Shown piece after piece: positions 1 to 34,697 of a stretch of 34,697 nucleotides of DNA. Numbering within the stretch: the stretch's first letter is position 1; every line of letters begins with the position of its first letter. The stretch lies in assembly GCA_943359525.1 (NCBI GenBank), contig CALRHV010000009.1, positions 1 to 34,697 of the forward strand. The letters run 5' to 3'. The translations under genes were made by a program, and so were the position numbers. Under the pieces are notes generated by a model. It did no database searches and was not told the origin of the DNA. It saw nothing but the letters and a program-made list of their open reading frames with translations. This DNA comes from Candidatus Uhrbacteria bacterium (GTDB taxonomy: Bacteria > Patescibacteriota > Patescibacteriia > UBA9934).

Positions 1-651
1 ATTGGCATGCTCGCGGACTTTGCGAACGGCGATGCACGGTCGGCGCTGAACACACTCGATCTTGCGGTGAAGACCTCGAAAGGATCCGCCATCACCACGA
101 ATCTCATCAAAACTGCGCTCGCAAAAAGCCATCTTCACTACGACAAGGACGGCGAGGAGCATTACAACATCATCTCGGCGCTGCACAAATCGATGCGAGG
201 AAACGATGCGAATGCGGCGCTGTATTGGATGGGACGGATGCTCCTTTCCGGCGAAGATCCGCGTTACGTGACTCGCCGGCTGATTCGATTCGCAAGCGAG
301 GACATCGGCCTCGCTGATCCGAACGCGCTTGTTCAGGCCATCGCCGCGCACGATGCCGCTGTTTCGATCGGCATGCCGGAATGCTCCGTCAACATCGCAC
401 AATGCGTTGCGTACTTATCGAAAGCACCAAAATCGAACGCGCTCTACACGGCGTGGCAATCGGTTTCCGATGATATCCAAAACCTCCCAAACGAACCGGT
501 GCCGATTCATCTTCGGAATGCGCCAACAAAGTTGATGAAAGATCTCGGTTACGGAAAAGGCTACAAGTACACACCGAACTTTAAGGATGCAAATGAGGCG
601 AAACAGGAGTATTTACCAGATCGGCTGAAGAACAAGAAATATTTACAATAA
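1..651 (+). CDS. rarA: Replication-associated recombination protein A (RarA/MgsA), C-terminal part
   Basis: This is the 3' part of a gene whose start lies left of the window; the frame is open from base 1 and the first ATG at position 7 is internal. The visible product begins in the AAA+ lid region (GDARSALNTLDLA, matching the family's DGDAR-ALN motif). It continues into the tetramerisation domain with KSMRGNDANAALYWMGRML, then RYVTRRLIRFASEDIGLADP, and ends at LPDRLKNKKYLQ, the usual RarA C-terminus. RarA proteins are DNA-dependent ATPases that act at stalled replication forks and on single-stranded DNA ends. The Walker motifs would lie outside the window, so ATPase competence cannot be judged here. 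The gene is followed by a hairpin with a T-tract. Confidence 0.93.
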   Translation: MGMLADFANGDARSALNTLDLAVKTSKGSAITTNLIKTALAKSHLHYDKDGEEHYNIISALHKSMRGNDANAALYWMGRMLLSGEDPRYVTRRLIRFASEDIGLADPNALVQAIAAHDAAVSIGMPECSVNIAQCVAYLSKAPKSNALYTAWQSVSDDIQNLPNEPVPIHLRNAPTKLMKDLGYGKGYKYTPNFKDANEAKQEYLPDRLKNKKYLQ

Positions 652-658
652 AGGAAAA

Positions 659-736
659 GCCGGCCGAGCTCAAGCCTCACCAGAACCTCCCGATCGTCAG
701 GAGGATTCCCTTTTTGGTGAAGCGGACTCGGCCGGC
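659..736. terminator. Nested double hairpin between convergent rarA and trxB
   Basis: An outer perfect 10-bp stem (GCCGGCCGAG at 659-668 with CTCGGCCGGC at 727-736) encloses a second stem (TCACC 677-681 with GGTGA 716-720) and an inner hairpin (GAACCTCC 683-690 with GGAGGaTTC 700-708). Read on plus, the inner hairpin is followed by TTTTT at 711-715, as expected for a rarA terminator. Read on minus, the outer stem is followed by TTTTCCTTTATT, as expected for an end of the infB-trxA-trxB transcript. The pairing is seen directly; the bidirectional terminator role is inferred. Confidence 0.6.
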
Positions 737-1050
737 AGTACCACGCACAACGCCACGAGGCCCGCCTCCCCAGATGGGCCAGCAGCAGTTGCACGCGATG
801 TGATCGCCGATTTCTCGGCAGAGATTGCCCGCACCAACGCTCGTCCAATCAAGCACTCGAGGAGACGAGACGGCCGGCTGAACGCAACGAGGAACAGGCA
901 ATGAGGACGAATCCCTTGATTCCAATCCGAGCACGAATATGGTCGGAGATGAAAGGCCCAGTAATGAAACCGAGGAACTCGTACGCGCACTGTACTCAAA
1001 ATCGTCTCCGCGCACAACACGTCAGAATAAACGACGAAGCATTTTCAAAA
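737..1050 (+). other. Gene-poor stretch, possible decayed ORF
   Basis: No recognised gene lies here. On plus, the frame starting at 650 is open to the stop just after 900 and reads like protein in its second half (for example AVARDVIADFSAEIARTN), but it lacks an early start codon. The frame around 939 then reads NETEELVRALYSKSS and runs into the trxB 3' end. Joining the two would need a frameshift near 880-900. A frameshifted remnant of a small gene is one explanation; chance open frames in GC-rich DNA is another. Minus-strand frames here are rich in Cys, Trp and Ser and look like shadows. Confidence 0.25.
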
Positions 1051-1051
1051 A

Positions 1052-1969
1052 TTACTCCTGCGACTCAATCCATCGTTCCGCATCAAGCGCGGCCATACAG
1101 CCAGTTCCGGCCGCGGTAACTGCCTGACGATAGATGTGATCAGCAACGTCGCCACACGCGAAAATTCCTGGAATGTTTGTTGCTGTCGATCTGGACGGAA
1201 GCATAATGTAGCCTTTTTCATCGAGATCGATGAGGCCCTTAAAGATTGCGGTATTCGGCTTGTGACCGATCGCCATAAAGATTCCGTCGCATGCGATAGA
1301 ACCGTCTTCCCCACTGACGACATTTCGTGTTCGAAGACCCGTGACGTGATTGTCACCAAGAATTTCTTCGATCGTCGTGTTCATCACAAGTTCGATCTTT
1401 GGGTTATTCTTTGCCTTATCGATCATGATTTTGGACGCACGGAAATCCTCACGACGATGCACGATCGTCACCTTGTTTGCGAAACGTGTAAGGAATGTCG
1501 CCTCTTCCATTGCCGTGTCTCCCCCACCAACAACGACGATCTCCTTTCCACGAAAGAAAAATCCGTCACACGTCGCACACGCAGAAACACCTTTTCCTTG
1601 TAGTCGCTCTTCACCAGGAACACCAAGCCACATGGCGGACGCACCGGTAGCGATGATGACAGCCTTCGATTGAATCGATCGCGTCGCGGTCTTAATCGTA
1701 AAAGGCGACGAGGTTCCGATAACTTCAACAACAACATCGTCGATGAATTCTGTTCCGAAACGAAGCGCCTGCTTCTTAAGTTTCTCCATCAGCTCCGGTC
1801 CGAGCACGCCGTCGGCTTCTCCCGGCCAATTTTCAACGTCGGACGTGAGCGTTAACTGCCCACCAGGCTGCAAACCCGCAATCATTGTTGGTGAAAGATT
1901 GGCACGAGCCGCATAAATCGCCGCGGTGTAGCCCGCAGGACCAGAACCAATAATCACGACGTTTTGCAT
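1052..1969 (-). CDS. trxB: Thioredoxin-disulfide reductase
   Basis: The 305-residue product is a standard low-molecular-weight bacterial thioredoxin reductase that passes electrons from NADPH through FAD to thioredoxin in the cytoplasm. It starts with the FAD-binding GSGPAGYTAAIYAARANL, carries the redox-active CATC pair at Cys131 and Cys134, then the NADPH-binding GGGDTAMEEA, and ends with the family motif GIFACGDVAD. Length matches the family (about 300-320). The ATG sits one base after the trxA stop, so the two genes are almost certainly co-transcribed and translationally coupled. The enzyme and its substrate are therefore made from one message, behind infB. Confidence 0.97.
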   Translation of the reverse strand: MQNVVIIGSGPAGYTAAIYAARANLSPTMIAGLQPGGQLTLTSDVENWPGEADGVLGPELMEKLKKQALRFGTEFIDDVVVEVIGTSSPFTIKTATRSIQSKAVIIATGASAMWLGVPGEERLQGKGVSACATCDGFFFRGKEIVVVGGGDTAMEEATFLTRFANKVTIVHRREDFRASKIMIDKAKNNPKIELVMNTTIEEILGDNHVTGLRTRNVVSGEDGSIACDGIFMAIGHKPNTAIFKGLIDLDEKGYIMLPSRSTATNIPGIFACGDVADHIYRQAVTAAGTGCMAALDAERWIESQE

Positions 1970-1970
1970 A

Positions 1971-2282
1971 TTATAAATGCCTCGCGACTCTCTCGGCTAA
2001 TACATCTTTCGTCATCGCTCCAGCAAACTGCTCCACCACTGCCCCACCTTTCATCACTATGAATGTTGGGATGGAGAGAACATTGTAACGCTGTGCCAGG
2101 TCTGGCGCGTCGTCCACGTTCACCTTTACCACGAGAACTTCTGGATGTTCGCTACCGTATGCCTCAATGGTTGGCGCCATCATCTTGCATGGCCCACACC
2201 ACGGTGCCCAGAAATCAATCAACACTGGTGACGACGACTGCAACACGACCGCATCAAAATTCGATGAATTGAGTTCTTGCAT
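1971..2282 (-). CDS. trxA: Thioredoxin
   Basis: The 103-residue protein has the classic thioredoxin fold signature FWAPWCGPCKMMAP, with the active-site pair at Cys29 and Cys32, and the cis-proline segment SIPTFIVMKGG. It reduces cytoplasmic protein disulfides and is itself reduced by the product of trxB just downstream. Length and motif order are typical. The gene lies 18 bases after infB. Its leader before the ATG is pyrimidine-rich (AATTTCTTCT) with no Shine-Dalgarno, a pattern shared with other housekeeping genes in the window. Confidence 0.97.
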   Translation of the reverse strand: MQELNSSNFDAVVLQSSSPVLIDFWAPWCGPCKMMAPTIEAYGSEHPEVLVVKVNVDDAPDLAQRYNVLSIPTFIVMKGGAVVEQFAGAMTKDVLAERVARHL

Positions 2283-2300
2283 AGAAGAAATTATCGATGA

Positions 2301-4334
2301 CTACTTTGCTCCCTCCACACTCAATGTTCGAGCATGAAGCTCTTCGGTGTAGGCTTCAAGAATATCTCCGATTTCGATTTTTGTCTTGCCCACAAAACTC
2401 AATCCACAGTCCTGGCCCGCAAGTACATCCTTTACTGCTGACTTTCCGCTCTGGAGTGCCTCGATCTTTCCTTCTCCCACAATCTTTCCATCGCGAAGCA
2501 CACGAACGATGGCGTTTGGAATGAGCTTTCCCTTCTTTACCTTCGCACCAACGATGTGGCCCTTGTCGGTCTTCTTGAAGAGCGCGAGCACTTCAGCAAC
2601 ACCGATTTCTGTGTGAATCTTTTCTGAAGGAATCAGCTTCTTCAAACGCTCAACCGTGTTTTCGAACAGCTTATAAATAACAGAATATTCTTCGACAGCA
2701 ATGTGCTTATCGCGAGCAAGTTCGTGCGCCGCTGGTGTCGGCTTCACGTTGAAGGCGAGAACCACAGCGTTCGCGGCCTCTGCGCGCAAGACTTCAGCGT
2801 CGGTAACATTGCCGAGTCCCTTGCCGACGATCGTGAGGCCAACGTATGGGTTGTCGATCTTTTCAAGCATACCGATAATTGCCTCGAGCGATCCAAGCAT
2901 GTCGGCCTTCACAAACACGTTGAGCACCGCCTTGCTGCCGTCCTCTTCTACTTCCTCCTCAGTTTGGTTGGTTGTCTTCACCGTCATCTGGCCAACGGCA
3001 CCTCTCTTTGTGGCCTGCGACTTAATGGTCTGCAAATCGTCCGCGTTCTCTGGAACTTCCAAAATATCACCAACGGATGGTGCCTCTTTAAAGCCAAGAA
3101 TCATCACTGGAGTTGATGGAGGGGCTTCCTTGATTGCCTTCCCATCGAACGCTTTCATGGCACGAACGCGACCATAGTTCACGCCGCGAACAGACAAAAT
3201 ATCGGACGCGTGAAGCGTTCCAGCCTGAACAATGATTGTTGCAACAGGACCTTGACCTTTGTCGACGTGACTTTCGATGATGGTTCCAATGGCTTTGCGA
3301 TTTGGATTTGCAACAATCGATGCTTTCTCAAGATCCGCAACGAGCAACACCATGTCCAACAGCTGATCGATGTTCGCGCCAGTCTTTGCAGACACGGGAA
3401 CACAAATCGTTTTTCCGCCCCAATCTTCTGGCGTTAATCCAAGCTCGCCGAGCTGAGATTTCACAAGCTCGATGTTCGCGCCTGGCTTATCCATCTTGTT
3501 GATCGCAACGACGAACGGAAGCTTCGCAGCCTTAATGATATCGATCGCCTCACGTGTTTGTGGGCGCATGCCATCGTCTGCCGCAATAACGAGAATCGCC
3601 ACGTCGGCAACCTTTGCACCACGCGAACGCATCACGGTAAACGCTTCGTGACCAGGAGTATCAATAAATGTAAGAAGCTTTCCATCTTTTTCCACCTGGT
3701 ACGCGCCAATGTGCTGAGTAATTCCCCCAGCTTCCGTATCGATAACGCGCGTTTTACGAATGGTATCCAAAATAAGTGTCTTACCGTGGTCGACGTGTCC
3801 CATCACCACAATAACCGGTGGACGAGCAACCTGATCTTCCGCGTGCTGCGATTCCTGCTCCTTCACCTCTGCCATACGGTCGGCAGCATGAGCATCAACG
3901 GATTCGTCTGCAGATTCCATTGGCTCAGTAATAAATCCAAGATCTTCAGAAACAATCGACGCCGTCTCATAATCAATGCGCTCGTTCAAGCTGGCCAAAA
4001 TACCGGCCTTCATGAGCTCTTGCATGACTTTCGCCACCGGCATGTTGAGCGCAACCGCAAATTCACGCACGGAAAGCGTTGGTGGGATTTTCACCTTTGG
4101 CGCGTCGCCAGACTTCACCTTTTCCTTGAGCAACATCTGCGCCTTCTGGTTCTCCATCTTTTGCTGGAGATATTGGCGTTTCTTGTATTCCTGCCATGCG
4201 TTCATGATGCGACCCGCATCGCGATCTGGGATTTTGATGGCCTTGCCACCAATGTCAAAACCAAGCTCCGGCAGCTTGGAACGCAATTCTTCTGTGGAAA
4301 CCCGCAACCGGCGGGCAAGTTCAGAGATGTTCAT
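2301..4334 (-). CDS. infB: Translation initiation factor IF-2
   Basis: The 677-residue product is a compact IF-2, the GTPase that brings initiator tRNA to the small ribosomal subunit. An N-terminal helical IF2N domain (MNISELARRLRVSTEELRS) and a second IF2N-like segment (TLSVREFAVALNMPVAKV) precede the G domain. The G domain has GHVDHGKT, DTPGHEAF and NKMDKPGA, followed by the beta-barrel and C-terminal initiator-binding domains. The long variable linker of enterobacterial IF-2 is absent. An open frame extends 107 codons upstream to 4655 but runs through a cassette on the other strand. I chose the ATG at 4334 because IF2N begins there and a promoter places the transcript start almost on it. 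It leads an operon with trxA and trxB. Confidence 0.96.
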   Translation of the reverse strand: MNISELARRLRVSTEELRSKLPELGFDIGGKAIKIPDRDAGRIMNAWQEYKKRQYLQQKMENQKAQMLLKEKVKSGDAPKVKIPPTLSVREFAVALNMPVAKVMQELMKAGILASLNERIDYETASIVSEDLGFITEPMESADESVDAHAADRMAEVKEQESQHAEDQVARPPVIVVMGHVDHGKTLILDTIRKTRVIDTEAGGITQHIGAYQVEKDGKLLTFIDTPGHEAFTVMRSRGAKVADVAILVIAADDGMRPQTREAIDIIKAAKLPFVVAINKMDKPGANIELVKSQLGELGLTPEDWGGKTICVPVSAKTGANIDQLLDMVLLVADLEKASIVANPNRKAIGTIIESHVDKGQGPVATIIVQAGTLHASDILSVRGVNYGRVRAMKAFDGKAIKEAPPSTPVMILGFKEAPSVGDILEVPENADDLQTIKSQATKRGAVGQMTVKTTNQTEEEVEEDGSKAVLNVFVKADMLGSLEAIIGMLEKIDNPYVGLTIVGKGLGNVTDAEVLRAEAANAVVLAFNVKPTPAAHELARDKHIAVEEYSVIYKLFENTVERLKKLIPSEKIHTEIGVAEVLALFKKTDKGHIVGAKVKKGKLIPNAIVRVLRDGKIVGEGKIEALQSGKSAVKDVLAGQDCGLSFVGKTKIEIGDILEAYTEELHARTLSVEGAK

Positions 4335-4341
4335 GGCCAAG

Positions 4342-4370
4342 AGTGTACTCGATGAAGGGCTTTGGAGCAA
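4342..4370 (-). promoter_or_regulatory. Predicted infB promoter, nearly leaderless
   Basis: On minus, -35 TTGCTC (4365-4370) is followed after 17 bp by -10 TACACT (4342-4347). The expected transcript start falls at 4335-4336, one or two bases before the infB ATG. The motif spacing is read directly; leaderless initiation is inferred. Confidence 0.5.
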
Positions 4371-4393
4371 GAAATGGCTGAGGATTGCAAAAT
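4351..4393. repeat. 43-bp direct repeat, copy 1 (infB promoter region)
   Basis: This stretch matches 5276-5318 at about 36 of 43 positions by eye, in the same orientation, with shared cores GCAAGAAATG and CTGAGGATTGC. The two copies flank the block holding the 66-residue Cys/His-rich gene and hicBA. This copy contains the -35 of infB (minus) and the -35 of the small gene (plus). Confidence 0.65.
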
Positions 4394-4412
4394 ATCGCAT
4401 CTTTGCTATCGT
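4385..4412 (+). promoter_or_regulatory. Predicted promoter of the 66-residue Cys/His-rich gene
   Basis: TTGCAA (4385-4390), 16-bp spacer, TATCGT (4407-4412). It is divergent from, and interleaved with, the infB promoter region. Confidence 0.5.
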
Positions 4413-4436
4413 GGATGCACAACCCAGGTGCTTCTC

Positions 4437-4637
4437 ATGCCGACTGACTCCAACTGTACGTGCACCCACGGCCACTACGATCCCTACTGTCCGATGCACG
4501 GACACGGGTCCCGTCAAAGCGAAATCCAACACGCGTTCGACAAGACACTGTGGACCCGAATCCAGGAGTGCCGCGCCCGCCCACCACGACCAGCTCCATC
4601 GTCCTACCGCGAGCTCGACCTCGTTCCTCGAGGCTGA
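4437..4637 (+). CDS. Small Cys/His-rich protein of unknown function (66 aa)
   Basis: I do not recognise a family. The product starts MPTDSNCTCTHGHYDPYCP and continues MHGHGSRQS. This gives a CxCxHGH...CPxHGHG cluster of three cysteines and four histidines that could bind one metal ion. The rest is charged and then proline/arginine-rich (RARPPRPAPSSYRE). The ATG at 4437 was chosen because AGGTG sits 6 bases upstream and a promoter lies at 4385-4412; a start further left at 4362 would precede the transcript start. A terminator follows 20 bases after the stop. It is a free-standing transcription unit. A second small Cys-rich protein occurs in the same block at 6602-6868. Metal binding is inferred from residues only. 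Confidence 0.62.
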   Translation: MPTDSNCTCTHGHYDPYCPMHGHGSRQSEIQHAFDKTLWTRIQECRARPPRPAPSSYRELDLVPRG

Positions 4638-4657
4638 GCCAACATCACCGAACACGC

Positions 4658-4702
4658 GCCGCGATTCCTACGCCAGGAGTCGCGGCGGCTGCGTTATATT
4701 AC
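4658..4702 (+). terminator. Repeated-family intrinsic terminator, copy 1
   Basis: A 12-bp stem (GCCGCGATTCCT / AGGAGTCGCGGC, loop ACGCC) is followed by GGCTGCGTTATATTA. It is preceded by CACCGAACACGC, which recurs before the copies at 6131 and 6916. It ends the unit at 4437-4637 and abuts the hicA 3' end. Confidence 0.8.
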
Positions 4703-4708
4703 AATTCT

Positions 4709-4921
4709 TTAGCAAACGAACTCACTCATATCTAATCCGCTTTGCTTGATAATGTGACGCAATGTTCCCGTTCGCATGTCTTTGGAATGGTATGGAACGA
4801 CGAGCGTTATTGCTCCGAGAGTGTATTTTCGGTGACTTCCCTGCTGAGAAACAAAAATAAATCCAGCTGATTCTAAAACTCGAATAACGTCTTTAGGTTT
4901 TAAAACCGGTAAAACGGTCAT
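4709..4921 (-). CDS. hicA: HicA-family toxin (mRNA interferase)
   Basis: The about 70-residue protein has the HicA/YcfA double-stranded-RNA-binding-like fold: KPKDVIRVLESAGF, then the catalytic-histidine motif QQGSHRKYT, then VVPYHSKDMRTGTLRHIIKQ and LDMSEF. HicA toxins cleave mRNA and are neutralised by HicB. The ATG at 4921 lies 4 bases after the hicB stop. A GTG at 4939 in the same frame would overlap hicB by 14 bases and has AGGAG only 3 bases before it, so the exact start is uncertain. Translation is probably coupled to hicB. Gene order is antitoxin then toxin, the reverse of the commonest hicAB order. Confidence 0.88.
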   Translation of the reverse strand: MTVLPVLKPKDVIRVLESAGFIFVSQQGSHRKYTLGAITLVVPYHSKDMRTGTLRHIIKQSGLDMSEFVC

Positions 4922-4925
4922 ATCG

Positions 4926-5171
4926 CTATGCAGCGACACTCACTCCTGCAAGAATGACGCGATGAAAAGGCGCCTTCTTTGTTCGTTTCTTTGACTCATT
5001 TTTGAGATATAACGATGCTGCCTCTTGAATATTCACTGACGCCTCCTCAAAAGTATCGCCTTCAGAAATACAGCCCGGCAAAGCCGGAATCGTTACCGTG
5101 TAGCCCCCGACTTCCTCGTCTTCCTCAAAAACCGCAGTAAACTGCTGAACAGATTTGGTACGATTGTTCAT
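4926..5171 (-). CDS. hicB: HicB-family antitoxin
   Basis: The 81-residue protein has the partial RNase H fold of HicB: FTAVFEEDEEVGGYTVTIP, the conserved ALPGCISEGDTFEEA and NIQEAASLYL. No C-terminal helix-turn-helix or ribbon-helix-helix is visible. It would bind and block HicA; whether it also represses its own promoter is unclear because the DNA-binding domain seems absent. I use the ATG at 5171; a TTG at 5189 would add six residues. The gene directly precedes hicA. The upstream region includes the second copy of the 43-bp repeat, in which the -10 seen at infB is degraded. Confidence 0.86.
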   Translation of the reverse strand: MNNRTKSVQQFTAVFEEDEEVGGYTVTIPALPGCISEGDTFEEASVNIQEAASLYLKNESKKRTKKAPFHRVILAGVSVAA

Positions 5172-5275
5172 ATACTTCAACGATATCAAAAATCGTCATC
5201 ATCGAACAGAAGCAGGAAAGATCCACCTTATTTCGCAAAACGGTTCTGCATGTGCATTGAGGCGTGCATGAAGTC

Positions 5276-5318
5276 GATGAACGGCTTCGCGGCAAGAAAT
5301 GACTGAGGATTGCGCAAT
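5276..5318. repeat. 43-bp direct repeat, copy 2
   Basis: This is a diverged direct copy of 4351-4393. On minus it keeps TTGCCG where the infB copy has its -35 TTGCTC, but TTCATG replaces TACACT at the -10 position. It sits between hicB (minus) and the orphan gene at 5393 (plus). Confidence 0.65.
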
Positions 5319-5322
5319 TCCT

Positions 5323-5351
5323 TTGACGAAGGGCTGAAATCCGATACGATA
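5323..5351 (+). promoter_or_regulatory. Predicted promoter of the orphan gene at 5393
   Basis: TTGACG (5323-5328) is followed after 16 bp by TACGAT (5345-5350), or after 17 bp by ACGATA. The predicted leader is about 35 nt. Confidence 0.5.
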
Positions 5352-5392
5352 ACGCTGCTGGAACTCCCACCCCATCTAGCAAAAGGCACCCA

Positions 5393-5821
5393 ATGCGCGC
5401 TCATTCACTGACCCGTTCCCTCGGCACCCTACTCACCGGAACCCCGCATTCTTCCCGCGCCACTCCGGGCAACGTCCTGTCGGTCTTCGTTCGGAGAGAC
5501 GAATCCCGACACCTCAGTTTCGTGTTGGACGATCCTCACGGGTTCGCTGTCGGCACCCTCTCGCTGCCGCAAAGCGGGAGAACCCCGACCATCATCAGCC
5601 TGGCGATGCCACTTCACGACATCATCTGGGCATGGCGTCAGGGCCTGCGGATGGCGAATCTGGATTTCGAGATTACTGCGTTCGACTCAAAAGAACGTCG
5701 ACTCTTCCACCTCGAAGGATACCTCCGCAGTGAATGCTCCGATCCTGGAAATCACGTCCGGCAGGAAATCGCGCGATTCCAGAGCGTGAATCTCAAGCTC
5801 ATCAACATCACGCCGCCGTAG
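5393..5821 (+). CDS. Hypothetical protein, 142 aa
   Basis: I do not recognise a family. The first 30 or so residues are polar and Ser/Thr/Arg-rich (MRAHSLTRSLGTLLTG). The rest looks like a mixed alpha/beta globular domain with hydrophobic segments such as LSFVLDDPHGFAVGTLSLP and IISLAMPLHDIIWAWRQGL. No catalytic motif, signal peptide or membrane helix stands out. AAGG lies 6 bases before the ATG. The gene has its own promoter and a terminator 35 bases after the stop, so it forms a monocistronic unit. By eye its third codon positions are richer in G and C than those of the neighbouring housekeeping genes. Confidence 0.7.
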   Translation: MRAHSLTRSLGTLLTGTPHSSRATPGNVLSVFVRRDESRHLSFVLDDPHGFAVGTLSLPQSGRTPTIISLAMPLHDIIWAWRQGLRMANLDFEITAFDSKERRLFHLEGYLRSECSDPGNHVRQEIARFQSVNLKLINITPP

Positions 5822-5855
5822 TTCTGACCGGCGAGACACTCCCGACGACCAACGC

Positions 5856-5894
5856 GCCGCGATTCCCACGAGGAGTCGCGGCGGCTGCGTTTTA
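5856..5894 (+). terminator. Repeated-family intrinsic terminator, copy 2
   Basis: An 11-bp stem (GCCGCGATTCC / GGAGTCGCGGC) is followed by GGCTGCGTTTTA. The tail runs straight into the -35 box of the next unit (TTGCAG at 5895). Confidence 0.8.
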
Positions 5895-5923
5895 TTGCAG
5901 AAAATCCTCCTGCGTCGTACATT
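5895..5923 (+). promoter_or_regulatory. Predicted promoter of the 48-residue gene
   Basis: TTGCAG (5895-5900), 17-bp spacer, TACATT (5918-5923). The -10 and following bases up to CACNAACGAGGTT closely resemble the promoter at 6552-6580. Confidence 0.6.
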
Positions 5924-5946
5924 AAAGACGCACCAACGAGGTTCCA

Positions 5947-6093
5947 TTGGCCAAGAAAAAACGTCCAACAACGCCAGAGCTTCTCCTCGCTCTCGACGAC
6001 GCAATCGCGAGAGAAATCGAGAAAAAGGCTGCTGGCCCGAAGCGTCCTCCACCGCAGTCGATCCGCAATCTCAAGTTTGCCTCCGGAAACTGA
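5947..6093 (+). CDS. Small basic protein, 48 aa (TTG start)
   Basis: The frame starting at TTG 5947 encodes a lysine/arginine-rich N-terminus (MAKKKRPTTPELLLALDD), a charged helix (AIAREIEKKAAG) and a proline-containing basic tail ending LKFASGN. In-frame ATG and GTG are absent between the upstream stop at 5923 and this codon. GAGG sits 5 bases before the TTG, and a good promoter and a terminator bracket the frame. The length is too short for most ORF callers. It resembles small nucleic-acid-binding proteins in composition only; no family is recognised. Confidence 0.6.
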   Translation: MAKKKRPTTPELLLALDDAIAREIEKKAAGPKRPPPQSIRNLKFASGN

Positions 6094-6130
6094 GGCACCC
6101 TATCTCAGTCAACACACGCACCGAACACGC

Positions 6131-6170
6131 GCCGCGATTCCTACGCCAGGAGTCGCGGTGTTGCGTTTTG
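6131..6170 (+). terminator. Repeated-family intrinsic terminator, copy 3
   Basis: The stem GCCGCGATTCCT / AGGAGTCGCGGT (loop ACGCC) is followed by GTTGCGTTTTG, again preceded by CACCGAACACGC. The tail adjoins the next -35 at 6171. Confidence 0.8.
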
Positions 6171-6198
6171 TTGATCGTTTTATATATTCATGTATGAT
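6171..6198 (+). promoter_or_regulatory. Predicted promoter of the unit at 6205-6550
   Basis: TTGATC (6171-6176), 16-bp spacer that is AT-rich (TTTTATATATTC), TATGAT (6193-6198). One of the better promoter matches in the window. Confidence 0.6.
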
Positions 6199-6204
6199 TC
6201 CGTG

Positions 6205-6513
6205 GCTCGACGTCGCAAGGCGCTCGGGTCTACGCCAAGTCCTCCTTCGGGAGGCATCCGTCAGGCCGCTTCATCGCGGCAAATCCCGCAGAAAGTCCGC
6301 GTTCACCGGACGACTCCACCCCAAGTGAACACAGGAGAACACACATCGTTCGCGCAACGTTTTCCCAAGGCTTCGGCAAAGGTACAACGTGGGCTGATCC
6401 CCCAAAATGCATAAGCAACAGCGCGAACAACACACGACGGCTCAATGCCGAGGAATCCAAACGGACAAGTCCCAAAGTGTCGGGTTTCCTACAACGCTCC
6501 TCGACAACGAGCA
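6205..6513 (+). other. Transcribed unit of unclear content (short protein or RNA)
   Basis: The stretch lies between a good promoter and a 14-bp hairpin, like the neighbouring units, but I cannot decide on a gene. One frame from GTG 6202 gives 70 basic residues (MARRRKALGSTPSPPSGG) but starts just before the predicted transcript start. A second frame, from 6198, is open for about 200 codons with G/C-rich third positions but has no early start codon. A structured RNA of about 340 nt is the alternative. I looked for tmRNA, RNase P RNA and SRP RNA signatures and did not find them convincingly. Confidence 0.3.
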
Positions 6514-6550
6514 ACGGCGCACACTCCTCTGGGAGTGTGCGCCGTCTTCA
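6514..6550 (+). terminator. Strong hairpin ending the unit at 6205
   Basis: ACGGCGCACACTCC pairs with GGAGTGTGCGCCGT around a 4-base loop, followed by CTTCAATT. It is unrelated in sequence to the repeated terminators. The tail adjoins the next -35 (TTGCAA at 6552). Confidence 0.65.
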
Positions 6551-6551
6551 A

Positions 6552-6580
6552 TTGCAAAAAATGCTTTTCCGCCGTACATT
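6552..6580 (+). promoter_or_regulatory. Predicted promoter of the 88-residue Cys-rich gene
   Basis: TTGCAA (6552-6557), 17-bp spacer, TACATT (6575-6580). The segment is similar to the promoter at 5895-5923. Confidence 0.6.
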
Positions 6581-6601
6581 TTACACACTCACGAGGTTTT
6601 C

Positions 6602-6868
6602 ATGTCACGTCGAGACTGTATCTGCGGAGCAAGGCATCGCAATGACTGTATCTGCCAAGGACTCCTGCCGGGAGAGCAAGAACCGAGAAAACATGATGCG
6701 ATCAGCCCCGCTGATCAAGCCGCCGCCGAAGCCATCCTGGAGTCGATGCAGGGTCCGCAGTTCCAGCAGGCTACCGACGCGGTGTTCGCGATGACCTCCG
6801 AGGAACTCGGCCAGGCCGCAGTCGATGGTGCACGGACACGGCAGGAGAAAGGTCTTCCACCGTCGTAG
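6602..6868 (+). CDS. Small Cys-rich protein of unknown function (88 aa)
   Basis: The product begins MSRRDCICGARHRNDCICQG, a paired CxC...CxC arrangement with one intervening His that could hold a metal. It continues with an acidic and Ala/Gln-rich helical region (ADQAAAEAILESMQGPQFQQ) and ends RTRQEKGLPPS. No family is recognised. A start at 6407 in the same frame would cross the previous hairpin and the promoter, so I use the ATG at 6602, which has GAGG about 7 bases upstream. It is a monocistronic unit ending in a copy of the repeated terminator. Together with the gene at 4437 it suggests a class of tiny Cys-cluster proteins in this block. Confidence 0.7.
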   Translation: MSRRDCICGARHRNDCICQGLLPGEQEPRKHDAISPADQAAAEAILESMQGPQFQQATDAVFAMTSEELGQAAVDGARTRQEKGLPPS

Positions 6869-6915
6869 CGCTCCAGCGCCACGATCACGTCAGTCACCAC
6901 ATTCACCGAACACGC

Positions 6916-6959
6916 GCCGCGGCTCCACGCAAGGAGTCGCGGCGGTTCGTTTTATTTTT
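6916..6959 (+). terminator. Repeated-family intrinsic terminator, copy 4
   Basis: GCCGCGGCTCC pairs with GGAGTCGCGGC (loop ACGCAA), followed by GGTTCGTTTTATTTTT and preceded by CACCGAACACGC. Its tail overlaps the last codons of adk on the opposite strand. Confidence 0.8.
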
Positions 6960-7518
6960 GAAGTGAACCGTGCATGAAGTCGACAATGTCTTTCGTAATC
7001 TCGATCGGCGCGCGGTTCGTCCAGATTTCGGCGTAGTGCACGCTTGGATCTTTTTTCCAATAATTCGCGACCTGAACTTCATCCTCATGATATCGCTTAA
7101 GCCGAACCTCGATCACGTGCGCTTGATCATCGTGACGTCCGCGAACTTTCAATCGATCCTGAACGTCATCATCCGAGAGCATCAAGTGGATGACGTGCGT
7201 TGGCTGGTCCATCGCGAGATAGGTTTCCAACGAATGCATCGCCCTGGTGTATCCGTTCAAAATATATCCATTCGCGCACGATTCGCTTGCCAATTTCTGC
7301 TTGAGCAATCGATCAACAATCTCTTGCGGCACCATCTCTCCCTTCTGCATATACGATGCAGCCGTTGCGCCGTCCGCGGTTTGACGCACAATTTCTTCGC
7401 GCAACATGCCGCCCATCGAGATACTCGGAATACCGAACGTTGCCGAAAGCACTGCGGCATGAGTATCCTTGCCTGATCCCGGCGGCCCACACAGCACAAT
7501 TTTGATGGGAGAATTCAT
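6952..7518 (-). CDS. adk: Adenylate kinase family protein (divergent, short form)
   Basis: The 188-residue protein has the nucleoside-monophosphate kinase P-loop near its N-terminus (GPPGSGKDTHA), an NMP-binding segment (ISMGGMLREE), a GYILNGYTRA segment and the GRHDD...VRLKRYHE motif. The enzyme would interconvert ATP, AMP and ADP. Several positions differ from the usual family: STGDMLR has become SMGGMLR, and GFILDGFPRT has become GYILNGYTRA, losing the conserved Asp and Pro. The LID insertion is absent, as in short forms. A different nucleotide specificity or weakened activity is possible. The start is only 14 bp from truB on the other strand, and TAGAAT at 7528-7533 gives a near-leaderless transcript. 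Confidence 0.85.
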   Translation of the reverse strand: MNSPIKIVLCGPPGSGKDTHAAVLSATFGIPSISMGGMLREEIVRQTADGATAASYMQKGEMVPQEIVDRLLKQKLASESCANGYILNGYTRAMHSLETYLAMDQPTHVIHLMLSDDDVQDRLKVRGRHDDQAHVIEVRLKRYHEDEVQVANYWKKDPSVHYAEIWTNRAPIEITKDIVDFMHGSLQK

Positions 7519-7527
7519 ACGTCATCT

Positions 7528-7555
7528 ATTCTATGCCTTTTCTCCTTATTGATAA
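7528..7555 (-). promoter_or_regulatory. Predicted adk promoter overlapping the truB start
   Basis: On minus, TTATCA (7550-7555), 16-bp spacer, TAGAAT (7528-7533). The same bases on plus read TATTCT (7527-7532), a -10-like box facing truB. Leader length for adk would be about 3 nt. Confidence 0.45.
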
Positions 7556-8243
7556 ACCCGCAGGTATAACAAGCCACGATGTCGTTGATCGCGTACGGAA
7601 AATTACCGGCGAGCGTACCGTTGGCCACGCTGGCACACTCGATCCATTCGCGACGGGAATGCTTATCATCGGCGTTGGACGAGAATCGACGAAACATTTG
7701 AACACGTTTCTTGGCATGGGAAAGACGTACGAGGCGATCGTAAGACTCGGGGAGAGCTCGACGACGGGAGATCCGGAGGGAGAAATCTCGACCCCCTCCG
7801 ACTCCCCCTTGGCAGGGGGAGAGTTGTCACGTGAAATGATCGAAAAGGCGATGAAAAGTCTTACAGGTGATATTCTTCAAATTCCGCCGATGCACTCGGC
7901 GATTAAGATTGGCGGAAAGAAATTGTACGAACTCGCCCGGAAAGGAATCGAGATCGACCGCCCACCACGACCGGTGACGATTTCACGGTTCGAGATAATG
8001 GGATCGGCGATCTCGGGAACGGCCCAATCCTTCCCCTTCGACCTCCCCGTCGTCATTGATTGCTCTTCGGGAACGTATATCCGAGCGATCGCTCGCGATC
8101 TTGGCGAGAAGCTCGGGACGGCTGGATACCTTATTCAACTCCGTCGATCAGCGATCGGATCGTACGGAATCGACGCTGCAACCCCGTTGAATGAGATCAC
8201 ACCAGAAAACTGGACATCGTTGGCGAAAAAGCTGGTGCCGTGA
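7533..8243 (+). CDS. truB: tRNA pseudouridine(55) synthase TruB
   Basis: The 236-residue enzyme converts U55 to pseudouridine in the T-loop of tRNAs. The family start LLIDKPAGITSHDVV is followed by the catalytic-aspartate motif VGHAGTLDPFATGML and by KTYEAIVRLGESSTTGDPEG. Later segments include QIPPMHSAIKIGGKKLYELARKG and SSGTYIRAIARDLGEKL. The ATG at 7533 fits the conserved N-terminus. Residues about 87-97 (TPSDSPLAGGE) are encoded by a GC-rich palindromic element that also occurs in pilB and looks like an in-frame insertion in a surface loop. The gene is divergent from adk. Confidence 0.95.
   Translation: MPFLLIDKPAGITSHDVVDRVRKITGERTVGHAGTLDPFATGMLIIGVGRESTKHLNTFLGMGKTYEAIVRLGESSTTGDPEGEISTPSDSPLAGGELSREMIEKAMKSLTGDILQIPPMHSAIKIGGKKLYELARKGIEIDRPPRPVTISRFEIMGSAISGTAQSFPFDLPVVIDCSSGTYIRAIARDLGEKLGTAGYLIQLRRSAIGSYGIDAATPLNEITPENWTSLAKKLVP
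7791..7822 (+). repeat. In-frame palindromic element inside truB
   Basis: The element opens with ACCCCCTCCGAC and closes with CTTGGCAGGGGGAGAG; CCCCC and GGGGG arms can pair. The same ends occur in pilB at 29161-29222, also in frame and giving a related peptide. It resembles known protein-coding palindromic elements in behaviour; the family assignment is not established. Confidence 0.65.
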
Positions 8244-8364
8244 TACGCTCGAAGCGTAAATCTTGATGAACTCGTCCAGTTCCGGTTGCACAAATCTGGA
8301 TTTACTCTCGATGTTTTTGAACAATCCTCCCCCTTGTTTTCGGAATTCGGCCGGGTGACTTTGT

Positions 8365-9954
8365 ATGTCTATCTTTATCACCGCTCTTCTCGCGATTGCT
8401 GCGGGAGGAGCCATTGGATACTTCGTTCGTGACGTTCGTGGAAAACAGATTGCCGGAAGCGCCGAAGCACGCGCAGAAGAAATCCTCAAAAAGGCTCGAG
8501 CAGAGGAAGATCGCATTGCTCGTGACGCAAAATCCAACGAACAGAATATCGTTCAAGCTGCCCGCAACGCGGAGCAGCAGCTTTTGCTCGACGCAAAGGA
8601 ACGTGCAATGAAGATTATCGAGGATGGCAAGCGTGAGCTCGCCTTCCATGAAACTGGACTGAAAGAAGCGCAGACTCGTATCGCCGACCGTGAACGCCGA
8701 TTCGACGAAACGCTCCTCGATTTTGAAAACAAAAAAACAAAACTCGATGAGGAAAAGGAAAAGCTCGTTGTCGCAAAAACCGACGTCGCAAAGCTGCATG
8801 ATGAGGCTTTTACGAAGTTGCAGTCTATTGCGGGAATGACGAAGGAAGACGCTACCGAAGTCCTCTTCAAGCGCATCGAAGAAACGGAAACCGACGCATT
8901 GCTGTCGCGCATCCGTAAAATGGATCAAATCAGTGAAGACGCGGTGGAATCCAAAGCGCGCAATGTGCTTTCACTCGCAATAAGCAAGTTTGCGAGCAGT
9001 CAGGTGGTGGATGCAACCACAACATTCGTGGATCTCCCGAGCGACGACATGAAAGGCCGCATCATCGGAAAAGAAGGTCGCAATATCAAAACGCTCGAAC
9101 ATCTTACCGGATGCGAACTTATCATCGACGACACGCCAAACTCGATCACCATCAGCGGTTTCTCCCCTGTTCGCCGTCAGGTCGCAAAGCGTGCGCTTGA
9201 AGCGCTGTTGAAGGACGGACGCATTCAACCAGCAAAGATTGAGGAGGCGATCAACGCGGCAAAACAGGAACTCGCGAAAGACATGCGCAAAGCCGGTGAG
9301 GACGCGCTGTATGAACTTGGCATTCCCGTTCCAAGCATCGATCCAAAACTCGTTGCTATTCTCGGCCGGTTGAAGTTCCGTACGAGCTACGGACAAAACG
9401 TGCTTCAGCACTCCATCGAGGTTGCCCGCCTTTCCGGCATGATGGCGGAAGAACTTGGCGCCGACGTGTTCATCTGTAAAAAAGGTGGACTCTTCCACGA
9501 CATTGGAAAGGCCGTGGACCACGACATGCAAGGCGCGCACCCACAGATTGGCTACAACATCATGAAGAAGTTCGGGTTCTCCGAGGAGCTCTGCTACCAA
9601 TCGATCGCCCACCACGAGGACAAGCCACGAACACTCGAAGGCGTCATCGTCAAAGCGGCAGACGCAATCTCTGGCGCTCGTCCTGGAGCACGTCGGAACA
9701 GCCTTGAGGAATATCTCCAGCGTTTGCAGGATCTTGAAATGACCGCTTCTGGTTTCCCTGGCGTTGAAAAAGTGTATGCCATCCAAGCTGGTCGCGAGGT
9801 TCGCGTGTTTGTTCAGCCAGGCGTGGTGGACGATCTCTCTGCACACAATCTTGCCCGTGATATCGCCAAGAAGATTGAGGCAGACCTTACCTATCCTGGC
9901 GAGGTTCGGGTAACAATTATCCGCGAAACTAGGGTTACCGAATACGCCCGATAA
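8365..9954 (+). CDS. rny: Ribonuclease Y
   Basis: The 529-residue product has the full RNase Y architecture. An N-terminal membrane helix (ITALLAIAAGGAIGYFV) is followed by a long charged coiled coil to about residue 200. Next comes a KH domain with IIGKEGRNIKTLEHLTG. Last is an HD domain with the metal-binding HDIGKAVDH and further conserved IAHHEDKP. RNase Y is a membrane-anchored endoribonuclease that starts mRNA decay. Length matches the family (about 510-530). The 121 bases before it hold no gene; I see no convincing promoter there, only TTGCAC around 8286 without a good -10. Confidence 0.97.
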   Translation: MSIFITALLAIAAGGAIGYFVRDVRGKQIAGSAEARAEEILKKARAEEDRIARDAKSNEQNIVQAARNAEQQLLLDAKERAMKIIEDGKRELAFHETGLKEAQTRIADRERRFDETLLDFENKKTKLDEEKEKLVVAKTDVAKLHDEAFTKLQSIAGMTKEDATEVLFKRIEETETDALLSRIRKMDQISEDAVESKARNVLSLAISKFASSQVVDATTTFVDLPSDDMKGRIIGKEGRNIKTLEHLTGCELIIDDTPNSITISGFSPVRRQVAKRALEALLKDGRIQPAKIEEAINAAKQELAKDMRKAGEDALYELGIPVPSIDPKLVAILGRLKFRTSYGQNVLQHSIEVARLSGMMAEELGADVFICKKGGLFHDIGKAVDHDMQGAHPQIGYNIMKKFGFSEELCYQSIAHHEDKPRTLEGVIVKAADAISGARPGARRNSLEEYLQRLQDLEMTASGFPGVEKVYAIQAGREVRVFVQPGVVDDLSAHNLARDIAKKIEADLTYPGEVRVTIIRETRVTEYAR

Positions 9955-9963
9955 TCGAAACGC

Positions 9964-9992
9964 TTGACGCTCCTCAGAAATTCCGCTAAGAT
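9964..9992 (+). promoter_or_regulatory. Predicted HU promoter
   Basis: TTGACG (9964-9969), 17-bp spacer, TAAGAT (9987-9992). The following leader (about 22 nt) ends TTACTTTCTCT before the ATG and has no Shine-Dalgarno. Confidence 0.7.
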
Positions 9993-10021
9993 AAGCGCAT
10001 TCATTTGACCTTACTTTCTCT

Positions 10022-10312
10022 ATGAATAAGGCAGAACTCGCGCTTCGTCTTTCAGAAAAGCTTGGAGTGCCAAAGAAATCCGCAGAGGATGTTGTGGAAG
10101 CATTCGAAGCGATTGTTACCGCAGCCCTTACGAATGGCGACGAAGTCACCATTGCAGGATTCGGCACCTTCTCGGCCCGAACCCGCTCCGCACGGATGGG
10201 CGTGAATCCACGAAACCCAAGCGAAAAGATCCAAGTTCCTGCAGTCCGCGTGCCAAAGTTCAAAGCCGGAAAGGCCTTGAAAGACGCACTCAAGGGCAAG
10301 CTTACATCGTAA
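10022..10312 (+). CDS. hup: HU/IHF-family DNA-binding protein
   Basis: The 96-residue protein shows the complete HU fold: N-terminal helices MNKAELALRLSEKLGVPKK, the core GDEVTIAGFGTFSARTRSAR, the arm residues with the intercalating proline in GVNPRNPSEK, and the C-terminal VPKFKAGKALKDAL. HU bends and compacts DNA as a dimer and is usually abundant, which fits its strong stand-alone promoter. Whether it is a homodimeric HU or an IHF subunit cannot be told from one sequence; HU is more likely here. A tetraloop terminator follows 16 bases after the stop. Confidence 0.95.
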   Translation: MNKAELALRLSEKLGVPKKSAEDVVEAFEAIVTAALTNGDEVTIAGFGTFSARTRSARMGVNPRNPSEKIQVPAVRVPKFKAGKALKDALKGKLTS

Positions 10313-10327
10313 TCTCCAAACAAAACG

Positions 10328-10349
10328 TCGTCCGAAAGGGCGATTTTTT
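10328..10349 (+). terminator. HU terminator
   Basis: A short stem TCGtCC / GGgCGA capped by GAAA is followed by six T. The T-tract leads into the -35 box (TTGCAA, 10351) of the next unit. Confidence 0.7.
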
Positions 10350-10350
10350 G

Positions 10351-10379
10351 TTGCAAAAACGAAAACACCATGCTAGTCT
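10351..10379 (+). promoter_or_regulatory. Predicted promoter of the orphan gene at 10402
   Basis: TTGCAA (10351-10356), 17-bp spacer, TAGTCT (10374-10379), directly behind the HU terminator. Confidence 0.6.
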
Positions 10380-10401
10380 CTTGGCTCACTCAGGAGTACC
10401 C

Positions 10402-10932
10402 GTGCCTTCAATCGTCAACGTATTCCCCACCACCTTCGAAAACGATCTCTTCTCCGGCACAGTCTCGGTCGGAGCAACATGCCCGCGACTCGGAGGCGGA
10501 GACGGCGAATTCCAGCGCCCCTGCATCAACCTCCACTTGACCATCTACTGCAAGGCCATGGCCGACTACTACGGCGAGCACAACCACCCGGAGATCCAGA
10601 TTAGGGTGGACCACCTGCCTCAGCGCGTGGATGCCGTGGTTCTCTTCCTCGAGAAGCTCGATCTCGCAGCCTTCGTTCCGGAAACGGCACCGTTCTACAC
10701 GATGGACTCTGCACTCGACCTCGCCGCGTTCTCGGCTCGCGCGGCCGGAGTTCCCGCAGATGTCGTGAACGAAGTGCGCGCCGAGATCACCGCCACCGAA
10801 GATCGGGAAAACAAGACGAAGATTCCCGGTCTGCCGTACAACGAGCCCATGCGGCCGGATCTGTTCTTCAACGAATTCCGCGAGCAGTTCATCGCAGATG
10901 CCCGGAATCAGCTCGAAGGCATCGTCGACTAG
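10402..10932 (+). CDS. Hypothetical protein, 176 aa (GTG start)
   Basis: I do not recognise a family. The start GTG at 10402 has AGGAG at a good distance and lies 22 bases after the predicted -10; the TTG at 10348 would precede the promoter. The N-terminal half reads like a beta-rich domain (IVNVFPTTFENDLFSGTVSVG, then INLHLTIYCKAMADYYGEH and IQIRVDHLPQRVDAVVLFL). The C-terminal half is helical and acidic (PADVVNEVRAEITATEDRE). There is no signal peptide or membrane helix. The unit is monocistronic with its own promoter and terminator. By eye its codons end in C or G more often than those of HU next to it. Confidence 0.72.
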   Translation: MPSIVNVFPTTFENDLFSGTVSVGATCPRLGGGDGEFQRPCINLHLTIYCKAMADYYGEHNHPEIQIRVDHLPQRVDAVVLFLEKLDLAAFVPETAPFYTMDSALDLAAFSARAAGVPADVVNEVRAEITATEDRENKTKIPGLPYNEPMRPDLFFNEFREQFIADARNQLEGIVD

Positions 10933-10961
10933 ATCGGCCAACAAGAACTCACGACGTACAA

Positions 10962-10997
10962 AAACGCCGTCTCACCCGCAAGGGAGAGACGGCGTTT
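10962..10997. terminator. Bidirectional terminator
   Basis: AAACGCCGTCTC pairs with GAGACGGCGTTT around CCCGCAAGGG. On plus it closes the orphan at 10402; on minus it is followed by TTTTTG and closes the membrane-protein gene at 11019. Confidence 0.8.
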
Positions 10998-11018
10998 ACA
11001 CGTTTATCAAGGAAAAGC

Positions 11019-11225
11019 CTACGACGTGATAACGAAGATTTTTGTTGCGAAATAGGTAACGATCAAAGCGATGCCGATGCCCATGACCGCAAGAACCACG
11101 TTCAGGATGGCTCGAGCGTCTTTGTCGTCGTTAATGAAGCCGAAGAAGATATAGCTCGCAAAGCCGATAATCAGCAGGAGCGGAAAACCGGTGAGAACAA
11201 TACCGGCAAGAAGAAGCATGGACAT
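11019..11225 (-). CDS. Small membrane protein with two helices (68 aa)
   Basis: The product has two predicted membrane helices (about residues 3-30, LLLAGIVLTGFPLLLIIGFA, and about 42-64, LNVVLAVMGIGIALIVTYFA) joined by a short charged loop FINDDKDARA. No family is recognised. The ATG at 11225 is the first usable start; the gene lies between a bidirectional terminator and the tRNA-Arg gene on the same strand, so it may be transcribed with or after that tRNA. Confidence 0.65.
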   Translation of the reverse strand: MSMLLLAGIVLTGFPLLLIIGFASYIFFGFINDDKDARAILNVVLAVMGIGIALIVTYFATKIFVITS

Positions 11226-11279
11226 ATTGCGTACAGTATAGCAAAAAAGAAAACGACCTCCAAAATGGAGATCGTGTTC

Positions 11280-11356
11280 TGGTGCGAGCAGAGGGACTCG
11301 AACCCCCGACCCTTTGGTTCGAAGCCAAATGCTCTATCCAACTGAGCTATGCCCGC
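11280..11356 (-). tRNA. tRNA-Arg (anticodon TCG)
   Basis: The cloverleaf folds completely: acceptor GCGGGCA / TGCTCGC, D arm GCTC...GAGC, anticodon stem TTTGG / CCAAA with loop CTTCGAA, T arm GGGGG-TTCGAGT-CCCTC. The CCA end is encoded. TCG reads CGA and related Arg codons. Confidence 0.96.
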
Positions 11357-11429
11357 ATATCCACTGAACGCGCCAATAGTACTTGTTTTCTTGACCCTGG
11401 TCAAAAAATTGTGCATCATACAGCCGTTC

Positions 11430-11504
11430 GCATCGGTAGCTCAGCGGTAGAGCAGGTGACTCTTAATCACTTGGTCGTGGGTTCGAATCCCGCCCGGTGC
11501 ACCA
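11430..11504 (+). tRNA. tRNA-Lys (anticodon CTT)
   Basis: Acceptor GCATCGG / CCGGTGC, D arm GCTC...GAGC, anticodon loop CTCTTAA in stem GGTGA / TCACT, T arm GTGGG-TTCGAAT-CCCGC, and an encoded CCA. CTT reads the AAG codon. Confidence 0.96.
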
Positions 11505-11505
11505 G

Positions 11506-11537
11506 AAAAATACCCCGTCAACCGACGAGGTATTTTT
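11506..11537. terminator. Bidirectional terminator between tRNA-Lys and rnc
   Basis: AAAAATACCCCGTC pairs with GACGAGGTATTTTT around AACC. It has A/T tracts on both sides and can close tRNA-Lys (plus) and rnc (minus). Confidence 0.85.
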
Positions 11538-11555
11538 CTTTTCCGAAATCGATGA

Positions 11556-12248
11556 TTACCACCCCTTCTCTTTCAACGCATTCGCAGCTGCGGAGATCTG
11601 TGCCTCTTGTTTGCTTGTTCCCTCGCCCTTGGCAACGAGATCCTTGCCCAGATATGCACCCATGATGAACGTCTTTTGATGGTCTGGACCAGACTCTTCA
11701 AGCACCTTATAACTCGGAGTCACCGACAATCGCGACTGTGCCGCTTCCTGAAACTTACTCTTTGGATCAATGTACGAGCGTTCCGCGATGATGTCGCCGA
11801 GCTTTGAAACAACGTGTTTCAAGATAAATTCTTTCGACAAGTCCCAGCCGAAGTCCAGGTAGATGGCACCGATAATGGCCTCCATCGCATTCGCGAGAAT
11901 GTATCGTCGCGCCTTCGAGTTAGAATCTTTTTCCTCGCCACGCGAAAGGTACAGATATGGCTCGATGCCGATTTCGTTGCCAATAACCGCAAGGCTATCG
12001 CCGTTCACAATCGATGAGCGCCATGTGGTCAGCTCACCTTCTGGATTCTCGTAGGTATTATAGAGATGCTCAGTAACCACGAGCTCGAGCACGGCGTCGC
12101 CGAGGAATTCCAAGCGCTCATTGTGTGCCAAGGGAAAATCGGGATGCTCGTTCAAATACGAACGATGAACAACGGCCTGTTCAAGATGGCCACCGGGTTT
12201 CAACGGAATATTCAACATTTTCGCGAGTGCCTCAATATCTTTCTGCAT
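11556..12248 (-). CDS. rnc: Ribonuclease III
   Basis: The 230-residue enzyme cuts double-stranded RNA in rRNA and mRNA processing. It carries the signature NERLEFLGDAVLELVVTEHLY in the N-terminal nuclease domain, the second catalytic segment ANAMEAIIGAIYLDFG, and a C-terminal double-stranded RNA-binding domain beginning KSKFQEAAQSRLSVTPSY and ending KQEAQISAAANALKEKGW. Length is typical. The ATG at 12248 is one base after the nusB stop, and AAGGAA precedes it, so nusB-rnc is an operon. It reads toward the bidirectional terminator at 11506. Confidence 0.97.
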   Translation of the reverse strand: MQKDIEALAKMLNIPLKPGGHLEQAVVHRSYLNEHPDFPLAHNERLEFLGDAVLELVVTEHLYNTYENPEGELTTWRSSIVNGDSLAVIGNEIGIEPYLYLSRGEEKDSNSKARRYILANAMEAIIGAIYLDFGWDLSKEFILKHVVSKLGDIIAERSYIDPKSKFQEAAQSRLSVTPSYKVLEESGPDHQKTFIMGAYLGKDLVAKGEGTSKQEAQISAAANALKEKGW

Positions 12249-12249
12249 A

Positions 12250-12729
12250 CTATTCCTTGATCAGTTCTTCAGCCTTTTTCTCCCGCTCCACGTCAGCCTC
12301 TTTCTTCTCCCCCTTTGTGACCATATCCTTCAAAACCGCACCAAGCACGCCATTCACGAACTTTCCCGACGCCTCCCCACCAAACTTCTTTCCAAGCTCG
12401 ATTGCCTCGTTGATCGCAACCTTCGACGGGATCGACTGATCAAATCGCAGTTCATACACACCAAGTCGGAGGATGTTTCGATCAATGATCGTAATCGAAT
12501 CTACCGTCCAATTCGGCATGAATGTATTGATCATGGAATCGATTTCGGAAAGGCGGCTGATAATTTCGCCAACTTGATTCTCAACATAGCCACCATCGTC
12601 GAACTTTGGCGCGAACTCTTCACGAACCAACGCAACAACCTCCGGAAGCCGTACCGCTTCCTTTCCACGAAAATCCCATTCGTAAAGAACTTGCATAGCC
12701 ATGGACCTGGCGAGATGACGATTGGACAT
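12250..12729 (-). CDS. nusB: Transcription antitermination factor NusB
   Basis: The 159-residue all-helical protein has the NusB start [18 protein letters not shown], the middle segment [29 protein letters not shown], and the C-terminal motif [28 protein letters not shown]. NusB binds boxA RNA with S10 in rRNA antitermination. A lysine/glutamate-rich tail ([19 protein letters not shown]) extends past the core. A TATACT -10-like box lies at 12741-12746 on minus just before the ATG, but no clear -35 was found. It is the first gene of an operon with rnc. Confidence 0.95.
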
Positions 12730-12749
12730 AGAATGTGCAGAGTATACCG

Positions 12750-12782
12750 AAAAACACCAAGGCCCGCCAAACGGCAGGCCTT
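12750..12782 (-). terminator. rpmF terminator
   Basis: On minus, AAGGCCTGCC pairs with GGCGGGCCTT around GTTT, followed by GGTGTTTTT. It lies just after the rpmF stop and before nusB. Confidence 0.85.
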
Positions 12783-12792
12783 GTGTGTGAAT

Positions 12793-13089
12793 TTACTCGT
12801 GGTTATGACCTTCGTGACCAGGCTGAGCAGATGATTTCACTGCCTTTGCTGGCTTTGCCGATTTTACCGCTTTTGTTTTTACGGTCTTCGCAATAGCCTT
12901 CTTTACCTCTGCTGCGCCCTTCTTTGCGACGTTGCGGTCTCCGTAGGCTCCACAGTTCTTACATGCACGATGCTGCAAGAGAATTGCTTCACACTTTGCA
13001 CAAACGGCCACCTGCTGTGGCTTTAAGGCGTGGTGGGAGCGACGACGGCGAACCTTTGATCGTGAGCTTCGGAATGACGGCAATGGCAT
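12793..13089 (-). CDS. rpmF: Ribosomal protein L32 with C-terminal extension
   Basis: The first about 55 residues are L32: a basic start (MPLPSFRSSRSKVRRRRSHH), then ALKPQQVAVCAKC and CKNCGAYGDR. They give a four-cysteine zinc ribbon (Cys30, 33, 43, 46). The protein is 98 residues, whereas L32 is usually about 57-65. The extra tail is rich in Lys, Ala and Val (AEVKKAIAKTVKTKAVKSAKP) and ends in a histidine-rich GHEGHNHE. The tail may contact rRNA or bind metal, but this is inference. The gene has its own promoter and terminator. Confidence 0.93.
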   Translation of the reverse strand: MPLPSFRSSRSKVRRRRSHHALKPQQVAVCAKCEAILLQHRACKNCGAYGDRNVAKKGAAEVKKAIAKTVKTKAVKSAKPAKAVKSSAQPGHEGHNHE

Positions 13090-13112
13090 AGGGAGAATTG
13101 AAGAATGCGCAA

Positions 13113-13141
13113 AGGATAGCGAAATACGCCTTTGACGTCAA
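13113..13141 (-). promoter_or_regulatory. Predicted rpmF promoter sharing its -35 with a divergent promoter
   Basis: On minus, TTGACG (13136-13141), 17-bp spacer, TATCCT (13113-13118). The -35 is half of the palindrome TTGACGTCAA at 13132-13141; the other half is the -35 of the plus-strand promoter. Confidence 0.65.
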
Positions 13142-13161
13142 GCCAGAAATAGGGCTATTCT
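13132..13161 (+). promoter_or_regulatory. Predicted promoter of the orphan gene at 13211
   Basis: TTGACG (13132-13137), 18-bp spacer, TATTCT (13156-13161). The two divergent -35 boxes overlap by two bases within a perfect palindrome. Confidence 0.6.
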
Positions 13162-13210
13162 CTTGCACCGGCGCAACCGCGCAGGCAACAGTGAAACCCA
13201 GGAAACTCCC

Positions 13211-14503
13211 GTGATCGACCCCTTCGAGACCCGTTCCCCGCTGTTCAGTATCCTTCTCAACACCCCGCTCTACGCCGTCCTCGCCAATGTGGACGGGAAC
13301 GGCGAGCTTTCCCCGAAGGAAACCGGACCTCAGGGATCGATTGTCTTCATACCGCAAGAAAGCTGCCAATCCCTCGCCGGAAACCTCTGGATCGTTTGTG
13401 ATCGACGTAGGCTGCCGGGAGGAATTCCGATTGGAAACACAGTCCAGATCTACGCCCCAGGCAAACACCTGGCACGGGAAATCGGCGGAGATCGGGATCT
13501 GAACCCGTGGGTCGATGCGTACGGGCCTCCTGCGCTCGTCGTCTCGGCGTTCACGTCCGGCATCACCGGAGCTGATCGTGCGATGGCACAGGCGATGGCG
13601 AACGAACTGGCTGACATCGACTACATGCACGCGCTCGACGCTCACAGCAATGGGGTGTTGGCGCATGCGCTGTATACCAACCTTCGAGAAACGATCTCGC
13701 TCGAGGAACATCTTGCGAACATCAACGAGCTCGAAGGCTACGCCGCCGCGAGCAGCGGCGAAATTGGCGACGAGATCCGCGTGTTTCTCTCCTCCATGCG
13801 GAATCCGCGTGATAGGATCGGACGCTACAATACGTACCGTAAGGTGCTCATCGTCCGCGCCATCCAGCGCCGGGTGAAAGGTATCGTGAATACCAAACTG
13901 GACCGCGTCCAGGAAATCGTCGCGGCGCAAAACGCCACGGCGACGTACATCGCGGACGTGGATGCTCTGGCCGGGCGCTTGACGAGCGTTCTCACCGACA
14001 AGCAGCCGTGGTGGACGAACAACAGCATCCTCCCGAGCGTGAACCGTCGCATGCGTCGCAAGTTCGTGGATCGGCTGCAAGGCTACGTGAACCATCTCGA
14101 GACCATTCACGCCAATCCGTTCCGCACATGGGCGATGCCCGCAGCAGGATGTGTCCGCGACATGATCCACAAGCTCGAGAGTGAACGCTTCGCCGGTATC
14201 GGCAACGATTCCATGATGGCACGCGGATACCTGGAAGCCATGCGCGTCCAGGAACGCGTGTCACGCGGCATCATCGCCGTGCGCCAAGAAGACGGCTCGA
14301 GCGCGGCACACGATGCGTTCGCATCGGTGATCAACTGGTCGCTGGAGACGGCACCTGGTCTGCACATCCCAGCCAAGGCCGTGCGCACCCTCATCCAAGA
14401 AGGCCAGCTCGGCCAGCGCACTCCACGGGTCAAACAGCGCGAAGATGCACTGCGGAACATCGAATGGGCCCTCATGGCCGTCGGCGTCGCACGCGCAGCA
14501 TAG
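13211..14503 (+). CDS. Hypothetical protein, 430 aa (GTG start)
   Basis: I do not recognise a family. GTG at 13211 has AGGA about 7 bases upstream; a start at 13163 would leave almost no leader after the -10. The N-terminal 110 residues look beta-rich (SIVFIPQESCQSLAGNLWIVCDRR). The remainder is helical with many Ala, Arg and Glu, including SLEEHLANINELEGYAAAS and RRVKGIVNTKLDRVQEIVAAQ. There is no signal peptide, membrane helix or recognisable catalytic motif. It is the largest of the monocistronic accessory units in the window. Its codons are visibly richer in C and G at third positions than gyrA next door. Large alternative ORFs on the other strand are shadows. Confidence 0.78.
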   Translation: MIDPFETRSPLFSILLNTPLYAVLANVDGNGELSPKETGPQGSIVFIPQESCQSLAGNLWIVCDRRRLPGGIPIGNTVQIYAPGKHLAREIGGDRDLNPWVDAYGPPALVVSAFTSGITGADRAMAQAMANELADIDYMHALDAHSNGVLAHALYTNLRETISLEEHLANINELEGYAAASSGEIGDEIRVFLSSMRNPRDRIGRYNTYRKVLIVRAIQRRVKGIVNTKLDRVQEIVAAQNATATYIADVDALAGRLTSVLTDKQPWWTNNSILPSVNRRMRRKFVDRLQGYVNHLETIHANPFRTWAMPAAGCVRDMIHKLESERFAGIGNDSMMARGYLEAMRVQERVSRGIIAVRQEDGSSAAHDAFASVINWSLETAPGLHIPAKAVRTLIQEGQLGQRTPRVKQREDALRNIEWALMAVGVARAA

Positions 14504-14528
14504 GCGAACAAGGTAAGACCGAAACACG

Positions 14529-14572
14529 GACGACCAGGCAACCCTCGGGAAGCCTGGTCGTCAATCGTTTTT
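14529..14572 (+). terminator. Terminator of the 430-residue orphan
   Basis: GACGACCAGGC pairs with GCCTGGTCGTC around AACCCTCGGGAA, followed by AATCGTTTTTA. It abuts the stop of the minus-strand gene at 14571 and may serve both strands. Confidence 0.8.
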
Positions 14573-17240
14573 ACTTCTTTTTTCCCTTTTCCTTCGCCGC
14601 TTTCATTGCCTGAATTTCTCGCACCGCACTATCGAATGTGATAATCGCGCCCACTGGAATTTTCTTTGCCTGTTCCTCCGAGAGTCCGTTCTCCTGTAGC
14701 GTCATATTTTTCAACCGCGTAATGCGAGGCGTACTCCAGTTCAGCCCACTGTCTCGGAGCATGAGGTGAATGAGCTTATAAATCCACTCCCCCTTTTGCA
14801 TCACATGCTGCGATCGCTCTTCTCGCGGAATGTCCGCATAGGCTTCCATCACGATCGACTCATACCCCGGAGCATCTGAACCCGCAATCCAGCTTGGTGT
14901 ATCCTCGGCGTGATTTTGCTGGGTGATAGATTGCGAAACGTCGTGGGGAATGCTTTCCACTGAACCCGAGGCTACCGATGACATTAAAGGCTTCCCTTCC
15001 ATCTCATCCAACATGTGCTCAACCGATGCGAGATGAATCACCTGTCCGATCGGTAACGTGTCCCAATCAACCGTTGGGTTCTCCAAATCGGCAAAATGTT
15101 TCAAGGTCAAAATCTTTTCGCTCGTTGCCCGCAAGCCGCGATCCTGAATCTTGTCTTTCAATACATTCCACAACGTTTCACCTTTCGCAACAACGTGATC
15201 GGTTACTGGAGCTTCAACATCGGCCACCAAGGCCGGTCCCGGTTCAGACTCAGAGATCCCTTCGTCAATCGTTGGATCTTCAAGCGCACCAACAACAATA
15301 TGCGATGAATCAGACTCCGTTTCTGCAAACTCATGGAGTGCAATCGCCGCACCGGCAACCGCCGTAGCTCCAGCGGCACCAAAAAGCAATGCACGAACCT
15401 TTGCTCCTGGCGTACGCAGCTGTCTTGACCACCAACCTTCCGGTTTCACCGGATCAACCATAAACGGACGATGCATTTCCGCGTTATCGAGGCCTTTCCG
15501 AAGTTCCTTCCATTGTGCGTCCTTGTGTTCCCTTTCCTCAACCCGTCGAATCATCGCTTGGTGCGCATTCATGATGCGTTGAATAAGAGGAGCATTCGCC
15601 TCGTCTTCGTAATTCACCCCGTGAAGCTTTCGCGCAACAGCACCGTCGATATCCTCCCGCGATGCCTCTGCCGCTAAATCCAATATCGATTCTGGCGTTT
15701 CTGGTAGCACCGGTGCAGACGTTTCATGTTTCTGCGTCTCAACCCGCTGTAACATGTTTTTCCGCGCACGCGCAGCCTGCGCTAACCGAGCTGACGTTGC
15801 CTTATTTTCAAAATCCAACCGTGCGAGATGCTCTTCGTATGCCGATTCAATATCTACACGCGACGCATCGGGACGTAATCCCAAAAGTTCTTCGGGTGTT
15901 TGCGCGTTTCGAATGCCTTCCTCTCGTCGTGCAACGTCTTCAGCAATGGCATGCGGAAGCGGCACGGCAGTAAGGTCCATTCGTGCATTTTTCGCGTACA
16001 CATTTGGCTCAAATGCGTCTCCACCCATCGGTACAGTTTCCGGTGCCTGGTGTGTTGGCGCATCCGCAACGTCTTCCGGTGATGCCGCAAGTGCAGCCTT
16101 CAGCGCCTCAATGCGCGTTTTCAAAACCAAGAGATTGTGCGTATAATAGACGACCTCTAGGTCTGAAGATTGACTCAAGTCTCGCTCCATGACAACGACC
16201 ATTTCATCTGACAACGGCCCACGAAATACGTCGACAGGCGCCTCAAGCACGTGTTCAAGATTCGTAAGTTCAGCTTCCTCGGCGGATTCTAGCTCAGCCA
16301 ATGTCTCCTGACGAGCTATACGCGATAATCCAGAATCCTGATTTTCTGCACGATACCGCGCGTTCGCAACACGCTCAACAAATGATTTCGTAGGATGCGA
16401 TCGTGCCTCCTTCTCCGGGGTAGAACTCGCAACGTTTCCCTCCGCTAATCTTTGCGTAAAAGGACCGTAAATCATCGATTCTTCCTTGTGTAGTTGTCCT
16501 CCATCGCTGTCCTCAACCAACACTGCATCAGCTCTTTCAGGGTCAGACTCAAGATCAGGCAACGCGATCACCGGGGTTGGCGCGTGCAAAACCAAATCTT
16601 CCAATACCATCGGCTCACGAAGTGCAACCTTCGGATTTTCGGGCCAGGTTGAAATCTTTCCAATGTGCTCAGCAATTTCGGCAGCACGTTCTTTGGAAAT
16701 ATCAGGTCGATGCTGTTCATACCTAAACCACGTTTGAATCTGCGCCAAAGTCATGGTTCGATTACGAAGCGCGGAGCCCACAAACAAACGTTCTCGCACA
16801 CGCGAAACGCGATCAGGCCCCGGTTCCTGTCCAGCAATCGTCTCCGGAAGCAGTCTGCGAACAGATTCGAGCATCATTGCTCGACGTCCAAACTTTTTCT
16901 GCGCGTTACCAATAAGAAACTCCAAGTAGCTCAACACGCCTAACTCACGTTCGCGCTCTGGCGTACCTTCCCAATGACCATCAGGACCATCAACCGCAGT
17001 TTTTTTGTCGCGCATCAAGAAAAATTGCTGACGAACCTTTCCCCACACTGGGTCTGCAAACGAAGGGTGTTCATTCACCAATCGATCAAACCGCTCCTGA
17101 GCTTCTGCATTTTGCAACGCCTTCTCTCGCCCCTCAGCGTTAAATGCTTTATGAAGAAGGGCAAACGCCTCTGGTGCATCTTTACGCGATCTGCCACCAG
17201 GAGGGGTCGCTCCAGGAGTTGAATATTCTTTAGGATCCAT
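14571..17240 (-). CDS. Large membrane-anchored protein with J-like repeats and LysM-like C-terminus
   Basis: The about 889-residue protein has no named family that I recognise. The N-terminal 600 residues are hydrophilic and helical. They include two J-domain-like stretches (around residue 450, ELLGLRPDASRVDIESAY, and around 520, DLAAEASREDIDGAV) that lack the HPD signature. A membrane helix follows at about 613-637 (LLFGAAGATAVAGAAIAL). Beyond it are two LysM-like segments: HVVAKGETLWNVL...LPIGQVIHL near 680-735, and HVMQKGEWIYKLI...KKIPVGAIITF near 805-865. The likely topology is a cytoplasmic N-terminus with the LysM part outside, possibly holding peptidoglycan. I use ATG 17240; the ATG at 17309 would translate through the gyrA terminator. 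Confidence 0.8.
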   Translation of the reverse strand: MDPKEYSTPGATPPGGRSRKDAPEAFALLHKAFNAEGREKALQNAEAQERFDRLVNEHPSFADPVWGKVRQQFFLMRDKKTAVDGPDGHWEGTPERERELGVLSYLEFLIGNAQKKFGRRAMMLESVRRLLPETIAGQEPGPDRVSRVRERLFVGSALRNRTMTLAQIQTWFRYEQHRPDISKERAAEIAEHIGKISTWPENPKVALREPMVLEDLVLHAPTPVIALPDLESDPERADAVLVEDSDGGQLHKEESMIYGPFTQRLAEGNVASSTPEKEARSHPTKSFVERVANARYRAENQDSGLSRIARQETLAELESAEEAELTNLEHVLEAPVDVFRGPLSDEMVVVMERDLSQSSDLEVVYYTHNLLVLKTRIEALKAALAASPEDVADAPTHQAPETVPMGGDAFEPNVYAKNARMDLTAVPLPHAIAEDVARREEGIRNAQTPEELLGLRPDASRVDIESAYEEHLARLDFENKATSARLAQAARARKNMLQRVETQKHETSAPVLPETPESILDLAAEASREDIDGAVARKLHGVNYEDEANAPLIQRIMNAHQAMIRRVEEREHKDAQWKELRKGLDNAEMHRPFMVDPVKPEGWWSRQLRTPGAKVRALLFGAAGATAVAGAAIALHEFAETESDSSHIVVGALEDPTIDEGISESEPGPALVADVEAPVTDHVVAKGETLWNVLKDKIQDRGLRATSEKILTLKHFADLENPTVDWDTLPIGQVIHLASVEHMLDEMEGKPLMSSVASGSVESIPHDVSQSITQQNHAEDTPSWIAGSDAPGYESIVMEAYADIPREERSQHVMQKGEWIYKLIHLMLRDSGLNWSTPRITRLKNMTLQENGLSEEQAKKIPVGAIITFDSAVREIQAMKAAKEKGKKK

Positions 17241-17250
17241 ACTTGGATCT

Positions 17251-17259
17251 ATTTTATCA
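17251..17259 (-). promoter_or_regulatory. Extended -10 promoter for the large LysM/J-like gene
   Basis: On minus, TGATAAAAT is an extended -10 (TGn plus TAAAAT, 17251-17256) behind the gyrA terminator. Transcription would begin only a few bases before the ATG at 17240. Confidence 0.45.
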
Positions 17260-17260
17260 C

Positions 17261-17291
17261 AAAAACAATCGCCCCGATTACTCGGAGCGAT
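17261..17291 (-). terminator. gyrA terminator
   Basis: On minus, ATCGCTCCGA pairs with TCGGGGCGAT around GTAA, followed by TGTTTTTG. It lies 19 bases after the gyrA stop and within the upstream extension of the next ORF. Confidence 0.85.
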
Positions 17292-17309
17292 TGGCAAACA
17301 TTCCTTCAT

Positions 17310-19835
17310 TTATTTTTCTTCCTGCTCAATTACCGTTTCTGCAACGACTGTTGCCGTTGCAACCATGTCACCCGTCTGCTTGAATCGCATCACGCGAACG
17401 CCTTGTGTTGCACGACCAATAACGGACACGGATGTAACCGATGTACGAATGATTTGTCCGCCTTGCGACATGATGAGCAAGTCGCGCGAATCTTTCATTT
17501 CCGTCACGTATGCGCACACGAGCTTTCCTGTTTTTGCAGTAATCTGCGCGGTTTTGATTCCCGATCCTCCACGACCTTGAATACCGTATTCCTCAATGTC
17601 TGTGCGCTTTCCGTAACCATTTCCCATAATGGTCAGCAACTGTCTCCCTTCCTTTTGCGCCTCGACAGTGATAACTTCCATTCCGATAATTTCATCATCA
17701 CCTTTCAATTTCATTCCACGAACACCCGCAGCAACGCGACCCATTGCGCGAACATCTTCTTCAGCAAACCGAATCGACATTCCATTCATCGATGCAAGCA
17801 TGACGTGATCTTTTCCGGTAGATGTTCGAACCCACTGCAAGTTATCGCCATCATTCAACTTAATCGCGATCAAGCCAGACTTTCGCACGTTCTCGAAATC
17901 TTCGAGCTTCGTTTTTTTGATGGTTCCGCGGTTCGTCACCATCATGATGAACTTCGCTCCAAGCTGCTTCTTCAAGTTTCCCACAAGCACTGACGACACC
18001 TTCTCGCCCGGTCCAAGCTCGAGGAAGTTCACAATTGCCTGACCCTTTGCTGTGCGCGATGCCTCCGGGATTTCGTACGCCTTCAAACGGAACACGCGGC
18101 CGCGGGACGTGAAGAACATCATGTCGTCGTGCGTTGTTGCCGAATAAATCGCCTCAACCGCGTCTTCTTCTTTTGTTGTTAATCCGATGACACCTTTTCC
18201 TCCACGACCTTGCTGCGTGAACGTATCCGGCGCCAAGCGCTTGATATAGCCGTCCTTCGTCATCATGACGACTGCTGGAACGTCGGCAATAATATCTTCC
18301 ATCGAAAACTCCTTCACGCCAGCCTTCACGATCTTCGTTCGACGCTCATCACCAAACTTTTCTGCAAGATCGACGAGTTCTCCGCGCAATACCGCAAGCA
18401 GCTTCTTTTCGCTCTTCAGAATCGCCTCAAGCGCTTCCTTGATCTTCATCTTCTCTGCGTATTCTTGCTCGATGCGCAACTGTTCAAGGTTCGCGAGGGC
18501 CTGCAACCGCATTTCCAAAATGGCGATCGCCTGACGCTCGCTCATCGAAAATTGCTTCATCAAATTCACGCGTGCCTCGTCCTTGTCCTTCGACTTCTTG
18601 ATGGTTGCGATCACCTTGTCGATGTTCGCAAGCGCAATACGCAAGCCGTCCAAAATGTGCAAACGGTCATCAATACGCGCCAAATCGTATTCTGTCCGGC
18701 GCTTTACGACCTCTTTGCGATGCTTAATGTGCTCCTCAAGAATCTGCTTCACGTTCAGCACGCGCGGCTGAATGCCGTCAATAAGCGCAAGCATGTTGTA
18801 GTGGAATGTTGTTTGCAATTGCGTTGACTGGTACAGGCGGTTCAACACTTTTCGTGGATACGCGTCCTTTTTCAATTCTATAACGATACGAACACCTTCT
18901 TTATTGCTCTCGTCGCGAATATCGCGAATACCCTCAATTTTCTTCTCACGGACAAGATCAGCAATCTTTTCAATAAGCGTGCTCTTGTTCACGAGGTATG
19001 GAATTTCGGAAACAATGATGACGGCTGTATCTTTTTTGCCTTCGATGATGTCGGTCTTTGCCCGGACGACAACTCCCCCACGACCTGTCGCATACGCCGC
19101 TCGCAGATCATTCGTTCCGTACACAATTCCTCCTGTTGGGAAATCTGGGCCAGGCATCACTTCAACAATTTCATCGATCGTCGTCTCTGGATTATCGATC
19201 AGTTTCAAAATCGCTGTGCTGATTTCCTTCACATTGTGCGGAGGAATGTTCGTGGCCATACCCACAGCAATACCAATCATGCCGTTCAACAACAAGTTTG
19301 GAAGTTTTGCTGGCAACACCGCTGGTTCTTGGTGACTTCCGTCGTAGTTTGGAACAAAATTGACGGTATTCTTTTCAATGTCGAGCAGCATCTCTTCCGC
19401 AATCGGCGAAAGCTTTGCCTCGGTATATCGATACGCAGCAGCACCGTCGCCGTCCATGGATCCAAAGTTGCCTTGGCCAGTCACAAGCGGATAGCGGAAC
19501 GAAAAGTCTTGCGCCATGCGAACCATGCTGTCGTACACCGAAATATCGCCGTGCGGGTGATATTTACCAAGCACTTCTCCAACAATGGTTGCAGACTTTC
19601 GGAACTTCGCGTTGGCGCGCAAGCCAATGTCCCACATGGCGTACAAAATTCTGCGATGCACCGGCTTCATGCCGTCACGAACATCTGGTAATGCACGAGA
19701 AACAATAACGGACATTGCGTAGTCCAAATACGCGTGGCGCATTTCTTCCGTGATGCTTTGCTGAATAAGTCCGCCAACAGGCACGAGCCCTGGATCTTCT
19801 GGAAGAACTTCAACGGTTTCGTTTGCTTTTGCCAT
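17310..19835 (-). CDS. gyrA: DNA gyrase subunit A
   Basis: The 841-residue protein is the breakage-reunion subunit of gyrase, which introduces negative supercoils. It has the winged-helix core with [20 protein letters not shown] and the catalytic tyrosine (Tyr137 in AAAYRYTEA). A C-terminal beta-pinwheel follows, with the GyrA box QGRGGKG that separates GyrA from ParC. The residue equivalent to E. coli Ser83 is Ile98, while the Asp87 equivalent (Asp102) is kept. Its start is five bases after the small membrane-protein gene, so it probably ends an operon. No gyrB is in the window. Confidence 0.97.
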
Positions 19836-19840
19836 ACAGG

Positions 19841-20119
19841 TTAGTTGGAGGAAGGAATGGAGGTATCTGAGGTAAAGGCGTCAGTGATTGGTGCGATTGT
19901 GCTGGCCGGAGGAAGAACGGAGCCAATTTCTGTTTTGATTGCTCGGAGAAGATCGACTGCGTCACTCGTCACTCCCCGTGTGCGCTCGCGCGTCCAAGTC
20001 ATCTTCATCTGTATTGCCGTTCCAATAATCACCACAACCACGATCACTCCAACAATCCACACCGTTTTCCCGGCAAGGAATCGTCGCCGCTTCGGGATGA
20101 CGATGCGTGGAGTATCCAT
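19841..20119 (-). CDS. Small single-helix membrane protein (92 aa)
   Basis: The product has a basic N-terminus ([13 protein letters not shown]), one strong membrane helix at about residues 19-38 ([19 protein letters not shown]), and a polar extracytoplasmic part ending in a Ser/Thr-rich tail. Positive-inside rules place the N-terminus in the cytoplasm. No family is recognised. It lies three bases after the MBL-fold gene and five before gyrA, so it is co-transcribed with both. Confidence 0.72.
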
Positions 20120-20122
20120 ACG

Positions 20123-20773
20123 TTATCCACGCGTGAGTACCACCACCTGCATATCCTCTTCCGGCAAACCGGACCGAGTAATCTTATACTTCGCCATGGT
20201 CTCTGTTGGCGAACCAATCTCGCGTACGAACGCGGCACTTTCGGCAAGTCCATCGCCCTCGAAGGCGTTGACGTACATTGGGATCACGACGCGTGGCTCA
20301 ATTTGTGTAACAATTTCGGCCGCCGCAGATGCACCAAGCACACTTCCTCCGCCCGCTGGAACCAAAAGAATATCAACAGCACCAAGCGACTCCTGTTCTT
20401 TCGGTGTCAGTGCACGATCAATAGCGCCAAGGAATCCAATGTGCATTCCTTCAACATCGAATCGATAGATGGTGTGCGGTGTTCCGTCCTTCTTTGGCGC
20501 AGAAATTCCGGTCGCGAACAGTCCGCGCACCTCATACTCACCCGGATGATCGACGACGAATGGCGCCTTGCCGCCGTCGTGCTCCGCGATAATCGCCTCC
20601 ATATTTCCCGTTGAATCATCGCTATGCGTGCGCACGATCATCGACGCTTCAATTTGCTTTGGAAATTTCATCACACCTTCCGCAAAAAACGGATTCGTCA
20701 CTAATGACACTTCTGTTTGACCGGGTTTTGCAGTGAGAACAATACTTCCCGCACCGTTCCAGGTAATAATCAT
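20123..20773 (-). CDS. MBL-fold protein (COG2220-like), metal site degenerate
   Basis: The about 216-residue protein resembles small UlaG-like metallo-beta-lactamase-fold proteins common in small-genome bacteria: MIITWNGAGSIVL, VVDHPGEYEVRG, TIYRFDVEGMHIGFLGAI, LGAVDILLVPAGGGSVLG and PRVVIPMYV. The usual HxHxDH zinc motif is not intact; the corresponding stretch reads VRTHSDDSTGN. Hydrolase activity is therefore doubtful and a binding role is possible. I use the ATG at 20773, where the fold begins; an upstream start at 20833 would overlap the preceding gene. It lies in an operon upstream of the one-helix membrane protein and gyrA. Confidence 0.78.
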   Translation of the reverse strand: MIITWNGAGSIVLTAKPGQTEVSLVTNPFFAEGVMKFPKQIEASMIVRTHSDDSTGNMEAIIAEHDGGKAPFVVDHPGEYEVRGLFATGISAPKKDGTPHTIYRFDVEGMHIGFLGAIDRALTPKEQESLGAVDILLVPAGGGSVLGASAAAEIVTQIEPRVVIPMYVNAFEGDGLAESAAFVREIGSPTETMAKYKITRSGLPEEDMQVVVLTRG

Positions 20774-20807
20774 AATCGGCTCGAATTCGTGAGTACGGTA
20801 ACACAAG

Positions 20808-21503
20808 TTACTCCGCCGTGCCATCCTCTTCATCCTCGCTCAGTACACTGGTCCAATACGTAATTTCTTTTTGCACATCGTCCACGGTCGGATCGACTTC
20901 TACCATAGACCATCCATCTTCGAATTGTTGCACGCGCGCCAAAATATCATCGTGATATTCCGGATCACGATCTGCCATTCCGCGCAGAACCTCGATCGTT
21001 TGTTGAATATGAGCTTGCGTTGCCGTCCATCGAACCACCAACTCATCGTATGTTCCTCGTCGAGCAGCCGCGCGCTCATCGCATTGTCGATCAAGAACGT
21101 CGTGCGCCGCATTAATCTCGCGGATAATCTGCGAACGGTCATCATCAGTGAGCTCCGATTCAAACTGTGAGCTTTTAACGAAATCAAGAATGTGCACGCC
21201 ATACTTTACGACAGGCTCCATTTTTGTCTTCACCGATTCATCGAGTTTCGCAAGAACGAATTCCTGAAGTCGCGCCTCTTCGTCGCCAGCGCAAAGCTCC
21301 TGATACGCCATACGAAACGGAAATTCTTTCCTACCGACATACACCAACGCCTGACGAATTTGTTCAATCGTCGATGATTCGTTCTGTTCCAAATCGTCCG
21401 CAAGCTGCACTGCTTCGTCACGAATAGTTTTTGGCGTTAACGGAACCAACCGCGCAACCGCTTTCCGAAAATCCTGCACCATCTCTCCATTTGGGTGTGC
21501 CAT
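20808..21503 (-). CDS. Hypothetical helical protein, about 231 aa
   Basis: I do not recognise a family. The sequence is strongly helical and acidic: DFRKAVARLVPLTPKTIRDE, then QIRQALVYVGRKEFPFRMAY, then long charged helices and an acidic end SEDEEDGTAE. No membrane segment or catalytic motif is visible. The start is uncertain: the ATG at 21503 overlaps a good -10 (TACTAT), so translation may begin at the ATG at 21482 or the adjacent GTG, with GGAG upstream. It is the first gene of a run with the MBL-fold protein, the membrane protein and gyrA. Confidence 0.72.
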   Translation of the reverse strand: MAHPNGEMVQDFRKAVARLVPLTPKTIRDEAVQLADDLEQNESSTIEQIRQALVYVGRKEFPFRMAYQELCAGDEEARLQEFVLAKLDESVKTKMEPVVKYGVHILDFVKSSQFESELTDDDRSQIIREINAAHDVLDRQCDERAAARRGTYDELVVRWTATQAHIQQTIEVLRGMADRDPEYHDDILARVQQFEDGWSMVEVDPTVDDVQKEITYWTSVLSEDEEDGTAE

Positions 21504-21530
21504 AGTATGAGTAGTGTAACGACATCGCAA
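21502..21530 (-). promoter_or_regulatory. Predicted promoter of the 20808-gyrA run
   Basis: On minus, TTGCGA (21525-21530), 17-bp spacer, TACTAT (21502-21507). The -10 overlaps the first possible ATG of the gene. Confidence 0.55.
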
Positions 21531-21708
21531 TAAAAAAGGCAGAAGTACTGTGGAGAACATCGGGTCTAAACTGAATCTTTGAATGGGTTGGGCGAGACGA
21601 TGTGAGTGACAATGAGATCGGCTATCCTCATTTGGAAACGTGACCCTCGGTTTTTGATACTTTTAAACCTGGCGATACAACGGACTCTGATCTCGAAATC
21701 CGTAAATA

Positions 21709-21834
21709 ATGAAATCGATCCCCAAATTCGCGATCCCCGATCGTAGACGGCGTCATCGGCGACCTTACGTATCGTCAGAATTGACCGGCAGTTTCTTAAC
21801 GCGAAACGTTCGCGTTACCAAAACGTCCCTTTGA
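21709..21834 (+). CDS. Possible 41-residue basic peptide
   Basis: An ATG frame encodes MKSIPKFAIPDRRRRHRRPY, then a Ser/Thr-rich end (SSELTGSF, then VTKTSL). It lies inside the predicted transcript at 21670-21965. There is no clear ribosome binding site, and the length makes chance likely. It is listed because of its position between promoter and terminator and its arginine cluster. Confidence 0.25.
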   Translation: MKSIPKFAIPDRRRRHRRPYVSSELTGSFLTRNVRVTKTSL

Positions 21835-21930
21835 AATCGAGTACCCCACTCCCACCGAAGAGATCTCGTCGGCGCCCCCATCCCATCACAACCCTCCAAA
21901 GAATCACTTCAGATCTAGTTCTCTAAACAC

Positions 21931-21963
21931 GAAGACCCACCCCGTTGCGTGGGGTGGGTCTTC
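21931..21963. terminator. Strong bidirectional hairpin
   Basis: GAAGACCCACCCC pairs perfectly with GGGGTGGGTCTTC around GTTGCGT. It ends the plus-strand unit and lies after the stop of the minus-strand coiled-coil gene. Flanking T-tracts are weak on both sides. Confidence 0.75.
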
Positions 21964-21978
21964 GGTCGTGAACTAAAA

Positions 21979-22227
21979 TTAATACGATCCCTGTCGTTGC
22001 ATGCGCTCCAGTCGTGTAACACGAACATTCAATTGATTGATTTGTGGCAGAACACCATCGTTGATGACTTCAATGATGTCATCACGAACGGAACGAAGTT
22101 CCTTTTGGAGCAATGCCTCCATCCAACCCTTCATCCCATCAATCCGGCTCATCATCCGAACTTCCGACTCTCCAATCAATTCGCCAAACATCTCACGCAA
22201 CACCTGAATATCTTGTGTATCAAGCAT
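21979..22227 (-). CDS. Small coiled-coil protein (82 aa)
   Basis: The sequence is a nearly continuous amphipathic helix (TQDIQVLREMFGELIGESE, then RSVRDDIIEVINDGVLPQIN, then LNVRVTRLERMQRQ) with heptad-like spacing of hydrophobic residues, suggesting oligomerisation. No catalytic residues or membrane helix are visible. No family is recognised. It lies 19 bases after the CBS-domain gene on the same strand and is probably co-transcribed with it. Confidence 0.7.
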   Translation of the reverse strand: MLDTQDIQVLREMFGELIGESEVRMMSRIDGMKGWMEALLQKELRSVRDDIIEVINDGVLPQINQLNVRVTRLERMQRQGSY

Positions 22228-22246
22228 AAGAAATATGCTACGCAGC

Positions 22247-22714
22247 TTATATTACTTCATTTTTCCCCATCCCAAAATACTGCTTCATGATTGCCCGATA
22301 CATATCACCACGGCCGACAATGCCGACCAAAATATCGTGCTGAACGACAGGAATGTGGTGGATCCCGGATGAAACCATAAGCGCCCCAACCTTCAAAATC
22401 GGCGTACTCGGCTCTGCGGTGATGACTCGCGTGCTCATCACGTCGGACACCTTTTTTCCCATCGCGTCGGCCGCATGGTGCTCCATGGCGTTGAAATCAA
22501 GGTAATTCTCTGGCGTTTGCACCCAGTCTTTAAAACTTGGAAAAAGTCCTCGGAACAAGTCCTTCTCACTCAAAATCCCCACAAGGTGCCCAGTATCATC
22601 AACAACCGGCGCGGCAGAAATGCCACGAGCCAAAAGGAGCTCCGCAGCCTCCCGCCAACTCAACGACGGCGAAACCGTGACCACATCGGTTTTCATCAAT
22701 TCTCCAACAGTCAT
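22247..22714 (-). CDS. CBS-domain pair protein (155 aa)
   Basis: The protein consists of two CBS motifs: MTVGELMKTDVVTVSPSLSW with AAPVVDDTGHLVGILSEKDL, and VSDVMSTRVITAEPSTPIL with HIPVVQHDILVGIVGRGDM. A helical linker of about 35 residues separates them. CBS pairs bind adenosine nucleotides and usually regulate a partner; here there is no attached effector domain. It is followed by the coiled-coil gene. A lone CBS pair could act as a nucleotide sensor, but the target is unknown. Confidence 0.88.
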   Translation of the reverse strand: MTVGELMKTDVVTVSPSLSWREAAELLLARGISAAPVVDDTGHLVGILSEKDLFRGLFPSFKDWVQTPENYLDFNAMEHHAADAMGKKVSDVMSTRVITAEPSTPILKVGALMVSSGIHHIPVVQHDILVGIVGRGDMYRAIMKQYFGMGKNEVI

Positions 22715-22757
22715 AGGATATTGGGCTAGATGATTCTTACTTCATGTATATCACATC

Positions 22758-22786
22758 TTGCCCATTTTGCCCTTTCAGGCTACCAT
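22758..22786 (+). promoter_or_regulatory. Predicted rpsA promoter
   Basis: TTGCCC (22758-22763), 17-bp spacer, TACCAT (22781-22786). The leader of about 70 nt ends GATATTTTCTTT before the ATG and lacks a Shine-Dalgarno. Confidence 0.55.
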
Positions 22787-22862
22787 CTTGGCACTTCTTC
22801 ATTCTTAGCCCCTGAGCGCCTACTCGCCACTTGGCCCGTAGCTCGATCAGGATATTTTCTTT

Positions 22863-24014
22863 ATGAAAGAAGCAACGAAGGTAGCGGTAAGCACATCAAG
22901 CAAGCTCGAAGAGCTCTTGAAGGAAGAGGGATTATTCACCATCCCAAAGCTTGGTGACACCATTAAGGGCAAGGTGCTTTCCACAAAAGGCCGCGAAATC
23001 CGCATCGACATCCTTGGTTTAACCACTGGTGTTGTTCGTGGTCGTGAGCTCTACGCAGAAGCTGAGGCGTACAAAAACCTCAAGGACGGCGATGAAGTTG
23101 AGGCAACCGTCGTCGATCTTGAAAACGAGAACGGCGAAGTTGAACTCTCATTCCGTTACGCTGGTCAACAGCGCGCATGGAAGGACTTGAGCGAACTCTC
23201 AACGTCTGGCGAACCAATCCCAGTAAAGGTGTTGGACGCAAACAAGGGCGGGCTTATCGTTCGTGTGAACCATGTTCAGGGCTTCTTGCCAGTGTCGCAG
23301 CTTGCTCCAGAACACTATCCGCGTGTTGCCGGTGGCGATAAGCAGAAGATCTTCGAGAAGCTCCGCAGCTTTATTGGCGAAACCATGCGCGTTCGCGTGC
23401 TGGACGTTCATGAGGATGATGGAAAGCTCATCGTGTCGGAAAAGGCGGTCTGGGAAGAGGAGCAAAAGAACATCATCGCACAATGCCGCGTTGGCGACAT
23501 CGTTGCTGGCGACGTATCTGCAGTGGCAGACTTTGGAGCCTTCGTGAAGTTCTTCCCAACCGGAAGCACCACCCCACTCGAAGGATTGGTTCACATCTCT
23601 GAAATTGCTTGGCAGCGTATTGATCACCCACGTGACGTGCTCAAGATGAGCGATAGCGTTCGTGCGGAAATCATTGGTATTGAAGGAAGCAAGATCTTCT
23701 TGTCCATCAAGAAGCTCACCGAAGATCCTTGGAAGACAGTGGCAAAGCGCTACAAGGTTGGCAGCTGGGTGGAAGGAAAAATCATCAAAGTCAACCCATT
23801 TGGTTTCTTCGTTGAACTCGATGCCGACATTCAAGGCCTCGCTCACGTGTCTGAACTTTCCGACAAGCCGGTGGAAGACCCAACCAAGTTGGCAAAACCA
23901 GGCGACGTCATGAAGTTCCGTATTGTCTCCGTAGAACCAGACGAACATCGCCTTGGTCTCTCCCTCAAGGAAGAAGGCGCAGCGAAGGCAGAAAAGACCG
24001 AAGACAAAGCGTAA
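22863..24014 (+). CDS. rpsA: Ribosomal protein S1 (four S1 domains)
   Basis: The 383-residue protein contains four S1 RNA-binding repeats. They begin near GDTIKGKVLSTKGREIRIDI, GEPIPVKVLDANKGGLIVRV, GDIVAGDVSAVADFGAFVKF and GSWVEGKIIKVNPFGFFVEL. Proteobacterial S1 has six repeats; four-domain forms are usual in several other phyla. S1 helps load mRNA on the small subunit, especially for messages without a Shine-Dalgarno, which matters here because several housekeeping leaders lack one. A Lys/Glu-rich tail ends the protein. It is monocistronic with a terminator. Confidence 0.93.
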   Translation: MKEATKVAVSTSSKLEELLKEEGLFTIPKLGDTIKGKVLSTKGREIRIDILGLTTGVVRGRELYAEAEAYKNLKDGDEVEATVVDLENENGEVELSFRYAGQQRAWKDLSELSTSGEPIPVKVLDANKGGLIVRVNHVQGFLPVSQLAPEHYPRVAGGDKQKIFEKLRSFIGETMRVRVLDVHEDDGKLIVSEKAVWEEEQKNIIAQCRVGDIVAGDVSAVADFGAFVKFFPTGSTTPLEGLVHISEIAWQRIDHPRDVLKMSDSVRAEIIGIEGSKIFLSIKKLTEDPWKTVAKRYKVGSWVEGKIIKVNPFGFFVELDADIQGLAHVSELSDKPVEDPTKLAKPGDVMKFRIVSVEPDEHRLGLSLKEEGAAKAEKTEDKA

Positions 24015-24030
24015 TCACTCGTCACATCCC

Positions 24031-24060
24031 AAAAAAATCGCCAACACTGGCGGTTTTTTG
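24031..24060 (+). terminator. rpsA terminator
   Basis: AAAAAATCGCCA pairs with TGGCGGTTTTTT around ACAC. The T-tract runs into the -35 (TTGACG, 24062) of the next unit. Confidence 0.9.
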
Positions 24061-24061
24061 T

Positions 24062-24090
24062 TTGACGAAAACGAAAAATTGTGGTCCAAT
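24062..24090 (+). promoter_or_regulatory. Predicted promoter of the orphan gene at 24141
   Basis: TTGACG (24062-24067), 17-bp spacer, TCCAAT (24085-24090). The -10 is weak but the spacing is ideal. Confidence 0.5.
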
Positions 24091-24140
24091 CTTCGGGCCT
24101 TTCGGCAATTCCCGCCCCTTCCACATCCCCACAGGATCAC

Positions 24141-24965
24141 ATGAAGTCCCTTCCCACCGCCCCCTCCTCGCACGCCAACGAAGGACCCCGCACTCAGCGG
24201 ATCTTCGTCATCAACCTTGGTGGTATCGACCTCCGCTCACACGAAGAGCGTGCGGCCGACGAGATCGTAGCGAACATCGGTAAGTGGATTGAGATCACCG
24301 ATCCCGAAACCACCGCCGTACAATTCATGCGCGCGCTCGATCAGCACCGACTCACCCTCCGCCACGCATTCCAACTCTGGGAGACTCTGGAGAGCCTCAA
24401 GAAAGCGGGCCTTCAAGTGGATGTAATTCGTCTCGTCGTGGCTGGCGCGTTCTCGCGCAATGAGCTGATCAGCCCGAACCGAGTGGTCGCATACCTTACT
24501 CGCTCGGACTGGCCGCAACTCCTTCATGCCTGGAAGGAACAGGCGTCGACGCGGGAGATCCGTCACATCGCGAAGCGGCTCGACAGGCAGCGTCGCGCTA
24601 TGATCACAAGCGCCCAGATCGAGCTTCGGCCCAACGTGGAACCGCGCATTGATTCGGATTCGTCTCCCCCGTCGCTCCGCGAAGTTCTCGAGGCCAACCT
24701 CCCAACCAAGGCACAGCCGATGGCTGGGGCGGTCGCGATCGCGCTCGGCATACTGAAGATGGAGCGAAAGACGTGGGAAGTCCCGGCGATCGTAAAGCGG
24801 GTCCAGAACATCCTGGGCTCGACCGCTCGCGTCGCGGACCGACTCATCGAAGCCGCCTTCCGATGGCTCGCACAGATCGGTGTGGTCGAGGGCAATAGCA
24901 GCTACCGCATCCGTGAAGAAGCCAGCGACCCGCTCGGGCGCCAGATCCTCTCGATGATCGCGTAG
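24141..24965 (+). CDS. Hypothetical protein, 274 aa
   Basis: I do not recognise a family. ATG 24141 has AGGA 5-6 bases upstream; the frame extends to 24081 but that would precede the transcript start. After a polar N-terminus comes a predicted strand (RIFVINLGGIDLRS) and then helices such as RHAFQLWETLESLKKAGL. The C-terminal 90 residues (AIALGILKMERKTWEVPAIV, ARVADRLIEAAFRWLAQIGV, then VEGNSSYRIREEA) look like a winged-helix-type fold, which would suggest nucleic-acid binding. This is a shape argument only. It is a monocistronic accessory unit between rpsA and ftsH. Confidence 0.75.
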   Translation: MKSLPTAPSSHANEGPRTQRIFVINLGGIDLRSHEERAADEIVANIGKWIEITDPETTAVQFMRALDQHRLTLRHAFQLWETLESLKKAGLQVDVIRLVVAGAFSRNELISPNRVVAYLTRSDWPQLLHAWKEQASTREIRHIAKRLDRQRRAMITSAQIELRPNVEPRIDSDSSPPSLREVLEANLPTKAQPMAGAVAIALGILKMERKTWEVPAIVKRVQNILGSTARVADRLIEAAFRWLAQIGVVEGNSSYRIREEASDPLGRQILSMIA

Positions 24966-24992
24966 CTGCGGACACGAATTCGTTAGGCACGG

Positions 24993-25028
24993 CGAGTCGC
25001 CCCACGCAAGGGCGGCTCGTTTGCGTAT
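24993..25028 (+). terminator. Terminator of the orphan at 24141
   Basis: CGAGTCGCCC pairs with GGGCGGCTCG around CACGCAA, followed by TTTGCGTATT. The loop CACGCAA and the tail resemble the repeated terminators at 4658-6959, but the stem differs. It overlaps the predicted ftsH -35. Confidence 0.75.
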
Positions 25029-25049
25029 TGAGCCCTTTTCTGGCATCAT
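25021..25049 (+). promoter_or_regulatory. Predicted ftsH promoter
   Basis: TTGCGT (25021-25026), 17-bp spacer, CATCAT (25044-25049). The -35 lies in the tail of the preceding terminator. The leader ends TTCAATTTCCT before the ATG, with no Shine-Dalgarno. Confidence 0.45.
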
Positions 25050-25076
25050 TTCGAAACATTGACGCTTCAATTTCCT

Positions 25077-26933
25077 ATGAAACCATTATCAAAAAACGCC
25101 ATCGGCTTCCTGCTCGTTCTTGTTATTCTTGGCGTCATTTTCGCCAATGCAGCTGTGCCGTCCTCAACAAAAACGGAATCGGTGAGCATCTCAACGCTCA
25201 TGGATAAAATTGAACAAAAGGAAATCACCAAAGTGATCGTGGTTGAAGATACCGTTACCGCAACAGGCACTGACAACACAGTGTTCGTTGCACGCAAAGA
25301 GCGCGGCCAGTCGTTCAACGACATTCTTGATAGCGACAACATCAGCCCAGAAATCCGATCTGGCCTCACGGTACAAATCGACGAGCCGAGTGCCGCAGTC
25401 ACCTTTGCAAAAAACGTGTTGCCGACTGCAGCAATCGTTATTGTGCTCTCGATTGTCCTGTGGTTCTTCCTTCGCCAGATGCAAGGCGCAAACAGCAAAG
25501 CAATGACCTTTGGCCAAAGTGGTGCACGCGAAGTCACGAAGGGGAAAAATCGCCTCACGTTTGCCGACGTTGCAGGAAACCCGGAAGCAAAAGAAGAACT
25601 GTCTGAAATTGTTGAATTCCTTAAAACGCCAAAAAAGTTTGCCGACCTTGGTGCAAAAATTCCAAAAGGCGTGTTGCTCATGGGCCCGCCAGGAACCGGT
25701 AAAACGCTCATCGCTCGCGCTGTTGCCGGTGAAGCTGAGGTTCCGTTCTTCCATATCTCCGGATCAGAATTCGTAGAAATGTTCGTAGGCGTTGGTGCAA
25801 GCCGAGTCCGCGATCTTTTCGCAAAGGCAAAAAAGGCCGCACCGTGTATCGTCTTTATCGACGAAATCGACGCTGTTGGTCGCCAACGCGGAGCTGGTCT
25901 TGGCGGCGGACACGACGAACGCGAGCAGACCCTCAACCAAATTCTTGTGGAAATGGATGGCTTTGAACCGAACATTGGCGTCATCGTCATTGCCGCAACC
26001 AACCGCCCAGATGTTCTCGATTCTGCGTTGCTTCGTCCAGGCCGTTTCGATCGTCGCGTCACGCTCGATCGTCCAGATTTGAAAGATCGTGAAGCGATTC
26101 TCAAAATCCACGCAGAAGGCAAGCCGCTTGATACGAACGTGGATCTGAAGCGCGTTGCGGAACGCACCACCGGACTTTCCGGAGCCGACCTCATGAACAT
26201 CATGAACGAAGCGGCCATTTTCGCCGCACGCCGCAATCGCAAAACCATCATGCAGGAGGACTTGCTCGACAGCATCGAAAAGGTGTTGCTCGGACCAGAG
26301 CGCAAGAGCCACATGCTCTCCCCTATTGAGCGCAGTATCACGGCGTATCATGAATCTGGCCACGCCATCGTCGGCCACATGCTTCCGCACTGTGACGACG
26401 TTCATAAGGTGTCCATCATTTCCCGTGGTCGTGCTGCCGGATACACGATGAGCATCCCGGACGAGGATAAAAAGATGCACTCGCGCCGCGAATTCGTGGA
26501 CGAACTCGCCATGATGCTTGGCGGCTACGTCGCAGAACAAGAAATCTTTGGCGATCTCACAACAGGAGCGTCAAACGATCTTCAACGCGCAACGCAGCTT
26601 GCTCGCGAACTCGTCACCCACTACGGCATGAGCGACGCGCTTGGCCCTCGCACATACGGTGGCCAGGATGAAATGGTGTTCTTGGGCAAGCAGATGAACG
26701 AGCAGCGCGGATATTCCGAGAAAATTGCCGAACTCATCGATCAAGAAATCAATGTCCTCCTCGGCGCCGCCAAAGAAACGGCTCGTGGAATCATCCGCAA
26801 GCAACGCGTGCAAATGGACGCGATCGTGAAACACTTACTCGAAAAGGAAACCATCGAGAAGGAAGAATTCATCGCCCTCATCGGTCCAGCAATCAAGGCC
26901 GAAACGCTCGTCCCGCTTCCAGTGCAAAGCTAA
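25077..26933 (+). CDS. ftsH: ATP-dependent zinc metalloprotease FtsH
   Basis: The 618-residue protein has the FtsH plan. A first membrane helix ([17 protein letters not shown]) is followed by an extracytoplasmic domain and a second helix ([15 protein letters not shown]). Then come the AAA+ domain, with Walker A GPPGTGKT near residue 203, Walker [13 protein letters not shown], and the SRH region [21 protein letters not shown]. The zinc-protease motif HESGH is near residue 425. It degrades misfolded membrane and regulatory proteins. I use ATG 25077, since the TTG at 25059 adds nothing conserved. The C-terminal tail is short, as in many non-proteobacterial FtsH. Confidence 0.97.
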
Positions 26934-26943
26934 GTCACAAAAA

Positions 26944-26980
26944 CCACCACGCCGTTCGCGAACGGCGTGGTGGTTTTTTG
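26944..26980 (+). terminator. ftsH terminator
   Basis: CCACCACGCCGTTCG pairs with CGAACGGCGTGGTGG as a 15-bp perfect palindrome, followed by TTTTTTG. The next -35 (TTGGAC) begins at 26981. Confidence 0.93.
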
Positions 26981-27008
26981 TTGGACATTAGCCAAGAAAT
27001 CTGATACT
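26981..27008 (+). promoter_or_regulatory. Predicted promoter of the HAD-family gene
   Basis: TTGGAC (26981-26986), 16-bp spacer, GATACT (27003-27008). The box sequence is close to the promoter candidate at 21632-21661. Confidence 0.5.
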
Positions 27009-27062
27009 TTCCCGAAGCCATTCTGGCAAAGAATCGTCACACCGCACCAAGGTACTGTCGCC

Positions 27063-27968
27063 ATGTCCACCATCCCTCGCCTCGTCGTCTTCGACTTCGA
27101 CGGCACCTGTACCGACGCCGAAAAAGAAGGCGAAGGATTCGTCACCGGCGTCATCGCGACACTTTCCGAGATCACGGGTCGCGGTACGAATACCATTCGC
27201 GACCGCTACAAGGACGCCGAACGGTGCGTCCTCGCCGATCCGTCCAGGTTCGACTGGGTCATCGATGGCATCGCCGTCTGTCCTGGAACGCTCGACCCGT
27301 ACCTCCGGAGCAATCACGCATCGCGAATCATGCTTGAATCCTTCGGATTCAGCAAAGAGCGCATCGAAGGATTTAGGCGCATTGTCGGAGAGCGGTTCAA
27401 CGACCACTACCACCAAGGCAGCATCGCGATTCGCCCCGGCATTCCGGAGCTGCTCCGCGACGTCCAGGCCGAGCCGAACCTGCACCTGGCGATCGTGACG
27501 AACAGCAACACGGACGCAGTGCGGCGAAAGCTCGCAACCATCCCTGGTACGATTCTCGATCACACGAAAATTCGCACGGTCGGTGGCGCCAAGAAGTACG
27601 TCGTTGGGAGCACGGATCAGATACTGTCCGATGATCCGCTTTTGGACTTCATCGAGGGATTCTATCGCATTCCGCCGACGCTCAGCATTCGCGGTCTGGC
27701 ACGACCAGTTCAGCTGCGTCGGCCGTTTTACTATGCGTGCCTCAACCGGCTTCGTATCGAAGCGGGCGTCAAAAGCTGGGCAAACGTGATGGTCATCGGC
27801 GACGTCCTCGAAATGGATATCGCGGTGGTTCATGCGCTCGGTGGAGAATTCGGCCTGGCGGCAAATGCGTTGACGCCGGCCTACGAAAAGGCCTACGTCG
27901 AAAAATACCCGCTCGGCGACGTCCTCAATTCGCCGGACGACATGCGACGGTTCGTGTTCGTGGGATAA
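27063..27968 (+). CDS. HAD-superfamily hydrolase-like protein, 301 aa
   Basis: The N-terminus carries the HAD nucleophile motif in LVVFDFDGTCTDAE. Motif II is probably AIVTNSNTDAVR and motif IV MVIGDVLEMDIAVV, with a basic residue in VGGAKKYVVG as candidate motif III. HAD proteins are mostly phosphatases acting on small phosphorylated molecules. A helical cap appears to lie between motifs I and II. The substrate cannot be read from the sequence. ATG 27063 gives the natural start right before motif I and has AAGG upstream. It is a monocistronic unit between two strong hairpins, with G/C-rich third positions like the other accessory units. Confidence 0.82.
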   Translation: MSTIPRLVVFDFDGTCTDAEKEGEGFVTGVIATLSEITGRGTNTIRDRYKDAERCVLADPSRFDWVIDGIAVCPGTLDPYLRSNHASRIMLESFGFSKERIEGFRRIVGERFNDHYHQGSIAIRPGIPELLRDVQAEPNLHLAIVTNSNTDAVRRKLATIPGTILDHTKIRTVGGAKKYVVGSTDQILSDDPLLDFIEGFYRIPPTLSIRGLARPVQLRRPFYYACLNRLRIEAGVKSWANVMVIGDVLEMDIAVVHALGGEFGLAANALTPAYEKAYVEKYPLGDVLNSPDDMRRFVFVG

Positions 27969-27989
27969 CGCAACGTCACCACTCACGGG

Positions 27990-28024
27990 ACCTCGGCTTG
28001 AGAGAGCCGGGGTCTTCGCGTTTT
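27990..28024 (+). terminator. Terminator of the HAD-family gene
   Basis: ACCTCGGCT pairs with AGCCGGGGT around TGAGAG, followed by CTTCGCGTTTT. The tail leads into the next promoter. Confidence 0.8.
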
Positions 28025-28027
28025 GAG

Positions 28028-28036
28028 TGGTATACT
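28028..28036 (+). promoter_or_regulatory. Extended -10 promoter upstream of 28057
   Basis: TGGTATACT is an extended -10 (TGn plus TATACT, 28031-28036). No good -35 is present, as is usual for extended -10 promoters. A strong ribosome binding site (GGAGGAG) follows. Confidence 0.55.
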
Positions 28037-28056
28037 TTTCATATTCTCGGAGGAGT

Positions 28057-29049
28057 ATGAAACGAATAAACGAAAGTCCAATCTATCGACCAATGCTTTG
28101 GCGTGCATTGCAAACAGCCTGGGGGCACAAAGAGCTCTGGCCTTTTGCGGTTCTTGCTGGCTTAGCGGGCACTGGTGTTGTGGTGAATGATCTTTTGCAA
28201 CAAGCAGAGATCGCGCTCACGCCTGGCATTGATATCATCAGTGCCATTGGCGGAAATTTTGCAACGTTCATTCGCAGCTACGCAGGACTAGTGCTCTCTT
28301 CCGGCACTGGACACATCGTTACCGCGACGCTTGGTATTTGCGCGGTCATCGTTGGTGGATCATTCATCGTCACCCTTTGTCAGCAACTTCTCCTCGTGGC
28401 AATGCATCGATCGGTGCACCGAAAAAAACCACTCACCGGTCGTGATCTTCTTCGCGCGCTCCATCATCATCATTTCCTCCGAATCCTTGGCGTTGATCTG
28501 CTCTTCCACGTTGGTATTTTCATCGTTCTTGGCGGTGGCGGAGCGCTCATTCGTGAGCTTCCAACAAGCATACCGGCAGGCGGCGCAACGGCAATTCTTC
28601 TCATGGCCGCAACACTCTTCGTGGCGTTCGTCCTCAATGTGATCGCGATGCTCACGCTCATTGCCGTTGGCCAAGAACATGTTTCCATTCTCGACGGTAT
28701 CCAGGAAGGCGCAGCGCGATTCATGCGTCATCCGCTTGTTGCCTGTGAAGTTGCAATGCTTGTCTTTGCCGCAAACCTCGTGCTCACCATTGCGTTCTTC
28801 TTTGGCCTCACCATTCTCGCACTGCCAACAGGATTCCTTTTTGCTGAAGCCCTTGCTCAAGGATCACTTGGCATGATGATCGGCATCGCATTCGTGGGAA
28901 CCTTCGTTGGACTGATCTTCACGGTGTGCATGGCAGGATTTATGACGACGTTCACGTACGCCATATGGACGTTGCTTGCTGAGTATCTCGATCGTGCGCC
29001 ATTTGGTTCGCGATTTCATCACCACACGCGCCGCGTGTTTTCCAGATAA
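28057..29049 (+). CDS. Polytopic membrane protein, 330 aa
   Basis: The protein has about six or seven hydrophobic helices, for example LWPFAVLAGLAGTGVVV, TATLGICAVIVGGSFIVTL, VGIFIVLGGGGALI, AILLMAATLFVAFVLNVIAM, LVLTIAFFFGLTILALPTGF and MMIGIAFVGTFVGLIFTVCM. The start MKRINESPIYRPMLWRALQ resembles the cytoplasmic entry of small-genome membrane proteins of unknown function. The GGAGGAG site just before ATG 28057 fixes the start. It lies three bases upstream of pilB and shares its transcript, so a role with the pilus ATPase or envelope is possible but not shown. Confidence 0.8.
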   Translation: MKRINESPIYRPMLWRALQTAWGHKELWPFAVLAGLAGTGVVVNDLLQQAEIALTPGIDIISAIGGNFATFIRSYAGLVLSSGTGHIVTATLGICAVIVGGSFIVTLCQQLLLVAMHRSVHRKKPLTGRDLLRALHHHHFLRILGVDLLFHVGIFIVLGGGGALIRELPTSIPAGGATAILLMAATLFVAFVLNVIAMLTLIAVGQEHVSILDGIQEGAARFMRHPLVACEVAMLVFAANLVLTIAFFFGLTILALPTGFLFAEALAQGSLGMMIGIAFVGTFVGLIFTVCMAGFMTTFTYAIWTLLAEYLDRAPFGSRFHHHTRRVFSR

Positions 29050-29052
29050 TTC

Positions 29053-30933
29053 ATGTCGGGAAATCTTCCATCCATTGCGGATCTCTTAAAAAGGAAACCC
29101 GCCGATAGCGTGTCGGCGCCAGTTCCGGTTGCGACGATTCCGATCGCTACGGTCGCGAAGACCCCCTCAGACACACTCTCCTCACCCAGCTCAGGCTCGT
29201 CGAGCGCCCTGGCAGGGGGAGATGTATCAGCCGTAACTCCCCCGCCATCCACGAAAGCTTCAATCATCATCGGAGCCGACGAAACGTCGTCGAAACTCAC
29301 GGAAAAGATGCAAAATATCTCCCTTCGTGAACGGGAAACGGAGGTTGAACGGACATCGAAAACAACAAACATTCCTTACATCAATCTCAAAGGCTTTCCG
29401 ATTAGCCCAGATGCGCTCGTTCTCATTCCAGAAGAACAGGCAAAGCAAATCAAGGCCATTTCATTTCTTTTCACCGGTCCAGAACTTCGTATTGGGGCAA
29501 CGCAGCCAGAGGACCCTCGCATCAAAGAGCTCGCATTTGAGCTTGGTGAACGGCATAAAACGAACACCGCAGTGTATCTCATGAGCGAAGAAAGCTTCGC
29601 ACAAGGCATCAAGATGTACGACGCGCTGCCAAAGATTAAGCCAATCGTGAAAGGCGTGCAGATCACGGAGAAAGAAATCGTAAAGTTCCAAGCGCAGATG
29701 ACCGATTTCTCGTCGATCGCCGGTGTGCTTGAGCATTCCAACGTCACCGACGTTATCGCCGTTGTCATTGCCGCATCACTCAAACTCGGCTCCTCTGACA
29801 TTCACATTGAGGCCGAAGAAAAAGGCATCGCCGTGCGCTTCCGCGTCGACGGTATTCTACAAGACGTTGCAAAACTCGCTGCAGAGCAGTGGAAAAAAAT
29901 TATTGGGCGCATCAAGCTCATCTCGAGCCTAAAGATTAACGTGAACGACCAGGCCCAAGACGGTCGATTTACGATTTATCAAAAAAATAAGGAAATCGAT
30001 GTTCGCGTTTCGACCATTCCAACGGCATACGGCGAATCAGTGGTAATGCGTTTGCTTAATCCAGATGCAATCGCTGTGGAATTCGAGGCGCTCGGATTCC
30101 GTCCGGCGTCGTTAAAGAAGCTCCAGAAGGAAATCGAAAAACCAAATGGCATGATTATCACCACCGGTCCAACCGGAAGTGGTAAAACAACCACGCTGTA
30201 CGCAATTCTGCGCAAACTCAATACGTCCGACGTAAAGATCATCACTCTCGAAGATCCGGTGGAATACAAAGTTGAAGGTATCAACCAAAGCCAAATTGAC
30301 TACAGCAAGGACTACACCTTCGCAAAAGGACTACGATCAATCCTTCGACAAGACCCGGATATCGTCATGGTTGGAGAAATCCGCGATCTCGATACCGCCG
30401 AAATTGCTGTTCAGGCTGCGCTCACCGGTCACCTTCTCCTTTCTACCATCCACACGAACGATGCCGCCGGCGCCATTCCTCGATTCTTATCAATGGGCCT
30501 CGCTCCTCATCTTCTCGCTCCGGCTTTGAACGCAATCATGGGTCAGCGACTGCTCCGTAAGCTCTGCAAAGAGTGCAAACAGATCGTTGAGATCGATGCC
30601 GAAACTCTCGTTGACGTGAAAAAGCATCTCGTTGAAATCCCAGAGGCGTCTGGCGAGGCAAAAGTGGATACCGCAAACCTCAAATTCTACGGACCAAAAG
30701 GATGCGATATATGCAATAACACCGGCTACAAAGGACGAGTCGGTGCGTATGAAATTCTCATCAAAACCGTCGATCTCGAAAAAACCATCATCGAAAAAGG
30801 CGCAATCAGCGAGTACGACATGCGAGAACTCGGCAAAGTACAGGGCATGGTAACAATGACGCAAGATGGCTTGCTGAAGGCGGTCGACGGCATCACGTCC
30901 GTTGAAGAAGTAAAACGAAACCTCGGCCTGTAA
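29053..30933 (+). CDS. pilB: Type IV pilus assembly / secretion ATPase (PilB/GspE family)
   Basis: The 626-residue protein is a hexameric secretion ATPase that powers pilus extension. A disordered N-terminus (about residues 1-110) is followed by an N1-like domain and the ATPase core. The core has Walker A GPTGSGKTTTLYA near residue 371, the Asp box TLEDPVEY, Walker B VMVGEIRDLDTAEIA and the His box LLSTIHTNDAAGA. Near the C-terminus the zinc-binding pairs CKECK and CDICNNTGYKGR are intact. Residues about 37-58 are encoded by a palindromic element also found in truB. No other pilus gene is in the window. Confidence 0.93.
   Translation: MSGNLPSIADLLKRKPADSVSAPVPVATIPIATVAKTPSDTLSSPSSGSSSALAGGDVSAVTPPPSTKASIIIGADETSSKLTEKMQNISLRERETEVERTSKTTNIPYINLKGFPISPDALVLIPEEQAKQIKAISFLFTGPELRIGATQPEDPRIKELAFELGERHKTNTAVYLMSEESFAQGIKMYDALPKIKPIVKGVQITEKEIVKFQAQMTDFSSIAGVLEHSNVTDVIAVVIAASLKLGSSDIHIEAEEKGIAVRFRVDGILQDVAKLAAEQWKKIIGRIKLISSLKINVNDQAQDGRFTIYQKNKEIDVRVSTIPTAYGESVVMRLLNPDAIAVEFEALGFRPASLKKLQKEIEKPNGMIITTGPTGSGKTTTLYAILRKLNTSDVKIITLEDPVEYKVEGINQSQIDYSKDYTFAKGLRSILRQDPDIVMVGEIRDLDTAEIAVQAALTGHLLLSTIHTNDAAGAIPRFLSMGLAPHLLAPALNAIMGQRLLRKLCKECKQIVEIDAETLVDVKKHLVEIPEASGEAKVDTANLKFYGPKGCDICNNTGYKGRVGAYEILIKTVDLEKTIIEKGAISEYDMRELGKVQGMVTMTQDGLLKAVDGITSVEEVKRNLGL
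29161..29222 (+). repeat. In-frame palindromic element inside pilB
   Basis: The element opens ACCCCCTCAGACACAC and closes CCTGGCAGGGGGAGA. The ends match the truB copy at 7791-7822, with about 30 extra bases in the middle. It encodes TPSDT...LAGGD in the disordered N-terminal region. Confidence 0.65.
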
Positions 30934-30938
30934 TGATA

Positions 30939-30968
30939 CAGCGCACGCTTCAATTGAAGCGTGCGCTG
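30939..30968 (+). terminator. pilB terminator
   Basis: CAGCGCACGCTTC pairs with GAAGCGTGCGCTG around AATT, followed by ATTCGTTTCG. The T-tract is weak. Confidence 0.75.
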
Positions 30969-31109
30969 ATTCGTTTCGAAAAAAAGTTTTTACACCCCTC
31001 CCATGGTTGAAACTCGAGATTCCACCGGTTGCTTAGATCCGTATCTCAAGACGACAGCAGCGCCATTGCAACTCAAAATCCTAGCAAAAACACAAGATAT
31101 CGTCAATCT

Positions 31110-31146
31110 CACATATAAACGCAAAAGCCACCGCGACCGGTGGCTT
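31110..31146 (-). terminator. Terminator of the gene at 31163
   Basis: On minus, AAGCCACC pairs with GGTGGCTT around GGTCGC, followed by TTGCGTTTAT. The 140 bases between this and the pilB hairpin hold no gene that I can support. Confidence 0.8.
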
Positions 31147-31162
31147 AACGGCGTACGTGCGG

Positions 31163-31519
31163 CTAACGACCCCATACAAGGTCGAGCACCTGCTGTCCAA
31201 AATCGTCATCCGCATCCCAACGGAGTTTATACCCGTGGGTTGCATACTCGACGACACCATGACCCTTGTCCATCCACCACATAACGCGTGCAGTCGGCCG
31301 AAGATTCCAGCGATCTTTATGTAGCGTTTTTGGGCTAATGAAGCGAAAGTGAAGGTCTGCGACACTGTGGTATAGTCGCAAGCCCCGCATAGAGAAAAGG
31401 ATCTTCACGAGCCGAGGAACTTCCCGACGATGCTGTTTCTTTTTTAAGGCTCGACGATACAGAAGTTCCGTCAGAGCACGAATCCTTGCATACGTAGGCG
31501 CGGACGAATTTGGCAACAT
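31163..31519 (-). CDS. Hypothetical basic protein, 118 aa
   Basis: I do not recognise a family. The N-terminal half is strongly basic (YRRALKKKQHRREVPRLVK). The C-terminal half is rich in Trp, His and Arg (HKDRWNLRPTARVMWWMD) and ends DADDDFGQQVLDLVWGR. A terminator follows directly after the stop. A candidate extended -10 (TGATACCAT, minus, about 31544-31552) overlaps the 3' side of the rsmE-31163 gap. The gene sits 41 bases after rsmE. A nucleic-acid or ribosome contact would fit its charge, but this is a guess. Confidence 0.65.
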   Translation of the reverse strand: MLPNSSAPTYARIRALTELLYRRALKKKQHRREVPRLVKILFSMRGLRLYHSVADLHFRFISPKTLHKDRWNLRPTARVMWWMDKGHGVVEYATHGYKLRWDADDDFGQQVLDLVWGR

Positions 31520-31560
31520 GACTCTTACCTCTGGAGCGTTGGAATGGTATCACAATAGTA

Positions 31561-32280
31561 TTACGCCGCTACACCAAATCGGATGAGCGCCGTTGCAATC
31601 GTTGCCGCAGTCTCTGCGCGCATCACGAGGTTGCCGATTTGAACAACTGTGGAGCCCGCGGATGCAAGCTCGGCGATTTCGTTATCGGAAAATCCTCCTT
31701 CTGGCCCAACAAACACCGCAACGTGATCCATCATGCGAACATTCGGCATTATCGCAACCTTCCCCGCCGATTCGTGCAGAACGATTCGATCGCACTTTGT
31801 CGTTTGTTCAATTGCCAACTTCAACGATGACGGATCGTGAATAACCGGAAGCGTTGTTCGACCAGACTGTTCACTCGCCTCACGAAGAATATCCATCCAT
31901 CGCGCAGGCACATCTTTCGTCTTTTTAATCACGCGATCAGTAATGAGCGGAATAAATGCTGTCGCGCCGATTTCTGTACACTTTTGCAACGTCCATTCAA
32001 ATGTATCGCGCTTTGTGATTGCTGCACACACGGTGATCGATGGGCGAAGAGGCTCGCCCATTCGCGTGCCAATGATGGTTCCAAGAATAGCCGCCTTCGT
32101 AATTTCCGTAATTTCGCAATCAATTTCCGTTCCATCGTTTGGACACAAGCTCACATGATCACCCGCCTTCATTCGAAGCACAGAAACAATCTGCTTATGC
32201 ATGGATCCTGCAGGAATCGAAAAGGCCTGCGCACTTTGCGCAATCCAATCAGATGGAACAAAAAAACGGGCAGTTCTCAT
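31561..32280 (-). CDS. rsmE: 16S rRNA (uracil(1498)-N(3))-methyltransferase RsmE
   Basis: The 239-residue protein is a SPOUT-class methyltransferase that methylates U1498 of 16S rRNA. The PUA-like N-terminus includes RFFVPSDW and KQIVSVLRMKAGD. The catalytic domain has LQKCTEIGATAFIPLIT, REASEQSGRTTLPVI, FVGPEGGFSDNEI and VMRAETAATIA, the last forming part of the trefoil-knot S-adenosylmethionine site. Length is typical. An extended -10 (TGCTATACT, minus, TATACT at 32301-32306) lies just upstream, so it may have its own promoter although it follows tsaE by 37 bases. Confidence 0.95.
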   Translation of the reverse strand: MRTARFFVPSDWIAQSAQAFSIPAGSMHKQIVSVLRMKAGDHVSLCPNDGTEIDCEITEITKAAILGTIIGTRMGEPLRPSITVCAAITKRDTFEWTLQKCTEIGATAFIPLITDRVIKKTKDVPARWMDILREASEQSGRTTLPVIHDPSSLKLAIEQTTKCDRIVLHESAGKVAIMPNVRMMDHVAVFVGPEGGFSDNEIAELASAGSTVVQIGNLVMRAETAATIATALIRFGVAA

Positions 32281-32300
32281 ATCGACGAGGATATCTCACG

Positions 32301-32309
32301 AGTATAGCA
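32301..32309 (-). promoter_or_regulatory. Extended -10 promoter for rsmE
   Basis: On minus, TGCTATACT (TGn plus TATACT). The transcript would start about 15 bases before the rsmE ATG. Confidence 0.45.
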
Positions 32310-32317
32310 CTACCCTA

Positions 32318-32758
32318 TCACACTCCCTCTTCGATCATAATTGTCCGAGATTGCTCGTCTTTATGCTCAATAGTGACGGTATACGTTGGTTCCCAATCAA
32401 CGGTCGGCAACGCATCTGGCCATTCAGCAACAATGACCGTGTCGGGCCGGCGATACTCATCGAGCTCGAGAGCACCAAGCTCCTCCGCTTTCGTGAATCG
32501 ATAAAAGTCACAATGAATCACCCGACGAATCGTTGGATGGCTCGAAACCGCATATTCGTTCATGACAGTGAACGTCGGCGACTTCACACGTGACGTTGAT
32601 CCGATCGCACCGACGAGGCCCTGCGTAAACGTCGTCTTCCCTGCCCCAAGGTCGCCGATCAACGCAATGAACTCCCCGCCAACCAGATGTTGTGCAAATT
32701 CAACGGCGATCGATCTCGTCTCCTCGAGAGAGTTCGTCTGATACGTCGTCTTCGTCAT
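32318..32758 (-). CDS. tsaE: tRNA threonylcarbamoyladenosine biosynthesis ATPase TsaE
   Basis: The 146-residue P-loop protein has Walker A IALIGDLGAGKTTFTQGL, the family segment VKSPTFTVMNEY, and DFYRF followed by ELGALELDEY and the Walker B-like VIVAEWPDALP. TsaE is the ATPase that drives the TsaBD complex in making t6A37 on tRNAs reading ANN codons. The start codon overlaps the tsaD stop as ATGA, so tsaD and tsaE are translationally coupled. TsaB is not in the window. Confidence 0.95.
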   Translation of the reverse strand: MTKTTYQTNSLEETRSIAVEFAQHLVGGEFIALIGDLGAGKTTFTQGLVGAIGSTSRVKSPTFTVMNEYAVSSHPTIRRVIHCDFYRFTKAEELGALELDEYRRPDTVIVAEWPDALPTVDWEPTYTVTIEHKDEQSRTIMIEEGV

Positions 32759-33759
32759 ATATCCATATTTGAATCAACAACCAGCGCCAACGGATCGGCG
32801 CTAATGTCGCGAACCGCACGGAAGTATCCCGCAGCACCGATCATTGCCGCGTTATCAAGAGAGTATTGAAATGGTGGGAGGTGCATCGTCATGCCGCGAT
32901 GCTCCGTCGCCTCCTTCAACCGATCTCGCAGCGTGGCATTCGCCGCCACTCCGCCAGCAAGCACAATACTCTTTGGCATACACTTCCCCGCCGTTCGCAT
33001 TGTTTTTTCAACGAGCGTTTCCACAATCGCTTCTTGAAACGATGCGGCGATATCGGCGCGGAATGCTTCATCCGCCATTCGAGTGTCGTTCTTCCGAAGC
33101 TCGTACAAGACGGCAGTCTTCAGTCCAGAAAAACTAAACATCGCGTCGTCACGATTTATCATCGGCCGTGGAAATGCGAATGCTTTCGGGCTTCCCTGAG
33201 CCGCGAGTCGATCAACCGCCGGACCACCCGGATACGGAAGTCCCAGCATCTTTGCAACCTTATCGAACGCCTCCCCCGCTGCGTCATCCAACGTTTCGCC
33301 AAGTCGTTCAAAGCTTCCGTGATCACGCATGAAAACGAGTTCGGTATGACCGCCAGACACGATCAACGCTAAAACGGGAAACTCGGGAGCATTCTCAATC
33401 CAGTTTGCGTAAATGTGTCCTTCAAGATGACAGACAGGTATAAGCGGTTTCTTCCACGCCCACGCCAACGTTTTCGCAACTTCAACACCAACGCGCAGTG
33501 CCGGAGCGAGTCCCGGACCAGCCGTCACAGCGATAGCATCGATTCCCGCGCCATCCGGTCGTACCGATCGTGCGATCATCGACGTAATCATTTCAAGATG
33601 TTCGCGGGCCGCAACCTCGGGGACAACACCGCCGTACGCCGCATGAATATCAATCTGCGAACGAACCAGCGACGATTCAACGCGAAGACTGTCATCGATC
33701 CCATTCAGAATCGCGATCGCAGTCTCGTCACAGCTACTTTCAATGGCTAAAATACGCAT
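32755..33759 (-). CDS. tsaD: tRNA N6-adenosine threonylcarbamoyltransferase TsaD
   Basis: The 334-residue protein is an ASKHA-fold enzyme that transfers the threonylcarbamoyl group to A37 of tRNAs. It begins ILAIESSCDETAIAIL, followed by DIHAAYGGVVPEVAAREHLE, AVTAGPGLAPALRVGVEVA and the metal-binding HLEGH. Later come LIVSGGHTELVFM and the nucleotide-binding GGVAANATLRDRL. Length matches the family. It starts 50 bases from the divergent superoxide dismutase gene and overlaps tsaE by four bases. Confidence 0.97.
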   Translation of the reverse strand: MRILAIESSCDETAIAILNGIDDSLRVESSLVRSQIDIHAAYGGVVPEVAAREHLEMITSMIARSVRPDGAGIDAIAVTAGPGLAPALRVGVEVAKTLAWAWKKPLIPVCHLEGHIYANWIENAPEFPVLALIVSGGHTELVFMRDHGSFERLGETLDDAAGEAFDKVAKMLGLPYPGGPAVDRLAAQGSPKAFAFPRPMINRDDAMFSFSGLKTAVLYELRKNDTRMADEAFRADIAASFQEAIVETLVEKTMRTAGKCMPKSIVLAGGVAANATLRDRLKEATEHRGMTMHLPPFQYSLDNAAMIGAAGYFRAVRDISADPLALVVDSNMDI

Positions 33760-33809
33760 AGCTTCGCAAACACACTCGTGCTACCATCTAGTCATTCTTA
33801 AGCCTCATT

Positions 33810-34385
33810 ATGCCTTATTCAGAAGTAGCGTTCAACCTTCCGGAGATGACGGGATTATCAGGGAAGCAGATCGAAGCGCACCTCAAATTGTACGCAGGAT
33901 ACGTCAAAAATGTGAACGCCATTGCAGCAAAGATTGATGAATACAAAAAGGATTCAGAAGTGAATGCTATCGCCCTTTCCGAGCTTACCCGTCGGTATGC
34001 ATTTGAATGGAACGGCATGCGATTGCACGAAATCTACTTTGCTGGACTTGGCGGAGATGGATCGATGACCGGCGCTCTCGCCGATACACTAACCACATAT
34101 TACGGAACGCTCGACCTTTGGAAAAACGAAGTGAAGGCCATGGCGATGATGCGTGGAATCGGCTGGGTGCTGCTCGTGATCGATCGCGAGACGAAGACCA
34201 TGCGAAATATCTGGGTCTCCGACCACGAAGTCGGTCACCTCGCCGGATGCGACGTGTTGTTTGCTCTTGATGTCTGGGAACACGCGTATCTCCTTGACTA
34301 CTTGCCGGCACAACGAGCCGATTACGTAAATGCAGTATTTGCGAACGTGAATTGGGTCGCAACAGAAGCACGATTCGCAGCGTAA
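33810..34385 (+). CDS. sod: Superoxide dismutase, Fe/Mn family
   Basis: The 191-residue protein disproportionates superoxide. The metal ligands are present: His in IEAHLKLYAGYV, His in MRLHEIYF, and Asp and His in LDVWEHAYLLDY, with conserved GLGGDGS and GIGWVLLVIDR in between. The segment HLKLYAGYV is one residue shorter than the HYGKHHQTYV of enterobacterial SodB and lacks its second histidine, as in some divergent clades. Metal preference (Fe or Mn) cannot be assigned. It is divergent from tsaD; its leader has no Shine-Dalgarno. Confidence 0.93.
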   Translation: MPYSEVAFNLPEMTGLSGKQIEAHLKLYAGYVKNVNAIAAKIDEYKKDSEVNAIALSELTRRYAFEWNGMRLHEIYFAGLGGDGSMTGALADTLTTYYGTLDLWKNEVKAMAMMRGIGWVLLVIDRETKTMRNIWVSDHEVGHLAGCDVLFALDVWEHAYLLDYLPAQRADYVNAVFANVNWVATEARFAA

Positions 34386-34589
34386 TACGCGAAGTGAGCG
34401 ATGAGGGACACTTTGCGCAGCGAGAGCGCTGATGCACAGCCACAGGTGAGCGAAGCGAACCGTCGTGGCGTAGCGTGATCGGTCACAGCGAAGCAAAGTC
34501 GTCCCGAGTCGCCACGAAGCGATTCCTACTGGATCCCCGCCTACACGGGGATGACTGAAAGAGTGACCAGTCCGCGATGAAAACGACGA
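34386..34589. other. Gene-free stretch with short repeats
   Basis: I see no gene here. The stretch contains repeated GTGAGCGA/AGCGAAGC-type words (about 34392, 34446, 34487) and a palindromic element at 34531. It separates sod from the convergent gene at the right edge. Confidence 0.5.
34531..34555. repeat. REP-like palindrome
   Basis: GGATCCCCGCCTACACGGGG followed by ATGAC forms a 7-bp stem (ATCCCCG / CGGGGAT). The form resembles the widespread intergenic element of type GGATCCCCGC...GCGGGGATGAC found in many bacterial genomes. Only one copy is in the window. Confidence 0.55.
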
Positions 34590-34697
34590 TTATTTCGGAT
34601 CATCACTCGCGCGCCAAGCGATGCCAAAAAGCAAACGGAGCGAATCCGCGAGCGCCTTGCTTTCGATAATAATCGTAATCGGTCGGTTCGTGTACGT
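34590..34697 (-). CDS. C-terminal end of a minus-strand gene, possibly TrmB-family regulator
   Basis: On minus an open frame enters from the right edge and stops with TAA at 34590-34592. The visible 35 residues include NRPITIIIESKALADSLRLL and FGIAWRASDDPK. The pattern of two strands, a helix and LFxIAW near the end resembles the C-terminus of TrmB-like transcriptional regulators common in small-genome bacteria. With this little sequence the family call is tentative; coding itself is likely. Confidence 0.5.
   Translation of the reverse strand, partial: TYTNRPITIIIESKALADSLRLLFGIAWRASDDPK

Follow-up and report, generated by a model that had tools for sequence, protein, structure and literature searches.

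A one-helix protein joining HPD-less J-like repeats to LysM-like domains in a single genus of Candidatus Uhrbacteria: a putative tether between cytoplasm and cell wall

The closest described layout is that of ZipN/Ftn2 in cyanobacteria and ARC6 in plastids, where a cytoplasmic J-like domain and a long helical part are combined with one membrane helix and a C-terminal part beyond it. According to an excerpt of PMC6391411, ZipN tethers FtsZ and has, besides an N-terminal J-like domain, a single membrane helix close to its C-terminal part; the same excerpt doubts the link of the J-like domain to Hsp70. Pam16, described in an excerpt of PMC3806816 as bearing a degenerate J-like domain and regulating a J protein, is likewise membrane-associated, but Pam16/Tim16 are mitochondrial, small and without a wall-binding domain. 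No description of a combination of LysM and J domains was found in the open-access literature searched, including that on Patescibacteria and Uhrbacteria, and in an excerpt of PMC4403809 the two domains are listed for different proteins. The combination present in the protein analysed here appears to be new, the modules themselves being known. The original prediction had called it unfamiliar. No family library recognises the protein, and its layout resembles that of ZipN/ARC6.

The window, meaning the whole stretch of 34,697 nucleotides that was analysed, belongs to a genome (G000) of 864,550 bases in 23 contigs, from a member of Candidatus Uhrbacteria placed in one genus with four others (G001, G002, G003 and G004). 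This small group consists of tiny freshwater bacteria. The longest open reading frame of the gene spans 14571-17309 on the minus strand (912 aa). The methionine at position 24 of this frame (M24) is the likelier start on sequence grounds, because the distance from gyrA to the start is then 69 nt, resembling the 57, 62, 62 and 68 nt of the four relatives; it corresponds to the gene end at 17240 given in the original prediction. Residue numbers refer to the 912-aa form throughout, except for the helices of the full model, which are numbered from M24. The relevant features are listed here, together with three frames lying elsewhere in the genus.

14571..17240, minus strand: the whole gene with the favoured start M24, 889 aa (ORF, and start compared with relatives)
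16650..17177, minus strand: N-terminal helical region, residues 45-220 (helices in the model; identities with relatives)
16080..16382, minus strand: second helical region, residues 310-410, with an RGPLS motif (model; alignment)
15738..15908, minus strand: J-like repeat 1, residues 468-524, with DFE in the HPD column
15534..15704, minus strand: J-like repeat 2, residues 536-592, with NYE in the HPD column
15336..15392, minus strand: single transmembrane helix, residues 640-658, with its positive flank on the N-terminal side (from a Kyte-Doolittle scan and a count of charges)
14991..15200, minus strand: LysM-like domain 1, residues 704-773, with a helical middle longer than in ordinary LysM
14574..14813, minus strand: LysM-like domain 2, residues 833-912, with a basic C-terminal tail, a duplicate of domain 1
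17310..19835, minus strand: gyrA, named from its protein sequence, upstream neighbour of the gene in all five genus genomes
13163-14503, plus strand: 446-aa ORF downstream of the gene and facing it
G000:C3:54500-56500, minus strand (L125): 198-codon frame in which an ordinary LysM domain comes after one membrane helix, a simpler version of the same wall-anchor layout
G002:C1:64000-68000, minus strand (L124): 272-codon frame with an intact, HPD-bearing J domain and an uncharacterised C-terminal portion
G002, about 4200-4680, minus strand (L033): separate 161-codon frame with an HPD-less J-like repeat, directly downstream of the G002 orthologue

The 446-aa ORF has no Pfam match and, among the 39 relatives, was found besides the window only in G003 and G004; from its neighbourhood it is a possible candidate for a partner. 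Beyond it lie nusB and then rnc. Elsewhere in the window, a tRNA-Arg gene (minus strand) and a tRNA-Lys gene (plus strand) stand back to back and divergent at 11280-11504, and two ORFs, 20808-21560 (minus strand, 250 aa) and 24081-24965 (plus strand, 294 aa), are without Pfam match.

From its N-terminus, the protein consists of a helical part predicted to be cytoplasmic, the two J-like repeats, the membrane helix and the two LysM-like domains on the predicted outer side. Searches of the protein with Pfam, PHROGs and NCBIfam gave no matches, or weak ones below cut-off. Among PDB sequences, the full-length profile matched nothing but phenylalanine hydroxylase (E 0.49 or worse), which was taken as chance. 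The full structure model, built from an alignment of five sequences, was poor (mean pLDDT 57.9, pTM 0.24).

A search of 39 genomes from the genus, the family and the order gave five matches, all in the one genus and including the window's own. The gene directly followed gyrA in each of them, and the G002 orthologue was assigned from this place together with a weak match (E 2.1e-6). In 380 genomes of the class, the profile of the LysM segment matched four at E 0.001, each a member of the genus; G002 was not among the matches listed, its presence in the sample of 380 being unstated. Matches of the full-length profile outside the genus in the same sample (E 0.0067 or worse) were attributed to chance from their score and frame length. 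A scan of contigs with the C-terminal alignment found four loci, all in Uhrbacteria and on the same contigs as the genus members. The domain order, which the original prediction proposed to look for in other small-genome bacteria, was found inside one genus only among the 39 and 380 genomes. Given its absence from the genomes searched beyond the genus, the gene cannot have a general role among these bacteria.

Over the whole length, the window protein was 55, 37, 36 and 20% identical to those of the other genus members, compared to 94-96% for GyrA among the genus members. By region, and in the order G004, G003, G001 and G002, it was 82, 70, 66 and 39% in LysM-like domain 2 and 76, 59, 52 and 22% in LysM-like domain 1, whereas values of 57, 26, 33 and 16% were obtained for the N-terminal helical region, 38, 26, 31 and 17% for the second helical region, and 41, 41, 28 and 22% for J-like repeat 1. 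The outside part is conserved and the cytoplasmic part is drifting. Differences between the window and G004 were most frequent at third codon positions (0.595 versus 0.335 and 0.306 at the other two), an excess which indicates that the frame is under protein selection.

The two repeats of the type DASRxDIxxAY, announced from the sequence as lacking HPD, were recovered at residues 468-524 and 536-592. Repeat 2 appears as a second copy, mostly opposite gaps when aligned with single-repeat relatives. The protein has no Pfam DnaJ match with an E-value of 1 or less, the one match in G000 being on the real dnaJ. Among PDB sequences, a profile (A3) built from seven repeats gave 29 matches with E-values of 10 or less. 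The strongest genuine match was to the J domain of RabJ, with E 0.057, and DnaJ, DNAJ or SEC63 account for many of the rest. A short repeat protein ranked first of all (E 0.0016), a score that it owes to its repetitiveness; borealin and VspA, among others, were taken as chance. In the 39 relatives, the profile made 20 matches away from this locus (E up to 1), of which 19 overlapped Pfam DnaJ hits, and a DnaJ frame with HPD was seen in nine of the ten matched loci that were inspected. The one match of the 20 without such an overlap, a weak one in a 2056-aa frame of G007, had no membrane helix over threshold and no LysM that was noticed, and was dropped. Aligned by hhalign with nine DnaJ J domains, the repeat profile reached 95.59%, versus 0.08% for the reversed control.

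In the full model, the helices of repeat 1 lie at 449-453, 461-474 and 481-507, and repeat 2 of the window has a lower confidence. With Foldseek, no match of the J-like repeat fell under E 0.001, the first being a RabJ-type J domain (E 0.61, probability 0.99). VIA placed two J domains at the top for repeat 1, xRbj (Z 9.2, rmsd 2.4, 68 aligned) and 2ys8 (Z 8.2), followed, between Z 6 and Z 8, by many J domains interspersed with other helical proteins. With Foldseek E-values of at least 0.6 here and at least 0.07 for LysM below, the fold matches rest on ranking together with sequence. A J-domain fold and a sequence relationship to J domains are thereby supported for repeat 1, from profiles and model. 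The likeness to the J domain of DnaJ (PF00226) includes the helix order, the LGxxxxAS..EI..A pattern and the profile and fold matches; unlike in DnaJ, HPD is absent, helix II is not basic, there are no G/F or zinc regions, and Pfam misses the repeats.

HPD was present in none of the nine J-like repeats and in all nine of the compared DnaJ. The corresponding column reads DFE, NYE, DYE, DFD, DYE, YKD, gaps, VAE and Q-D; the pattern D/N-[FY]-[ED] is common to five of the nine, so that in those five the loop has been replaced and not scrambled. The net charge of helix II ranges from -2 to +1 in the J-like repeats versus +1 to +5 in DnaJ. Because HPD is missing in all nine repeats and the positive charge of helix II is gone, stimulation of Hsp70 (DnaK) by the repeats is unlikely, as judged from these sequences. 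The number of copies also varies: two in the window, one each in G001, G003 and G004, and three in G002, with one more in the separate downstream frame.

The membrane helix at residues 640-658, the only one foreseen, stands clear of all other segments of the window protein (Kyte-Doolittle 1.96 versus 1.08 for the next best). Each of the five proteins has one membrane helix, its most hydrophobic segment, with values from 1.72 to 1.99; other hydrophobic stretches reach 1.75 in G002, where the stretch is proline-rich, and 1.52 in a helix of G001. The net charges of the 25 residues before and after the helix are +3/-8 in the window, -3/-5 in G001, +3/-3 in G002, +3/-7 in G003 and +2/-7 in G004. 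The positive-inside rule is obeyed in four of the five proteins, the exception being G001, in which the 25 residues preceding the helix are net negative. The outer linker (659-702) contains no K or R and 12 D or E. From this charge pattern, the predicted topology would place the N-terminal part in the cytoplasm and the C-terminal part outside.

The two LysM-like segments that had been pointed out (KGETLWNVL...LPIGQVIHL and KGEWIYKLI...IPVGAIITF) are present at residues 704-773 and 833-912. Pfam LysM found no match in the protein with an E-value of 1 or less. Compared by hhalign with LysM domains of the same genome group, both segments together reached 92.3%, versus 0.45% when reversed; segment 1 alone reached 92.7% and segment 2 alone 2.5%. 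The segments matched each other at 96.6% and are duplicates. The model of segment 1, from ten alignment rows, had a pLDDT of 91.5. Foldseek ranked LysM chitinase domains from first to fifth, with E-values between 0.07 and 0.33; no match fell below 0.001. The best VIA match had a Z of 6.4 (rmsd 1.4, 46 aligned), in a range, below 8, where according to the program's own warning a match may reflect a common arrangement. LysM was named in the title of six of the first 17 VIA rows; the other 11 (CBM50, Kbp-based sensors, plant receptors, injection-system baseplates and an NlpC/P60 enzyme) are presumably LysM-bearing too. As sequence and fold agree, a LysM fold (beta-alpha-alpha-beta) is supported for segment 1. 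The likeness to LysM (PF01476) includes this order of elements, the KGETLW start and the PIGQ..L end, the difference being a helical middle longer by about 13 residues and a score below Pfam detection. The pair may hold peptidoglycan, by analogy of sequence and modelled fold. The profile comparisons placed the J and LysM resemblances above chance, with the exception of segment 2 taken alone, and structure prediction supported the expected folds for repeat 1 and segment 1, with lower confidence for repeat 2.

Peptidoglycan machinery is present in the genome, judging from its gene content, which includes three proteins with transpeptidase domains. Two other LysM proteins are encoded, of 495 and 198 aa; the former has two LysM domains and a C-terminal part which, judging from a motif, resembles an M23 peptidase. 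Weak matches of the LysM profile in frames of 617-620 aa were set aside as putative FtsH from their size and place. An FtsA-type protein of about 420-440 aa exists in all five genus members, as does FtsZ, clustered with FtsA and with a normal-looking tail. At least one extra ORF with a membrane helix lies between ftsA and ftsZ in four of the five members (L136, L137, L138 and L139) and none in G002. Given these components, the reduced envelope machinery originally supposed is not well supported. The genome also has an intact dnaK and an intact, HPD-bearing dnaJ.

We propose that the protein is a bitopic tether between cytoplasm and wall, with pseudo-J docking modules and a LysM-like wall anchor, a reading to which we give a little more than an even chance. 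In this model, the N-terminal 640 residues would be cytoplasmic, one helix would cross the membrane, and the two LysM-like domains would hold peptidoglycan outside. The J-like repeats, no longer working with Hsp70, would dock a partner inside together with the helical parts; this partner would change quickly between species while wall binding stayed constant. The anatomy fits the earlier idea of a cytoplasmic assembly tied to the wall, and the tie itself is what we infer. A further-reaching reading, of fairly low probability, is a lineage-specific wall-anchored scaffold of one genus, in which multiplying pseudo-J modules fused to a LysM anchor would represent an independently evolved ZipN-like design. 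A dead chaperone-helper domain would have become a cytoplasmic docking repeat, with peptidoglycan replacing the periplasmic partner.

The resemblance to ZipN, whose J-like domain, single helix and FtsZ tethering (PMC6391411, in excerpt) recall the domain order seen here, would also suit a divisome or septal scaffold that binds FtsZ or its helpers through the cytoplasmic J-like part and follows the septal wall with the LysM-like domains outside. FtsZ is indeed available in all five members, but so is FtsA, in the FtsZ cluster, and no FtsZ tether is therefore missing; the idea of the protein as the missing FtsZ anchor was weakened once FtsA was found. The gene moreover adjoins gyrA, outside the division cluster, and ARC6-like_IMS had no match in the 39 genomes with a positive Synechococcus control. 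With FtsA available and the gene lacking from close genera, a role as sole FtsZ anchor is unlikely, and we regard the divisome scaffold in general as rather improbable. Despite the similar layout, the protein is not, by its sequence, a member of the ZipN/ARC6 family. It differs from ZipN/ARC6 in several respects: a LysM-like pair stands in place of the ARC6-like IMS domain, no ARC6 domain is detectable, FtsA is present, and the J-like repeats are in the middle of the protein in one to three copies instead of at the N-terminus.

A membrane-bound regulator of DnaK, whose pseudo-J repeats would pair with DnaJ or occupy DnaK as Pam16 regulates Pam18, has a precedent in the degenerate J-like domain of Pam16 (PMC3806816, in excerpt) and its potential targets in the intact dnaK and dnaJ. 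The loss of positive charge from helix II, the variation of the repeats from one to three and their fast drift make it an unlikely explanation. Conservation of the outside domains might alternatively point to a surface protein used for attachment to a host or particle, its LysM-like domains holding the wall sugars of another cell, and a host-dependent life is often assumed for these bacteria. By prediction, however, two thirds of the protein are cytoplasmic, which is unusual for an adhesin, and the outside part is conserved, not variable, so that we give this explanation little credit. The low identity between relatives whose GyrA are 94-96% identical could suggest a decaying or non-functional ORF, but all five genomes keep the frame open in the same position, its differences fall mostly at third codon positions and LysM-like domain 2 is strongly conserved; decay is very improbable.

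If the protein is such a cytoplasm-to-wall tether, it would be a further case of HPD-less J modules that serve structurally, for docking, in an envelope protein with one helix, here with an outside domain that differs from those of the earlier cases, and in bacteria whose cell biology has hardly been explored. The constant wall side and the drifting cytoplasmic side point to a partner under rapid change.
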